In this document: one piece after another, positions 1 through 64,000 of the stretch
How the letters are laid out: each line of letters opens with the position of its first letter
Position numbering within the stretch: position 1 is the first letter of the stretch
Assembly: GCF_001956985.1 (NCBI RefSeq)
Contig: NZ_CP019082.1
Span: 1,798,001 to 1,862,000, forward strand
DNA length: 64,000 bases
From: Paludisphaera borealis
GTDB taxonomy: Bacteria > Planctomycetota > Planctomycetia > Isosphaerales > Isosphaeraceae
Direction of reading: 5' to 3'
Notes under the pieces: model-generated
Seen by the model: only the letters and a program-made list of their open reading frames with translations
Databases searched by the model: none
Told to the model about the DNA's origin: nothing
Made by a program: the position numbers and the translations under genes

Positions 1-22
1 AAGCGGACGACACATCCATCAA

Positions 23-1366
23 TCACTCTTTTGCTTTCGACTGCTCGACCGCGCGAAGGACGCGGTCGAGCTTCTTATCCAGCAAGTCGAGCTTCTTCCG
101 AAGGACGTTCTGGCTCGAACTGATCATCAGGAATCCGTCCTGGATGAAGTAATCCAGCTTGAGTATCCGCAACGATTGTTCGAGCACGTAGTTCATGTTG
201 GATCGATTCCAGTCGCCCGGCAGCTCGGACAACATGGTTAGCTCGGCCTCCGAGAGCCCAAACGGGTCGACGTAGATCGCAATCCCCGAGTAACCCGGTT
301 TTGCCGAGTCTTGCTTGATGGTCTTGAGCAGACCTTCCAGGGTGAGCGGGTTCGGCAACGCGGTACGAAACGGTTGATCCAGCGCCTCGACAATCATTGC
401 GTTTCGCTTCTCGATCTCCTCCTTCGTCGGCTTACGAGCAGGTTCCGAAGTCTTGGTGCTCGGCGCCTGCTCGGCCGGTCGCTTAGCCGATTCAGTGGGC
501 GCTTCCTTTCCTTGTTGAGCGACGACGGCTGTGCCGAGTACGAACACCCCGACGAGGGCTGTCGCGGCTGCCATCGACTTGATCGATGAAATCGACATGG
601 CGAATATTGCTCCTTTTGCGAGTGAGCTGATCGAGTCTGGGATTGGTAAGGACGAGCCGAGAGAACGCGCCGCCTGGCTGGCCACGGCGTTCAGGAGCTT
701 CGGTGCGGGACCGCCCGCGAGCCAAGCGGAGCCGAGCGATTCACGACCCAGTTCGCCGCGCTGTTTGAGCCGTGCTTCCAGCTTCTTTCGCCCGCGATGC
801 AGGCGTCCGCGCAGGCTGGGCTCGTTCAAGCCGAGCGCCCGGGCCGCTTCGTCGTAGGTCCGACCTTCGAGGCAACAGAGGATCAGCGGCTCGCGGAGTC
901 GCGACGGCAGGCGTTCGATCTCCTCATGGATCGCGGCCGACGCATCGAGGTTTACCTCCTCGCGGTCGGCATGGCGGGCCAGCGCCTCGTGATCGGCTGA
1001 TTGAACGATCGAACGTCGCCGCCGGCCCTGGTCGCGCGCCCGTCTGGAGATCCGGAGGGCGACGCCGTGCAGCCACGAGCCGAGCGAGTCACCCTTGCGA
1101 ATCGAGCCAGCCTTCTGGACGAGCACCAAGAACGTCGCCTGGAACGCGTCGTCGGAATCGCACGAGTCACCGAGGACGCGTCGGCAAACGGTGTGGACCA
1201 TCGCTCCGTGCCGTTCGACCAGCACGCGAAACGCCTCGTCGGACGTCTCGTCGCGCCGGGTTTGGAACAGGTCGAGGAGTTGCACGTCGGTCCTTGCGCC
1301 CAGCGCGCCACAGCTCAGGAGAGCCTGGAGCGATCGCTGGGTCGTCCTGCGCGATTCAACGGTCAT
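23..1366 (-). CDS. ECF-type RNA polymerase sigma factor with membrane anchor and C-terminal STN-like domain
   Basis: Predicted alternative sigma factor of 447 aa. Residues about 40-110 form sigma region 2 (with [18 protein letters not shown]) and about 150-205 form sigma region 4 (YDEAARALGLNEPSLRGRLHRGRKK), a helix-turn-helix that would bind the -35 element. Planctomycete ECF factors often carry long C-terminal extensions. Here a single hydrophobic segment (about 263-285) is followed by a Pro/Lys/Glu-rich linker and a domain with IYVDPFGLSEAELTM and a final DYFIQDGFLMISSS strand, which resembles the secretin/TonB short N-terminal (STN) fold. The same architecture occurs in the gene at 7002-9035, so the two are paralogues. 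No anti-sigma gene lies next to it, so the fused extension may do the regulating (inference). The start is the ATG at 1366. Confidence 0.88.
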   Translation of the reverse strand: MTVESRRTTQRSLQALLSCGALGARTDVQLLDLFQTRRDETSDEAFRVLVERHGAMVHTVCRRVLGDSCDSDDAFQATFLVLVQKAGSIRKGDSLGSWLHGVALRISRRARDQGRRRRSIVQSADHEALARHADREEVNLDASAAIHEEIERLPSRLREPLILCCLEGRTYDEAARALGLNEPSLRGRLHRGRKKLEARLKQRGELGRESLGSAWLAGGPAPKLLNAVASQAARSLGSSLPIPDSISSLAKGAIFAMSISSIKSMAAATALVGVFVLGTAVVAQQGKEAPTESAKRPAEQAPSTKTSEPARKPTKEEIEKRNAMIVEALDQPFRTALPNPLTLEGLLKTIKQDSAKPGYSGIAIYVDPFGLSEAELTMLSELPGDWNRSNMNYVLEQSLRILKLDYFIQDGFLMISSSQNVLRKKLDLLDKKLDRVLRAVEQSKAKE

Positions 1367-1539
1367 GTCGGGCGCTCGATCTCCGGTCTTTTGGGGCCGC
1401 TCATATCCTTATAGTGCCCGAGCCCGCGCGATCCTCACATCGGCCGTCCGGCGATTCGCGGAATTTCGTGGTTGAGCCTGAGCGAGCCCGTTACATTCGT
1501 GGGAGTCGAGGTCCCTCATCTTGATGCTGGGAGGCTGCC

Positions 1540-2523
1540 ATGTCATTGTCCACGGTCGGTTCGTCACGACGAAGAATCGTGTGGTTGTCACTCGTTGTCG
1601 GTCTGAGCTTCGCGTTCGGCTCGCCCGCTGGGGCCGACGATGCGCCGGCGAAGCGGAAGTCGATCTACGACGCCAAGGCCGACGCCAAGGTGCAGGTCGA
1701 GAAGGCGACGGCTCGCGCCAAGCATGATGGCAAGCGCGTGCTCCTGATGTTCGGCGGCGATTGGTGCGGCTGGTGCCACAGGCTGCACACGCTGTTCCAG
1801 GAGAACACAGAGATACGGTCGCTGCTGTTCAACGAGTACGAACTGGTGATGATCGACACCAAGGCGCCGAACGCTCAGACGTATCTGGATCAAAGTTCCA
1901 AGGATTACTCGAGCGTCGGTTATCCGTTTCTGGCAGTGCTCGACGCCGACGGCAAGGTCCTCACCGGCCAGCGAACCGGCCCGCTCGAAGAAGGCGACCA
2001 CCACGATCCGAAGAAGGTGAAGGACTTCCTCACCAAGTGGCAGATCGAGCCCAAGGACGCCGACGCGCTCGTGCGCGAAACCCTCTCGCGAGCCGCGTCG
2101 GAAGACAAACGCGTCTTCCTCACCTTCGGCGCTCCGTGGTGCGGTTGGTGCCATAAGCTCGAAGACTTCCTGGCCAAGCCAGATATCACCGCGCTTTTGG
2201 AGCACGATTTCCTCGTCGTCAAGGTCGACGTCGATCGCATGAAGAACGGCAAGGAAGTCATGGAGCGGTATCGGCCGAAGGAGTCACAGGGGATCCCCTG
2301 GTTCGTCGTCCTCGACGCCAAGGGGGAAAAGCACGGCACGGCCGACGCCGCCTTCGGCAACATCGGCTATCCGCTCGAGCCCAAGGAAATCGACGCCTTC
2401 ATGACCCTGTTCGAATCACAAGGCAAGCTTCAGCCCGCTCAGATTTCCGAGCTGCGCAAGGGGCTCGAAAAGGCCGCCGCCGACATCAAGGCCGAGCGGG
2501 CGAAGCGCGAGCCCGCCAAGTAG
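1540..2523 (+). CDS. Secreted protein with two thioredoxin domains
   Basis: 327 aa. An N-terminal signal peptide (basic SSRRR, then a hydrophobic stretch ending near residue 32) indicates export. Two thioredoxin-like domains follow, each with a CGWC active site: Cys76/Cys79 (GGDWCGWCHRL) and Cys201/Cys204 (GAPWCGWCHKL). Both are of the Thioredoxin_7/DUF255-like type with His after the second Cys. The tail is Lys/Ala-rich. The likely role is thiol-disulfide reduction or isomerisation in the periplasm; the substrate is unknown. The ATG is preceded by GGGAGG with good spacing. The gene converges with mfd, 8 bp away, and diverges from the upstream sigma-factor gene. Tandem fusion of two such domains suggests internal duplication. 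Confidence 0.87.
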   Translation: MSLSTVGSSRRRIVWLSLVVGLSFAFGSPAGADDAPAKRKSIYDAKADAKVQVEKATARAKHDGKRVLLMFGGDWCGWCHRLHTLFQENTEIRSLLFNEYELVMIDTKAPNAQTYLDQSSKDYSSVGYPFLAVLDADGKVLTGQRTGPLEEGDHHDPKKVKDFLTKWQIEPKDADALVRETLSRAASEDKRVFLTFGAPWCGWCHKLEDFLAKPDITALLEHDFLVVKVDVDRMKNGKEVMERYRPKESQGIPWFVVLDAKGEKHGTADAAFGNIGYPLEPKEIDAFMTLFESQGKLQPAQISELRKGLEKAAADIKAERAKREPAK

Positions 2524-2531
2524 CTTCGCAG

Positions 2532-5804
<3,273 letters not shown>

Positions 5805-5877
5805 CGCGAGCACGTCCCGAGGAGAAGAAGGGCTGGTTGAACCGCGTCGACTTCAGTTCGCGGGACCGGAAGGTATT

Positions 5878-6774
5878 CTAGGCGTCGCCGACGACTCCGG
5901 CCACATCGCGCTCTCGGCGGTCCGCTTCGGAGACCATCGTCCGGCCTCGGCGCGTCCGGATCGTGTGCGGAGGGGGGAACGCATGCGGAAGCTGGCCGCG
6001 CGCGTTGGAGTCGACGCGGGTTGGGATCGGCGACTCCGTCGCGAGTCGGTCGAGAACGTGGATCAAGTCGTCGATCGCGCACGGGAGGTCGAGGCAGGCG
6101 GAGGCCCCCGCGTCGCGGGCGGCCGTCACCGCCGCGCGGTCGGCGAAACCGAGAAGCGCCACGACCGGTCCGCCTCGACTGCGCCGTTCGAGCTGTTCGG
6201 TCCATCGCGATTCGAGGACCGGCACATCCCAGACGGTCAGATCCGCCGGTGTCTGAAACGTCGGGGAGTCGCTCGCCTGGTAGCCCGCGCGGAGGCAGGC
6301 TTCGCGAAGCAGGCTTCGGACCTCGTAATCGGTGCTGACGACCTCGACGCCTATCGGATTCGTCGCGACGTCGGGCCTCGGCGCCGCGATTCGACCGAGC
6401 AGGCGGTCCAGTTCGCGGGGCAGCGTCTCGCGGGCGGTCGCCTCGGGAAGGATCAGGTCGACGAGGTTCGCGCAGCACTCCAGTTCGGCGTACCGCACGT
6501 AAGGGCTGACGCAGAGCACGATCCGCGGCCAGCGCTCGGGGCCGAGCGTCCTTCGCAGGTTTTCGAGTCGGGCCACGTCGGCCGGAGTCAGACGCGAACG
6601 ATGAAGTACGAGAACGCGCGCGGGGGCGGCGGCGTCAAAGAGTTGATCCGGAAGCTGCTCGCCCTGGGACTCGCAATGGAACGGGACCAGGTCCGGGAGT
6701 GATTCGGCGATGTCGGCGACCCAGGGGTCTCCCAGGTCGCCCACGAACCAGATTCTCTGCGCGGTTGGATCCAT
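5878..6774 (-). CDS. Tandem receiver-like protein of unknown function
   Basis: 298 aa, with no confident family. Two segments have the alternating hydrophobic strand/helix pattern of response-regulator receiver domains: residues about 1-128 (ARVLVLHRSRLTPADVARLE ... RIVLCVSPYVRYAELECCAN ... VDLILPEAT) and about 140-250 (GVEVVSTDYEVRSLLREACL ... VVALLGFADRAAVTAARDAG ... ACLDLPCAIDDLI). The second ends in the LP-C pattern where true receivers have KP, and the usual acidic pocket plus phospho-Asp are not clear, so these look like pseudo-receivers. The C-terminal 45 residues are Arg/Pro-rich. A GGAGG lies about 12 nt before the ATG at 6774. It is upstream of mfd in the same orientation, about 73 bp away. 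A signalling adaptor role is an inference. Confidence 0.65.
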   Translation of the reverse strand: MDPTAQRIWFVGDLGDPWVADIAESLPDLVPFHCESQGEQLPDQLFDAAAPARVLVLHRSRLTPADVARLENLRRTLGPERWPRIVLCVSPYVRYAELECCANLVDLILPEATARETLPRELDRLLGRIAAPRPDVATNPIGVEVVSTDYEVRSLLREACLRAGYQASDSPTFQTPADLTVWDVPVLESRWTEQLERRSRGGPVVALLGFADRAAVTAARDAGASACLDLPCAIDDLIHVLDRLATESPIPTRVDSNARGQLPHAFPPPHTIRTRRGRTMVSEADRRERDVAGVVGDA

Positions 6775-7001
6775 CCGGGTGATCGCCTCCGTGCTGAAAC
6801 CGCCGAGCGTGCACTGCGAACCGCTCTCGCGATAGTCGACTCGCCGTCGCCATGCTTACCATTTCGGCCGGGTTTCGGCAACTCCTTATGTCGTTTGCAT
6901 CCGGTAAGCTTGGAAGCTGGAGCCATTTCTTTGGTTTTTTGTATCCGAACGCCCAGCCCCCTGCATGATAAGGTGTTGGCCTTGACAGCGCGGAGGCGAT
7001 A

Positions 7002-9035
7002 ATGAGTCGAGACGCCTGGATTGCACCGCAGATTCAGAGACTCTTCGAGTCCGGTTCGCTGAGCGGCCTGACGGAATGGCAGCTCCTGGAACGTTTCGCC
7101 CGGAACGGCGATCAGGCGGCGTTCGAGCTGCTGGTCTCGCGGTACGGGCCGATGGTCCTCGGCGTGTGTCGTCGCATCCTCGATGACGCGCACGATGTCG
7201 ACGACGCGTTTCAGGCGACGTTCCTCGTGCTGATCCGCCGGGCGCGAACCCTGGGCCCGAGCGACGTCATCGCGGCCTGGCTGCACGGCGTCGCGTTGAA
7301 AGTCGCACGGCGCGCCCGCGTCCGTCGCGAGCGGCTGTTGCAGCGGGAGCGGACGAGCCTGGATCTGGAAGCGCCCGCTCCCGCCTCGCGCGACGGCGAA
7401 TTCGAGCTGCGCGCGGTGCTCGATCAGGAGATCGACCGGCTCCCCTGGAAGTACCAGGCGCCCGTCGCCCTTTGCTATCTCCAGGGTTTGACCCACGAAG
7501 AGACCGCGCGCCAGCTCGGCTGGCCGATCGGTACTGTCAAGGGCCGGCTGGCCCGGGCGCGGACGCTGCTGGGCTCGCGGCTCAGCCGCCGAGGAATCAC
7601 GTCGGCGGCGGGGGCCGTCGCAGGATCGTTCGCCCTCGACGCCTCACTTCAGGCCGCGCCTTCCGAATCACTGGTCGCCGCCGCGCTCCGCGCTTCGATG
7701 CGGATCGCGGACGGCCGACCCTGGGACGCCGTCGTTTCCACGTCCGTCGCTGATCTCGTACGGGGAGTCTTCACAGCCATGTTGTTCAGCAAACTGAAAA
7801 TCGTCGCGGCCCTGGTTATGCTCTCAGGGTTCGCCGTCACCGGCGCCGGCGTCTACGGCCGCCAGCAGGCCGAGGACGACAAGCCCGATCCGGGCCAGCC
7901 GTCGCCGGCCGTCGCGGCGGAGGAAACTCCAAAGCCCGAGAGCGAGCCGCCACAAGCCAAAACTGCGGCGGATCGCCCAGTCCCCGTTCGCGAGGCGCCC
8001 GAGGGCGAGGCCTCCGCACCTCGGTCGACCGATCTCGCTCACCTTCGTGACGAGCCCGAGGCGCTTCGCAAGCAACTGACCGAGGCCGCCGAGCAGGCAT
8101 TCCAGACGACGTTCGACGAGTACCGCGAGAAACAGGTTCAGCCCGATCGCGTCTACCGGGCCTCGCGACTCCTGCTCGACGCTCGGCTCGACGACGCGAC
8201 GACGCCGGCCGCGCGTACTGCCGCGTACGAGGCTCATTACGACCGCATGGGCACCCTCGCGGGGCTCCAGGTCCGGCAGCGCGACGGCAATATCAAGAGG
8301 TCGACGACCTTGGACGAGGTGCGGGCGTTTACCGCCGAGGCGAAGTTCATGCTGGCGAAGAGTCGCGTCGAGCCGGCGAGCCAGCCACCGACCTCGAACT
8401 CGGCGAGCGGCGGCGACGAGCCTGAGGTCAGTCCGCGAACTGTGGCGATCCTTGCCAAGCTCGAAGAAACCATCGCCATGAACTTCCCCAACGAAACTCC
8501 GTTGGAAGACATCCTCAAGTACATCAAGCAGGCGACCCAGGGCTCAGACCATGTCGGCATCCCGATCTACGTCGACCCGATCGGACTCAGCGAAGCCGAG
8601 AAGACCATGACGTCGCCGATCAGCCTCGATCTGGACGGCGTGCCGTTGCGGCGGACCCTGCAATTGATGCTCAAGCAGATCGGTCTCGTCTACTTCGTCG
8701 ACGACGGACTCCTCGTCATCACGTCGAGCGACTCGCAGGATTCCAAGCTCGGCCCCTCGATGGTGAAGATGTCGCCGCTCCTTGAGAAACAGATGAAAGC
8801 GGAGCGAGGTGAGCTGACCGAGGACGAAATGGCGAGCCTGCTCGCACAACTCCAGAGCATCAATCAGATGAAAAAACTCGTCGACCAGAAGGACTCAGTG
8901 CATGACGTGACGACTGCACCGCCCGGCTCGTCCATGACCCCCGAGCAGGTCCAGACGCTCCTCCAGCAGATCAAGGACCTGACGGCGGCGCTCAACGCCG
9001 CGAACCAGCGGCCCAAGGGCGGCGGTTTTCAATGA
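7002..9035 (+). CDS. ECF-type RNA polymerase sigma factor with membrane anchor and C-terminal STN-like domain
   Basis: 677 aa. Sigma region 2 lies at about 35-105 ([20 protein letters not shown]) and sigma region 4 at about 145-200 ([23 protein letters not shown]). One transmembrane segment follows at about 257-285 ([20 protein letters not shown]), then a long Pro/Glu/Ala-rich linker and an STN-like domain at about 470-585 ([63 protein letters not shown]). A Gln-rich tail ends the protein. STN domains normally sit in secretins and TonB-dependent transducers. Their presence here suggests envelope sensing by a membrane-tethered sigma factor (inference). GGAGG precedes the ATG with normal spacing. 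It is paralogous to the sigma factor at 23-1366 but has a much longer linker and tail. Confidence 0.9.
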
Positions 9036-9044
9036 CGCGGCCGG

Positions 9045-9983
9045 TCAGATCGGCTCCAACTTGATTTCCGCCTCAAGCCGTTCAACGGTTTCGGGATCGA
9101 CGGCCCCGGCGTCCCAGACCGAGGCATTGGCCGCGGCGCAGGCGATGGCGTGGCGGACGATCGTCTCGGGCTCGCCGCCGGTCAACCAGCCGTCGACGAG
9201 CCCGGCGAGCATCGAATCCCCCGAGCCGATCGGATTGACGACCTCGATCGACGGCGGCGCGGCCCGGTACTGTCGGTCCTCGTACTGGATCAGCACCGGG
9301 TCGGGACCGTCGGTCACGATTCCGCACGTCACCCCGCGACCTCGCCAGTCGGCCAGCAGTCCGAGAACGTCGGCGTCGGTCACGGACGGCTTCCGCAGCC
9401 GTCCGGCGGCCTCGCGACGATTGAGCTGGATCGCCGTCGGCCAGAACGCGCCGATCGCTTCGAGCGCCGGGCCGTAAGTGTCGAGAAAGACGGGAATCCC
9501 CCGCGCGTGGGCCAGCCCGATCAAGTCGCTGTAGAGACTGTGGGTCGCAGCCGAGGGGCTTGATCCTGAAAGCGTGAGCGCCTCCACGTCCGGCAGGGCG
9601 AGCGACTTCTCGACCCGAGCTGTCAGGGCCTTGGCTTCCTCAGGCTGGATTTTCGGATCGGGGTCGAAGAAGGCCGTCTGATCGGTGGTCCCTTGCGTCA
9701 AGACGGTGAGGATCACCCGCGTCGGCGCTTCGGTCTCGATCGCGATCAGGTCGAGTCCGTCGTCTTGCTTCAGCATGGCGCGACAGGTTTCGCCGACCGA
9801 GCCGCCGAGAAATGTGACCGGCCGGGCCGAGCGTCCCAGCCGCTTGAGCGCCCGAGCCACGTTGTTCCCCTTGCCCCCGACCACTTCGCGTACGGACAGC
9901 CCGCGCACCGAGTCGCCGGGCTTCCATGCGGGCGTCGTCAAGGTCTTGTCCAGGCACGGATTCAACGTCACGCACAGAATCAT
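9045..9983 (-). CDS. 1-phosphofructokinase/hexose kinase of the PfkB family
   Basis: 312 aa. Ribokinase-superfamily kinase resembling FruK/LacC, which phosphorylates fructose 1-phosphate or tagatose 6-phosphate with ATP. It shows the N-terminal MILCVTLNPCLDKTL start typical of the 1-PFK subgroup, the glycine-rich REVVGGKGNNVARALKRLG substrate-binding motif, and the C-terminal NPIGSGDSMLAGLVDG signature holding the catalytic Asp and anion hole. The substrate cannot be settled from sequence, and no PTS or transporter gene adjoins. The gene converges with the sigma factor ending at 9035. Confidence 0.87.
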   Translation of the reverse strand: MILCVTLNPCLDKTLTTPAWKPGDSVRGLSVREVVGGKGNNVARALKRLGRSARPVTFLGGSVGETCRAMLKQDDGLDLIAIETEAPTRVILTVLTQGTTDQTAFFDPDPKIQPEEAKALTARVEKSLALPDVEALTLSGSSPSAATHSLYSDLIGLAHARGIPVFLDTYGPALEAIGAFWPTAIQLNRREAAGRLRKPSVTDADVLGLLADWRGRGVTCGIVTDGPDPVLIQYEDRQYRAAPPSIEVVNPIGSGDSMLAGLVDGWLTGGEPETIVRHAIACAAANASVWDAGAVDPETVERLEAEIKLEPI

Positions 9984-10318
9984 GAGACGCCCTACCCGCC
10001 GGTGAACGAAAGTTCAAAAGCCGGACGGACCGACGCCGCCTCTCGGCCTTCCTTATTCTGCTGGGATCGGACCGGAGAGCAATGGGACGACGCAAATTTC
10101 GTGGCGGCGAGATGTTCGGGCGCAATCTGGGCGCGCTTTTCTCGCCGACTTGCGTTGTCCTCTACGTGGCCGTTCCGCAATTCCTAAAGAATACGGGGAC
10201 GAGTCCGACGTGGTTTGACGCAAGATAGGGTGTCGGGTATGACCAAGGATGGTCGGCCCCGTTCGCCCCGCTGATCCGCGAAATTCGGGTTGGCGCCGTT
10301 TCATCAAGGAGGATGACA
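9984..10318. other. Divergent intergenic region, about 335 bp
   Basis: Non-coding between the PfkB kinase (-) and the sulfatase-like gene (+). It contains one candidate promoter for the + strand gene, listed separately. No RNA gene or repeat was seen. Confidence 0.5.
10215..10243 (+). promoter_or_regulatory. Candidate sigma-70-type promoter of the sulfatase-like gene
   Basis: TTGACG (10215-10220), a 17-nt spacer, then TATGAC (10238-10243). The -35 matches consensus at 5 of 6 positions and the -10 at 4 of 6. It lies about 75 bp before the ATG at 10319, in an otherwise empty intergenic region. Confidence 0.4.
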
Positions 10319-12205
10319 ATGGCGGCATGGCCTTGGAAGTCGTTGGCGCGCTCGCGCCAGCCTACCGACGGCGGCGACTCCGCAGCGCCGGGGAAGCTCA
10401 GCCTCAGTCTGTCCGAGCTGTTCGTGGTGGGAACGTGGTTTGGAGTCGCGACCGGCCTGCTGGAACTCGGCGGCACGCTCGCCGCCGTGAAGCTCATGGG
10501 CCGGGTGACGTACGATACGCTGCGCACCAACTGGCATTATTTCTGGATGACTCCGCTTTCCAACCTCGTGCTTTTCTCCGTTTCCGCGCTGGTGCTCTGT
10601 GTCGCGACGGCCCGAATTCCCCGCCTTCGAACCGGCCGCGTCGTGTTCTTCCTCTATGCGTATCTGACGGCCTGGTCGCTTGTTTCGGCGATCCCCACCC
10701 TTCACAAGACGGCCGAAGTGGTCCTCGCGATCGGCCTGGCGTGCGTGACGACCAAGTTCCTCACGAAGCGGCGGTCGACCTTTCTCCGCATCGCGCCTCG
10801 GGCCGCGATTCTCGGCGCGGGACTGATTCTGGCAATCGCGGGTGTTGATGTCTATTCTACAAACCGGCCAGTCGATCGCGGCCCGTCGGTCGCCTCGGTC
10901 GCGGCCGTCGGCCCTCCCAACGTCGTCTTGATCGTGCTGGACACGGTTCGCGCCGATTCGCTGACGCCGTACGGGGCGGAGCGCGACACCACGCCGAACC
11001 TGGCGCGGCTCGCACGCGAGGGCGTCCTGTTCAAGCACGCTCGCTCCACCGCGCCCTGGACGTTGCCCTCGCACGCGTCATTATTCACGGGCCGGTGGCC
11101 GTTCGAGTTGTCCGCCGACGTCGGGCGGCCGCTCGACAGCGCGTTTCCGACGCTGGCCGAGCAGCTCGCGGACCGCGGCTATGCGACCGGCGGCTTCGTG
11201 GCGAACACGCAGAACTGCAACGCCTGGTACGGCCTCGATCGCGGGTTCGACCACTACGAGGACTTCTACGAGAACGCGACCGTCACCCCGATCGAGGTGC
11301 TTCGCAGCTCGCGTCTGGGTCGCTACGTCGTGACGTCTAAGCTGGCCCAGGCGGTCATCAAGCGGGCTGCCGCGCCGGTCGATTTCCGGTATCGCAAGAC
11401 GGCGGGCATGATCAATCGAGACGCTCTCGCCTGGCTCTCGGACAAAGGCGATCAGCCGTTCTTCATGTTCTTGAATTACTTCGACGTCCACGACCCGTAC
11501 CAGCCTCCGAAAGAGGCCGAGCGTCGGTTCACCAAGGCCGGCGGCGAGGCCCAGTCGGCCGCCAATCTGGCGCGCGACGCCTACGACGACTGCCTGGTCT
11601 ACCTCGACAGCCAGATCGGCCGACTTCTGGCCGAACTGGAGAGCCGTGGCAAGCTTCAGAATACGCTCGTGATCGTGACGTCCGATCATGGCGAGGGCTT
11701 CGGCGAGCACGGTCTGGCGGGCCACGGCGTCAGCCTGTACCGCTCGGAGCTGCACATTCCGCTGATGCTCGTCCATCCGACTCGAACGCCGGCCGGAACG
11801 GTCGTGTCCGAGCCCGTCAGCCTCCGCGACGTCGCCCCCACGATCCTCGACCTCCTCGATCTGGGGACGGCTCCGACTTTCGCCGGCAAGTCGCTGGCGA
11901 ACACCTGGAGCGCATCGGCCGCCGATCGCGATTTCAGCGAACCCGTGCTTTCCGAAGTCGACCGGGCCGATCACGTCCCCGCCGAAGTGGAAGACGCTCC
12001 GGCGCGGCGTGGGAGGATGCGGTCGATCACCGCCAACGGCCGCACGTACATCCTCAACGGCGACGGCCGAGAAGAACTCTACGACCTGCACGACGACCCC
12101 GAGGAGAGCAACGATCTGGCCGACCTGGCCGACGCCCAGGAGCATCTCCATCAACTTCGCGAGTTGATGGAGCAGGTCACGGGCGTCCAGGAAAACGGCG
12201 AGTGA
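10319..12205 (+). CDS. Membrane-anchored sulfatase-family (alkaline phosphatase superfamily) protein
   Basis: 628 aa. About five hydrophobic segments in the first 190 residues anchor it in the membrane. A sulfatase-fold domain follows, with metal-binding VVLIVLDTVRADSLTPYG, the APWTLPSHASLFTG nucleophile region, FFMFLNYFDVHDPYQPP, and the late metal motif VTSDHGEGFGEHG. In true sulfatases the nucleophile motif is C/S-x-P-x-R, with Cys or Ser oxidised to formylglycine. Here the position reads Thr-Leu-Pro-Ser-His (Thr near residue 248), so it cannot be matured that way and may act as a phospho-transferase or phosphodiesterase. The start at 10319 is preferred over the in-frame ATG at 10313 because AAGGAGG (10306-10312) abuts the first ATG but sits 6 nt from the second. 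Confidence 0.88.
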   Translation: MAAWPWKSLARSRQPTDGGDSAAPGKLSLSLSELFVVGTWFGVATGLLELGGTLAAVKLMGRVTYDTLRTNWHYFWMTPLSNLVLFSVSALVLCVATARIPRLRTGRVVFFLYAYLTAWSLVSAIPTLHKTAEVVLAIGLACVTTKFLTKRRSTFLRIAPRAAILGAGLILAIAGVDVYSTNRPVDRGPSVASVAAVGPPNVVLIVLDTVRADSLTPYGAERDTTPNLARLAREGVLFKHARSTAPWTLPSHASLFTGRWPFELSADVGRPLDSAFPTLAEQLADRGYATGGFVANTQNCNAWYGLDRGFDHYEDFYENATVTPIEVLRSSRLGRYVVTSKLAQAVIKRAAAPVDFRYRKTAGMINRDALAWLSDKGDQPFFMFLNYFDVHDPYQPPKEAERRFTKAGGEAQSAANLARDAYDDCLVYLDSQIGRLLAELESRGKLQNTLVIVTSDHGEGFGEHGLAGHGVSLYRSELHIPLMLVHPTRTPAGTVVSEPVSLRDVAPTILDLLDLGTAPTFAGKSLANTWSASAADRDFSEPVLSEVDRADHVPAEVEDAPARRGRMRSITANGRTYILNGDGREELYDLHDDPEESNDLADLADAQEHLHQLRELMEQVTGVQENGE

Positions 12206-12230
12206 ACGTCGCCTCTATTACGAAGGCCGC

Positions 12231-12692
12231 TCAATCCGACGAGAGCGAGCGGCCTTCCAGGTTCTCGATGGCCCGGCGGACGGCGTCGGGCATGGCGTGC
12301 GGCTTGTTGGTCTTGTAGTTGAAGACGACCAGCGTCGAGGTTCCCTCGGCGGCGAGCGCGAGCTGGCTGCGGCTGAAGATCTTGTGCTCCATCGAGAAGC
12401 TCGCCCGGCCGATCCGGCTCACCCGCGCTCCGATGTGCACAGTGTCGGGAAACGTGATCTGCCGGCGGTAGTCGGTCGAGACCGACGCCAGAATCGGGCC
12501 GATTCGCTCGGTCTGGTGCAGCTCCATCAAGCCGACTTTCTGCGCGTAGGCGATCCGCGACGACTCGTACCAGCGGAAGTAGACCGTATTGTTGACGTGT
12601 CCGAACGCGTCCTGCTCGCCCCACTGGACCGGCTGGACGACGACGACCGGGAAACCCTGGAGCAGCGAATCGATCTCGGTTGGCGTGTTCAT
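12231..12692 (-). CDS. Acyl-CoA thioesterase (4HBT/YbgC-like hotdog fold)
   Basis: 153 aa from the ATG at 12692. The hotdog-fold signature is clear: QPVQWGEQDAFGHVNNTVYF carries the conserved Asp and the HVNN motif of 4-hydroxybenzoyl-CoA thioesterase-like enzymes, followed by the long helix residue run YFRWYESSRIAYAQKVGL. It probably hydrolyses an acyl-CoA thioester; the chain is unknown. A longer reading from 12794 is open but would overlap the methyltransferase gene by 58 bp and add a low-complexity Arg/Asp/Pro leader, so the shorter start was chosen. It lies 45 bp after the methyltransferase stop, probably in one operon with it. Confidence 0.85.
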   Translation of the reverse strand: MNTPTEIDSLLQGFPVVVVQPVQWGEQDAFGHVNNTVYFRWYESSRIAYAQKVGLMELHQTERIGPILASVSTDYRRQITFPDTVHIGARVSRIGRASFSMEHKIFSRSQLALAAEGTSTLVVFNYKTNKPHAMPDAVRRAIENLEGRSLSSD

Positions 12693-12736
12693 CGGGAGCT
12701 GAGGTCCTGGGGCGTCGGGCGTGGAGTCGCGTGGCG

Positions 12737-13411
12737 TCAGGCGGGCCGCCGCCAGATCAGAGTCCAGTGACGATCGGACGTCCTCTGGACGCAACTGGCC
12801 GGCAGTCCGGTCTCGGCGACGATCGCCTGAATCTCGTCGAGGGTCAAGGCTGCTCGCAGTGATGCGTGGAACAACGCTCGCGCCTGGGGCGATTCGCCGG
12901 CGGCGTAGCGCTCGACCAGGGCGTCGACCTCGGCTTCCGTGTCGGGGCGGGCCAGGTCGCGGACCATCAGCGTGCCGCCGGGTGAAATCCGGTCGACCAT
13001 CGAGGCCAGGACCGGACGCGGATCGGCGATGTGGTGGATGATCGAGTTCGAGACGATCGCCTCGAACGGGATGCCGTCAAGCGCTGCGCCCACCGATTTG
13101 GCGTCGGCCTGGATGCACCGGATGCGGTCGGCGAGACCGGCGTTGGCGACGTTCTGTTCGGCCCGCTCGATCATCGCTGGCGCGAGGTCGAAGCCCACGA
13201 CCCGAGCGTAGGAGTCGGCGCGGGCCAGGGTGATCGGAATCAAGGCCGTGCCGGTCCCCACGTCGAGGATTTCCCCCCCCCGGCAGGGACCGTGGGCCGC
13301 GAGGAAGTCAGCGACGAACCGGTTGTTGACCTCGCTGTGATCCATCGCGTCGTATTGCTCGACGTCTTCGGCGGTCTCCATCGACTCGGGTTCGAGTTCG
13401 CGTGGGATCAT
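12737..13411 (-). CDS. Class I SAM-dependent methyltransferase
   Basis: 224 aa. The Rossmann-fold SAM motif I is GGEILDVGTGTALIPITLA, motif II region is RVVGFDLAPAMIERAEQN, and a later strand reads FEAIVSNSIIHHIADP (motif post-II/III), all typical of Methyltransf_11/25 enzymes. The substrate is unknown. The ATG at 13411 was chosen; a TTG six codons upstream (13429) is in frame. Upstream of the thioesterase in the same orientation, so the two may be co-transcribed. Confidence 0.82.
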   Translation of the reverse strand: MIPRELEPESMETAEDVEQYDAMDHSEVNNRFVADFLAAHGPCRGGEILDVGTGTALIPITLARADSYARVVGFDLAPAMIERAEQNVANAGLADRIRCIQADAKSVGAALDGIPFEAIVSNSIIHHIADPRPVLASMVDRISPGGTLMVRDLARPDTEAEVDALVERYAAGESPQARALFHASLRAALTLDEIQAIVAETGLPASCVQRTSDRHWTLIWRRPA

Positions 13412-13564
13412 TGTGGGCGCTCTCGTCAATCATGAGGATCGAGGTCGGACGACGTCCGCGGCGCATCAAGGACGGGCGGAGGCACCGGCAGCCGCGCCGT
13501 TGTCACAAACGGCTGCCGATGCAAATCGCGGGCCGCGCGGGCGGCCTCGCCGGCTCCGATCCGC

Positions 13565-14443
13565 TCAGAGGCCGGCTTGAAGAACCTTCTCGACTTCTTC
13601 GAGGCAGGCGCGGACGTCATCGACGGGGTTCTTTTCGTTCTCCTCGTACTCGACGGCCACCAGCCCCTTGTAGCCGTTGGCGTTTAGGACCCGGAGCAAG
13701 CCGTGCGTGTTGAGATCGCCCTTGCCGAGGATCGTGAAGTGCTGGGCGTCCTTGACGTCCTTGAGGTGGACGCCGTACACCCGCTTGCCGAAGACCTCGG
13801 CGGCGCGAACCGGATCTTCCTTCGAGCGGAGGAAGTGCCCGGTGTCGATGCAGCAGCCGATCTTGGCGTGGTGTTTCTCGATCGCCTTGGCGATGACGTC
13901 GATCTTGTCGTAACGGTGTCCCGGCCCGTGGTTGTGGATGCCGACGCCGATGTCGAACTCGTCGACCAGCTTGTCGAGATCGTCGAAGCTGTCCGGTTCG
14001 GGGTCGGCCGAGAGGTAGGAGACGCCCAGATTCTTGGCGAACTCGAACGCCTTGCGATTGGCCGGATCGCCCTTGCGGAACGGGATGACGCCGAAACCGA
14101 TCGTTTCGACGCCGGCCGCGCTCATCTCATCCTTGATGAGCCGGATCTGGTCGAGGTCGTCGGTCATCGGAATGTGGGCCGGATAGGCTTCCCAGAAATG
14201 GACGCCGAGGTCGTGCGAGACGGCCAGCGCTTTGGCGCGGTCGGCTTTGCCGTCCTTCGTATAGCCGCGGAGCGAGTAGCTCTGGATGCCGATCTTGAAG
14301 GGGGCGGCCAGCGCGAGGAACTCCGGCAGGGCGGCGGACAACGCGAGCGCGGACCGGCCCACGGCCAGAGCGCCGGCGACTCCAAGGCCCCTGGTCAAGA
14401 GTTCGCGGCGCGACAGCGCCAGATGGCTTCGAGATGCTGCCAT
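13565..14443 (-). CDS. Tat-exported sugar phosphate isomerase/epimerase-like TIM-barrel protein
   Basis: 292 aa. The N-terminus has a twin-arginine motif (SRRELLTRGLGVAGALAVG), so it is probably exported folded. The rest is an AP-endonuclease-2/xylose-isomerase-like TIM barrel: KIGIQSYSLRGYTKDGKAD, VGIHNHGPGHRYDKID, IGCCIDTGHFLRSKEDP, VYGVHLKDVKDAQHFT and GLVAVEYEENEKNP carry the His/Glu/Asp metal ligands usual for the fold. Planctomycetes have many such secreted epimerase-like proteins, generally thought to act in carbohydrate breakdown; the exact reaction is unknown. The ATG at 14443 was preferred to an in-frame TTG at 14464. Confidence 0.86.
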   Translation of the reverse strand: MAASRSHLALSRRELLTRGLGVAGALAVGRSALALSAALPEFLALAAPFKIGIQSYSLRGYTKDGKADRAKALAVSHDLGVHFWEAYPAHIPMTDDLDQIRLIKDEMSAAGVETIGFGVIPFRKGDPANRKAFEFAKNLGVSYLSADPEPDSFDDLDKLVDEFDIGVGIHNHGPGHRYDKIDVIAKAIEKHHAKIGCCIDTGHFLRSKEDPVRAAEVFGKRVYGVHLKDVKDAQHFTILGKGDLNTHGLLRVLNANGYKGLVAVEYEENEKNPVDDVRACLEEVEKVLQAGL

Positions 14444-14769
14444 GATGCTTTGTGATCCTTTCAAGCCGTCGGCGACGGGCTTTCCAGATGGTCTCCAGGA
14501 AGGACGGGGCGGCCCCGTCGATTCTCCCAGGATGCGAGGCTAACCCAAGCTTCGGCGCGTCGCCAGAGCGAACCGCGCCGAACGATCGTCGTTCCACTGG
14601 CGCGTGTCGCTTGAGAGTATGGTCCGGGCTCGTGTATGATTCCCAATTGCCGCGAGAGCCGCCGTCCGGGACGAGCCGCTCCGCCGGCCGGCGATCCGTT
14701 CCGGCTCGTTTGGGCGCAGCCGGAGCGCGGCTCGTTGCGAATTCCGGGACCCGAGATCGAGGAGGAATC

Positions 14770-15378
14770 ATGCCGCCTCTCCGCGACGATTACGGAACCT
14801 TGTTGCCCGTCGGCGGCGGCGATCCGATCCGCCTGGTCAAACCCGAACTGGTGATCGGCCGGCGGCCCGGCTGCGACGTCCGTCTCGATTTCGAGAACGT
14901 CTCGGGCAAGCACGCCTACCTCACCATCATCAACGGCATCTGGCACGTGCGCGACGGGGGGAGCACCAACGGCACCTCCGTCAACGGAGCGCGGCTCAAC
15001 AGCCCGCACGCGATCATGCCGGATGACGAGGTCGGATTCGCCGACCACCTGTTCACCATCGACTATGTCCCGAGCGGGCCCGAGGCGCTCCTCGCGCGGC
15101 ATAAAGTGCTCGACGACGACATCATCGACGAGCGCAAGCGGCATTCCCTGATGGAACTGGCCGGGCTTGACACCGACACCGACCGGCCAGCCCGGATCGT
15201 TCGCCCCAAGACCGCCCCCACGACGATCGAGCGGGCTTCCGCCGACGAGGTGGATTTCGACGACGAGGTGCCGGAGCACTTCAAGTCGAAGACCTCGCCC
15301 AAGCCCAAGAAGAAAAACGACGACGATGACGACGACTTCCTCAAGCTGATCGAGGAAGAAGTCGTTAAGCCTTCATGA
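14770..15378 (+). CDS. FHA-domain protein with acidic disordered tail
   Basis: 202 aa. A forkhead-associated phosphothreonine-binding domain occupies about residues 20-95, with the conserved LVIGRRPGCDVRL (Gly-Arg), SGKHAYL (Ser...His) and GGSTNGTSVNGARL (Asn) elements. The remaining half is predicted disordered: Lys/Pro-rich linkers, a run of six Asp and the ending FLKLIEEEVVKPS. No enzymatic domain is fused. It probably reads Ser/Thr kinase signals as an adaptor, although no kinase gene is in the window. The frame is open far upstream (to 14452), but GGAGG 4 nt before the ATG at 14770, and the match of that start to the domain boundary, decide it. Confidence 0.86.
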   Translation: MPPLRDDYGTLLPVGGGDPIRLVKPELVIGRRPGCDVRLDFENVSGKHAYLTIINGIWHVRDGGSTNGTSVNGARLNSPHAIMPDDEVGFADHLFTIDYVPSGPEALLARHKVLDDDIIDERKRHSLMELAGLDTDTDRPARIVRPKTAPTTIERASADEVDFDDEVPEHFKSKTSPKPKKKNDDDDDDFLKLIEEEVVKPS

Positions 15379-15583
15379 ACTGCTTGCGCCATCGAAAGTG
15401 AGCGGCGCGCGATTTTCAACGCCCGGTCGAGAAAGGCCGGGCCCGGCGCGTCCGCGATGTCGCCTTATCTCACTATCGAGGGGTGCGCTCGCTCTCGTCA
15501 TGACGTCGTCAGCCCCGGCGTGCGGAGGTTGAGACCAGGGAACGAGGCGAGCGGATCTTTCTTTACCCAGGGAGTTGAACGCG

Positions 15584-16258
15584 ATGAGAATGCTCAGCAA
15601 GTCGGTGATGGCGTTGGGTCTGGCTGCCCTCATGGCGACGCCCGTCATGGCCCAGCAGCGGCGCGGCGGCGGCGGCTTCGGCGGCGGTGGCCGGGGCGGC
15701 CTGTCGATGCTCCTCTCCAACACGAGCGTTCAGGAAGAGCTGAAGCTCGACGACTCCCAGAAGGAGAAGGCCAAGGAACTCGGCGAGAAGGCGCGTGAGA
15801 AGATGACCGCCGCTCGCGAGGAACTGCAAAACCTCAGCCAGGAAGAGCGCGGCAAGAAGATGCGCGAGCTGATGACCGAAGCCAACGCGTCGGCTCACAA
15901 GGCGGCCGGCGAGTTCCTCAAGCCCGAACAGCTCAAGCGGCTCCATCAGATCAATCTTCAGGTCAGCGGCGCGAACGGCTTCGAGGAAGAGCATCTCCAG
16001 AAGAAGCTCAGCATCACCGACGAGCAGAAGTCGGAGATCGCCTCGATCGTCCAGGCGTCGAACGCGGAGATGCGCGAGATCTTCCAGGCCAGCCAGAACG
16101 ACCGTGAAGGCGCCATGGCCAAGCTTCGCGAGCTTCGCAAGGAAACCCTCGCGAAGGTCGAAGCCAAGCTGACGCCCGAACAGAAGACCAAGTACACCGA
16201 ACTTCTCGGCTCGCCCTTCGAGATCAAGTTCGAACCCCGCCCGGGCGGCAATAACTGA
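15584..16258 (+). CDS. Secreted helical, Gln/Gly-rich protein (Spy/CpxP-like)
   Basis: 224 aa. A signal peptide (KSVMALGLAALMATPVMA) is cut near residue 20. A short Gly/Arg-rich segment follows, then two long amphipathic helical hairpins rich in Lys, Glu and Gln. Each contains the pattern hydrophobic-(T/D)-D-x-Q-K seen in periplasmic Spy/CpxP-type (LTxxQ) proteins: LKLDDSQKEKAKEL, LSITDEQKSEIASI and LTPEQKTKYTEL. It is probably a periplasmic chaperone-like or metal/stress-responsive protein; function is inferred from pattern only. The start is the ATG at 15584, 9 nt after AGGGAG; a TTG at 15575 is in frame but has no spacing to that site. Confidence 0.75.
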   Translation: MRMLSKSVMALGLAALMATPVMAQQRRGGGGFGGGGRGGLSMLLSNTSVQEELKLDDSQKEKAKELGEKAREKMTAAREELQNLSQEERGKKMRELMTEANASAHKAAGEFLKPEQLKRLHQINLQVSGANGFEEEHLQKKLSITDEQKSEIASIVQASNAEMREIFQASQNDREGAMAKLRELRKETLAKVEAKLTPEQKTKYTELLGSPFEIKFEPRPGGNN

Positions 16259-16287
16259 GCCTCGCTCCTCACGACGAAATCCAACCA

Positions 16288-16331
16288 ACGCGGAGTTCGG
16301 GCGAGCCTACTCGCTTACCCGAACTCCGCGT
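16288..16331. terminator. Bidirectional transcription terminator between convergent genes
   Basis: A perfect 14-bp inverted repeat, ACGCGGAGTTCGGG (16288-16301) and CCCGAACTCCGCGT (16318-16331), with a 16-nt loop. It lies between the ends of the Spy-like gene (+) and glmS (-). The long GC-rich stem and its position fit a shared terminator, though the trailing U-tract is weak. Confidence 0.7.
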
Positions 16332-16360
16332 CGTCCTTTCGAAGGCTTCTCCAGCGAATG

Positions 16361-18202
<1,842 letters not shown>

Positions 18203-18661
18203 GCATTCGGCTCCCTGTCGCGGCCGTCGTCGGCCGTCGCGTGTCGTGCGTCCACTCCGGCGTCATCCGTTGCACCAATACCGACTCGACAGGGCCCCCG
18301 TCAACTCGGCGTCCGACCTTGAGGGAACGCGGAAAAAATGCGGTTGACACGCCGGTCGATCTGGCCGATACTTTCGCCCGACAGACTGGGGCGACGGCTC
18401 CATGGACGTCCCAACACCGGATGGCCACTGGGACTTCCTGAAGCCGACCTACGAGTTCTCAACGTTCCCAAGTATAGCTTGCCTCGATCTGCAACGGACG
18501 CTGTTTCGCCACCTATTGACACGCCCACATGGACGGGGGCCTGGCGCGCGATATGAAAGCTCGTCATCTCTCGTCAGCCGCTTGAGCTGACTCCCGTGAC
18601 GCCCGCTCGATCGGCTACGTCCTCCGGCGCGTCTCGAACCACCAAGGATGGAACACCTGCC
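18203..18661. other. Divergent intergenic region, about 460 bp
   Basis: Non-coding between glmS (-) and the epimerase gene (+). It holds a good candidate promoter at 18344-18372, implying a 5' leader of about 280 nt for the epimerase. A 62-codon open frame at 18402-18590 is not supported as a gene. No tRNA or riboswitch was recognised. Confidence 0.5.
18344..18372 (+). promoter_or_regulatory. Candidate sigma-70-type promoter of the epimerase gene
   Basis: A perfect TTGACA (18344-18349), a 17-nt spacer and GATACT (18367-18372, 4 of 6 to TATAAT). An A-run lies just upstream (GGAAAAAATG), like an UP element. Confidence 0.5.
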
Positions 18662-19591
18662 ATGAAAATCCTCGTCACCGGCGGCGCCGGCTATGTCGGC
18701 TCAACGCTCGTTCCGATGTTGCTCGAACAGGGGCACAAGGTCCGAGTCCTCGACAACCTTCGTTTCGGCGGCCAGGGCCTGCTTCCCTGCTGCCAGAACC
18801 GCTTCTTCGAGCTGATGCTCGGAGACGTCTGCAACGAGGCCGACGTCAAGAAGGCCGTCGACGGCGTCGACGCGATCATCCACCTCGCGGCGATCGTGGG
18901 CTACCCCGCCTGCAAGAAAGAGCCGCAGCTCGCCCAGGCCATCAACGTCGACAGCACCGCCCTGCTGCTGGCCAACCGCAACGCCGACACGCGGTTCCTC
19001 TACGCCTCGACGGGAAGCATCTACGGATCGATTCCCGACTACATCTGCAACGAAGACACCCCGCGCGCCCCGATCACGCTGTACGGCGAGACCAAGGCGA
19101 AGGCCGAGCAACTGGTCCTCGACGCCGGCAACGGCATCGCCTACCGCTACGCGACCGCTTTCGGCGTCAGCAACCGGATGCGGCTCGACCTGATGCCCAA
19201 CGACTTCACCTACCAGGCCGTCAAGAACCGCAACCTGATCGTCTACGAGGGCGGGTTCAAGCGGACCTTCGTCCACGTTCGCGACATGGCCCGGTCGTTC
19301 ATCTTCGCCCTCGAGCGCTGGGACGAGGTGAAGGACGACGTTTACAACGTCGGCCACGAGAGCATGAACTTCACCAAGGAAGACGTCGCCCGCAAGATCA
19401 TGGAGCACGTCGACTACTACCTCCACTTCGCCGAAGTCGGCACCGACGCCGACCAGCGAAACTACGAGGTCTCCTACGAGAAGATCCGCCGCAAGGGCTT
19501 CGAGACTACCATCGACCTTGACCGCGGCATCGCCGAGCTGGTCCGCGCGGCCAAGCTGATCTCGTTCCAGAACCCGTTCACGAACGTCTGA
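18662..19591 (+). CDS. NAD-dependent nucleotide-sugar epimerase/dehydratase (extended SDR)
   Basis: 309 aa. Extended short-chain dehydrogenase fold: the NAD-binding glycine motif is VTGGAGYVGSTLVPMLLEQG, followed by VLDNLRFGG, HLAAIVGYPACKKEP, the catalytic Ser region YASTGSIYG, and the Tyr-x3-Lys active site YGETKAK. It probably interconverts or dehydrates a nucleotide sugar for polysaccharide synthesis. The glycosyltransferase directly downstream (147 bp) supports that. The frame is open to 18596, but the ATG at 18662 matches the start of the Rossmann fold and has AAGGATGG upstream. Confidence 0.92.
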   Translation: MKILVTGGAGYVGSTLVPMLLEQGHKVRVLDNLRFGGQGLLPCCQNRFFELMLGDVCNEADVKKAVDGVDAIIHLAAIVGYPACKKEPQLAQAINVDSTALLLANRNADTRFLYASTGSIYGSIPDYICNEDTPRAPITLYGETKAKAEQLVLDAGNGIAYRYATAFGVSNRMRLDLMPNDFTYQAVKNRNLIVYEGGFKRTFVHVRDMARSFIFALERWDEVKDDVYNVGHESMNFTKEDVARKIMEHVDYYLHFAEVGTDADQRNYEVSYEKIRRKGFETTIDLDRGIAELVRAAKLISFQNPFTNV

Positions 19592-19738
19592 TCGACGCTC
19601 CGACGGTTGCTTCAAGGGTTCGTCGCGCTGATCGTCGCGGCCGCGTCCCGGCACGCCCGGCGAACCCTCCTCATCCCTCCTCGGCGACGGCGACTCTTTC
19701 TTCTCTTGCGGGCCGCAACGGTCCGGGGGGCCCATTCG

Positions 19739-21202
19739 ATGGTGAACCGGAAACTATGGTTCCGAGGCGGACCCGATCAGGCTCGGCCGACGGCACGAGC
19801 GCTGCCGGACGCGGCGGGCGACGAAGCCTTGCGACATGACGACGAATTCGCCTCCGTCGAACGGCCGACGACGCCGGCCGAAGCCGCGAACGTGGCTGGT
19901 AAGCGGCTGTTGTTCATCAATCAATATTACTGGCCCGATCACGCGTCCACGGCCCAGCACCTGACCGACCTCGCCGAGTCGCTGGCGGCGCGCGGATTCG
20001 AGTGCCACGTACTCTGCTCCCAGAGCCGATACAAGCCCGGCGATCCCGTGTCGCCTGCCTTTGAGATTCATCAAGGCGTCCACATCCATCGCGTTCCGGC
20101 GACGTCGATGGGGCGCAAGAGCACGCTCAGCCGGATGACCGACTACCTGAGCTTTTACGCTCGGGCCGTCGTCAAGGCGATGCGGCTGCCGAGGTTCGAC
20201 GCCGTCGTGACGTTGACGACGCCGCCGATCATCGGCCTGGTCGGGACCCTGCTCAGGCGGTTCAAGGGGACGACCCACGTCTGCTGGAGCATGGACCTTC
20301 ATCCCGACGCCAGCCTCGCCCTCAAGCGGATGTCGCCGCGCAACCCAATCGTCAAGGGGTTGGCGTGGTTGAGCGACTTCGTGCTAAGGCAAGCCGATCG
20401 CGTCGTGGTCCTCGGCCCGTACATGGCCGACCGCATCCTGATGAAGAAGGTGCGGCCCGACCGGGTGACGACCATCCCCGTCTGGAGCCGTCGCGACGAG
20501 GTTTATCCGGTCGCCCACGCGAGCAACGCCCTCCGTAAGCGGCTCGGCTTTCGCGACGAGCTGGTCGCCATGTACTCGGGCAACCTCGGGTTGGCCCACA
20601 CGTTCGACGAGTTCATCGAAGCGGCCCGCCGGCTCCGCGATCGGTCGGACATCGTCTTCCTCTACGTGGGAGGCGGCCCGCGACTCGCCGAAGTCCGCGC
20701 GGCGAAGGAAGCCGAGACGCTCGACAACATCCGGATTCTCGATTACGTGGCTCGCGAGGAGCTGCACCTGTCGCTCTCGACGGCCGACGTCCATCTGATC
20801 TCGATGCGGCCCGAGATGACGGGCATCGTGGTGCCCGGCAAGCTGTACGGGATCATGGCGGCGGCCCGCCCCTCCCTCTTCGTCGGTCCCCAGCACTGCG
20901 AGTCGGCCGACCTGATCCGGCGTTCGGGAGGGGGCTTCGCGGTCTCCTACGGCGACGCCGACGGTGTCGTGTTCGCCCTCGAAAAGCTCAGCCGGGATCG
21001 TAACCTCGCTCGCCAGATGGGCGAAAAGGGCCGGCAGGCGTTCTTGACGATGCATGAGATGGGGCCGTGCTGCTTCCAGTGGCTGGAGCTGATGCGCAGC
21101 CTGGTCGGCACGCCCAAGCCCGCCCCTCGGCCGGCGGCCGCCCCCAGCCTGGCGACGGTCATGACGCAGGTCGGCCGGTTGCAAGCACAAGCTCGTTCGT
21201 GA
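19739..21202 (+). CDS. Glycosyltransferase family 4 (GT-B, WcaI-like)
   Basis: 487 aa. After a non-conserved leader of about 55 residues, the GT-B N-terminal domain begins at KRLLFINQYYWPDHASTAQH, typical of WcaI/WbuB-like transferases. The C-terminal donor-binding domain includes AMYSGNLGLAHTFDEFIEAA, VFLYVGGGPRLAEVRAAKE and a late VPGKLYGIMAAARPSLFVGP, where sugar-nucleotide contacts occur. It probably adds a sugar to a lipid-linked exopolysaccharide intermediate at the inner membrane. The ATG at 19739 was chosen; upstream in-frame sequence (from 19607) is Arg-rich and looks untranslated. It follows the epimerase gene in the same direction. Confidence 0.88.
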   Translation: MVNRKLWFRGGPDQARPTARALPDAAGDEALRHDDEFASVERPTTPAEAANVAGKRLLFINQYYWPDHASTAQHLTDLAESLAARGFECHVLCSQSRYKPGDPVSPAFEIHQGVHIHRVPATSMGRKSTLSRMTDYLSFYARAVVKAMRLPRFDAVVTLTTPPIIGLVGTLLRRFKGTTHVCWSMDLHPDASLALKRMSPRNPIVKGLAWLSDFVLRQADRVVVLGPYMADRILMKKVRPDRVTTIPVWSRRDEVYPVAHASNALRKRLGFRDELVAMYSGNLGLAHTFDEFIEAARRLRDRSDIVFLYVGGGPRLAEVRAAKEAETLDNIRILDYVAREELHLSLSTADVHLISMRPEMTGIVVPGKLYGIMAAARPSLFVGPQHCESADLIRRSGGGFAVSYGDADGVVFALEKLSRDRNLARQMGEKGRQAFLTMHEMGPCCFQWLELMRSLVGTPKPAPRPAAAPSLATVMTQVGRLQAQARS

Positions 21203-21245
21203 ACGGACTCACCCGCTAAGAGTCTGTTCCACAAGCCCGTATTAC

Positions 21246-21302
21246 GGGAGGGCGAGGCTCCCGCCGAGTCCGCGCCCGGCTCGGCGGGAGTCTCGCCCTC
21301 CC
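21246..21302. repeat. Long inverted repeat (hairpin) between two genes
   Basis: Two 23-nt arms (21246-21268 and 21280-21302) are reverse complements except for one position that could pair G-U in RNA, with an 11-nt loop. Composition is GGGAGGGCGAGG...CCGAG. It lies after the glycosyltransferase and 38 bp before the next start codon. It may be a terminator or a member of a dispersed palindromic repeat family. Confidence 0.7.
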
Positions 21303-21340
21303 CTTACGAGACAGAGTCCAAGCCCTGGGAGGATCGCGCC

Positions 21341-22312
21341 GTGGGATTAGGAAAGACTCTTTTAACGATGGGCCTGATCGCCGCGGCGGCCGTCCAGGCC
21401 AGCGGGCAGGCGACGCCTGCTGGCGTCGCCGAGATCCAGAGCCGCCACGATCGCGCGCTGGTTCGCGAGCTGAGCGAATACCTGATGCGCAATCCCAAGG
21501 CCGACGACCGCGATCAGGCGTACGCGGCGCTCTTCAACAAGGCGATCGAGCACGACTGGTTCGCCGAGAATGAGGAATCCGCCAAGCTCTACTTGAAGAA
21601 CGACCCGGACGGCCCCGTCAAGGCGCTCGCGCAGATCATCTCTGTGATGGCCCGGGCCCAGGCGGGGCAGTTCAACGACGCCCTCGCGCGGTACAAAGAG
21701 TTGATGCTCGGCCTCGGCAAGAGCGATCAGGTGGAGTTCGCGTCGAGCTTCACCGAGACCTTCGCCGCCTCGGCCGTGACCGCCGGCGAGGTCGACGTCG
21801 CGCGGCAGATCTACCAGACGGTCGGCGAACGGTTCCCCGACAGCACCGAACTCCGCGACAAGGTCGCTCGCGAACTGGCCCGCCTCGACCGCGTCGGCAA
21901 GCCGGCGCCGAGCCTGGAGGTTCAAGACCTCTCGGGCAAGACGGTCCGGCTCGCCTCCCTGCGCGGCAAGTACGTCCTCGTCGATTTCTGGGCCACCTGG
22001 TGCGCCCCGTGCATCGCCGAGCTGCCGAGGCAACAGGAAGCCTATCGCAAGTACCACGACGCGGGCCTGGAAGTCGTCGGCGTGAGCCTCGACGAGACGC
22101 GCTCGGCGGTCGTCGACTTCGTCAAGGTCCGCAAGCTCCCCTGGGCCCAGTTTCACAACGGCACCGCCGGCGCCGACCTCGTCGAAGCCTTCGGCGTCAG
22201 CTCGATCCCGGCGAATTACCTGATCGACCCCGAGGGGAACATCGTCCGCCTCGACCTTCGCGGCGCCGCCCTCGACGCCGTCCTCGCCAAGCTGATCAAG
22301 CGAGGCGAGTAG
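21341..22312 (+). CDS. Secreted TlpA/ResA-like thioredoxin with N-terminal helical repeat region
   Basis: 323 aa. A signal peptide (LLTMGLIAAAAVQASG) is followed by a helical region of about 160 residues that resembles TPR-type repeats. A TlpA/AhpC-TSA thioredoxin domain follows: VGKPAPSLEVQDLSGKTV, active site FWATWCAPCIAELPR (Cys221 and Cys224), and the cis-Pro loop SSIPANYLIDPEGNIV. It is probably a periplasmic thiol-disulfide reductase. The start is GTG, supported by GGGAGG about 8 nt upstream. A long inverted repeat sits just upstream. Confidence 0.88.
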   Translation: MGLGKTLLTMGLIAAAAVQASGQATPAGVAEIQSRHDRALVRELSEYLMRNPKADDRDQAYAALFNKAIEHDWFAENEESAKLYLKNDPDGPVKALAQIISVMARAQAGQFNDALARYKELMLGLGKSDQVEFASSFTETFAASAVTAGEVDVARQIYQTVGERFPDSTELRDKVARELARLDRVGKPAPSLEVQDLSGKTVRLASLRGKYVLVDFWATWCAPCIAELPRQQEAYRKYHDAGLEVVGVSLDETRSAVVDFVKVRKLPWAQFHNGTAGADLVEAFGVSSIPANYLIDPEGNIVRLDLRGAALDAVLAKLIKRGE

Positions 22313-22330
22313 GCGCGCCCGAGAAGTCGC

Positions 22331-23479
22331 TCAGGGATTGGCAACGCGGCCGAGGCCGAACTGGTCGGCGACCTTGACGGGGCGTCCGTCCTGGAAGTCG
22401 ATCTCGATCATCTTTTCGCTCTGGACGAGCTGGCCGGTTTCGTCTTTCAGCTCGGCGACGATCCGGCGCGATTTGACGTCGATGACGTCGCCGGTCGAAG
22501 GATAGGCGTACTGGCCGTCGATCGTGAACGTGATCCAGCCGGGCTGGTCCTTGACGGCGATCGAGGCCGTTTGACTGGGCGGCATGGTCGTGGCGTCGAA
22601 GACGTGGACCTGGCTGTTGTGGGCGTCGGTCACCCAGATTTCCTTCTCGTCGGGCGTCAGGCCGACGCCGTGGCTGGGGCAGCCGTGGCGCTTGGTGGGG
22701 CCTTTCTCGAAGCCCTGAACCTCGACGCGCGCCAGCTTGCGCCCGGTCGTCAGGTCGCCGACCTCAAAGCCGAGCAGCTCGTTGACATTGACGAAGCAGA
22801 GCGTCTGCCGGCCGTTGACCGTGAACGGGCGGATGCTCGCCGCGAACGGCCCGACGTTGCGGACGACCTTCTGGGTCTTGGTGTCGACGACCGCCAGGAA
22901 CGGCGATTTCAGCCCGGCGAGGTACGCCTCGTTCCCCTTCAGGCCGACGACCGTGTTGTGCGAGGCCGAATCGAGCGTCAGCTTGGCGACGATCGCGCCG
23001 TCCTCGCCGCTGACGACGTTCCAGAACGGCCCTTCGAGCGACGGCAGGTAGATCAGCCGGCCGTCGGGCGTCATCGACATCCGGTCGCAGCCCCCCTCGT
23101 ACGACCGCTCCCACAGCAGCTTCTCGGTGACGAGGTCGAGGCACATTAACTGCTGAATCGTGCTGATATAAACCTTGCCCGTGGCGATGCTGGCGCAGAT
23201 TCCCTTCACATTGTTGGGCTTGCCGCTGGCGTTCAGGCCCGCCGTGGCGATCCGCTTGACGAACTTGTGGTCGTGGTCGACGTCGAAGACCAGCAGACCG
23301 TGGCCGCCGTATTCGAGATAGTCGCGAAGCCCCGGCGCGGCCACGTACAGCCGGCGTTCAACCTTCGCAACGTCCGCGGCCGAACACTCCGGCGCGATCA
23401 TCGCGGCGAATGCAAATGCGACGATGAGCCAGACGCTCGCGAACGCGGCGCGGAATGGCGGCTTTGGGGACACGGTCAT
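22331..23479 (-). CDS. Secreted YncE-like beta-propeller protein
   Basis: 382 aa. A signal peptide ending near ECSAAD indicates export. The body is a run of about six to seven beta-propeller blades with repeats such as GLLVFDVDHDHKFVKRI, GKVYISTIQQLMCLDLVT, FLAVVDTKTQKVVRNVGPF, EIWVTDAHNSQVHVFDATT and YAYPSTGDVIDVKSRRIVAE. No catalytic motif was identified. Propellers of this kind in planctomycetes are usually uncharacterised binding proteins. GGAGG is well placed before the ATG. The gene converges with the thioredoxin gene ending at 22312. Confidence 0.82.
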   Translation of the reverse strand: MTVSPKPPFRAAFASVWLIVAFAFAAMIAPECSAADVAKVERRLYVAAPGLRDYLEYGGHGLLVFDVDHDHKFVKRIATAGLNASGKPNNVKGICASIATGKVYISTIQQLMCLDLVTEKLLWERSYEGGCDRMSMTPDGRLIYLPSLEGPFWNVVSGEDGAIVAKLTLDSASHNTVVGLKGNEAYLAGLKSPFLAVVDTKTQKVVRNVGPFAASIRPFTVNGRQTLCFVNVNELLGFEVGDLTTGRKLARVEVQGFEKGPTKRHGCPSHGVGLTPDEKEIWVTDAHNSQVHVFDATTMPPSQTASIAVKDQPGWITFTIDGQYAYPSTGDVIDVKSRRIVAELKDETGQLVQSEKMIEIDFQDGRPVKVADQFGLGRVANP

Positions 23480-23680
23480 GGAAGGTTCCTCCGGGGCTGA
23501 GCCAGGGTGGGGCGTTCACCGCGTGCAGTCGATGAATCGTCGCATCATCCTATGGCCTTCGACGCGCGCAAGCGAGCCCTTAGCCCGGTTGGCGGTCGAG
23601 TCGCCGGAAGCCATCAAAACAGCCTGTCGCGAGCATGCCTTTCCCCCTCTGGGGAGAAGGGAATTCCACCACATCCGCGT

Positions 23681-24100
23681 TCAAGACGGCGTCGGGGCGC
23701 GGTCGAGGTTCCGGAGCATCGATTCGACGGCGTCTACGTCGACGGGTTTGACGAAGTGGTGGTCGAAACCGGCTTCTTTGCTTTTGCGGCGGTCTTCGTC
23801 GGTCCCCCAGCCGGTGAGGGCGACGAGGACGACGTCGCGGAGGCTGGGATCGGATCGGAGTTCCCGGGCGACCTCGTAGCCGTTCTTGTCCGGCAGGCCG
23901 ATGTCGAGGAAGACAACCTCGGGGATGAAGGCGCGGGCTTCCGCGACAGCTTCGCAACCGTTGTGGGCGGTACGGGTGTCGTGACCGTCGTACTTGAGGA
24001 GCAAGGCCATCGCTTGGGCCCCGTCGACGCTGTCGTCGACGACGAGGATGCGGCGCGAGGTCACGCCCGCGGCCGGCGGAACGCTACTCATATCGTGCAT
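23681..24100 (-). CDS. Stand-alone response regulator receiver
   Basis: 139 aa, a single receiver domain with no output domain. Acidic pocket RRILVVDDS (Asp22, Asp23), phospho-acceptor FLDIGLPDKNG (Asp66), Thr in LVALTGWG and the invariant Lys in HFVKPVD. It resembles CheY-like domains found C-terminal in hybrid kinases. The ATG at 24100 was chosen; the frame is open to 24253 without domain content. It is divergent from the histidine kinase gene (24351), so it may be its phosphorylation target. Confidence 0.88.
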   Translation of the reverse strand: MHDMSSVPPAAGVTSRRILVVDDSVDGAQAMALLLKYDGHDTRTAHNGCEAVAEARAFIPEVVFLDIGLPDKNGYEVARELRSDPSLRDVVLVALTGWGTDEDRRKSKEAGFDHHFVKPVDVDAVESMLRNLDRAPTPS

Positions 24101-24350
24101 AGGTTTGCAACCTGATGAAATTCCTGATGGGATTTCGAGCGGCGGTAGGGACGGACGAAGCAGGGACCCCAGATGCCGAGGCGAGCAAGAGAACATTGAC
24201 GATACCGAACGACCCGAGTGGAGACAATCCGAACCGGCGCAGCCAGTGGACAAATCCGCGCCGACCCACGATGATTTCAGGTCGGGCGGTCTTTGCGTCA
24301 GGTCGCCGGAGCGTCCGGGACGGGGCCGAACAGCTAATGCGGAGGCGGCC

Positions 24351-26060
24351 GTGAAGGAAGAAGGGGAGCGTTGTCCGCTCGATCCGGTCGCGGCGACGGG
24401 ATCGACGGACCTGACCGATCAGCTCTGGAAGTTCCGCATCCAGTACCGTGAGGGACGCGATCCCGAGAAGATCCTCCGCGCCGCGCTGAAGCTGGGCATT
24501 GACCTGTTCGGCGGCAAGGAAGGATGCATCGCGACAATCCACCCCGGCGCCGTCGAGGCCCGTCTCATCCAGAAGACTACCGAAAGCGGCTGGTGGGACC
24601 GCGCGCTCCTCGCGGGATTCCTCCGCGGCGAGAAGGTCAATGTTCCGCATGAGATGATGCTCGCGCGGATTCGACGCCACGGCCGGATGTGGGGCGTGCT
24701 GGCGCTCCGGGCTCCCGGCGCGAGCTTTCACTGGGACGCGCGGCAAGGGTTTTCGACGATCGGCGGCCTGGCCAACGAGCTGATCGACCAGTCCGACCTC
24801 CAGCGGATTCGCGAGGTCCGCGCGCGGGTCGATCGCAAGGTCATGGAGCAAAGCCATCCCAAGCACCTCTCTTACGAGCTGCTGCATGGGATTCGGTCGC
24901 TGACCGCCTACGACCATTCGGCGGCCCTCTTGATTCACGACGCCGACCTGGGGGTGCTGGAAGTTGTCGCCGAGCAGATCGCCTGGCGCAAGGCCAAGGG
25001 GGAGAACGTCGGCCGCAAGTTCCCGCTCAAAAAGACGTTGCACGAAGTTCTCGCCCAGCCCGTCGTCCGCGGCTTCGACCGTCACGGCGACGAGTGGAAG
25101 AACTGGACCGGCGGCGACCCGACCGACCTGGCCGACCTCCTGGATTACGACCCCGCGCCCAAGGTCGGCGACCCCGCGCCCCCCGAGGGGGCGATCCTCT
25201 GCGCCTCGCTGATCACGCGATCGGGCCTGCTGGGCGTGCTCAAGGTCGCGTCGATGCATGCCGGCTCGTTCTGCCAGTACGAGGTCGACCTGATCTCCCA
25301 GTTCTTGCCTCAGGCGGCCGTCGCGCTTCAAAACGCGCGGCGGGCCGAGACGCTGGAACGGCGGATGATCGACGCCGAACGCAAGCATGCGATGGCCGAC
25401 CTGGCGCGCGGCGTCTCGCACGACGTCAATAACGCGCTCGGGGCGGTGCTCCCGCTGGTTCAGCAGCTTCTCGACGACGTCGAGCACGGCGCGTTCGATC
25501 CCGAGGAGGCCGCCGGCGACCTTCGCCAGGTCGAGCGGTCGATCCGGGTCTGCCGGCGGATTTTCGGCGGGATGCTCAATTTCGCGCGAGGCTCAGCGCG
25601 CAACCCGAGCGACGTGTCGCTCGCCCAGGCGGTCGACGCGGCGCTTCTTCTCTTCCGAGAAGGGCTCGAACGACGCGGCGTCGCACTGGTCGTGAACGTC
25701 GCGGCCGACCTCCCCTCTCTGTTCGCCGTGCAGGCGGACTTCGAGCAGCTTCTGCTCAACTTGATCAGCAACGCCCGCGACGCGACCGGCCCCGGCGATC
25801 GGCTGACAATCAAGGCCGGCGCGGAGGGCGACTGGCTCGAACTGGTGGTCGAAGACACCGGCTGTGGGATCTCGGCCGACGATCTGGCGAAGCTCCAGGA
25901 GCCGTTCTTCACGACCAAGCCAAACGGCCACGGCCTCGGCCTGGCCATCTGCCGGTCGATCACCGCGCAGCTTCGCGGCCAGTTCGACATCCGCAGCGAG
26001 CCGGGCGCCGGCACCCGCGTCCGGATGCGATTCCCCACCGACATCGGAAAGGACGGATGA
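24351..26060 (+). CDS. Cytoplasmic GAF-type sensor histidine kinase
   Basis: 569 aa with no transmembrane segment. The N-terminal 330 residues contain one or two degenerate GAF-like domains (ILRAALKLGIDLFGGKEGCI and ELLHGIRSLTAYDHSAALLI). A HisKA-like helix follows, with the H-box LARGVSHDVNNALGAVLPLV (His near residue 357). The HATPase domain has the N-box LLLNLISNARDATG, G1 LVVEDTGCGIS, F-box PFFTTK and G2 NGHGLGLAICRSI. The start is the GTG at 24351 with GGAGG 5 nt upstream; the open frame above it has no SD or domain. The stop overlaps the ATG of the next gene (ATGA), so the two are translationally coupled. Confidence 0.9.
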   Translation: MKEEGERCPLDPVAATGSTDLTDQLWKFRIQYREGRDPEKILRAALKLGIDLFGGKEGCIATIHPGAVEARLIQKTTESGWWDRALLAGFLRGEKVNVPHEMMLARIRRHGRMWGVLALRAPGASFHWDARQGFSTIGGLANELIDQSDLQRIREVRARVDRKVMEQSHPKHLSYELLHGIRSLTAYDHSAALLIHDADLGVLEVVAEQIAWRKAKGENVGRKFPLKKTLHEVLAQPVVRGFDRHGDEWKNWTGGDPTDLADLLDYDPAPKVGDPAPPEGAILCASLITRSGLLGVLKVASMHAGSFCQYEVDLISQFLPQAAVALQNARRAETLERRMIDAERKHAMADLARGVSHDVNNALGAVLPLVQQLLDDVEHGAFDPEEAAGDLRQVERSIRVCRRIFGGMLNFARGSARNPSDVSLAQAVDAALLLFREGLERRGVALVVNVAADLPSLFAVQADFEQLLLNLISNARDATGPGDRLTIKAGAEGDWLELVVEDTGCGISADDLAKLQEPFFTTKPNGHGLGLAICRSITAQLRGQFDIRSEPGAGTRVRMRFPTDIGKDG

Positions 26061-27193
26061 TGACCGACCCGCGAGACGCTTCGATCCTGGTGGTGGACGA
26101 CGATCCCGGCATGCTCCGGGCGGTCTCGCGCATTCTCGCCCGACGGCAGCATCGCGTCGTCTGCGTGGACTCGGGCGCCGGGGCTCTCGCACAGGCGAAA
26201 ACCTCCCGTTTCGACCTGGCGATCGTCGACGTCCGTTTGCCCGAGATGAACGGCTTCGACGTCACCCGGGCGCTCAAGAAAGACGCGCCGGACATCGACG
26301 TGATCATCATGACCGGCAACGCCGAGGAGCCCGACGAGAACCTCCTCCGCGCGATCGACGAGGGCGCCTTCTACTTCATCCAGAAGCCGTTCGACCGCCG
26401 CGTGCTGCTGGCGCTGGTCAACCGGTGCCTCGAACTCCGTCGGCTCCGCGAGGAGCGCGAGCGGTTTCTGGACCGCGTCGAGCGCGAGCTGGAGGAAGCG
26501 CGGCAGTTCCAGGTCAGCCTGCTGCCGCCGGCCAAGCTCGAAGTTCGCGGACTGTCGATCGCCGCGCGCTACCAGGCTTGCAGCGAGCTGGCCGGCGACA
26601 TCTACGATTACGTCGAGACCCGCGACGGCGGCGTTGCGCTCCTGATCGCCGACGTCGTCGGCCACGGCGTCTCGGCGGCGATGATGACCGGGCTCGTCAC
26701 GGCGGGTTTTCGCGCCTCACACGTCGACGACTTCGAGCCGATGGCGGTCGTCGACCGGATTCGCGAAGGACTCCGCGACTTCGATCCGGGCCGATTCGTG
26801 ACGCTCTGCTGCGCGCGGCTCAATCCCGGCCGGGACGCATTGGAGTACGTCAACGCGGGCCACCCCGAGCCGATCATCCGCCGCGCCGACAAGACCTCCC
26901 TCATCCTCGACTCGACCGGGCCGATCCTGTCGTCGGCCCTGTTCGAGATCCCTTGCGAGCGAGAGTCGATCTCGTTCGGCGCCGGCGACTCGCTGTTGCT
27001 GTACACCGACGGCGTCACCGAGGCCCGGGGACCGCGCGGGATGTTCGGTCGCGACCAGCTCGTCGGGTGTTTTCAGGGCTCGAACGCGCGGGCGGGCGAC
27101 TTCCTCGACGAACTGCTCGACGCGGTGAACACGTACAATGGCTCGAAGGGTCACCAGGACGACGTCACCTTGCTCTCGCTCGACCGGGAATGA
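26057..27193 (+). CDS. Response regulator with PP2C/SpoIIE-type phosphatase output
   Basis: 378 aa. The receiver domain (about 8-125) has Asp14-Asp16, phospho-acceptor Asp58 (LAIVDVRLPEMNG), IIMTGNAEE and the Lys of FIQKPFDRR. A coiled-coil linker rich in Glu/Arg follows (LRRLREERERFLDRVEREL), then an RsbU/SpoIIE-type PP2C domain with CSELAGDIYDYVE, LLIADVVGHGVSAAMMTGL, YVNAGHPEPIIRR and LLLYTDGVTEARGP, which supply the metal-binding Asp residues. It would dephosphorylate an anti-sigma-factor antagonist in a partner-switching pathway; no such antagonist or anti-sigma gene is in the window. It is coupled by ATGA overlap to the kinase. Confidence 0.93.
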   Translation: MMTDPRDASILVVDDDPGMLRAVSRILARRQHRVVCVDSGAGALAQAKTSRFDLAIVDVRLPEMNGFDVTRALKKDAPDIDVIIMTGNAEEPDENLLRAIDEGAFYFIQKPFDRRVLLALVNRCLELRRLREERERFLDRVERELEEARQFQVSLLPPAKLEVRGLSIAARYQACSELAGDIYDYVETRDGGVALLIADVVGHGVSAAMMTGLVTAGFRASHVDDFEPMAVVDRIREGLRDFDPGRFVTLCCARLNPGRDALEYVNAGHPEPIIRRADKTSLILDSTGPILSSALFEIPCERESISFGAGDSLLLYTDGVTEARGPRGMFGRDQLVGCFQGSNARAGDFLDELLDAVNTYNGSKGHQDDVTLLSLDRE

Positions 27194-27319
27194 GTGGGAG
27201 GGGGGAGTCGGCGCCGGCCGCCGGGAATTGACCTCGATCCATTTCGAGGGTCTCTGATAGACTCCAAAGCGCAGCCGTTTCCGCCGCTTTCAGGGTTCAA
27301 GACGAAGCCGAGGCGAAGG

Positions 27320-28189
27320 ATGCCGACCATCGAGGACCGCGTGGACGACGTCACGGTGAGCGTGTCGGGAAAGCGGAGGCTCAAGGCCCGATGGTGGCGA
27401 CGGCCCCAGCCGCGCGGCGTCTTGGTCGTCGCCCACGGATTCGGCGAGCATGGCGGCGCGTACGCGTATGCGGCCGAAGCGCTCGGACTCGCGCTTGAAA
27501 TCGACGTGGTCGCGCACGACTTCCTCGGCCACGGCCGGAGTCCCGGTCGGCGTGGGGTGGTCCGCCGCTACGAGGACCTCGTCGACGATCTTCAGGCGGT
27601 CGTCTCCTGGGCCCGCCGACGGTTTATCGGCTTGCCGATTTACTTGCTCGGCCATTCGAACGGCGGTCAGGTCGTGCTCCGCTACGCGATCGAGCATGGC
27701 GACGCGGTCGCGGGCGTGATCGTCTCGAATCCGTTCCTGCGGATCGCGATGCCGATCCCCCGCGCCAAGCTCTGGCTGGGACGCATGCTGATGCGGTTCG
27801 CCCCCTGGATCACGCTCAAGGCCCACACGCCTTCCGGCGGGATGACCAGCGACCCCGGCATCCAGGCGAGCTTTCAGAGTGACGCGCTGCGGCACCACCG
27901 GATCAGCCCCCCGCTGTTTTTCGGCATGGTCCTGGGGGGCGAGATGCTTATCTCGCGGGCGGCCGAGTTTCGGCCGCCGCTGCTCATGCTGATCGGCGGA
28001 CAGGACCCCCTGGTCGATCCCCAGTCCGGACGGGAGTTCTTCGACCGGGTCGAAGCGGAGGACAAGACCCTGATCCTCTACCCCAAGATGCTCCATGAAC
28101 CGCTCAACGAGATCGGCCGCGAGAAGGTCGTCGCCGACATCGTCCGCTGGCTCGCGGTTCACCTCGATCGGCCGGCGGCCGGCGGCTGA
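27320..28189 (+). CDS. Alpha/beta hydrolase (monoacylglycerol lipase-like)
   Basis: 289 aa. The alpha/beta hydrolase fold with the oxyanion-hole HGFGEHGG, the nucleophile elbow YLLGHSNGGQV (Ser), the Asp region LLMLIGGQDPLVDP, and the catalytic His in MLHEPLNE is characteristic of the monoacylglycerol lipase/serine aminopeptidase S33 group. It probably cleaves a lysophospholipid or monoglyceride ester. The frame is open from 27194, but the ATG at 27320 marks the start of conserved sequence. It follows the PP2C gene by 126 bp. Confidence 0.86.
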   Translation: MPTIEDRVDDVTVSVSGKRRLKARWWRRPQPRGVLVVAHGFGEHGGAYAYAAEALGLALEIDVVAHDFLGHGRSPGRRGVVRRYEDLVDDLQAVVSWARRRFIGLPIYLLGHSNGGQVVLRYAIEHGDAVAGVIVSNPFLRIAMPIPRAKLWLGRMLMRFAPWITLKAHTPSGGMTSDPGIQASFQSDALRHHRISPPLFFGMVLGGEMLISRAAEFRPPLLMLIGGQDPLVDPQSGREFFDRVEAEDKTLILYPKMLHEPLNEIGREKVVADIVRWLAVHLDRPAAGG

Positions 28190-28195
28190 GGCGGA

Positions 28196-29317
28196 TCAGG
28201 CCCGCACGAACTGGTGGCCGGGGAGTCGTTTGACCATCCGCTTCAGCTCCAGCACGCTGAGCGTCGCCATGACCTGCGAGGCGGTCAACCCGGTGCGGCC
28301 GATCAGCGCGTCGACGCCGCTCGGGCTGTCGTCGAGGTGTCCCAGCAGCGACCGTTCTTGATCGGTGAGGGCGAGTTCGGCGGGATGGCGGACGGCCGGC
28401 TCGTCGGGCGCGGGGCGAATCTCGCGGACCAGCGGGCCGAGTTCTTCGAGGACGTCGTCGATCGTCTCGACGAGCCGGGCGCCGTCGCGGATCAACCGAT
28501 GGCAGCCGCGACTGGCCAGGCTGTCGACCGGGCCGGGAACGGCGAAGACCTCGCGGTTCTGCTCCATCGCGTGGTGCGCCGTCGAGAGCGACCCGCTCCG
28601 CGGCGCGGCTTCGACCACGATGACGCCGAGACAGAGGCCCGAGATGATCCGGTTGCGCTGGGGAAAGAGCCCGGCGAGCGGACCTTGCGTCATCGGAAGC
28701 TCGGTCACGACCGCCCCGTGGGCGGCGACTTCCGCGGCCATCTCTTCATGCTCGGACGGATAAATGCCGGCCAGGCCGTTGCCAAGCACGGCGATTGTTC
28801 GGCCTCCCCCTTTGAGCGCTCCACGATGGGCGGCGGCGTCGATCCCGCGCGCCAGGCCCGAGACGATCGTGAAGCCGGTGCGGGCCAGGCTCGTCGCCAG
28901 CCGCTCGGCGATCCGGATTCCGTACGGCGTGCACCGTCGCGAACCGACCAGCGCGATCGCGAGCTGGTCGCGCGGTTCGAACGAGCCCTTGACGTAGAGC
29001 AGCGAAGGCGGGTCGGGGATGTTCTGGAGCGAGTCCGGGTAGCGGGCGTCGCCGCGCGCGATCAGGTCGACACCGTCCCGGGCGCAGAGGGCGAGTTCCT
29101 CGTCGGCGTCGTTCTCGGTGCGGGCGTTGCAAATCCGGTCGGCCACCTTGGGGCCGACGCCCGGCACTTCCTTGAGCCGCGAGAGCGGCGCGTCGAGCAC
29201 GCGCCGGGCCGTCCCGAAGTGTTCCAGCAGCGCTCGGCTCGTGAGCGGCCCCACACCGGACACCATCATGAGCGCGACCAGATCACGGATTTCCGATTGG
29301 GCCGGGCTGGCGTCCAA
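28196..29317 (-). CDS. dprA: DNA-processing protein DprA/Smf
   Basis: 373 aa. DprA loads RecA on incoming single-stranded DNA in natural transformation. The N-terminal helix-hairpin-helix region (VSGVGPLTSRALLEHFG, KEVPGVGPKVADRI) precedes the Rossmann-like DprA core with AIALVGSRRCTPYGIRIAE, SGLARGIDAAAHRGAL, GGGRTIAVLGNGL, FPQRNRIISGL and EQNREVFAVPGP. A C-terminal winged-helix-like segment ends the protein. The TTG at 29317 was chosen because GAGGA stands 8 nt upstream; an in-frame GTG at 29353 would overlap aroB by 19 bp. Downstream of aroB, apparently in the same transcript. Confidence 0.9.
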   Translation of the reverse strand: MDASPAQSEIRDLVALMMVSGVGPLTSRALLEHFGTARRVLDAPLSRLKEVPGVGPKVADRICNARTENDADEELALCARDGVDLIARGDARYPDSLQNIPDPPSLLYVKGSFEPRDQLAIALVGSRRCTPYGIRIAERLATSLARTGFTIVSGLARGIDAAAHRGALKGGGRTIAVLGNGLAGIYPSEHEEMAAEVAAHGAVVTELPMTQGPLAGLFPQRNRIISGLCLGVIVVEAAPRSGSLSTAHHAMEQNREVFAVPGPVDSLASRGCHRLIRDGARLVETIDDVLEELGPLVREIRPAPDEPAVRHPAELALTDQERSLLGHLDDSPSGVDALIGRTGLTASQVMATLSVLELKRMVKRLPGHQFVRA

Positions 29318-29334
29318 GTAGCGAGTCCTCGTGG

Positions 29335-30486
29335 TCAGGAAGCGGTTCGACACAGGTCTCGCAAAACGTCGAGAAGGTCGTCGATCGTCGCGGCGTCGGT
29401 CAACTCGACCGCGCCGAGGCGCCGGGGCAGAACCAGCCGGATGCGGCCGTCGCGGTTCTTCTTGTCGCGGCCCATGGCGTCGAGCAAGGCTTCGGGATCA
29501 AGGCCGGCCAGCGACGTCGGCAGGCCGAACCGTTCGAGGAGCGTCGTCAGGCGGGCGGTCAGATCAGGGCCGATCCAGCCCAGGCGTTCGGCCAGCCGGC
29601 ACTCGGCGACCATGCCGACGGCCACCGCCTCGCCGTGCTGGAAGCCGCCGCCGTAGCCCGCGACCGCCTCGACCGCGTGGCCGATCGTGTGACCGAAATT
29701 CAAGACGGCGCGGAGGCCGGTCTCCTCGCGCTCGTCCTGGGTCACGACCATCGCCTTCAACTCGCAGCTTCGCGCGATGATCCGTCGCAATGCTTCAGGG
29801 CGACGGTCGAGAACTTCCCCGGCCCGGCCTTCCAGTTCCTCGAAGAACGGAGCGTCGAGGATCACGCCGTATTTCACGACCTCCGCCAGCCCGCATCGAA
29901 GCTCACGGACGGGCAGCGTGTCGAGCGTCGCGGTGTCGATCCAGACGCCGATCGGCTGGTGGAAGGCGCCGATGATGTTCTTGGCCTGAGGGTGGTTGAC
30001 GCCGACCTTGCCGCCGACCGAGCTGTCGACCTGCGAGAGCAGGGTCGTCGGGACCATCACCAGGGGCAGCCCCCGGGCGTAAGTCGCGGCGACGAAGCCC
30101 GCAAGATCGCCGATCACCCCGCCCCCGACCGCCACGATCAGCGTGTGGCGATCGGCCTTCATCGCGATCAGTCGATCGTAGAGTTCGGAAGCCGTCGCCA
30201 GCCCCTTGCTCGCCTCGCCGGGGGGGACGGCGACCGTCTCGACCTCGATCTTCAGCGCCCCGAGCGCGTCCCGGACGTTCGCGACCGGGGGAAGGGTCGC
30301 GACGTGTTCGTCGGTCATGATCAGCGCCCGCCGGCAGCTTCGGCCGGCCCACGATCGTTCGAGCCAGGCCGAGGCCGTCGCCGACAGCTCGGCCGGCCGG
30401 TCGTGAGTGACGACGACGTCGTACGAGCGAGGCCCGAGCGCCACGTTCACGGTCAATCGTCGGCTGTCGTCGTCAGAATGGTTCAT
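29335..30486 (-). CDS. aroB: 3-dehydroquinate synthase
   Basis: 383 aa. Second step of the shikimate pathway: converts DAHP to 3-dehydroquinate with NAD and a divalent metal. Recognised by VPPGEASKGLATASELYDRL, the NAD-binding LIVAVGGGVIGDLAGFVAAT, MVPTTLLSQVDSSVGGKVGV (Lys/Asn active-site segment), IIGAFHQPIGVWID, and the metal-binding Glu and His residues in LAEVVKYGVI, LNFGHTIGHAVEAV and HGEAVAVGM. Length and motif order are normal. Confidence 0.97.
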   Translation of the reverse strand: MNHSDDDSRRLTVNVALGPRSYDVVVTHDRPAELSATASAWLERSWAGRSCRRALIMTDEHVATLPPVANVRDALGALKIEVETVAVPPGEASKGLATASELYDRLIAMKADRHTLIVAVGGGVIGDLAGFVAATYARGLPLVMVPTTLLSQVDSSVGGKVGVNHPQAKNIIGAFHQPIGVWIDTATLDTLPVRELRCGLAEVVKYGVILDAPFFEELEGRAGEVLDRRPEALRRIIARSCELKAMVVTQDEREETGLRAVLNFGHTIGHAVEAVAGYGGGFQHGEAVAVGMVAECRLAERLGWIGPDLTARLTTLLERFGLPTSLAGLDPEALLDAMGRDKKNRDGRIRLVLPRRLGAVELTDAATIDDLLDVLRDLCRTAS

Positions 30487-30726
30487 GGTAGCTGGGGCGT
30501 TCGGGGGACGTCGTCGACCGGGGTTTCCAATCAGGTAGAGTCAGTCTAGCACACCTCGGCCGGAAGGCCGAGACGCGATCGCCGAACCGCCTGTTCGTTC
30601 GTCAAGTTCGGTGCGGTCGCGGCGAGAGGCGCACGATGCATTGCCCGAACGGGTTCAGACTGATAAAGTCAAAGTGGATTCGCCCTCTGAAACAAGACGA
30701 TCGCAACTCACTCGAGCGGCCGATAA

Positions 30727-31809
30727 ATGAGCGATCTGTTGACCTGGTCGCCGATCCCTCTGGGCCGGTGGTTTGGAACGACGGTCAAGGTCCATGTCTG
30801 CTTGATCTTGTACGTGGCGTTCCGGCTGCTGCTCGCGCCGTTCGCGGTCGCGGCGGATTCGGGAATGAAGAATCTCGAACAGACGGCGGCGTGGCTCGCG
30901 CTGCTGCTCCTGGCCCTCGCCATCCATGAAGCGGCCCACGCGGCGACCGCCTTCCTGCTCGATTGCGACCAGGAGGACGTGCATCTCTGGCCGCTCGGGA
31001 ATCTGACGGGTCCTTCGTACACGGCCCGCGGCGTCGACTCGATGCTCGTGGCGATCGCCGGGCCGCTGATCAGCGGAGCCCTCGCCCTGGGGATCGCCGC
31101 CGGCCTGGGACTGATCGCCGACGCCCAGTTCGTCTGGAACCCGTTCAGCAACAAGGCTGACGTCGGCGCTCCCTGGATTGATGCCACGACCCAGGCGGCG
31201 CCGTTGTCGATGGTCTGGTGGATCGGCTGGTTCGGTTTTCTCAATTACATTCTGTTCCTCGTCAACCTGCTCCCCGCCCTGCCGTTCGACGGCGGCCGGC
31301 TGTTCCGCGGCTTTCTGGCCAATACGTCGATCGTCGCGTCCAAGGACGGCATGATCGCCCCCTGGACGGCGCGCGCCACGGCGGCGATCCTCTTCCTGGT
31401 CGGGGTGGTGCGGCTGTTTGCCGGCGACCTAGGGGACGGGGCGACGCTGATCGGCGTGGCTGTGCTGATCGAGCTGTTCGTGCGGTCGGAGTCGCGGATG
31501 CTCGAGGACGGCGGGTTCTTCGACGACGGCGTCTTCGGCTACGACTTCTCCGAGGGGTATACTAGCCTGGAGGGGAGCGCGGCGGTGGTTCGCCCCCACC
31601 GCGAGAGCGCCCTCGAACGATGGCGGCGGCGGCGGTCGGACGTGCGCCGGCGACGTCGGATGATGACCGAGGCCGCCGAGGAGCGTCGGATGGATGAGAT
31701 CCTCGACAAGCTCTACCGCCAGGGCCGGTCCGCCCTCACCGACGAGGAACAGCGTTTTCTGATCCGCGTCAGCGCCCGATACCGCAATCGTCCGAAGACC
31801 CAGGAATGA
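30727..31809 (+). CDS. Site-2 protease family (M50) membrane metalloprotease
   Basis: 360 aa. The first zinc motif is HEAAH (residues 67-71, in LALAIHEAAHAATAFLLDCD), and the second is the LLPALPFDGGRLFRGF segment with the zinc-binding Asp. About four to six transmembrane segments surround them. A soluble C-terminus of about 100 residues is Arg-rich, with RRRRSDVRRRRRMM. Site-2 proteases cut membrane-embedded anti-sigma factors or signal remnants. Its substrate is not encoded nearby. The stop overlaps the ATG of the next gene (ATGA), so translation is probably coupled. Confidence 0.9.
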   Translation: MSDLLTWSPIPLGRWFGTTVKVHVCLILYVAFRLLLAPFAVAADSGMKNLEQTAAWLALLLLALAIHEAAHAATAFLLDCDQEDVHLWPLGNLTGPSYTARGVDSMLVAIAGPLISGALALGIAAGLGLIADAQFVWNPFSNKADVGAPWIDATTQAAPLSMVWWIGWFGFLNYILFLVNLLPALPFDGGRLFRGFLANTSIVASKDGMIAPWTARATAAILFLVGVVRLFAGDLGDGATLIGVAVLIELFVRSESRMLEDGGFFDDGVFGYDFSEGYTSLEGSAAVVRPHRESALERWRRRRSDVRRRRRMMTEAAEERRMDEILDKLYRQGRSALTDEEQRFLIRVSARYRNRPKTQE

Positions 31810-32300
31810 ACGTGTTGGAAATTCTCAACAACAAGCCCGCCCCGAAGTCGAAGGTGCGCAAGCCGAAACGCGACGAGTTGAAGCCGGGCGAATGCCTGTG
31901 CGATTTTTGCACCGGCAAGTGCTGCCACTATTTTTCGCTGCCGATCGACGCCCCCCAGAGCTGGGACGACTACGACTCGATCCGCTGGTACCTGGCCCAC
32001 GGGCAGACCATCGTCTACGTCCACGAGGAGCAGTGGTATCTGCTGGTGATGACCAAATGCCAGTACCTGCTCGCCGACAACCGGTGCGGGATCTATCTGA
32101 ACCGCCCCAAGATCTGCCGGGAGTACAAGACCGACGATTGCGAGTACGACGGCGGCTGGGCGTTCGAGAAGGTCTTCGAGACCCCCGAGCAAATCTGGGA
32201 GTACGCCGAGGCGATGCTCCCGGCCCGCCGCCGGCCCGGCCGCGCGGGTGGTCCGGTCTTGCCGATCGTGACCCTCGGAACGTCCGCCCCGATCGTATAA
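31806..32300 (+). CDS. YkgJ-family cysteine-cluster protein
   Basis: 164 aa. The Cys-rich motif ECLCDFCTGKCCHYF, then KCQYLLADNRCGIYLNRPKI, then the later CREYKTDDCEYD place it in the YkgJ/CxxCxxCC family, which probably binds zinc or an iron-sulfur cluster. Biochemical role is not established. It starts inside the stop codon of the site-2 protease gene, which makes a functional link with that protease plausible but unproven. Confidence 0.85.
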   Translation: MNVLEILNNKPAPKSKVRKPKRDELKPGECLCDFCTGKCCHYFSLPIDAPQSWDDYDSIRWYLAHGQTIVYVHEEQWYLLVMTKCQYLLADNRCGIYLNRPKICREYKTDDCEYDGGWAFEKVFETPEQIWEYAEAMLPARRRPGRAGGPVLPIVTLGTSAPIV

Positions 32301-32393
32301 GATGAAGACGTTCGCGGACGTGTGCGAGGAAGCCGACTTCGGTGGTGCCTTGACCTACAGGGAAACCGGCGCCGGCCAGACCAAGGCGAAGCC

Positions 32394-32954
32394 ATGGCGA
32401 TTCGATCGAACCACTACGAAGCGGCCTTCGAGGCCTACATCCGCTCGCTGCGGGTGCCGTGCGTGGCCATCGATGAAGCCAAACGGGCGATTTTCGGCGA
32501 CGAAGGGGTGAAGAACCCCGACTTTTTGCTGTATCCTCGATTCGCCGACAACCTCGTGGTCGAAGTGAAAGGCAAACGGAGCAAGAACCGCCGTGGGCGG
32601 CGCGACTGGGAAAACTGGGTGACGACCGACGATCTCGACGGCCTGGTTCGCTGGCAGACGATGTTCGGACCGGGCTTCCGATCGATCCTGTCGTTCGTCT
32701 ACGCCGAGCCTCCCCAGATTTTTCCGCTGCCGCGCGACAACGGGGCGTTCGCGTTCCGGGGGCTCGAATACCGATTCTGGGCCGTCGGTCTCGACGACTA
32801 CCTGGCGCACCTGCGGTCGCGCGGGCCGGCCTGGAAAGCCGTCGCGATGGCCCGCCGGGCCTTCCGCCGCCGCGTGAGGCCGCTGCTCGAATGGCTCCCC
32901 ATGCTCTCCGAAACACCGAAACGCCCCCAACCCGTCAAGGAACGCGAACGATGA
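32394..32954 (+). CDS. HYExAFE family protein with PD-(D/E)XK-like motif
   Basis: 186 aa. The N-terminal sequence NHYEAAFEAYIRSL contains the HYExAFE signature (His7-Tyr8-Glu9-Ala10-Ala11-Phe12-Glu13) that defines this planctomycete family. Residues 42-59 read PDFLLYPRFADNLVVEVK: Pro-Asp followed 14 residues later by Glu-x-Lys, the pattern of PD-(D/E)XK nucleases. The Arg/Lys patch KRSKNRRGRR follows. A nuclease fold is therefore suggested, but activity is not known. The start at 32394 has AAGG upstream; the frame is open to 32322 without conserved sequence. The stop overlaps the ATG of the next gene (ATGA). Confidence 0.83.
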   Translation: MAIRSNHYEAAFEAYIRSLRVPCVAIDEAKRAIFGDEGVKNPDFLLYPRFADNLVVEVKGKRSKNRRGRRDWENWVTTDDLDGLVRWQTMFGPGFRSILSFVYAEPPQIFPLPRDNGAFAFRGLEYRFWAVGLDDYLAHLRSRGPAWKAVAMARRAFRRRVRPLLEWLPMLSETPKRPQPVKERER

Positions 32955-33160
32955 AGTTTGACACGCGCCGCTGGTTTTCCCGGATCGGGGCGAGTTTGCT
33001 CGCCCTCGGCCTGGTCGTCGCCCCCTGCCCGTCGGTCCACGCCCAGGAAGAGCCCGGGGGGGACGCCGAGTCGAAGGGCCGGCCGCTCGACGGCTATTTC
33101 GGCGCCGGCATCCTGGCGTTCGGCGCCCTCTACCTGATCGGCAAGAGCGCCCGCCGCTGA
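32951..33160 (+). CDS. Small secreted or membrane protein of unknown function
   Basis: 69 aa, not recognised. An N-terminal signal-like segment (RIGASLLALGLVVAPCPSVHA) is followed by a short acidic/polar stretch (QEEPGGDAESKG), then a hydrophobic C-terminal segment (GYFGAGILAFGALYLIG) ending SARR. So it may be inserted by two hydrophobic helices or be processed and anchored. It is translationally coupled to the HYExAFE gene by an ATGA overlap and lies 35 bp before the aminotransferase gene. Codon use matches its neighbours, which supports it being real. Confidence 0.68.
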   Translation: MKFDTRRWFSRIGASLLALGLVVAPCPSVHAQEEPGGDAESKGRPLDGYFGAGILAFGALYLIGKSARR

Positions 33161-33195
33161 GCCGACCCGCTTTCGACGCAGCCCGAGGAACGCTC

Positions 33196-34374
33196 ATGGA
33201 GACGTACTGGGAGACGCTCCGAGACGCCGAGTTCCCCGTGGCGCGGAACTGGGCCTATCTCGACCACGCCGCGGTGGCTCCCCTGCCCCGTCGATCGGCC
33301 ATGGCGATCCGCGCCTGGGCCGACGACCAGGCCGAGCACGGCGCGGTCGACTGGCCGTCGTGGGAGCGCAAGGTCGAGGCCCTGCGCGACGGCCTGGCGG
33401 CCTGGATCGGAGCGGATCGTGACGAGGTCGCGTTCGTCTCCAGCACGACCCACGGGATCGGACTGGTGGCCGAGGGCTTCCCCTGGAACGAGGGGGACCA
33501 CATCGTCGTCCCGGCCGAGGAGTACCCATCGAACATTTACCCGTGGATGAACCTCGCCAGCCGAGGCGTCGCCGTCCGGCTGGTTCCGACCCGCGACGAC
33601 CGCGTCTGGATCGAGGATCTTCGGGACGCGATGGACGCCAGAACCCGGATGCTGGCCGTCAGCCACGTCGAGTTCGCCAGCGGGTTCCGCAACGACCTGG
33701 ACGCGCTCGGCGAGCTGTGCCGGTCGCGCGGGGTCGCCTTCTTCGTCGACGCCATCCAGGGGCTCGGTCCGTTCGAGATCGACCTCGCCCGGACGCCGAT
33801 CGACTTCCTGGCCGCCGACGGCCACAAGTGGCTGCTCGGTCCCGAGGGGGCCGGTTTCCTGTACGTCCGCCGCGACTGGATCGAGCGGCTTCGGCCGCTG
33901 GGCGTGGGCTGGCACAGCGTGGTCGGCTCGTTCAACTCGCCCGAGGTCGCGTTCCGGCTCAAGCCGAACGCCCAGCGCTGGGAGGGGGGCTCGTTCGTCA
34001 TGCCGGGCCTTCAGGGGCTGGCCGCCAGCATGAGCTTGCTCGGCGAGATCGGTTCGCGCGCGGTCTCGGAGCGGATTCTCGACCGGGCGGAAGCCGTCCG
34101 CGAAGCCGCGGCCTCGGCTGGCTGGAGTGTCCTCGGCTCGAAGCGGCCCCCCGACCGTTCGGCCATCGTGGCCGTCGCCGCGGACGGGGTCGACCCCCAG
34201 GCGGCCGTCCGCTCGCTCAGGGGCGAGGGCGTGGTCGCCGCCTGCCGCCGCGGCCGGCTGCGAATCAGTCCACATGTCTATACGAACGACGACGACGTCC
34301 GGCGGCTGCGCGAAGCGCTCGCCGCTTGCCGGCGCCGCGGCGAGACTCGGGCGGACGGACCCGAATACCCGTGA
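33196..34374 (+). CDS. PLP-dependent class V aminotransferase (SufS/NifS-like fold)
   Basis: 392 aa. Class V fold with VAFVSSTTHGIGLVAEGFPW, VVPAEEYPSNIYPWMNLA, VSHVEFASGFRNDLDALGEL, FVDAIQGLGPFEIDLA (PLP-binding Asp), and the Schiff-base Lys in AADGHKWLLGPEGAGFLYV. The enzyme could be a cysteine desulfurase-type or kynureninase/isopenicillin-epimerase-like enzyme. No dedicated Cys loop was seen that would settle desulfurase function. It follows the small membrane protein gene and precedes coaD by 10 bp, so an operon is likely. Confidence 0.88.
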   Translation: METYWETLRDAEFPVARNWAYLDHAAVAPLPRRSAMAIRAWADDQAEHGAVDWPSWERKVEALRDGLAAWIGADRDEVAFVSSTTHGIGLVAEGFPWNEGDHIVVPAEEYPSNIYPWMNLASRGVAVRLVPTRDDRVWIEDLRDAMDARTRMLAVSHVEFASGFRNDLDALGELCRSRGVAFFVDAIQGLGPFEIDLARTPIDFLAADGHKWLLGPEGAGFLYVRRDWIERLRPLGVGWHSVVGSFNSPEVAFRLKPNAQRWEGGSFVMPGLQGLAASMSLLGEIGSRAVSERILDRAEAVREAAASAGWSVLGSKRPPDRSAIVAVAADGVDPQAAVRSLRGEGVVAACRRGRLRISPHVYTNDDDVRRLREALAACRRRGETRADGPEYP

Positions 34375-34384
34375 AAGGATCTTC

Positions 34385-34966
34385 ATGCCTCTTCCCGCGC
34401 ACAGCGCCGACCCGTTCCGCACGGCGGTCTTCACCGGCACCTTCGACCCGATCACGCTCGGCCATCTCGACGTGATCCGTCGGGGGCGGCTGCTGTTCGA
34501 GCACCTGGTCGTCGGCATCGGGATTCATCCCAGCAAGACGTCGCTGTTCTCGGTCGAGGAGCGGATCGAACTGGCCCGGCGGGTCGTCGAGCCGTTCCCC
34601 AACGTGTCGGTCGAATCGTTCGAGGAGCTGACGGTCCAGTACGTGCGGCGGATCGGCGCCCGGGTGATCCTCCGCGGCCTGCGGACGCTGACCGACATGG
34701 AGTACGAGTTCGGCATGACCCTCACCAACCAGCGGCTCGATCCGGAGATCGAGACCGTCTTCCTCATGGCCGACGGTCAGTATTCGTACGTCTCCAGCTC
34801 GCTGATCCGCCAGGTCGCGCGGTTCGGGGGCCCCGAGACCCTCAAGCCGTTCGTCCCCGAGATCCTCATCGAGCCGATCCTGGCGAAGCTCAGCATCAGC
34901 CAGACGTCGGACCCGTTCGTCGACTACGACAAGCGAACCGCCGAGGTCAAGGTCCCCAAGCCCTGA
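34385..34966 (+). CDS. coaD: Pantetheine-phosphate adenylyltransferase
   Basis: 193 aa. Adenylates 4'-phosphopantetheine to dephospho-CoA, the penultimate step of CoA synthesis. The nucleotidyltransferase (T/H)xGH motif is seen in AVFTGTFDPITLGHLDVIRR, followed by the ATP/pantetheine region GARVILRGLRTLTDMEYEF and the C-terminal YSYVSSSLIRQVARFGG motif. It is longer than E. coli CoaD (159) by a short leader (MPLPAHSADPF) and a C-terminal tail. The ATG is preceded by AAAGGA with good spacing; the frame is open above it but belongs to the aminotransferase region. Confidence 0.95.
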   Translation: MPLPAHSADPFRTAVFTGTFDPITLGHLDVIRRGRLLFEHLVVGIGIHPSKTSLFSVEERIELARRVVEPFPNVSVESFEELTVQYVRRIGARVILRGLRTLTDMEYEFGMTLTNQRLDPEIETVFLMADGQYSYVSSSLIRQVARFGGPETLKPFVPEILIEPILAKLSISQTSDPFVDYDKRTAEVKVPKP

Positions 34967-34996
34967 GGACCGGCCGCCGCTTGATTCCGGTTCCGG

Positions 34997-35713
34997 TCAG
35001 TTCCAGTTGCGTGGGACGAACAGGTCGCGTGACCACTGGCGGACGCCCAGCCCTTGCGACCGCACTGCGTCGTGCAGGCTTTTCATGGCCTTCCACGAGC
35101 GGTCGAAGCTTGAGTAGGTCAGCCAGCCTTCGAAGCCGTCGCTTTCCTCGCGACACCGCGAGCTGACCGCCCGGGTCGACATCACGAGGTGGTCGAAGAT
35201 CTCGCTCACCGAAGCCAGGATCGCGGAGTCGTCCTTGGTCGCAACCTGGCTCGACTCGCCGCCCCGGTCGGGCCAGGAGATGTTCAGGCTGCAACTCAGG
35301 AACCGCTCCTCCTCCGAGGTCTTCTGGTTGAGCCAGAGGTACGCGGCCTGGTCCCAGAGGTAGCGGACGCAGAGGTGCTCGACGGCGATCAACCGCCGGG
35401 GAGCGACGTCCTTGTCGATGATCCCGCCGTAGACCGATTCCCCCCCCGCGTCCTTCCGCGGTTGCGTGGACGTCGGGCGCTCGTGGGCGGCGGGGGCGGG
35501 CGCCTCCGGGGCGCGGGTCGCGCGCATGACGCGGGCGGTGCTGAGCAGCTCGTACGCCTGGGCGAGGACCCGGAAGGCCCAGTCCTCGCCGCCGACGTCG
35601 GGGTGGAATTTCTTGCTCTTGCTTCGGTAGGCGTCGCGGATCTGTTCGAGCGAGGCGTCGCCCGAGACCCCGAGGACCGCGTACGGATCGATGTCGAAGC
35701 TGAAGGATGACAA
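34997..35713 (-). CDS. J-domain protein with unrecognised C-terminal domain
   Basis: 238 aa. A J-domain occupies residues about 9-65: DPYAVLGVSGDASLEQIRDA, HPD at 37-39 (KKFHPDVGGEDWAFRVLAQA), so it can stimulate an Hsp70. After a Pro-rich linker, about 140 residues (GGIIDKDVAPRRLIAVEHLC ... ILASVSEIFDHLVMSTRAVS ... GQSR-type end RDLFVPRNWN) match no family known to me. There is no G/F region, zinc finger or standard C-terminal peptide-binding domain, so it is a type III J-protein. The start is a TTG at 35713. It lies 80 bp downstream of mcsB in the same orientation, suggesting a joint role in protein quality control. Confidence 0.82.
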   Translation of the reverse strand: MSSFSFDIDPYAVLGVSGDASLEQIRDAYRSKSKKFHPDVGGEDWAFRVLAQAYELLSTARVMRATRAPEAPAPAAHERPTSTQPRKDAGGESVYGGIIDKDVAPRRLIAVEHLCVRYLWDQAAYLWLNQKTSEEERFLSCSLNISWPDRGGESSQVATKDDSAILASVSEIFDHLVMSTRAVSSRCREESDGFEGWLTYSSFDRSWKAMKSLHDAVRSQGLGVRQWSRDLFVPRNWN

Positions 35714-35793
35714 GTCGACGACCCCGTCGGGAGGATTGGGAAAGCGTGACGACGCACGAACGAACGATCAGCCGCGGGAGTTCGAGGTCCGGA

Positions 35794-36858
35794 CTATCCC
35801 TCCTCGACGGGGCGGCCGTTGCCGAGGCGGCTGCGAAGGTACGAGGCCCGCGCGACGTTGCGCTCCTCGACCCCCAGCTCCGACCCGCGCAGCTTCTGGA
35901 GGAACGCGGGCTGGGTCTGGATGAACAGCTCGTTGACGGTGGCGATCGAGAGGTCGTCGATCAGGCCCAGGTTGATCCCCATGCGGACGCTTGAGAGCAG
36001 CAGCATGGTCTCCTCGCTGGAGATCGTCTGGGCCGTTTTGAGCACGCCGTAGGCCCGGCTCACCTGGTCGTGGAGGTGCTGGCGGCGCCCCGTGACCAGC
36101 TCCTGGCGGGCCGACCGCTCGTACTGGAGCACCTGGGGGACCACGTCGGTGAGGATCTTGATCAGCTCCTCCTCGCTCTTGCCCAGGGTCTGCTGGTTGG
36201 AGATCTGGTAGAAGTCGCCGAACGCCTGGCTCCCCTCGCCGTAGAAACCTCGAACGGCCAGGTTGATCTTCTGGAGGGCGCGGAAGACCTTGTCGATCTG
36301 CTTGTTGGCCACCAGCCCCGGAAGGTGGACCATCACGCCGACGCGGATGCCGGTGCCGACGTTCGTCGGGCAGGCGGTCAGGTAGCCCAGCGACGAGCTG
36401 TAGGCATAGGCGATGTCGTCCTCAAGCTGGTCGTCCAGCGCGGTGATCTCGTCCCAGACCTGGGGCAGGCGGAAGCCCGAGAGCATGTACTGGATGCGGA
36501 GGTGGTCCTCCTCGTTGACCATGATGGCGATGTTCTCCTTGGGAGTCACCGCCACCCCGCGCGGGCCTTCGCCGCTGGAAAGCTCGCGTGAGATGAGCTG
36601 CCGCTCGACTAGGAACTGGCGGTCGAGGTTCGACATGCCGTTGACGTCGAAGTAGCCGGCCTCAATCTTGGCGCCTTCCAGGGCCGACTTGAAGTGGGCC
36701 TCGATCTCGGCCTTCTCGCTGCGGCTGGCGCGGTTGGTGAACGGGAAGTCGGCCAGGTTGCGGGCCAGGCGAATGCGTGAGCACATCACGATATCGCTTT
36801 CGGGTCCCGCGCCTCGCAGCCACTCGCCGGAAGTTCTCGTCAGGTCGTCCAGAGTCAT
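35794..36858 (-). CDS. mcsB: Protein arginine kinase McsB
   Basis: 354 aa, the usual length for McsB. ATP:guanido phosphotransferase fold acting on protein arginine. Motifs: DIVMCSRIRLARNLADFPFT (residues 22-41, ATP-contacting Ser/Arg), ERQLISRELSSGEGPRGVAV, IMVNEEDHLRIQ (catalytic Glu116/117 region), YLTACPTNVGTGIRVGVMVH, and the phosphoarginine-binding-like RNVARA (333-338). In Firmicutes McsB phosphorylates arginines to mark proteins for ClpCP. The longer open frame upstream (to 37368) reads through mcsA in another frame, so the ATG at 36858, overlapping the mcsA stop, is the start. Partner genes are the two McsA-like proteins upstream. Confidence 0.95.
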   Translation of the reverse strand: MTLDDLTRTSGEWLRGAGPESDIVMCSRIRLARNLADFPFTNRASRSEKAEIEAHFKSALEGAKIEAGYFDVNGMSNLDRQFLVERQLISRELSSGEGPRGVAVTPKENIAIMVNEEDHLRIQYMLSGFRLPQVWDEITALDDQLEDDIAYAYSSSLGYLTACPTNVGTGIRVGVMVHLPGLVANKQIDKVFRALQKINLAVRGFYGEGSQAFGDFYQISNQQTLGKSEEELIKILTDVVPQVLQYERSARQELVTGRRQHLHDQVSRAYGVLKTAQTISSEETMLLLSSVRMGINLGLIDDLSIATVNELFIQTQPAFLQKLRGSELGVEERNVARASYLRSRLGNGRPVEEG

Positions 36859-37340
36859 GCGTGTGTATCCTTGAGGCGAATCTGATCTCGGAGCCTGGCG
36901 GCCGCTTCGTAATCCTCGCGGGCGACGGCCTCGCGCAGTTGCGAACGGAGGCGGAGGCGGTGGACGGCGGCGGGGCGGAGCCGGGCGGTTTTGCCGACGT
37001 GCCGGGTCGCGCCGTGGAACCGCTGGAGCGACGGCAGCAGCCCCTTGCTGAAGACGCGGTAGTCTTGCGGGCAGCCGAGGCGGCCGTCGGTCCGGTAGTC
37101 CATGTACCGCGTCCCGCAGTCGGGGCAGGCGAGCTCGGCCAACTCGCCCACCAGCTCGCCGACGTTCTGGACGATGAGACTCTGGACGACCGATTCGAGG
37201 CCCAGGTCCGGGGCCGACTCGGGCAACACCAGCCCCGCCTTCCGCGCGCAGCCGGCGCAGAGGTGAAGCTCTTGCCGCTTGCCGCCGACACGTTCCGTGA
37301 GATGGACCGACGCCTCGTTTTGGCACCGTTGACAAATCAT
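36855..37340 (-). CDS. mcsA: McsA-like zinc-binding activator (copy adjacent to mcsB)
   Basis: 161 aa. Zinc-finger protein of the McsA type: MICQRCQNEASVH (Cys3, Cys6), LHLCAGCARKAGL, ACPDCGTRYMDYRTDGRLGC and a C-terminal UVR motif (RLRSQLREAVAREDYEAAAR) that in UvrB/UvrC binds a partner. McsA normally activates the McsB kinase. It overlaps mcsB by 4 bp (ATGA on the - strand), so they are translationally coupled. A second, similar gene lies 61 bp upstream. Confidence 0.9.
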   Translation of the reverse strand: MICQRCQNEASVHLTERVGGKRQELHLCAGCARKAGLVLPESAPDLGLESVVQSLIVQNVGELVGELAELACPDCGTRYMDYRTDGRLGCPQDYRVFSKGLLPSLQRFHGATRHVGKTARLRPAAVHRLRLRSQLREAVAREDYEAAARLRDQIRLKDTHA

Positions 37341-37401
37341 GAGCGGGCCACCCCTGGGCCCGATTCAAGCATTCCTCGCCAGGGCCGACGGCCCGCGGCG
37401 A

Positions 37402-37911
37402 TCAACCCTGATCCTGTTCGATGTCTTTGATCTTGTCGCGAAGCTTCGCCGCCGCCTCGTAGTCCTCGGCCGCCACGGCCCGTTTGAGCTCGTTGCGAAG
37501 CTGGATCAAGGTGGTCTGCTGCTGCGTGTTGCGCGGGGCCCGCTTGGGAACCTTCCCCGAGTGTCGGGTCTCGCCGTGGATGCTTTCCAGCAACGGCATC
37601 AACTCGTCGCGGAAAACCTCGTAGTCGTACGGGCATCCCAGCCGCCCCGAGTTCCGGAACTCGAGAAACGTGATCTGGCAGACCGGACAAACCTGCTTGT
37701 CGGCCGGCGACGGCTCCCTCATCGATCCCGGCGGGCTGACGACCAGCTTCTTGGCCAGCTCGCTGATCGGCGGCGCATCGAGCGACTCCTCGGGAGGAGC
37801 CAGGTGCTGTCGGGCGTGCTCGTCACAAAAATGATACTCGTGATGCTTCCCTTTCTCGATGATGTCGGTGATGTGGAAGGTCGCAGGCTTCGCACACTTT
37901 TGGCATTTCAT
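37402..37911 (-). CDS. McsA-like zinc-binding protein (second copy, first in the operon)
   Basis: 169 aa with the same architecture as the adjacent McsA: MKCQKCAKPATFH, FHFCDEHARQ-like zinc ligands (YHFCDEHAR), VCPVCQITFLEFRNSGRLGC, and a UVR motif near the C-terminus (QLRNELKRAVAAEDYEAAAK). The two are clearly paralogues but have diverged; the second finger pair uses Cys/His in place of Cys/Cys. A good GGAGAGA lies before the ATG at 37911, and a near-consensus promoter lies about 125 bp upstream. It is the first gene of the mcsA-like/mcsA/mcsB/J-protein unit. Confidence 0.9.
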   Translation of the reverse strand: MKCQKCAKPATFHITDIIEKGKHHEYHFCDEHARQHLAPPEESLDAPPISELAKKLVVSPPGSMREPSPADKQVCPVCQITFLEFRNSGRLGCPYDYEVFRDELMPLLESIHGETRHSGKVPKRAPRNTQQQTTLIQLRNELKRAVAAEDYEAAAKLRDKIKDIEQDQG

Positions 37912-38248
37912 GTCGTCTCTCCGCCAGCCCGGGAAGAGCTGGCGACAAACCCTGTTCCGCGGGACCTCGACCTGAGAGAACCCGACGACGCGCGAACGCC
38001 GATCACGAGATCGTTCTGCATCATATCGTATTTTTCATTCTAATTTCCCCCTCAAGGGTGTCAAGAAACCCAACTTTGCCCCAGCCGCCCGAGCGCCCGA
38101 ACTTTCCGGCCGCGAAAGGTCTCCAACCTGCGTGGACCGCGCCGGCGCGTCGTCCGCCCGCGAGCCAGCCTTGCCGCGTTTGCGACGGGCTGCTAACGTA
38201 CAACCACCCACTACCGCCCCGGGACCTCGCTATCGTGATCCAACTCCC
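37912..38248. other. Divergent intergenic region, about 337 bp
   Basis: Non-coding between the mcsA-like gene (-) and trpE (+). It holds the candidate - strand promoter listed next. No trp attenuator (Trp-rich leader peptide plus terminator) was recognised upstream of trpE. Confidence 0.5.
38037..38064 (-). promoter_or_regulatory. Near-consensus sigma-70 promoter of the mcsA/mcsB operon
   Basis: Read on the - strand: TTGACA (38064-38059), a 16-nt spacer, then TAGAAT (38042-38037), matching the -35 at 6 of 6 and the -10 at 5 of 6. The region is locally AT-rich. It predicts a leader of about 118 nt ahead of the ATG at 37911. Confidence 0.6.
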
Positions 38249-39748
38249 ATGAGCAGCCATCGTCCATCGTTCGAGGAATTCGCCGATCGCGCCCCGTCGG
38301 CGGCCTGCGTCCCAGTCTACCGACAGCTCAACGGCGACAGCCTGACCCCCGTCTCGGCCTTCGAGCGGATCGAGCGGTCGGCCCCGTCGTTCCTGTTCGA
38401 GAGCGTCGTCGGCGGCGAAAAGGTCGGCCGATACAGCTTTCTGGGAACCGAGCCGTTCCTCCGGTTCGAGGCCCGCGGCCGCGAAGTGCGGGTCACCGAC
38501 CCCCGATCGCCGGGGATCGAATGCCGGTATCAGTGCGACGACCCGATCGCCGAACTCGAACACCTCGTCGAAAGCCACCGCGCGGCCCATGTTCCGGGGC
38601 TCCCTCGATTCACCGGCGGCGCTGTCGGCTACGCGGCCTACGACGCGGTTCGCTACACCGAGAACCTGCCCAACGTCCCCAACGACGACCGTGGCCTGCC
38701 CGACCTGTCGTTCGCCTTTTTCGACCGCATGGTCCTGTTCGACCATATCCGCAAGACCATCCTCGTCGTCGTCCAGGCCCACGTCGAACCCGGCGGCGAC
38801 CTCAAGAAAGCCTACGACTTGGCCTGCTCCCGCGTCGACGAACTGGTCGAACGCCTCGACGCTCCCAGCGCCAATTACCCGCTCCGCGACATCGACACCG
38901 ACGGCCCCGTCACCCTCAAGCCCCGCTCGACCTTCACCCGCGAGGCGTACGAGCAGGTGGTCCGACATTGCCAGGAATACATCAAGGCCGGCGACATCTT
39001 TCAGGTCGTCCCCAGCCAGCGGTTCGAGGTCCAGACCACCGCCCGCCCGTTCAACATCTACCGGGTTTTGCGGGTCGTGAATCCCAGCCCGTTCCTCTTC
39101 TACCTGACCTTCGACGACTTCCAGTTGATCGGCAGCTCGCCCGAGATTCTCGTCCGGGTCGAGGAGGGGATCGTCACGATCCGTCCCCTCGCCGGCACTC
39201 GTCGCCGGGGCAAGACCGAGGCCGAAGACCAGGCCCTGGCCGCCGAGCTGGTAGCCGATCCCAAGGAACGCGCCGAGCACATCATGCTCGTCGACCTCGG
39301 CCGCAACGACGTCGGCCAGGTCGCCGAATACGATTCCGTCACCCTGTCGGACGTCATGAAGGTCGAGCGGTACTCCCACGTGATGCACATCACCTCCAAC
39401 GTCACCGGCAAGCTCCAGGCGGGCAAGACGGCCTTCGACGCCCTCCGCGCGGGCCTTCCGGCCGGAACCGTCTCGGGCGCCCCCAAGGTCCGGGCGATGG
39501 AGATCATCGACGAGGTCGAGCCCACCAAGCGGGGGCCTTACGCCGGTGCTGTCGGTTACATCGATTTCACCGGTAATATGGACACCTGCATCGCCCTCCG
39601 GACACTCGTGATCCGAAACGGCACAGCGTACGTCCAGGCCGGCGGCGGCGTCGTCTACGACAGCAATCCCAGCGACGAGTACGACGAGACCGTCAACAAG
39701 GCCAGCGGGCTCCTCAAGGCCATCGAGATCGCCGAAACCCAGCTCTGA
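38249..39748 (+). CDS. trpE: Anthranilate synthase component I
   Basis: 499 aa. Makes anthranilate from chorismate with ammonia from TrpG. The N-terminal regulatory part includes [20 protein letters not shown], close to the LLES tryptophan-feedback motif. The C-terminal chorismate-binding domain has [67 protein letters not shown] and [19 protein letters not shown]. The ATG at 38249 was chosen; the frame is open to 38132. No trpG or other trp gene adjoins; an IS element begins within about 50 bp after the stop, which may have separated it from downstream trp genes. Confidence 0.94.
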
Positions 39749-39795
39749 GCCCCCTCGCTCGATTGGCTTCTTCTGAAAATCTTCCGGGCCATGTG

Positions 39796-40944
39796 TCAGG
39801 CTGCAGGGGCTGGTAGTTGGCGTTCGCGGTAGTCGGCCCCGTTCTTGAGCAGGTGCCAGATCACCACCAGGATCTTGTGCGCCACGGCGATCAGAGCCTT
39901 CTTTTTCCCGAGTCGTGGGACCCATCGACGGTAGCAGATGCTGAAGGCGGTGTTCTTGGCGTGGCTGGCCGACCACGCCGACTGCACCAGGAGCGAACGC
40001 AGCCACGGACTCCCCTTGGTCGTCTTGCCGCTGCGGCGTTTGCCGGCGCTTTGGTCGTTGCCCGGGCACAGCCCCGCCCAGGAGCAGAGGTGGCCCGCGG
40101 TCGGGAACGACTCCACGTCCGGCCCGATCTCCCCCACGATCACCTCCGCCGCCCGATCCCCCACTCCGGGGATCCCCTGGAGCCGGCCCGCCGCCTCGTC
40201 GAACGGCCTCATGGCCTCGTCGATCCGCTCGTCCAGCCGCTCGATCAGGCGTTCCAACGCGTCGATCTGATCCGTCAGCAGCCGGAGCACGAAGCGGTGG
40301 TGGTCGGTGACCCGGCCCAACAGCGCCCGCCTCAGCTCGGGGATCTTGCCCCGGAGCCGCTGCTTGGCCAGATCGGCCAGCTTCTCCGGGTCGTCCTGGC
40401 CGTCGATGATCGCCCGGATCATGGCGCGCCCCGAGGCCCCCAGGACGTCGCTGGCCACCGACCCCAGCTTGACGTTGGCGTCCTCCAGCGTCTTCTGGAG
40501 GCGATTGGCCACCGCGGCGCGGTCGCGGACCAACTCGGTGCGCTGCCGGGTCAGGTCGCGAAGCTCGCGGATCTCCGGCTTGGGGATGAAGCTGGGCGAC
40601 AGCAGGCCGTGCTGGAGCAACTGGGCGATCCACTCGGCGTCCTTGACGTCGGTCTTGCGGCCGGGGACCTGCTTGAGCCGCCCGGCGTTGACCAGCATCA
40701 CGTCGAATCGCCCTTCCAGGATGTGGAAGATCGGCTTCCAGTAGACGCCCGTACTCTCCATGGCGACCTCGCGGACGCCGTGGGCGTCGAGCCAGTCGGC
40801 CAGGGCCAGCAAGTCCGCGGTCATCGTGCCGAAGGTGTGGACCACCGAGGCGACCGAGCCGTCGGGGTTGATGTGGCGGACGCAGGCGACGACGGTCTTC
40901 TTGTGGACGTCGAGCCCGGCGCAGCGATCGTGAACGATGTCCAT
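39796..40944 (-). CDS. IS110 family transposase
   Basis: 382 aa. The N-terminal RuvC-like DEDD domain shows CAGLDVHKKTVVACV, EVAMESTGVYWKPIFHIL and KTDVKDAEWIAQLLQHG, giving the Asp/Glu/Asp/Asp set. A coiled-coil follows, then the C-terminal transposase_20 domain with a helix-hairpin-helix (LQGIPGVGDRAAEVIVGEIG) and the conserved Ser-bearing region SAGKRRSGKTTKGSPWLR. Both domains are intact and length is normal, so it may be active. The ATG at 40944 follows a strong GGAGGGG. The open frame continues upstream through the leader to 41364, but that part lacks conservation. Confidence 0.95.
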   Translation of the reverse strand: MDIVHDRCAGLDVHKKTVVACVRHINPDGSVASVVHTFGTMTADLLALADWLDAHGVREVAMESTGVYWKPIFHILEGRFDVMLVNAGRLKQVPGRKTDVKDAEWIAQLLQHGLLSPSFIPKPEIRELRDLTRQRTELVRDRAAVANRLQKTLEDANVKLGSVASDVLGASGRAMIRAIIDGQDDPEKLADLAKQRLRGKIPELRRALLGRVTDHHRFVLRLLTDQIDALERLIERLDERIDEAMRPFDEAAGRLQGIPGVGDRAAEVIVGEIGPDVESFPTAGHLCSWAGLCPGNDQSAGKRRSGKTTKGSPWLRSLLVQSAWSASHAKNTAFSICYRRWVPRLGKKKALIAVAHKILVVIWHLLKNGADYRERQLPAPAA

Positions 40945-41205
40945 GACGTCCCCTCCAACTCGAGTGGTCGGAAACGAAGCAGTCCGAGCCGGTGGGACGA
41001 CCTCGGGGCGTAAAGCAGTTTCTTCTACGTGCTCCCCCGCTTCCGGGGGGCGACAGGACGGGGTTCGACATGAAGTCGAGCCGAGGCCGGGACCAAGTTC
41101 CTTCGCGGGTTCGCGACACCAAAGCCAATGACGGCCTCTCGCCCAGGGCCGGACATCCGCAGCATAACCCAACCCGACCCCATTTTCATGGGACGGGTTG
41201 AGCCA
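40945..41205 (-). ncRNA. Candidate IS110 bridge-RNA region (transposase leader)
   Basis: About 260 bp of non-coding DNA upstream of the transposase, where IS110-group elements encode their guide (bridge) RNA. Hairpins are visible: a 6-bp GC stem with tetraloop at 41034-41049, and an imperfect 11-bp stem at 41171-41199. Donor- and target-binding loops could not be assigned by eye. Confidence 0.3.
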
Positions 41206-41297
41206 AAGGCTCATGACCGTTCCTTCGTCCTGATTTTCGGGTGCCCGGCGATCGTTCCACACGACTCGGCCGGGCCGCCCGGGACCCTCCCGCCCGA

Positions 41298-41310
41298 TTG
41301 GGTTCGTTCG
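41298..41310 (+). repeat. TTGGGTTCGTTCG repeat, copy 1
   Basis: First of three exact copies of this 13-mer within 200 bp. Confidence 0.7.
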
Positions 41311-41384
41311 TCGCCAGGGTTTCTGGACGGATGGCGTAACCTGAATGTTTACATGGCCTTGCACGTGATCTTCCGGTGCCGGAA

Positions 41385-41397
41385 TTGGGTTCGTTCG
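41385..41397 (+). repeat. TTGGGTTCGTTCG repeat, copy 2
   Basis: Second exact copy, starting 87 bp after copy 1. Confidence 0.7.
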
Positions 41398-41484
41398 GCC
41401 GGTCTTCAGCCCGATTCGACCGCCCGCTCGGGGCCGACTCGACCGTTGCGGGCCAGCGTCGCGGTTCCCCGGGGCCGAGCGGTT

Positions 41485-41497
41485 TTGGGTTCGTTCG
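41485..41497 (+). repeat. TTGGGTTCGTTCG repeat, copy 3
   Basis: Third exact copy, starting 100 bp after copy 2. Confidence 0.7.
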
Positions 41498-41719
41498 TGC
41501 TCGCTTTACTCAGGCGGAGGACTGCCACGTCCGTCAGTTCTCCCCGGGAGAAGACATCCCGCACAGGGTCGCTGGCAGGCGGTGGAGGCATTCTCTTCCT
41601 GGCTGTTTGTTCAGTGTAGGCGGATTGTCAAAGAGCCCGACGAAGCGAGTGCTTCCTCCCTTGTCAATGTACGACGCTCGACGCGTTTTGGACGAGTATT
41701 CCGCGGCGAGCGGTCGTGA

Positions 41720-42946
41720 TCAGGCTTCGACGGGCGTCTCGGGGCCGTTGCGGCGGGCGGCGAGGGCGAATTCGAACCCGAGGGCCGGGAAGCAGAGCAG
41801 GTAGACGACCGCGCCGCAGATCCAGACGAATCCAGGCCATAAGCCCGAGGTTTGAGCGTACACCGTGGTCACGACCACGGGTCCGACGATCGAAGCCAGG
41901 CTCATGACGCTCACGAGCGTCCCTTGAAGCTCGCCCTGCTTCCCCTCGTCGACTTGTTTCGAGAGGAGCGCTTGAAGCGCGGGCATGGCGATCCCGCCGG
42001 CGGCCAGTAGGATCATGACGGGGAACACCATCCAGCCCTGGGTCGCGAGCGCCATGCCGACGAAGCCGAGGTTGTCGGCGATGAGCGCCAGCAGCAACGA
42101 CCGCCGGTCGCCCCAGCGTTTCGACATCCATCCCGTCAGAAACGCCTGGGATAGTCCGTACATGACGCCGAAGACGGCGAACGTCAGGCCGACCATCCGG
42201 GTTCCCCAGGCGTACCGGTCCTCGCCGTAGATGACCCAGATGGTCGCAGGCACCTGCGCCACGCAGCTGATCACCGAGTAAACGAGCAGCAGCGGGAGGA
42301 TCGCCTTGATGCCGAAGACCCACCACAGCGACCGGAACGGATTCAGGTGGGTGATGTGAAGCGGCTGCTTCTCGGCCAGGTGCGATTCCGGCAGCACGAA
42401 CCAGCCGAGCAGGAAATTGAGGCCGTTGAAGACCGCCGCGGCGAGGAACGGATAGCGCGGCGAGATGGCTCCGACGACGCCGCCGAGCAGCGGGCCGGCG
42501 ACGAATCCGATCCCGAAGCAGGCGTTCATGTAGCCGTAGCGTTGCGCCCGCTCGCTCTCGTCGGAGATGTCGGCCAGGTAAGCCGTCGCCACCGCCATGT
42601 TGGCGCCGGTGATCCCCGCGACGATCCGTCCCAGGTACAGGATCGGCAACGACGTCGTGAACGCCATCACCGTGTAGTCGACCGCCGCCCCCGCCAGCGA
42701 GACGAGCAGCACCGGCCGCCTGCCGTAGCGATCGCTGAGCGCCCCGAGGATCGGCGAGAAGAGGAACTGCATCAGCGCGTAAGCGGCCAGGAAATAGCCG
42801 AAGTGCCCAGCCACGTCCGTCGTGTGCGTCAGCTCGCGGATCAGGCTCGGCAGCACGGGGAGCACCAGCCCCAGACCGACGGAATCGAGCGTGACCGTGG
42901 CCAGAATGACAAGCAGGGGGCGACCGACCGATTTGCGCGGATTCAA
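41720..42946 (-). CDS. MFS transporter, TetA-like multidrug/tetracycline efflux
   Basis: 408 aa with about 12 transmembrane segments. The MFS motif A is GALSDRYGRRPVLLVSLAGA between TM2 and TM3; the antiporter-type motif C region is NACFGIGFVAGPLLGGVVGA. The N-terminal VTLDSVGLGLVLPVLPSLI matches TetA-family drug/H+ antiporters. Substrate is unknown, and similarity alone does not show resistance. The start is a TTG at 42946, backed by GAGGTGG 5 nt upstream. A regulator such as TetR is not next to it. Confidence 0.87.
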   Translation of the reverse strand: MNPRKSVGRPLLVILATVTLDSVGLGLVLPVLPSLIRELTHTTDVAGHFGYFLAAYALMQFLFSPILGALSDRYGRRPVLLVSLAGAAVDYTVMAFTTSLPILYLGRIVAGITGANMAVATAYLADISDESERAQRYGYMNACFGIGFVAGPLLGGVVGAISPRYPFLAAAVFNGLNFLLGWFVLPESHLAEKQPLHITHLNPFRSLWWVFGIKAILPLLLVYSVISCVAQVPATIWVIYGEDRYAWGTRMVGLTFAVFGVMYGLSQAFLTGWMSKRWGDRRSLLLALIADNLGFVGMALATQGWMVFPVMILLAAGGIAMPALQALLSKQVDEGKQGELQGTLVSVMSLASIVGPVVVTTVYAQTSGLWPGFVWICGAVVYLLCFPALGFEFALAARRNGPETPVEA

Positions 42947-43078
42947 ACAGCCACCTCATGGGTCGAGCGTCTCGAACGCGAGACTTCCTGTTCGTCGAGT
43001 TCGGCGCGGCGCAGACACCCGGCGGGGTCTTCGGGTTCGCGGCGTTTCTCTCGACCCGGAACCCTCAAGCAGACGACC

Positions 43079-45826
43079 TCAGCCCCATGTCGACGACCAT
43101 CGACTCTCGCCGGCGGGGAGTTGGATGGTCCAGTCGAGGCGGCCGGTCGTCGAGTGGAAACGGGGGGGCGGCAACGGCGGGGTCGAATGCCAGGGGCCGA
43201 GTTCGACGAGGCCGGGGCATGTGACCGAGACGTCGAGGGTGACAGGCCCCAGAAGCTGGACTTCGATGGTGAGCCGGTGGACCGCGCCGCCGATCGGCCG
43301 TTCGAGGCGGTAGGCGACGTCGCCGCACGGGAGCTTGCGCGACAGACCGGTGTAGGGCCACGAGCCGGGGAGCGTTGGCTTCAGCGTCAGCCGCCGATCG
43401 ACGGCGTCGTAATCGAGGCCCGTCAGGTCGAGCATGGTCTCGATGAGCATCGCGTGCAGGCCCCAGGCGGTGCCCCCGGGGCTGGCGGCGATCGAGGCCG
43501 GCTCGCTCCCCCGGGCGCTGGCTCGAAGCACCAATCCCAGCGGGCCGAGGCGGCCGACGATCGCCTCGATCATCGCCAGCGCGCGAGTCCAGTGCCGCCC
43601 CTGTCCGGATTCGCGGCCGAGCTGAATCAGGTAGCGAATCATCCAGAACGTGGCCAGGCTGGAAATCTCGTGGTGCTCGCCGACGTGTCCGGTGCGCGGC
43701 GGCGGGCTGGGGGGATACGACATCCGGCCCAGCATGTTGTGATCGGCGCCCATTGTGGGGTTGGCGCGGAGGATCGCTTCGGCGGTTCTCAGCAGGTGGG
43801 GGTCGGTGGCGGGAAGGAGGCCGAACGGGCAGGCCAGGCTCAGGGTGTTGACGTCGATCACCGATGAGCGATCAGCCACGTACTCGGGATTTCGGGTCCA
43901 GAGTCCACGGAGCATCGACATCCGCCGCCCGCTCAGGAACCGCCCGGTCTCGGTGTCGATCAGGCCGGCGAGCCCCTCTCGCTCGGGAGAGACTTTCTTG
44001 AGAATGCCCTCGAACCAGATGCGGTCGGCCAGAGCGTTCCACTCCGCGGCCGATTTCGACTGGTCGAGTCGCTCGGCGAGCCGGCTCGCGGCGCGGAGGC
44101 CGGCGACGACCGCCGCATTCGAATAGAGGAACGCGCCGAAGAGCTGATCGCCCATCCCGGCCGAGCTGATCAGGTTCAGGGTCTCGTCGAAGAACAGCCC
44201 GGGGTGCCCTCCCGAGTCGCCGGCGCACACCCGGGCGGCTTGCTCGACCATCGGCCAGACGCTGGCGACGAACTCAAGGTCGCCGGTGGCGCGATAGTAA
44301 CGTTCGAGCCCCCAAGGGATCAGCGCGGTCTGGTCGATGGCCGGGGTCTCCCATTCGGGGACGCCGTCGATCGAGTACTTCTGGAACCAGTAAAGGAACG
44401 GGCTGTTCTTGGCCTTGACCCTGCTGAGCCAGTGATAGACGCCCCGAAGGATCTCGGGATGACCGAGCCGGCCGAGAGCGCCGCCGACCCAGATGGCGTC
44501 GCGCGGCCAGCAGTAGGCGGAAAGCCCGCGATCGAGCCCCGCGGCGACCGCGCCGGTCTCGACGTCGGCGTGCAAGGCCGCCGCAAGCGCCGAACGCCGC
44601 ACGCTCACGGCGTATGCGGCGCGTGGCAGGTGGAACGTCGGGATCGGCTCGACGAAGTTGTCCCACTCGAGCGCCGTGCTCTGCTCGACCTGGTCGAGGT
44701 CGGTCGTTCGGAACCAGTTGAGGGCCGGCCGCAGCCAGTGGACGAAAGTGCCCTGATCGCCGCGCCAGCCGGTGAATGCCCCGCTGACCAACAGGTCGAC
44801 CGTGACCGACTCGCCGGGGGGGAGGTCGATCCATCGATAAAGGATCGCCTCGTTCGCGCCGGTCGGCTCGCAGTCGACGTCGCCCCGGTGGTCGAGCGCG
44901 AGCGCGAATTCGACGGTCGAGTCGCGCGCCAGCTTGCGGTTCGAGTGACCGTGGCCCCGGTTGATTGCCAGCAGGGTGCGGTCCTGGTCGTGCCAGCTCA
45001 GGCCCATGTCGCCGACGCCGCCGTTGATCTCGGCCTGGACGTAAATGCCGAAGATCGCCAGGCGCGGCTCGGTCCCCTCGTTCTTGATCCGGAACCGCTT
45101 GATGTACTGGCCCGACGATTTCTCCATGCCCGCGTTCACCGGCAGGGAATCGCCCATCGCCACGAAGTCGGTGATCAGGACCCGGATCGGCCCGTTCCGC
45201 CAGGCGAGGTCGGTAGTCAGGAGGTTGGTCGCGCCGGAGTAGTTCTGGAAGGCGTCCCAGGTCGACCGCTCGTTGAACCAGTCGAGCCGACGGCCGACCG
45301 CCAGACCGCCGACGATCGCCCGGAAGTGCGAGCGGCTCTGCGGCCGGTCGCCTTCCTTGGGACGCACGTTCGAATGCAAGCCGACGGTCGGGAAGTAGAC
45401 GTCGTAAGTCGAACCCCGGCCGTCGACCCGGACCGACATCGTCCGGTTGCCGACCAGCCCCTCGACGGCCGAACTCAGCAGATCGGCCGATTCGGTGCGG
45501 TCAGGGAGGTTGGGACGGACGATCGAATCCTGGAACGCGCTATAGGCGGTCTCGGAGTCTTGATGCTCGGCGACCGAGCGGTAGTGCAGGCGAATGCCGA
45601 CGGCCTGGGGAGGAATGGGGGCGTGCCAGAAACTGTTCCCCCCTTTGTTCTCGATCCAGTAGGTCGGAATCCGCCCGAGGGAAAGGTCGTCGGCGAACAG
45701 CTCAAGCCAGACCCGCTGGTTGTCTTCGATGGGATGGGTGCCCACCACCGCGGCTGACCACATACCCGCCCGAATCGGCCCCGCGTTCCGCCCCTTCGCC
45801 GCCGTCTCGATCCACGTCGCCACCAT
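43079..45826 (-). CDS. GH15-type glucoamylase/glucodextranase-like glycoside hydrolase
   Basis: 915 aa. The N-terminal half (about 1-400) is a beta-sandwich-like region without clear motifs. The C-terminal half is an (alpha/alpha)6 barrel: SAYCWPRDAIWVGGALGRLG (near residue 434) and GVPEWETPAIDQTALIPWGL (near 488) match GH15 substrate-binding and general-acid segments, with VIDVNTLSLACPFGLLP and GEHHEISSLATFWMIRYLIQ later. No signal peptide is visible, so it is probably cytoplasmic. It likely releases glucose from alpha-glucans or oligosaccharides. Start: the ATG at 45826. Confidence 0.78.
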   Translation of the reverse strand: MVATWIETAAKGRNAGPIRAGMWSAAVVGTHPIEDNQRVWLELFADDLSLGRIPTYWIENKGGNSFWHAPIPPQAVGIRLHYRSVAEHQDSETAYSAFQDSIVRPNLPDRTESADLLSSAVEGLVGNRTMSVRVDGRGSTYDVYFPTVGLHSNVRPKEGDRPQSRSHFRAIVGGLAVGRRLDWFNERSTWDAFQNYSGATNLLTTDLAWRNGPIRVLITDFVAMGDSLPVNAGMEKSSGQYIKRFRIKNEGTEPRLAIFGIYVQAEINGGVGDMGLSWHDQDRTLLAINRGHGHSNRKLARDSTVEFALALDHRGDVDCEPTGANEAILYRWIDLPPGESVTVDLLVSGAFTGWRGDQGTFVHWLRPALNWFRTTDLDQVEQSTALEWDNFVEPIPTFHLPRAAYAVSVRRSALAAALHADVETGAVAAGLDRGLSAYCWPRDAIWVGGALGRLGHPEILRGVYHWLSRVKAKNSPFLYWFQKYSIDGVPEWETPAIDQTALIPWGLERYYRATGDLEFVASVWPMVEQAARVCAGDSGGHPGLFFDETLNLISSAGMGDQLFGAFLYSNAAVVAGLRAASRLAERLDQSKSAAEWNALADRIWFEGILKKVSPEREGLAGLIDTETGRFLSGRRMSMLRGLWTRNPEYVADRSSVIDVNTLSLACPFGLLPATDPHLLRTAEAILRANPTMGADHNMLGRMSYPPSPPPRTGHVGEHHEISSLATFWMIRYLIQLGRESGQGRHWTRALAMIEAIVGRLGPLGLVLRASARGSEPASIAASPGGTAWGLHAMLIETMLDLTGLDYDAVDRRLTLKPTLPGSWPYTGLSRKLPCGDVAYRLERPIGGAVHRLTIEVQLLGPVTLDVSVTCPGLVELGPWHSTPPLPPPRFHSTTGRLDWTIQLPAGESRWSSTWG

Positions 45827-46382
45827 CGCCTGGTTGCCTCTCCTCGCCGATCACAGCGCCAATCAGAGCGCTTCGGCGGTAGACGCCCCTTGTAAGACCC
45901 GAGCGACATCATGCTCCGCTCGTCGCCCTAAATTCTGGAGTTTCCCAGCCCTTGCGCCAAGAGCACGGTGGTTCCCACGTGCGGATGCGTCACGCGCGCA
46001 ATGCAGCCTTGAATCCTCCGTCGCCTCGGCGAAAATCGGAGTCTCTCGTGCGGCGGCTCGACGGCTCAGGGCTCAACGCCGGAAGACCAACTCGCCTCAG
46101 TCTCATGCACTGCGACCCCGCTCCACGTCGAAGTGCGAGCAGGATACCCGTCCCCAATTCTGAACGCCCTTTGATACTTTAGGTTTTTTTTGGCTACTTG
46201 GTGTCTAAATAAATTGCCTGATCTTCCCCATCCTGGCAATGCTATCACATAGCTGTCGAAGCCTGCTTGCATCTAGAACCGCTGTGTCGTTGAATTGGAT
46301 CAGAACGCCGAGTTCGAAAGCCACTTGCACAATTAGACATGAAGCCATATTCGATTGAATCTCGATAAAGTACGAGGAAGTC
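45827..46382. other. Long intergenic region, lower GC, about 556 bp
   Basis: Non-coding between the GH15-type gene (-) and the PEP-CTERM gene (+). The second half (from about 46170) is visibly AT-rich, with a T8 run near 46185. No gene, tRNA or array is supported. It probably holds the promoters of both flanking genes. Confidence 0.5.
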
Positions 46383-47357
46383 ATGGTACCACGTTTCTCG
46401 TTCGCCGGATTGCTGACGCTCCTCCTTGGCCTGAGCCCGACGGCCCGCGCTGCACACTACACTTTCACCACGATCGACGTGCCCGGTGCCAGGGACACCG
46501 AGGTCGTGGGGATCAACAACCACGGCCAACTTACGGGCGCATACTTCGATCTAGCGGGTTTCAGCCACGCTTTCGTCTACAGCAATGGTGTCTTCACTAC
46601 GATCGCACCTCCCCCAGGGAACCAGTTCTTTGGCGCAAGGGCCATCAATGACGCTGGCGAGGTCTTAGGACATGCGGATGTGACGGGGAACTATCTCTTC
46701 AACGGCGTGACATATACGCCGATCCCCAACGTCCCCGGCTCAAGCAGTACGCTGGCCTCAGGCATCAACAACGCCGGTGATATAACCGGCGATTATGTCA
46801 CGGCGGACGGGTCCCAAGTCCTTGGCTTCCTCTTGAAAAACGGAGTTTTCACAACGTTTTCCGCGCCCGGTGGAGGGAACTGGACGAGCGGCGTCGGGAT
46901 CAACGACGCCGACCAGATCGTGGGCCACGCATACGACAGTCCCTTGATCGCGAGCGAATTCCATGGCTTCCTCTACCGCCAAGGCGTCTTCACCCGGATC
47001 GAGCCGCCGGGTGTTTTCGAGTCCAACGCCACTGGGATCAACAATCTCGGCCAGATCGTCGGCACCTACCATGATCCGCTGATTCCCACTCCGTCCCATA
47101 TCGGGTCATTCCTCTATAGCAACGGCGTTTACACCAAATTCGACCCTCCTGGGGCGGTCTCATCTGGTGCAAGCGACATCAACGACGCCGGCCAGATTGT
47201 CGGGACGTTCGTAGACGCCGCGGGTCGCGAGCACGGCTTTATCGCCTCGGTCGTGCCCGAGCCTTCGTCGCTGGCGATGGCCGGCATCGCCGGACTCGTT
47301 GGCCTCGGTTGCACCTGGCATCATCGGCGAAGGCGGAGATCGGGCGCCCTGCAGTGA
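46383..47357 (+). CDS. PEP-CTERM protein with HAF-type repeats
   Basis: 324 aa. A signal peptide (FAGLLTLLLGLSPTARA) precedes six to seven imperfect repeats of the HAF type: each has a GINNxGQIVG-like turn (VVGINNHGQLTGAYFD, AINDAGEVLGHAD, GINNAGDITGDYV, GINDADQIVGHAY, GINNLGQIVGTYH, DINDAGQIVGTFV) alternating with a FLYSNGVFT strand. The C-terminus is a PEP-CTERM sorting signal: VPEPSSLAMAGIAGLVGLGC then HHRRRRR. It is therefore exported and anchored or released by an exosortase/archaeosortase system, none of which is in this window. A GAGGA stands 6 nt before the ATG. Confidence 0.9.
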   Translation: MVPRFSFAGLLTLLLGLSPTARAAHYTFTTIDVPGARDTEVVGINNHGQLTGAYFDLAGFSHAFVYSNGVFTTIAPPPGNQFFGARAINDAGEVLGHADVTGNYLFNGVTYTPIPNVPGSSSTLASGINNAGDITGDYVTADGSQVLGFLLKNGVFTTFSAPGGGNWTSGVGINDADQIVGHAYDSPLIASEFHGFLYRQGVFTRIEPPGVFESNATGINNLGQIVGTYHDPLIPTPSHIGSFLYSNGVYTKFDPPGAVSSGASDINDAGQIVGTFVDAAGREHGFIASVVPEPSSLAMAGIAGLVGLGCTWHHRRRRRSGALQ

Positions 47358-47519
47358 GAATAGCCACGCCAATGCCCGCGGGCCGCTCCACCCGAGGTCG
47401 GAGATCGTTCATCCTCCGCATCGGACGGAGGCCAGCGCAACCGCGTGGTCATCTATTTTCTTGGTTGCAGGGATTCGGGCTTTTTTTCGTCTCCTTCCTC
47501 GGGACGAGCGTGACCGCTC

Positions 47520-48176
47520 TCATGGCTGCTCGGGAAGCCAGACGGTGCGTTTGGGCCGGCGGATGATCCGCTGGGCGGCCCACCCAAAGATGAGCAAGAG
47601 CAGCGCCACGCCAACGGCGAGTGTGCCGTTGGTGCCGAGGAGTTCGGCCGCCCGGAATATCATTTTCTGCATGCCGGCGCGGCGTCCATGGGCCTCAAGC
47701 ACCTCGCCCGCGGCTAGCTGGCCGGCGGAATGATAGAGCGCCCCCCAGAGTGCGCCGGCGAACACTCCGATGATCACGGGGGGGACCAGCGCCTCGAATA
47801 CGCTGATCGCTTCCTGTGAAGGTTGAAAGAGGCGGTCGGACTTCGCCAGGACCGCCTGCAGAATCTCGCCGGCGTTTCCGTCGCCCGTCGAGTAGGCAAG
47901 CTCCTTCGAGCCGTCTTCCCCGCCGTGGAGCGTCAGGCTGTTGTTTTCCGGGCTGACCTTGGCCTTGCTGATCGTCCGGGCGTCGAGGCTCTCAACTGAC
48001 TTGGCCCCCGCTTCCGAGGGGGCCCGGCCCTGCTCCAGCGCCTCAAGAACAGCTTTGACGTTGCGCTTCAGCGTCAACATGTTCCCGGTGACCTTCAGGC
48101 GATGCACCTCATGACCCCGGAGCATGAGGATGTACGCCCATTTCTCCTCCGACTTCAACCAGATTTGCGATTCCAT
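47520..48176 (-). CDS. Unrecognised protein with two C-terminal membrane segments
   Basis: 218 aa. Not assigned to any family. The N-terminal 120 residues are soluble (WLKSEEKWAYILMLRGHEVH, LTLKRNVKAVLEALEQG, NNSLTLHGGEDGSKELAYST) and look like a small alpha/beta domain. Two hydrophobic segments follow (ALVPPVIIGVFAGALWGALY and GTLAVGVALLLLIFGWAAQR), then a basic tail (RRPKRTVWLPEQP). Orientation is not certain. The ATG at 48176 was used; a GTG four codons earlier is in frame. It converges with the PEP-CTERM gene, 162 bp away. Confidence 0.65.
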   Translation of the reverse strand: MESQIWLKSEEKWAYILMLRGHEVHRLKVTGNMLTLKRNVKAVLEALEQGRAPSEAGAKSVESLDARTISKAKVSPENNSLTLHGGEDGSKELAYSTGDGNAGEILQAVLAKSDRLFQPSQEAISVFEALVPPVIIGVFAGALWGALYHSAGQLAAGEVLEAHGRRAGMQKMIFRAAELLGTNGTLAVGVALLLLIFGWAAQRIIRRPKRTVWLPEQP

Positions 48177-48200
48177 GGCATTTCCCACGCGATGTCAACC

Positions 48201-48240
48201 CGGCGCCAGGGCGCAAGCCCCACGCTCGCTCACCTGATGA
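48201..48240 (+). repeat. Dispersed 40-nt repeat, copy A
   Basis: Begins CGGCGCCAGGGCGCAAGCCC; about 33 of 40 positions match the copy at 49561-49600. Both lie in non-coding DNA flanking the GT2 gene. Confidence 0.55.
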
Positions 48241-48434
48241 CGCCAGGTATTTGTAGAGCCCTTACAAGCATAGGACACGGCACGCTTGCAAGCGACTCAA
48301 ACTCTTGAATAACGAGTCGGCCTGAGAAATGTGGAACTGACGGGTCTAAAGTTCTCCCCAATCGCCTGGACGACGGCGAATTGGAAGGACAATCCCCCTC
48401 GTTGCGCTCTGCTTCCGGGATCGTCTTGAAGCGG

Positions 48435-49427
48435 TTACTGAAATCTACTTTGTCGTATATCTTGCGAGAGGCAGTCTCTCAAATTGTCGTTGTACCGCGC
48501 GTAATTGTTGAGTAGGAGTTCGGTCAGGATCAAAGGCAACCGCCTCAAAAGCTTCTTGGACATCGAGCTGCGCCTCCAGAGGTGGCTCATGAGTCCCTTC
48601 AGGTGATCTTGGTGCGACGGAAATCGGAGTGCCGGATGGGAAGATTCGAGCTTCTTCAATCTTTGTTTGACCTGTGCTAATTCCGTGGCTCGCTGTTCCA
48701 TGAGTCGAGTGAAGACGGGGACGTAGGAACTCGATGTTGCCGCGTCGGACGGTTCGGCGCCTTTCGTCGCCTGATTGGAATGCTGGCGATAATCGTTCAG
48801 CGGCTCGGCGATCAAGCGAATCCGACTGAGCAACGACATACAGATCGCCACCCAGTCATCGTGGTTGAGTTCTCCTGGGATGGGACCGATGGCTTCCCAA
48901 AATCGGGCTCGGAACGAGATCATGCAGCCGGAGACTCGCCAATTCCGCGCGAGGACGATGAATGCTTGGTCAGATTGCAAGGTCTCGAACATTTGAGGAT
49001 TTCGGCTGAAGGAGCGTTCGAATACAGTCCCGTTCAAGAGTTGCGAGTCGACGTCGATGTACCTGGCGTTATTGTAAATCATTCCGACGTCGGTTTCGTT
49101 ATTGTAAATAGTTTCGTGCTTCTGAAGTTTGGTTTCGTGCCAGACGTCGTCTTGATCGCACGGGAAGATCAAATCCCCCTTGCATAAACCCATTACTTTC
49201 TCAAAATTCTTGGCGTATCCTAGCCGTGACTCGTTGCGGTTGATTTCGATTGGAAATGAAGCTTGGCCTTGAAACTGATTCAATATGTCCATCGTGTCGT
49301 CGCTTGATCCATCATCGCAGACCACAAGCTCGTCGGGCGGACGGGACTGCCTGGCGATCGAGTCGAGTTGCTGCTGGAGAAATCTCCCTCCGTTGTAGCT
49401 GGCCATGGCTATGGAAATCTTAAGCAT
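48435..49427 (-). CDS. Glycosyltransferase family 2
   Basis: 330 aa. GT-A fold: ISIAMASYNGGRFLQQQLDS, LVVCDDGSSDDTMDILNQF (nucleotide-binding Asp), ANKFEKVMGLCKGDLIFPCD-like segment with CDQDDVW (DxD-type metal site) and acceptor region GELNHDDWVAICMSLLSRIR. It resembles rhamnosyl/galactosyl transferases of cell-surface polysaccharide synthesis. The gene is visibly less GC-rich than its neighbours, suggesting recent transfer. The ATG at 49427 begins the conserved domain directly. Confidence 0.88.
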   Translation of the reverse strand: MLKISIAMASYNGGRFLQQQLDSIARQSRPPDELVVCDDGSSDDTMDILNQFQGQASFPIEINRNESRLGYAKNFEKVMGLCKGDLIFPCDQDDVWHETKLQKHETIYNNETDVGMIYNNARYIDVDSQLLNGTVFERSFSRNPQMFETLQSDQAFIVLARNWRVSGCMISFRARFWEAIGPIPGELNHDDWVAICMSLLSRIRLIAEPLNDYRQHSNQATKGAEPSDAATSSSYVPVFTRLMEQRATELAQVKQRLKKLESSHPALRFPSHQDHLKGLMSHLWRRSSMSKKLLRRLPLILTELLLNNYARYNDNLRDCLSQDIRQSRFQ

Positions 49428-50223
49428 GAGCGTTGTCCCATCGAGATGTGTGATTTCACTGTGTTTTATGTTCGGCGTGCATCAAGCAGTCGCAGTTTCA
49501 AGTTTCCAGCTGCGTCCGGGGTCTTCGGTTCTTGGCCGCGGGTCAAAACGGAATTGAAGCGGCGCATGGGAGCAAGCCCGACGCTCGACCATCCGATGAG
49601 GAAAGATCGTTTGAGACGCTTTCCCATCCTAGTCCACTTTACGTGTGCAGGAAGTCGATGTGCACAAAAAACCGCATCCGCGGTGCGCAGCCGCATGCTT
49701 CAGGACCCGCCGCGCCGTCCCGAGGGTTGATTTCTTGACTCCATCCCCGTCGGGCGCAGAGGGCGCCGGCCGCAAGCGAGTTGGCTTGGCGCTTCGGCTT
49801 GCACTGGTTGGGCATGGTCCGAGATGCTGAGCGATTGATCCATCAACACGGTTCAGAGTGGCCCAACGGGGAGCGATCGATTCCCGGTCGTCACCCTGCA
49901 GCCGACGGATCGACGACGCGCTTACGTGCCTGTCTTACAGCTCGATAGTGGACCTGGCACGAAGTCATGCAACGAATTGGAGTTGCCGGTGTGGGGTCGT
50001 CGATAAACAAGGTGTAATTATTGTCTTGAAGAAATTCGCCACGGAGGATCTGGAGAATTCGGAGAGGGAACGACTCAATGGATCCTTTCCCGAATCCTTC
50101 TCGATTCCTCTCTTTTCCCGCGGAGCCTGGGGTCTTCCGTGGCTGGGGCGCAATCGGTTGTATGTCCACTCGTTTGAGTGGACGTGGACGAATCAGAAGA
50201 TGCGGGGGCCGTGTGCGGACCAC
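49428..50223. other. Long non-coding region, about 796 bp
   Basis: Between the GT2 gene (starts 49427, -) and the surface-protein gene (ends 50224, -). Contains a dispersed repeat copy at 49561-49600. Several short open frames exist on both strands but none has a recognisable domain or RBS. It may be degenerate sequence. Confidence 0.5.
49561..49600 (+). repeat. Dispersed 40-nt repeat, copy B
   Basis: GGCGCATGGGAGCAAGCCCG at its start; matches copy A (48201-48240) with about seven differences. Confidence 0.55.
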
Positions 50224-53200
50224 TTATTCCGCCGCGCCGCTCATGAGCCTTCCGCCCATTCCTCGCCAGGTCCGGACGGCGGCGATCGGTCGGTGCGAGA
50301 GCCTCGTCGTGAACGGCCTTGCGGGGCCGGCTGTGATCATTCCAGACCGATCGACCCGGAGCTTGCCGAACGGAGGCGACGGCCGGGGCGTCGCAAGCGG
50401 AGCGGACGCCGAAAGCCTCGATTCGACGGCCTCGACGCTTGCTGTCGACCTGTTCGATGAGATCACCGTCTTCGGAACATACGGAGGGACGGGCTTGACG
50501 ATCACGTGGTAGACCTCTGAACTTGACGCGGCTATGAATGGGTCGCCAAGGTAGACGAACTGGAAGTAGTAATCGCCCACGGGCAGGCGTAGTTCAAGGA
50601 ATACTCCCGAGCCTTGTAGAGGCACCAATGCGATCGGCTGTCCACTTTGAAGGACCAAGACGCCGCCGCTGGGCAGGGGCGGAGTGGAATCCCTCGGGCT
50701 CAGGTGGATGGTCAGATTCGTCGGCCAGCCGAGCGTCGTGATCCCGATAGGCTCAGCGAATATCGCGGATTCAGTCCGTCGGACGAGGAGCGTGGTAGTC
50801 AAGCTGGCGTCGGCGAACAGCCGGTCGCTCGACTCATAGACCACTCGGATCGGATAGGAACCTCGCGAGATCGTGGAAGGGAGAATGAAGGTCGCCTGGC
50901 CATTGACGACTGGCGCGGTCAACTCGTCCGAGCCAATGAAGAGATGCACGGCACCCGTCGGCGTTTCAGGGCCGCCGAACATGGAATGGACTTCAAATAA
51001 GTACCATATGCCCTCTTTGGAAACACTCGGACTCGTATAGTTGAAGAAACTCAGGTCCACGGTCCGAGGGAGCAGCGTGAGCGCGGCGTCGGGCGTCGGT
51101 TTGGATCCTCCGTCCTCGTCGATTAACACGGCGCGGAACCGCCGGCCTGACTCTTCGATCCGGGTTTCGACTCGAAGCCACGCCCGCGTTGCGCCGGCGA
51201 CGTCCGTCCAGGTGGTTCCGCCGTCATCGCTGAACTGCCACTGAACCGACTGGTATGGGGTGGTCGCCGAGGCGGTGAAGGTGGCAGGCTCGCCGGCGAT
51301 CACCGTTTGATCGGCCGGACCACCGTTCGTCGCGAGGCCGCTCACCTGATTCCAAGAATCAGAGGTGGCGGTCGATCCTCCCGCTCCGGCAGGAGCCGCG
51401 GCCGGCTCGAAAAAGGCGCGCGCGAGTCCGGTGTTGATCGGCGCGCCGGGCGGTTTGATCGTCAGGCGGTACACGCCCGACGCCGCCGAGGACGCCTGGG
51501 GATCGCCTAGATAGACGAACTGGAAATAATGGTCGCCCAGGGCGAGATCGGACATGGTGAACGAGATTTTGACGACTCCCGCGGACGACGTCGTCTGATC
51601 GAATCGGAACGGTTGGCCGCCGTCCATGGAGACCACGCCACCGCCCGGCGTGGAGATGGTCCCGGCGTACGCGACGTTCGCCTCGATCGTCACCGGTTCG
51701 CCAAGCCTCGCCTCGGCCGGAACCGCGGCGGTCAAGCTCGACCGCCCCCGGACGACATCCTGAGTCATGGACGTCATAACGGCTTTGAAATACGCATCAC
51801 CGTCGTAGGTAGCACTGACTGTGTAGACTTTTGCAGTCGGTCCGGTCGGAATCGAAAAGACCGCCCGACCGCGCACGATCGGGCCCGCGAAGCGGTAGGT
51901 GTCGATGGCGAGGTGGATGATTCCACCGTCGGGTGGCGCGAGGCCAGGGACGCTTGACGCGGCGAGGACGGTGATGGAGAGCGGGTCACTGAGGCGTCGA
52001 GGATTAAGGCTGGAGGACAATGAGAGCGTCGCCGAAGCCTTTTCCACCGTGAGGAGCGCCGGGTAGCTCGTGCGCGACGCGACTGAGGCGGCGTCGGTGA
52101 AGACGACGCGGTAGAGCGAGCCCGAATCGTTCGGAGTCGTCGTCACGGTGTACCAACTCTCCGTGACTCCGCCGACCGTCACGGCCTGGGTCGCGCCAGC
52201 AACGTCGGCCCATTCGCTTCCGCCGTCAGTGCTCGTCTGCCACCGGGCCGTCAGGTTCGGCGCGGTCGCGGAGGCCGCGAACGTCGCGGATCGGCCGACC
52301 GTGACTTTCTGATCGCTCGGGCCTTCGAACACGTCGAAGCCGGGCTGGCTCTTGAACACGTACACGATTCCGGTCTTGGCCGTGAAGCCACTGGCGGTGC
52401 TGGGGTCGAACGCGCCGACGACGACGGTGTCGTTCGACATGGCGACTGAGTTCCCGAAATAGCTCCCAGCTTGGCCGTCGTCCTGCGTGAACCAGGATAT
52501 CGAATGCCATCCGGACGGCGATCGGTCGAATACGAACGCCGCTCCCTGAGCCTCTCGGCCGGCGATCGTCGCCCGGACGGACGTGGCCAAGGCGCGCGTG
52601 CCGTCGGCGTTGAGGGCCAGGGCGGCACCGAAGCCAGGGACTTCCTGCTCTGACGACAGCGCCAGCGTGCCGGACTGCGCCCAATCGGCATCCGATCGAG
52701 AGAAGACCAGGACGTTGCGGTGGTTATACTGGTCGCCAGGGTCGAGCGTCGCGCCGCCGATCAGCGCGGTCGAACCGTCGACGCTGATCGCCACCGAAGT
52801 GCCTAGATAAACGCCTACAGAAGGGGTTTGGGGCGTTATCTTGGCCGTTTCGGTCCAACCCGGTCCCGAATTCGTGTAGAAATACGCGGCGCCCCGGGGC
52901 CCCCAGAGCGGGGACGTCGGGGGCCCCGGGGCGCCGACCACTAGCGTGGTCCCCGTTCCATCGATGGCCAGCGCGGCCCCGAACCACCTGAACGAATCGC
53001 CGTCGTCGGGTTGAAGCTTTTTCGCCAGGCCCCAGGCGTCCCCGCCCTTCTCATAGACGTAGACCGCCCCCGCTCCCTCGTACTGAGCACCTACGGCGAT
53101 CACCCCACCGTCGGCGTTGATCGCCAGGGCGCCTCCGAACTGTTGGCGGTTCGTGCTTCCCGTCGGACTGATTTTTTGGACGTAGTTCCATTGGTCGCCG

Positions 53201-53718
53201 TCGCGCGCATAGATGTAGACGGCTCCATCGCGAACCAAGGGATCGGCCGAAGTCGCAAGCGCTCCAATCGCCAGGGTCGATCCATCGGCGCTGATCGCCG
53301 TCGCGCAGCCGAACCAGCCGTAGTCGACAGGCTCAACGGGCCGCAGGTCGGACGTCCTGGTCCACGTCTCGCCGGATCGAGTATAGACGTGAACCCCACC
53401 TGTGGTCTGTCCGGCCGCGTCAGCCTGCCGAGGCGCCCCGACCGCGATCGTTCGACCGTCGGCTGTAATGGAGAGCGAGTTGCTGAAGTCATTACTGGGC
53501 GTCTCCACGAGTCTTGCCGTCTGGGTGAAGGCGTTCATACCCGCGAGGCTCGAGCCAACCGCCGACCCTCCGCCCGACGCCGGCGCGAGGCGATCCTCCA
53601 GACGTTCAGGAGAGGGGGCCAGCCGACCCTTACGTTTCGCAGCCGAAGTAAGTAAGGAGCGGCGATGGTCCCGACCAGACGATTCATGTCCCAGCTTCGT
53701 CGCACGGTGGAAATTCAT
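50224..53718 (-). CDS. Large surface protein with FG-GAP-like propeller and Ig-like domains
   Basis: 1,164 aa from the ATG at 53718 (an earlier in-frame ATG is at 53799). The N-terminus has no ordinary signal peptide but carries RLAPSPERLEDRLAPASG, the LEDR-type N-terminal motif common on large planctomycete surface proteins. Residues about 60-440 hold seven FG-GAP/integrin-like blades (for example IAVGAPRQADAAGQTTGGVH, YGWFGCATAISADGSTLAIG, QFGGALAINADGGVIAVGAQ). The rest is Ig-like and Big_3_5-type beta-sandwiches, two of which share the strand pair YFQFVYLGDP. The role is probably adhesion or envelope structure; calcium or ligand binding is inferred. Confidence 0.85.
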   Translation of the reverse strand: MNFHRATKLGHESSGRDHRRSLLTSAAKRKGRLAPSPERLEDRLAPASGGGSAVGSSLAGMNAFTQTARLVETPSNDFSNSLSITADGRTIAVGAPRQADAAGQTTGGVHVYTRSGETWTRTSDLRPVEPVDYGWFGCATAISADGSTLAIGALATSADPLVRDGAVYIYARDGDQWNYVQKISPTGSTNRQQFGGALAINADGGVIAVGAQYEGAGAVYVYEKGGDAWGLAKKLQPDDGDSFRWFGAALAIDGTGTTLVVGAPGPPTSPLWGPRGAAYFYTNSGPGWTETAKITPQTPSVGVYLGTSVAISVDGSTALIGGATLDPGDQYNHRNVLVFSRSDADWAQSGTLALSSEQEVPGFGAALALNADGTRALATSVRATIAGREAQGAAFVFDRSPSGWHSISWFTQDDGQAGSYFGNSVAMSNDTVVVGAFDPSTASGFTAKTGIVYVFKSQPGFDVFEGPSDQKVTVGRSATFAASATAPNLTARWQTSTDGGSEWADVAGATQAVTVGGVTESWYTVTTTPNDSGSLYRVVFTDAASVASRTSYPALLTVEKASATLSLSSSLNPRRLSDPLSITVLAASSVPGLAPPDGGIIHLAIDTYRFAGPIVRGRAVFSIPTGPTAKVYTVSATYDGDAYFKAVMTSMTQDVVRGRSSLTAAVPAEARLGEPVTIEANVAYAGTISTPGGGVVSMDGGQPFRFDQTTSSAGVVKISFTMSDLALGDHYFQFVYLGDPQASSAASGVYRLTIKPPGAPINTGLARAFFEPAAAPAGAGGSTATSDSWNQVSGLATNGGPADQTVIAGEPATFTASATTPYQSVQWQFSDDGGTTWTDVAGATRAWLRVETRIEESGRRFRAVLIDEDGGSKPTPDAALTLLPRTVDLSFFNYTSPSVSKEGIWYLFEVHSMFGGPETPTGAVHLFIGSDELTAPVVNGQATFILPSTISRGSYPIRVVYESSDRLFADASLTTTLLVRRTESAIFAEPIGITTLGWPTNLTIHLSPRDSTPPLPSGGVLVLQSGQPIALVPLQGSGVFLELRLPVGDYYFQFVYLGDPFIAASSSEVYHVIVKPVPPYVPKTVISSNRSTASVEAVESRLSASAPLATPRPSPPFGKLRVDRSGMITAGPARPFTTRLSHRPIAAVRTWRGMGGRLMSGAAE

Positions 53719-53909
53719 GGCGAGGGATTCCGCGACAGTGATATTAAAATATTTTAATTCAATTGAGGCTAAAAATGATCGTACCATGTTTCCAAACACG
53801 CCTCCAAGAGTCGTGTTCGATTTTCAACCGGCGACCGCGCATCAATCTCGTTACTGGTACAATCGGCCGAGCGGATCGACGTCCGGCGCGGCGGCCGGCT
53901 TCGAACACG

Positions 53910-54845
53910 ATGGGCCTCGGAGGGACTCGCGACGTGTATGCATGCTGGAGCGCCAGGGCGGTCGGGTTGGATCTGCCGGCCGAGGCGACGATCGAGGTCG
54001 CGGCGAAGGCGGGGTTCGAGGGGGTCGATTTCATGGTTCGCGACCTGGTCGAGGCCGGCGCGAACGTCGACGGGCTTCGGAGTCGGATGGACGACCTGAA
54101 CCTGCGCGGCGGGGCGTGGGTGCTCCCCATGAACTGGAAGAACGACCACGAGGCGTTTGAGAGCGACCTGAAGCGGTTGCCCATATATGCGGCGGCCGCC
54201 GAGCGGTTGGGGCTCGCCCGGACGGGAACCTGGGTGCGGTTCGAGACCGATCCGGTGGCGGACCTCGATCGGATCTCACGCGCGGACCGCGAGCGCCTGG
54301 CGGATGAGGCGACGGCCTGGCAGCTCGATCGTCTGGGGCGGATCGCGCGGATTCTCGACGATCACGGCAGCCGGCTGGGGCTGGAGTTCATCGGATCACA
54401 AGCGGCGCCGACGGGTCGCGGAGTGCGGCTGGTGGGGACGTACACCGAGCTGCGCCAGCGGTTCGGCAGGCTGGCGGCCGAACACCCGAATGTGGGCGTC
54501 CTGGTCGATGCGTTCCACATCTTCGCCGCGGGCGAGACCGTGGACGATGCACTCACGGGGGGCGTGGAGTCCGTCGTGTGGGTTCATCTGGCCGACCCGA
54601 CGAAACTCGATCGAGCGAGCTTGCGGGATGAGGAACGAACCTTGCCCGGAGAATCCGGCACGGGCCTCAGCGAGAGTCTGCTTGAAACCCTCGCGACTTG
54701 GGGCTATGACGGGCCGGTCACGGTCGAGCCGTTGGGACGCTGCTCATTGCTTGAACGCCTGGACCCGCTTGAGACGGCCTTGAAGACGCGCAAGTCGCTA
54801 CGGCGCATCTGGCCGGGATCGGATCACGGTCCAGCACGGACATGA
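53910..54845 (+). CDS. Sugar phosphate isomerase/epimerase-like TIM-barrel protein
   Basis: 311 aa. Xylose-isomerase-like TIM barrel: VYACWSARAVGLDLPAEATI, GFEGVDFMVRDLVEAGANVD, RLGLEFIGSQAAPTGRG, VGVLVDAFHIFAAGETVDD, VVWVHLADPTKLDRAS and GPVTVEPLGRCSLLERL give the usual metal-binding Glu, Asp, His and Glu positions. No signal peptide, so it is cytoplasmic, unlike the Tat-exported relative at 13565-14443. Substrate is unknown. The ATG at 53910 was used, with the open frame extending to 53763. It is divergent from the surface-protein gene and converges with csrA. Confidence 0.8.
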   Translation: MGLGGTRDVYACWSARAVGLDLPAEATIEVAAKAGFEGVDFMVRDLVEAGANVDGLRSRMDDLNLRGGAWVLPMNWKNDHEAFESDLKRLPIYAAAAERLGLARTGTWVRFETDPVADLDRISRADRERLADEATAWQLDRLGRIARILDDHGSRLGLEFIGSQAAPTGRGVRLVGTYTELRQRFGRLAAEHPNVGVLVDAFHIFAAGETVDDALTGGVESVVWVHLADPTKLDRASLRDEERTLPGESGTGLSESLLETLATWGYDGPVTVEPLGRCSLLERLDPLETALKTRKSLRRIWPGSDHGPART

Positions 54846-54858
54846 TGACGGAGGAACG

Positions 54859-55047
54859 TCAGACGCCGACCTCGACCAGAGCCTCTTGCTTGATGCGCTG
54901 CGGGGCGATCTCTTCACGGTAGACGGGAATGTCGTGAGGAGCTTCGATCCCCATCCGGATCTGGTTGCGGTCGATCTTGACCACCGTGATCACGATGTTG
55001 TCGCCGATCACGATCTTCTCGCCCAGCTTCCTGCTTAGAACCAGCAT
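54859..55047 (-). CDS. csrA: Carbon storage regulator CsrA
   Basis: 62 aa, the expected size. RNA-binding post-transcriptional regulator that occupies GGA motifs near ribosome-binding sites. Begins MLVLSRKLGEKIVIGDNI, with the RNA-contacting strand residues (Leu4, Arg6) intact, and continues with IRMGIEAPHDIPVYREEI, the Arg/Glu segment that corresponds to the E. coli VHREEI. Length and sequence match the family well. It converges with the TIM-barrel epimerase gene. No target can be named from this window. Confidence 0.96.
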   Translation of the reverse strand: MLVLSRKLGEKIVIGDNIVITVVKIDRNQIRMGIEAPHDIPVYREEIAPQRIKQEALVEVGV

Positions 55048-55303
55048 GGGAATCTCCCGGTGTCGTTGGTTGAGAGTTGTCGTCCGCGACCGTTGGGCCG
55101 CTCGAACGATCTACTACATGTCGCAGTTCGCGTGCCAAAGACTTTTCGAAGAGCCTCGTGGTTCGACCTAAAGCTCAGCTTCGAGGCGACTTAAAAAAAT
55201 ATGGACGCCATGTTTCCGACCTCGGGGGCCGAGTTCGGAGTGTCAACATCGCCACTCCTTCCACATAGCGCTTGTAAAAAACGGGAAGCCTGGTGACCAC
55301 TTG

Positions 55304-56005
55304 TTAAACGCTGACGCGAAGCGGCCGGAAGCCGACGGCGTCGGCGGCGACGCAGTGGTATCGGACCTTCCCGCGAAGGCCCTGGACGGCCCGCGACCAC
55401 TGGTCCTGAGTATGGAGATGGCCGTAGACGCAGCCCGAGACGCCGTGCTCTTCAAACAGCTCGATCCAGGGGCCGGGGCGGCCGAAGGGGTCGAACGGCG
55501 GGTAGTGCCAGAGGACGTACAGCGGCTGGCGGGCGTCGGTCCGAAGCTTCGCGGCGGCCTCGATCGCGGCCTGGGCCGTCGCGAACGCGCGGTCGATTTC
55601 GGTCGACTCGGCGGCGGTCGGCTCTTCCCTGGGAAGCGAGGCGGCCCGCGCCCCGGCGACGACGACCCCGCCGAAGGCCACCGCGTCGCCGTCGACGGCT
55701 CGGAGCGAGCGTCTGAGCATCGGTCGGATCTTCTCGACGTCGTTCCACCACAGGTCGTGGTTGCCGGGCGCGAGCACCTTGGTTCCGGGAAGCTGGTCGA
55801 GCCACTTTAGGTCGGGCTGGAGGTCGCGATGGTTGCGGGCCATCGAGACGTCGCCCGGCAGCAGCACGAGGTCGTCGGCCCGCACGGTCTGCCGCCAGTT
55901 CGTTTCGATGCGGGTCACATGATCGCGCCACCGCTCGGCGTAACGTTCGCGACGTTCGGGACGGGCCAGCGAGAGGTGGAGGTCGGAGATCGCCCAGACG
56001 TTCAT
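55304..56005 (-). CDS. Metallophosphoesterase
   Basis: 233 aa. Calcineurin-like phosphoesterase with ordered motifs: VWAISDLHLS, LVLLPGDVSMARNHRDL, VLAPGNHDLWWND, YVLWHYPPFDPFG, and VYGHLHTQDQWSRA, giving the Asp/His/Asn metal ligands. It resembles the YpfH/YkuE-like cytoplasmic subgroup, and acts on phosphate mono- or diesters. It lies 14 bp downstream of the MBL hydrolase gene in the same orientation, so these two form a short operon. Confidence 0.88.
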   Translation of the reverse strand: MNVWAISDLHLSLARPERRERYAERWRDHVTRIETNWRQTVRADDLVLLPGDVSMARNHRDLQPDLKWLDQLPGTKVLAPGNHDLWWNDVEKIRPMLRRSLRAVDGDAVAFGGVVVAGARAASLPREEPTAAESTEIDRAFATAQAAIEAAAKLRTDARQPLYVLWHYPPFDPFGRPGPWIELFEEHGVSGCVYGHLHTQDQWSRAVQGLRGKVRYHCVAADAVGFRPLRVSV

Positions 56006-56019
56006 GAAGCCTCGTATCG

Positions 56020-56697
56020 TCAGCCGTCGGCCGGCTTCTGGCGCGAGCGGTAGTCGCGAATCCAGGCGTTGGACTGTTTCTCCGCGCCGATGGTGGTGAC
56101 CCCGCCGTGCCCGGGGTGGATGCGGGTGTCGTCGGGCAGGGTCAAGAGCTTATTGAAGATCCCGGCCATGAGCGTGAGGTGGTCGCCGCCGGGGAAGTCG
56201 GTGCGGCCGACCGAGCCCGGGAACAGGACGTCGCCGCTGAAGACGAACGCGGGGGAGAACGTCTCGCAGAGGTAGACCACCGAGCCCGGGCTGTGGCCGG
56301 GGATCTCGCGGACCTCGAACGTGAAACCGGCGAGTTCGAGCCGATCGCCGTCGTCGACCAGCCGGTCGGGGGGCGGGCTGGTGACCGCCACGCCGAAGGG
56401 CATGCTGAGATTGCTTTCCGGATCGGTGAGGAGTTTTTCCTCATGGCGACCGATGATGAGCGGGGCGTCGGGATATGCTTTTTTGAGGGCCGCGTTGCCG
56501 GCGATGTGGTCGACATGGCCGTGGGTGTTGAGGATGGCGGCCAGAGACTTCTTGTCTTCCTTCAACAGCGCCAGGATCGTCTCGGAGTCGAAGCCCGGAT
56601 CGATGACGACGGCGTCCGACCGCTCGGGCGACCAGATGACGTAGGCGAGCTGCCCGAACGGGGCCGATTCGATGACGTCGATCGTATACTCTGCCAC
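56020..56697 (-). CDS. MBL-fold metallo-hydrolase (glyoxalase II-like)
   Basis: 225 aa. Metallo-beta-lactamase fold with the HxHxDH zinc motif in LNTHGHVDHIAGNAAL, then VREIPGHSPGSVVYLCE (His), VFSGDVLFPGSVGRTDFPGG (bridging Asp) and RIHPGHGGVTTIGAE (last His). The order and spacing fit hydroxyacylglutathione-hydrolase-like enzymes (YcbL group). The start is a GTG at 56697. Transcribed with the metallophosphoesterase. Confidence 0.9.
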   Translation of the reverse strand: MAEYTIDVIESAPFGQLAYVIWSPERSDAVVIDPGFDSETILALLKEDKKSLAAILNTHGHVDHIAGNAALKKAYPDAPLIIGRHEEKLLTDPESNLSMPFGVAVTSPPPDRLVDDGDRLELAGFTFEVREIPGHSPGSVVYLCETFSPAFVFSGDVLFPGSVGRTDFPGGDHLTLMAGIFNKLLTLPDDTRIHPGHGGVTTIGAEKQSNAWIRDYRSRQKPADG

Positions 56698-57031
56698 GGG
56701 GCGTCGACTCCTTTCTTGTATGGAAATCCTGTTCCGAACACGCCGCTCGACGCCTTCGATCGTAACCGATGCTTAAAAAAAAGGCGAGTTGCGACGCCTG
56801 CCGGCATATCGCATGCTACACTAAATCGCGACTCATTGCTCCGTCCTTCTTAGGGATCGGCGCGAGTCGACACCCGCGGCGAGGGGAAGCCGCGGTCGAC
56901 AGGGGGGGCCATCCAATTATCTCGACCATCCCCGGTGATGGTGCGAGTCGATTTCGGTACGTCGCCTCCTGAGGCGGGGGATCGGAGCCGTTTCCGAAAA
57001 CGTCGACATCCAATCGGGGGAAGGCCAGATC
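56698..57031. other. Divergent intergenic region, about 334 bp
   Basis: Between the MBL hydrolase (-) and the DUF1571 protein gene (+). An A-run (TTAAAAAAAAGGCG near 56773) is present. No gene or structured RNA was recognised. Confidence 0.5.
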
Positions 57032-58042
57032 ATGCTTCCGAATCGATCTCGCGGCAAGAGCGGCCCGATCGCCGAGCCTCGACGCCTCGTCACCTCCACG
57101 CGCCGGCTCGCCGCCTCCTCGCTGCTGCTGACGTTCGCCATGGCGGCCGACGCTCCGAAGGAGAAGGTCGACGTCCCGGCCGCGAAAGCCGAGCAAGCCA
57201 AACCCGAGCCGAAAGCCGATAAGAAGGAACCGGCCCGAGCCGCCGATCAGGTGGCCCTGTCGAACGGCGGAACCTCGGCTCGCACGGCCCTCAAGCCCGA
57301 CCTCTCGGCCAAGACGACCGGCCTGGCCACCCCCCCCACGATCGCCGAAGCGCCGATCGTCCGCGCCATCCGCACGATGGCCGAATGCCAGGCCCGGTTC
57401 GACAAGGTCAAGGACTACACCTGCACGTTCTATAAGCGCGAGCGGATCGACGGCAAGCTCGGCGTGCTGCACGTCCTGAACATGAAGGTCCGCAACGAGC
57501 CGCGGAGCGTCTACCTCAAGTTCGAGCAGCCGCACCGGGGCCGCGAGGCGATCTACGTCGAAGGCCGCAACAAGGGACGCGTTCTCGCCCATGACGTCGG
57601 CCTGAACAAGTTCCTGGCCGGCACGCTCGAACTCGAACCCCGTTCAACCCGCGCAATGCAAGACTGCCGGCATCCGATCACCGAGGCCGGCATCGGCTCG
57701 CTGATCCGGACTGTGTCCGACCGCTGGGCGGCCGAACTGAAGAACTCCGAATCGGTCGTCCTCTTCGACGCCGACATGCGAATCGGCTCGGCCCGCTGCC
57801 TTTTGATCGAAGCCATCCACCCCGATCGAGGTCCGGGCTACGTGTTCCACAAGGTCCGCCTGTTCATCGACGCCGAACTGGGGTTCCCGGTCCGGTTCGA
57901 GGGCTACGACTGGCCCAAGGAAGAAGGGGGCGAGGCCGAACTCATGGAAGAGTACGCCTACGACGACGTCAAGCTCAACGTCGGCCTGGTCGACCACGAT
58001 TTCGACACCTCCAACCGCCTCTACTCGTTCGGTCGATTCTGA
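57032..58042 (+). CDS. Secreted DUF1571-family protein
   Basis: 336 aa. A Ser/Arg-rich N-terminus and a hydrophobic segment (RRLAASSLLLTFAMAADAP) suggest export. A Lys/Pro/Ala-rich linker of about 60 residues follows. The conserved region begins at KVKDYTCTFYKRERIDGKLG, with VLNMKVRNEPRSVYLKFEQP and ELGFPVRFEGYDWPKEE, characteristic of DUF1571, a planctomycete-enriched domain of unknown function (a LolA-like fold is possible). GGAAGG precedes the ATG. Confidence 0.87.
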   Translation: MLPNRSRGKSGPIAEPRRLVTSTRRLAASSLLLTFAMAADAPKEKVDVPAAKAEQAKPEPKADKKEPARAADQVALSNGGTSARTALKPDLSAKTTGLATPPTIAEAPIVRAIRTMAECQARFDKVKDYTCTFYKRERIDGKLGVLHVLNMKVRNEPRSVYLKFEQPHRGREAIYVEGRNKGRVLAHDVGLNKFLAGTLELEPRSTRAMQDCRHPITEAGIGSLIRTVSDRWAAELKNSESVVLFDADMRIGSARCLLIEAIHPDRGPGYVFHKVRLFIDAELGFPVRFEGYDWPKEEGGEAELMEEYAYDDVKLNVGLVDHDFDTSNRLYSFGRF

Positions 58043-58495
58043 TCCCCCGGCCGTGACGGACCGTCGAGCCTTGAAAGCCTAATTAGACCTTCGAGGCTCG
58101 GACGCGGGTGTCGCTGTAATCGATTTCGTCGTTTCAACCCTCATGATCGGTCGTCTCACCGCCGATACTGAATGGTAGGGAAGCAGCCTCGCGGCCTGTC
58201 GGCCCGAGCCGCTCGGACACGGTCCGGGCGGGACGGGGACGGCGGCCGGCGCCGTGCGGGAAATGGCCGACAAGCGGCCTTGGCAGGAGGGTGGTCGTTC
58301 GCTAGAATCCGCCCCGCTTCGACATGCTGAGCGGGTCGATCGCTGGGATCATCTCTACTGCGTCTCAACCGAGACGTCTCCCTATCCCGCGCTCCTGCGA
58401 GTCGCTTGGTCGGAAGTTTAATTTTGCATGAGCCCGGTGCCGTTCCAGGGCGGGAACGCGTGGTGGGTTTCGATCGTTCCATGGAAGGAGGCTCG
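58043..58495. other. Intergenic region, about 453 bp
   Basis: Between the DUF1571 gene and rimI, both +. Apart from an AT-rich stretch near 58419-58429 (TTTAATTTTGC) that may be part of the rimI promoter, nothing specific was recognised. Confidence 0.45.
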
Positions 58496-59029
58496 ATGAG
58501 TACGCTACCATCCTCCCCGGCGCAGGCTCGTGTGCACGTCCGCTGGATGATCCGGCGCGACATGCCCGAAGTACTGGGCATCGAGCATGCGAGTTTCGAG
58601 TTCCCGTGGTGCGAGGAAGAGTTCCTCCGGGTGCTCCGCCAGCGCAACTGCATCGGCATGGTCGCCGAGCAGGGAGAGCGGATCGTCGGCTACATGATCT
58701 ACGAGTTGCATCGCAACCGGATTCATGTGCTCGACTTCGCCACCCACCCAGAATTCCGTCGCCAGGGGATCGGGCGGCAGATGGTGGCCAAGCTCGTGAG
58801 CAAGCTTTCCACTCAACGGCGGAACCGGATCGCCTTACACGTCCGCGAAACCAACGTCGCGGCCCAGTTCTTCTACAAGGTGATGGGATTTCGGGCCGTC
58901 GAAGTCCTCCGCGAGCACTTCGCCGACACCGGCGAGGACGCCTACGGCATGCTCTACCACCTCGACGAGACGGCGATCCTCACCCCCCCCGCGACGACCA
59001 ACCGCATCGCCCGCCAGCTCGGAAACTGA
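58496..59029 (+). CDS. rimI: Ribosomal protein S18-alanine N-acetyltransferase
   Basis: 177 aa. GNAT acetyltransferase that acetylates the N-terminal alanine of S18 (RimI type). The body begins VHVRWMIRRDMPEVLGIEHA, the acetyl-CoA motif A is VLDFATHPEFRRQGIGRQMV, and the C-terminal YKVMGFRAVEVLREHFADTG ends the conserved region. It is a little longer than E. coli RimI (148). AAGGAGG is well placed before the ATG at 58496; the frame is open to 58406. Family assignment rather than another GNAT is probable. Confidence 0.87.
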   Translation: MSTLPSSPAQARVHVRWMIRRDMPEVLGIEHASFEFPWCEEEFLRVLRQRNCIGMVAEQGERIVGYMIYELHRNRIHVLDFATHPEFRRQGIGRQMVAKLVSKLSTQRRNRIALHVRETNVAAQFFYKVMGFRAVEVLREHFADTGEDAYGMLYHLDETAILTPPATTNRIARQLGN

Positions 59030-59098
59030 GCGCGAAGGGCCTCGGCCGAATCGCCGCGAGCCAAGGCCGACGCCCGGGCGCAGCCTGAAATCCATCAA

Positions 59099-59153
59099 AA
59101 GGGGCCGAGACGACGAGCCTTCCGGGTTCGACGTCTCGGCCCTTTCTCTTTTT
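59099..59153 (+). terminator. Rho-independent terminator after rimI
   Basis: An 11-bp stem, GGGCCGAGACG (59102-59112) with CGTCTCGGCCC (59132-59142), extended by AA/TT pairing, followed by TTTCTCTTTTT. Strong stem and T-tract at the expected position. Confidence 0.85.
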
Positions 59154-59254
59154 GCGGACGTCGAGTTTTTCGAGGCGGCCGATGGTCCCAGACAGGTCCA
59201 GGGGGAATAATCAAAGAGGACGACACCTGGACCGACCTCTCGGACGCTTCGCAC

Positions 59255-60328
59255 ATGACCGACGCCCCGGCGACTCTCGACGCCCCCTCCCCCTCCCCCG
59301 TCTCGCCCCACGGTCCCCTCGGGGATCACGGCTGGTTCGTTCGCACATCGAACTGGATCGCGTGGGGCGCTCTGCTCCTGGGGGCGATACGCGGCGTCCA
59401 GGGCTTGATCCTGATCTCGCTGGCTCCCGGCGTGGGGCTGGCGGACTTCCTGAACGCCGTCGTCGGCGCGGGGTACGACGTCGTCGCATTCGGCCTCGGC
59501 GGCCTGGTCGTCTCGGCCCTCGTCCGGGCGCTGGGCGTCTGGGCGGAATCGAAGTCGTCGACCGAGCGAATCCAGTCGCCCGATTCCGACGTCCTGGTCC
59601 GGGCGCTTTCGCGTCTGGCGACGACTCATGACGGTCGGCGTCCGCCGGAGGCGACCAACGGTGTGTTGACGATCGCGGCCGAGCCCGAGACCGAGGCTGA
59701 TGCGCGGGCGGCGGCCGACGTCCACCTGGCCGAGATCCGCCGGCTGACCCGCGAGGGGGAGTGGGACGCCGCCGAGGAAGGCGTTCGGTCGTACCGGTCC
59801 AACCGCCCGGACGATCCGCGCGGGCTGGAGGCGTCGGATGAGCTGGAACGAGCCATGCAGGCCGCCCTGGATCACTGGGAGGCCAAGCTTCAAGCCGCCA
59901 GGAGTGTGAACGACCCGGACCAGGTCCTGGAGATCCACGCGCGGATGCAGCCGCTGGTCGAGGGGGAGAAGCGGCAGACGATGGACGTCGACCTGGCCCG
60001 CTGGTTCCTGGTGATCGTGCATCGCCGGCTGCGGGGGGGGCGGATTCAGCCCGACGTCGTCGCGCTGGCGGATCGGATCGCCGACAGTTTCGGCCACACG
60101 AAGGAGGGCGCCAGCCTTCGGGCGGCATTGCCCACGTTGCGGCGGAGCGCCGGGCTTTGCCCACGGTGCGCCAAGCCGTACACCGGGCTCGCCGACGCCT
60201 GCGCGGCCTGCCTGATCACGACGCCCGCGCCCCCGGCGACTCTCGAACCGGACGAGCTCGACGAGCCCCCGATCGAGAGTCGCGAGCCGGACTGGTTCGC
60301 CGATCCCTCCGGCGAGTCGGCCGCTTGA
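59255..60328 (+). CDS. Membrane protein with C-terminal zinc-ribbon-like motif
   Basis: 357 aa, not recognised as a named family. Two hydrophobic segments lie at the N-terminus (WIAWGALLLGAIRGVQGLIL and VVAFGLGGLVVSALVRALGV), then a helical cytoplasmic-like region rich in Arg/Glu (EIRRLTREGEWDAAEEGVRS, LDHWEAKLQAARSVNDPDQV). Near the C-terminus, LCPRCAKPYTGLADACAAC is a CxxC...CxxC pattern able to bind zinc. It ends in a Glu/Asp/Pro-rich tail. The ATG at 59255 lacks a clear SD. Function is unknown. Confidence 0.7.
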   Translation: MTDAPATLDAPSPSPVSPHGPLGDHGWFVRTSNWIAWGALLLGAIRGVQGLILISLAPGVGLADFLNAVVGAGYDVVAFGLGGLVVSALVRALGVWAESKSSTERIQSPDSDVLVRALSRLATTHDGRRPPEATNGVLTIAAEPETEADARAAADVHLAEIRRLTREGEWDAAEEGVRSYRSNRPDDPRGLEASDELERAMQAALDHWEAKLQAARSVNDPDQVLEIHARMQPLVEGEKRQTMDVDLARWFLVIVHRRLRGGRIQPDVVALADRIADSFGHTKEGASLRAALPTLRRSAGLCPRCAKPYTGLADACAACLITTPAPPATLEPDELDEPPIESREPDWFADPSGESAA

Positions 60329-60521
60329 TCGCGCGATTCGAGTCGCGGATTTCGGCGTCCGATGGACGATGATTCGATGGAAAAGATAGAATCAAACGTG
60401 TAATGAGCAGCTTCGCGCACGTCGTTCGACCGCCCAACTTGACGCAGGCCCGATCGTCGGCTAGGCATGAGTATTGAATTCGACCGCGCGCTGAATTCCG
60501 GGCAACTGAAAGGAACCGACC

Positions 60522-61865
60522 ATGTCCCGCCGACTCGCTCTGGTCCTCGCGCCCTTGCTGTTGGGCATGGCCGGCCCCTGGGTCCAGGCCCAATCGACGG
60601 TGCCGCAGGACCTGATCCCCAAGAGAACCTCGCTGGCGCGTCTGGGCCTGGAAAGGCAGTGGATGGCGGTGGTCCCGGTGGCGGGCTCCGAGCAGATCCT
60701 GCGGATCAGCCGCAGTGCGGACCTGTTCTTCGTCCAGACCAACCAGGCGATGCTTCACGTCTACGACGCCGAGACCGGGCGGCACCGCTGGTCGGCGCAG
60801 CTCGGCGAGCAGGCGCCCTCCGCGCGGCCGGTCTCGTCGAACAGCTACGCCGTGTTCGCGACGTGCGCGAACATCATGCTGGCCCTCGACCGCAACACCG
60901 GGCGGGTGATCTGGAGAGCCAACCTCGCGACCATTCCCACCAGCGGCACCGCCTGCGACGAGGAGCATCTTCTCGTCGGCCTGAACACCGGCATGGTCAA
61001 TTGCTACCGGCTCAAGAAAGAGCAGGAGAAGGGGCCCGCCACGCTCCTCGACTCGCCGGCGCTGGCGTGGAACCTGCAAACCGGCGGCAAGGTTCTGACC
61101 CTGCCGATGATCGCCGAGCGGATCTCCCTCCTGGGCAGCAGCGACGGCCGCGTGTTCGTGACCTTGACGGACGAGCCCACGCCGCTGTATCGCGTGAAGA
61201 CGGGCGGACCGATCGGCGAGGGCCTGGGGACGTACGGCACCCGCACGCTTCTGATCCCCTCCGCCGACTACAACCTGTACGCCGTGGACGTGCTGACCAC
61301 GAAAATGCTCTGGACCTTCCCCTCGGGCGCGCCCATCGAGCAAGCCCCCCTGATCGCCGGCGAGGATATCTTCGTCGTCAACACGGCGGGGAACCTGAGC
61401 GTGCTTGAGCCGTCGACCGGCGTTCCCCGGTGGACGCTGTCGACGCACTCGGCCCGGCTGCTCGGCACCAGCCCCACCAAGGTTTATCTTCGCACTTTCG
61501 ACAACGACCTGCTCGTGGTCGACCGGGCGAGCGGCAAGGTCGTGGCCGATCCCTCGGCCACCTTCCAGCGCGCCGGACTGAACCTGCGCGAATTCGACCT
61601 GAGCTTCCCCGACCGCTACGACGATCGGCTGTTCCTGGGCACGTCGTCGGGCGTGGTGGTTTGTTTGCGAGAAATCGGCCTGACCACGCCGCAGTTGCTG
61701 CGCGATCCCAAGGCCCAGCCCTTCGCCCACGTCCCGCCTGAAGGCGTCAGCGAAAAGCCCGCGGCCCCTCCGGCCGAAACGGAGCCCGGCGCTGAGCCGA
61801 ACGCCGGCGCCGCCCCCGCGCCGGAGCCGGACGCCGACCCCGACGCCGCGCCGCAGCCGAAATGA
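60522..61865 (+). CDS. Secreted PQQ-like beta-propeller (BamB-type) protein
   Basis: 447 aa. A signal peptide (LALVLAPLLLGMAGPWVQA) is followed by PQQ/pyrrolo-quinoline-type propeller repeats, several with the ‘ALDRNTGRVIWRANL’ pattern (VYDAETGRHRWSAQL, LALDRNTGRVIWRAN, AVDVLTTKMLWTFPSG, VLEPSTGVPRWTLS). It has no visible PQQ-dependent dehydrogenase motif, so it is a BamB-like scaffold or binding protein. The last 45 residues are a Pro/Ala/Glu-rich tail. AAAGGA precedes the ATG, and a good terminator follows. Confidence 0.86.
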   Translation: MSRRLALVLAPLLLGMAGPWVQAQSTVPQDLIPKRTSLARLGLERQWMAVVPVAGSEQILRISRSADLFFVQTNQAMLHVYDAETGRHRWSAQLGEQAPSARPVSSNSYAVFATCANIMLALDRNTGRVIWRANLATIPTSGTACDEEHLLVGLNTGMVNCYRLKKEQEKGPATLLDSPALAWNLQTGGKVLTLPMIAERISLLGSSDGRVFVTLTDEPTPLYRVKTGGPIGEGLGTYGTRTLLIPSADYNLYAVDVLTTKMLWTFPSGAPIEQAPLIAGEDIFVVNTAGNLSVLEPSTGVPRWTLSTHSARLLGTSPTKVYLRTFDNDLLVVDRASGKVVADPSATFQRAGLNLREFDLSFPDRYDDRLFLGTSSGVVVCLREIGLTTPQLLRDPKAQPFAHVPPEGVSEKPAAPPAETEPGAEPNAGAAPAPEPDADPDAAPQPK

Positions 61866-61905
61866 CCGACGCGAAATTGCGGCGGTTGATGCCATGCAGA
61901 CATCG

Positions 61906-61934
61906 AGACGAGCCGGAGACGGCTCGTCTTTTTG
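61906..61934 (+). terminator. Rho-independent terminator after the PQQ-type propeller gene
   Basis: A perfect 9-bp stem AGACGAGCC (61906-61914) and GGCTCGTCT (61921-61929), a 6-nt loop, then TTTT. It separates the propeller gene from purH. Confidence 0.85.
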
Positions 61935-62008
61935 CGCGCGGCGACCGATAATAGACGTCCGCAAGTTGGGTAACGAACCTCATCCCCGGCATCGCACTGA
62001 TTGAGAGA

Positions 62009-63637
62009 ATGATGGAGAACGTCGCAAAGCCCGAGACCTGGGCGCCGGTCCGCCGAGCCATCCTCAGCGTTTCCGACAAGCGTGGGCTCGTTGAGCTGGC
62101 CCAGGCGCTGGCCGATCAAGGGGTCGACCTGATCGCCAGCGGCGGAACGCGCACGGCCCTGGCCAAGGCCGGACTGCCGGTCGTCGAGGTCGCCGAGTAC
62201 ACCGGCCAGCCCGAGATCCTCGGCGGCCGGGTCAAGACCCTTCACCCCCGGATTCACGGCGGCATCCTGGCGCGCCGCAACCTTCCTGAAGACATCGAGA
62301 CCCTCGCCGCCTCCGGGATGGAGCCGATCGACCTGGTGGTCGTGAACCTCTACCCGTTCGAGGCCACGATCGCGAAGCCGGACGCCAGCTTTGAAGAGGC
62401 CGTCGAGAACATCGACATCGGCGGCCCGTCGCTGATCCGGGGCGCCGCCAAGAATCACGACCACGTCGCGGTGCTGACCGACCCCGACCAGTACGAGCGG
62501 TTCCTCGCCGAATTCCGATCGAACGGCGGGACGACCCTCGAAACCCGCAAGCGGCTGGCCCGCGAGGCGTTCGCCCAGACCGGCGCGTACGACAAGGCGA
62601 TCGCTGGTTACTTCGAGAAGTGCGCCGCGTTGGAATCCGGTTCGGAACCGGCCGCCGAGTCGCTGCCGGCGGCGCTCAACATCCAGTTCCCGCTCCGTCA
62701 GCCGCTCCGCTACGGCGAGAACCCGCACCAGCAGGCGGCGATGTACGTCGACCCTTCGGCCCACGGGCCGAACCTGGCGACGGCCCGCGTGCTCCACGGC
62801 AAGGAACTGTCGTACAACAACATCCTCGACCTCGACAGCGCCTTGCGGCTGATCCGCCTGTTCGACGAGCCGGCGGCCTGCATCCTCAAGCACAACAACC
62901 CGTGCGGCGCGGCGATCGCCGACGACCTCGCGACGGCCTTCGAGCGCGCCTACGAGGGCGATCCCGTGAGCGCCTTCGGCGGGATCGTGGGGCTCAACCG
63001 GCCTGTCGACCTGGCCACGGCCGAGCTGATGTGCAAGCCGGGGCGGTTCCTGGAGGCGATCCTCGCCCCGGGCTTCGAGCCCGACGCCCTCGCCTTACTG
63101 ACCACCAAGCCCACCTGGAAGAACAGCATCCGCCTGATCGACCTTCAGGCCCCGATCGGCCCGGCGACGCCCTCGCCTTCGGGCTGGGATCTGCGGCGGA
63201 TCGAGGGGGGCATGCTGGCGCAGAGCTGGGACGAGTTGGAAGCCGATCCGGCTTCGGGCGAGGTAAAGTCGAAGCGGGCGCCGACCGCGACCGAGCGGCG
63301 CGATCTCGGATTCGCCTGGAAGATCGGCTCGATGGTGAAGTCGAACGCGATCGTCGTCGTCAAGGACGGCCAGTTGCTGGGCGTCGGCGCCGGTCAGATG
63401 AGCCGGCTCGACTCGGTGCGAATCGCCGTCGAGAAGGCCGGGGCGAAGGCGCGCGGCAGCGTGCTGGCTTCGGACGCGTTCTTCCCGTTCCGCGACGGCC
63501 CCGACACGGCGGCGGCGGCGGGCGTGGCCGCGATCATCCAGCCCGGCGGCTCGAAGCGCGACGTCGAAACCATCGCAGCCTGCGACGAGCACGGCATGGC
63601 CATGATCTTCACTGGCCGCCGTCACTTCCGGCATTGA
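62009..63637 (+). CDS. purH: Bifunctional AICAR transformylase/IMP cyclohydrolase
   Basis: 542 aa. Catalyses the last two steps of de novo purine synthesis: AICAR formylation from 10-formyl-THF, then ring closure to IMP. The N-terminal MGS-like IMP cyclohydrolase domain includes [36 protein letters not shown] and [10 protein letters not shown]. The C-terminal AICARFT domain has [49 protein letters not shown] (Lys/His), [20 protein letters not shown] and [20 protein letters not shown]. Two consecutive ATGs begin the frame. Complete and of normal size. Confidence 0.97.
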
Positions 63638-63680
63638 GAAGGTGTTGAACCGATCGAGTCGAGTCGAAGGACGTTGAACC

Positions 63681-64000
63681 ATGCTGACCGAGAAGGACTT
63701 CGAGATCACGACGCTCGGCCCTTGCGCGATCGACTCGCCGCTCAGGCGGCTGCGCGACGTGGGGTTCATCGAGGATTCGTCGCGGGTTCGGCTCCAGCCC
63801 AAGATCGGGCCACAGTACGCCGACGGCATGGAACTCTCGGTCGAGGAGGCCGGACCGCGCGAGCGGATCCACTTCGAACCGCGCTGGTCGTGCGGCGCGG
63901 TGGTCACGTGCGGCGGCCTCTCGCCGGGGCTCAACAACGTGATCCGGTCGGTCTATTCCGAGCTCGCTTACAACTACGAGGTCCCGCGGGTTCTCGGCGT
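63681..64000 (+). CDS. 6-phosphofructokinase (partial, runs off the window)
   Basis: Only the first 106 codons are present. The visible N-terminus reads MLTEKDFEITTLGPCAIDSP, with the nucleotide-binding glycine motif in WSCGAVVTCGGLSPGLNNVI and the SVYSELAYNYEVPRVLG helix. This matches the long TP0108/ATP-dependent 6-phosphofructokinase branch found in spirochaetes, planctomycetes and plants; whether it uses ATP or pyrophosphate depends on residues downstream. AAGGA lies 9 nt before the ATG. Start codon is firm; the 3' end is cut by the window edge. Confidence 0.82.
   Translation, partial: MLTEKDFEITTLGPCAIDSPLRRLRDVGFIEDSSRVRLQPKIGPQYADGMELSVEEAGPRERIHFEPRWSCGAVVTCGGLSPGLNNVIRSVYSELAYNYEVPRVLG

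Follow-up and report, generated by a model that had tools for sequence, protein, structure and literature searches.

What does the HYExAFE gene of Paludisphaera borealis encode, and on what would its product act? The gene lies at positions 32394-32954 on the forward strand of the window, the 64,000-nucleotide stretch of DNA that was analysed, as an open frame with an ATG start and 186 aa followed by a stop; the mechanical open reading frame for the same gene begins upstream, with a GTG at 32322. The initial annotation assigned the product to the HYExAFE family and saw in it a PD-(D/E)XK nuclease-like signature. The family assignment holds: NCBIfam model NF038001 (HYExAFE) matches the window protein with 177.3 bits, far above its curated cut-off of 60. 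A Pfam scan gave no family for this protein, and 41 HYExAFE members gave weak, scattered matches, the best of them to the SfsA nuclease domain (PF03749) in a single member (E 0.0055), the other 40 giving no SfsA match at E up to 1. SfsA is itself a predicted PD-(D/E)XK protein and, unlike HYExAFE, carries an extra N-terminal OB-fold domain, according to PMC1189080. When a 41-row HYExAFE profile was used to search solved structures by sequence, none was retrieved at E up to 10. The window protein also gave an E of 0.17 with the restriction-enzyme model NF046055. In the open-access literature searched, no paper was found under the name HYExAFE, nor one on an Hjc-like endonuclease in bacteria.

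Conservation was followed through an alignment of 156 rows, made up of 116 distinct proteins from loci and 40 proteins fetched separately from among 57 genomes whose profile match came without a locus. The 140 locus proteins comprised 117 distinct ones, from which a single metagenome contig (L068) was dropped; its HYExAFE frame stops after 27 residues though similarity continues beyond. Eighty of the loci are the best 80 of 413, and the patterns used to find them cover helix 1 as well as residues 22-31. Among these, selection favours E9 and E13 but leaves residues 40-80 unaffected; for the 40 fetched rows the search was by profile. Only seven of the 186 columns are invariant over all 156 rows: K40, D43, K59, G60, D80, F101 and W147. 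The residues named in the initial annotation, P42-D43 and E57-V58-K59, sit where it placed them: K40-N-P-D43-F44, at 32511-32525 (+), corresponds to motif II, and E57-V58-K59, at 32562-32570 (+), to motif III. Asp43, Lys59 and also Lys40 occur in 156 of 156 rows, and position 57 is aspartate in 101 rows and glutamate in 55, with no other residue. The motif match is more than chance, because so few columns are invariant, yet these include two of the three named residues, the remaining one being always D or E. The proline did not fare as well. Position 42 is F in 78 rows, P in 38, L in 24, M in 13, A in 2 and V in 1, and the family motif is therefore to be written xD-(D/E)xK, together with a helix-1 acid and an aspartate that opens helix 2.

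These last two are likely further active-site positions, beyond those in the initial annotation. The helix-1 acid is most probably E9 of the H7-Y8-E9 segment (32412-32420, +): position 9 is E in 125 rows, D in 29 and a gap in two, and thus acidic in all 154 rows that have a letter there. E13, the second glutamate of the family name, was considered for the same role and rejected; glutamate is kept there by 132 of the 156 rows and replaced with S, T, K or A by the other 24, whereas position 9 stays acidic. Asp80 (32631-32633, +), found in 156/156 rows, opens helix 2 and is the likely motif IV. The basic patch KRSKNRRGRR, offered earlier as part of the signature, is present at K61-R70 of the window protein, within a loop of residues 60-74 (32571-32615, +) that varies across the family. 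At least six lysines or arginines occur in this loop in 25 of 36 rows from the window's own family versus 7 of 120 other rows, and in 16 of 18 rows of one group (L162-L179) the loop is shortened to six residues. Neither the proline nor the basic patch can thus be retained as a feature of the HYExAFE family.

The initial annotation had also suggested a restriction-endonuclease-like fold. AlphaFold2 models were made of the window protein (41 relatives in the alignment; pLDDT 83.5, pTM 0.80) and of a distant member, L173, about 28% identical to it (37 relatives; pLDDT 93.6, pTM 0.90); the two underlying alignments have some rows in common. Both predict that fold, with the Hjc-type Holliday-junction resolvases as the nearest structures in the PDB. 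The window model has a helix at 7-18, strands at 23-25, 44-46 and 53-62, a helix at 78-91 and a strand at 95-105, and the L173 model shows the same order. Residue 9 falls in the first helix, Asp43 opens strand 44-46, Glu57 and Lys59 lie in strand 53-62, and Asp80 is in helix 78-91, predicted positions that fit the restriction-endonuclease-like fold. The fold and an intact active site can be taken as almost certain. Both checks proposed with the initial annotation, residue conservation and structure prediction, thus came out in its favour to the extent given here, and its nuclease prediction is supported after three corrections: the proline is dropped, the basic patch is dropped, and two site residues are added.

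Hjc (PDB 2wcw, 1gef, 1hh1, 1ob8) is the best fold match for both models. With the window model, the first 14 Foldseek matches in the PDB are all Hjc or Hje, the best being 2wcw_B (E 9.4e-5). VIA-align superposes it on A. fulgidus Hjc (2wcw_C) with a Z of 13.8 and an rmsd of 2.4, all 121 of the 121 residues of that chain being aligned; the first 12 entries are again all Hjc or Hje, followed by RecU (9.0) and I-Ssp6803I (8.6) and, further down, by the N-terminal domain of Eco15I (8.3), NhoI (8.1) and the splicing endonuclease 2zyz (7.5). With the L173 model, the first 21 Foldseek matches are all Hjc or Hje. Here VIA-align gives A. fulgidus Hjc a Z of 12.7; the Hjc of Sulfolobus and that of P. 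furiosus reach about 10, and Hje is level with RecU, each at 9.0, so that A. fulgidus Hjc alone, and to a lesser degree the other two Hjc, stands apart. Since Hjc tops the lists of both models and Hje only equals RecU for L173, the predicted likeness appears specific to Hjc, above all to that of A. fulgidus, although a shared fold alone does not prove a shared function. RecU of Firmicutes (PF03838; 1y1o, Z 9.0, rmsd 4.6), the next best fold, has a lower Z and a higher rmsd than Hjc, and no match to it was found in the 18 planctomycete genomes tested.

The correspondence with Hjc can be followed to individual residues. In P. furiosus Hjc the site consists of E9, D33, E46 with K48, and D61, representing motifs I to IV (PMC1913061). 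In a forced global profile alignment these residues face HYExAFE E9, D43, E57, K59 and D80, respectively; a local alignment pairs only E57, K59 and D80, and the register around motif II hinges on gaps and is not certain. The Hjc dimer positions given in PMC10140301, V24, V35, F68 and F72, face HYExAFE columns that hold V, L or I at 24 (144/156), L, I or V at 45 (152), W at 87 (153) and F or L at 91 (153). The dimer-interface columns are thus hydrophobic or aromatic in both families, a likeness that is suggestive at most. In contrast, R10 and R25 of Hjc, described in the same paper, are not conserved, arginine occurring in 16/156 rows at position 10 and in 5/156 at position 25. HYExAFE also differs from Hjc by an inserted loop that, in most members, separates strand 3 from helix 2, by a longer tail, and by conserved residues of its own, K40, W75 (155/156 rows) and W147. 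Unlike the archaeal Hjc, it is bacterial and coexists with RuvC.

Profile comparisons place the family in the same superfamily at a greater distance. The 156-row HYExAFE profile scores 29.8 against nine Hjc sequences (P 4.5e-4, probability 33%), while 100 column shuffles reach at most 19.3, the reversed profile 15.1, and nine clusters of neighbouring ORFs 10.6-15.6. Against YraN (UPF0102, PF02021), a member of the same superfamily represented by 12 sequences out of 15 loci fetched, it scores 28.4 (P 9.2e-4, probability 23%; maximum of 100 column shuffles 19.9, reversed profile 16.1). This weak match spans helix 1 through motif III, and the conserved Glu of YraN faces E9 of HYExAFE. The Hjc and YraN profiles score 55.1 against each other, so HYExAFE, judged by these profiles, belongs to the PD-(D/E)XK superfamily and is more distant from Hjc and YraN than they are from one another. 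None of the 41 members matches the Pfam models of Hjc (PF01870) or YraN (PF02021) at E up to 1. Because both models fail and only weak profile links to both remain, HYExAFE is best classed from its sequences as a family of its own, a predicted new branch of a well-known nuclease superfamily. It does not stand in for YraN: 58 of the 59 class genomes, that of the window included, have a separate YraN gene, and that explanation was rejected. A true Hjc as the source of the family was rejected as well. Among 99 genomes of the phylum, a single one (G075) has a match to it, which is weak (24 bits, cut-off 21.1) and occurs without HYExAFE; PF01870 was found in none of the 15 HYExAFE-carrying genomes among the 99 scanned, nor in any of the 10 in a scan of 18 genomes, and the viral contigs scanned with P. 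furiosus Hjc contained no relative.

With an active site of this kind HYExAFE is very probably an active nuclease. Phosphodiester bonds would be cut with the help of one or two metal ions, presumably magnesium, bound by Glu9, Asp43 and Glu57; the role of Lys59 would be to position or activate the water that attacks the bond, and the site would be completed by Asp80. DNA, rather than RNA, is the probable substrate. By analogy with Hjc, the enzyme may act as a homodimer on branched DNA, either four-way junctions or related repair intermediates; this is the best single guess in view of the resemblance to Hjc and of the hydrophobic or aromatic residues that occupy the columns facing its dimer positions. 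It is a tentative one, a branched substrate having somewhat less than an even chance. The reading preferred here is that of a housekeeping, metal-dependent PD-(D/E)XK nuclease, active as a homodimer on branched DNA in recombination or repair beside RuvC, and as a whole it is given a probability of about 0.4. The substrate could well differ from that of Hjc, because R10 and R25 are not kept and because a related UPF0102/Hjc-type protein expressed by others had no detected activity, according to PMC10140301.

HYExAFE may instead be a PD-(D/E)XK nuclease with another DNA target, either a nicking or flap repair enzyme or one specific for a sequence or a modification, its Hjc likeness then reflecting the minimal size of the domain. 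This is a serious alternative, at odds of roughly one against two. In its favour, the profiles tie HYExAFE to YraN as well as to Hjc, a near-equality of 28.4 and 29.8 that, as far as sequence goes, counts against an Hjc-specific reading; type II and modification-dependent enzymes, Eco15I and NhoI among them, do appear in the structure list, though later. The margin of A. fulgidus Hjc over the next fold (13.8 versus 9.0, and 12.7 versus 9.0), extending over the whole Hjc chain, argues against it, as does the lack of any methyltransferase or defence match among the window genes examined, which cover part of the window. Two further points in its favour, the presence of RuvC and neighbours without a recombination link, bear directly on the preferred reading.

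RuvC was found in 341 of 392 genomes of the phylum. None of the 40 drawn from this class lacks it, and of the 87 genomes that carry HYExAFE, 79 have it. The resolvase job is therefore already filled in these organisms, which counts against reading HYExAFE as a junction resolvase. RuvC is missing from 8 of 87 genomes with HYExAFE versus 43 of 305 without, a loss that is not commoner with HYExAFE, and displacement of RuvC was rejected as a general account of the family. One genus, g140, shows a different pattern. All six genomes drawn (G158, G173, G242, G285, G295, G321), which are 80-89% complete, have RuvB and HYExAFE, and none of the six has RuvC above threshold (one match in G242 is sub-threshold, E 0.26), Hjc or RecU. 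A RusA-like gene is present in all six, and also in three of three tested relatives that keep RuvC. In family f17, eight listed genomes (G067, G097, G116, G134, G151, G166, G181, G195) have neither RuvC nor HYExAFE, nor Hjc or RecU, and only G097 has RusA. A takeover of RuvC's role is weakened by these data, because the RusA-like gene occurs with or without RuvC, the genomes are incomplete, RuvC loss is no commoner with HYExAFE and f17 lacks both; the g140 pattern is a lead rather than support for a takeover. The strongest form of the Hjc comparison would make HYExAFE the equivalent in bacteria of archaeal Hjc: an additional Holliday-junction resolvase, inherited from an early ancestor within Planctomycetota, that works beside RuvC and may have replaced it in some lineages. 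This is considered unlikely.

The distribution of the gene supports the housekeeping part of the preferred reading. HYExAFE was found in 54 of 59 near relatives, almost always as a single match. A phylum-wide draw gave 87 of 392 genomes, 36 of the 40 in this class and 51 of the 352 outside it, and none of 14 control genomes had it. Of the best 80 of 413 loci in named genomes, 79 have record titles naming planctomycetes and one reads only "bacterium". In the tree, Isosphaeraceae-like and Gemmataceae-like proteins (seven rows each) form clades (100/100), as do 29 rows that are mostly from Phycisphaerae (97/86); the labels were assigned by the analyst, some unclassified rows being placed with the Phycisphaerae. 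One protein inside the Isosphaeraceae clade (L087) comes from a record titled Candidatus Kuenenia stuttgartiensis, perhaps a mislabelled bin. Weak matches to profile positions 40-108 (E 3e-4 to 1e-3) were also seen in frames of 932-949 residues (G338:C1:4636915, G188:C1:1183300, G295:C3:592774, G104:C1:385504); these may be larger proteins that include a nuclease domain of the same kind. The best guess is that HYExAFE is a housekeeping gene, because it is usually single-copy, occurs in most genomes of the class, keeps its gene order across classes and follows the families in its tree, and because the window protein has no PADLOC or PHROGs match.

The same data bear on a role as a defence or mobile-element nuclease. 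PD-(D/E)XK domains are frequent in such systems, and one member (L040) gave a weak PADLOC match, HEC-02B (E 0.0075). The window protein itself has no match in PADLOC or PHROGs, three HYExAFE members have none in PHROGs, and viral contigs searched with the window protein, a query that detects close relatives only, gave no confirmed relative. Single copies as the rule, families that coincide with clades and the kept gene order also argue against a defence or mobile function, which is very improbable. A phage origin was rejected on the viral-contig and PHROGs results.

The neighbourhood is conserved in a way that says little of repair. Upstream of the gene in the window, at 31806-32300 (+), lies a 164-aa CxxCxxCC protein, zinc- or iron-chelating (PF03692, 37.2 bits, cut-off 23). 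Such a gene, on the same strand and no more than 3 kb away, stands upstream at 37 of 95 loci and downstream at none; bioB is downstream at 26 loci and upstream at none, and a ketoacyl synthase downstream at 24 and upstream at one, all counts being lower bounds, as many contigs end early. Of the 95 loci, 55 had gone into the neighbour profiles, leaving 40 distant loci as an independent check; these gave seven CxxCxxCC genes, seven HisS, six BioB and one ketoacyl synthase, the last on the other side. The gene order extends from Isosphaeraceae to Phycisphaerae and therefore points to an old inherited locus, with no sign of a repair operon. HisS, BioB, the CxxCxxCC protein and the ketoacyl synthase are not repair genes, which counts against a repair role.

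One of these neighbours raises the question of RNA. The hisS gene lies upstream within 3 kb at 15 of 95 loci and downstream at none, also a lower bound, and its recurrence in seven of the 40 distant loci is what an RNA-processing nuclease might lead one to expect. RNA-splicing endonucleases share the fold, 2zyz being in the structure list, but at 7.5 it is far below the 13.8 of Hjc, and the catalytic triad of the splicing endonucleases differs. The adjacency to hisS may also be operon inertia, bioB being as steady a neighbour on the downstream side. RNA processing is thus improbable, though less so than defence.

Directly downstream, at 32951-33160 (+), is a small protein of 69 aa whose start is signal-like and which has a single membrane-like segment; its ATG overlaps the stop codon of the nuclease gene (ATGA). 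The window copy has no Pfam or NCBIfam match. Similar small proteins, with tails that resemble KSARR or KRSHLD, stand directly downstream at 25 of 93 loci, for example at L064, L094 and L104, and often with the ATGA overlap, versus 10 of 846 random positions. At one locus (L197:815-1702, -) no stop codon ends the HYExAFE frame, which extends into a tail that has a membrane-like segment; this looks like either a fusion to the small protein encoded downstream or an artefact of assembly.

Planctomycetes stand out among bacteria for the biology of their cells and genomes. In one of their classes most genomes carry this gene, as do 87 of 392 genomes across the phylum, and its product is now a predicted nuclease with five named residues. 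If junction resolution is its function, bacteria would routinely have on their chromosomes, beside RuvC, a resolvase of the archaeal type, and the reason for this redundancy would become testable.
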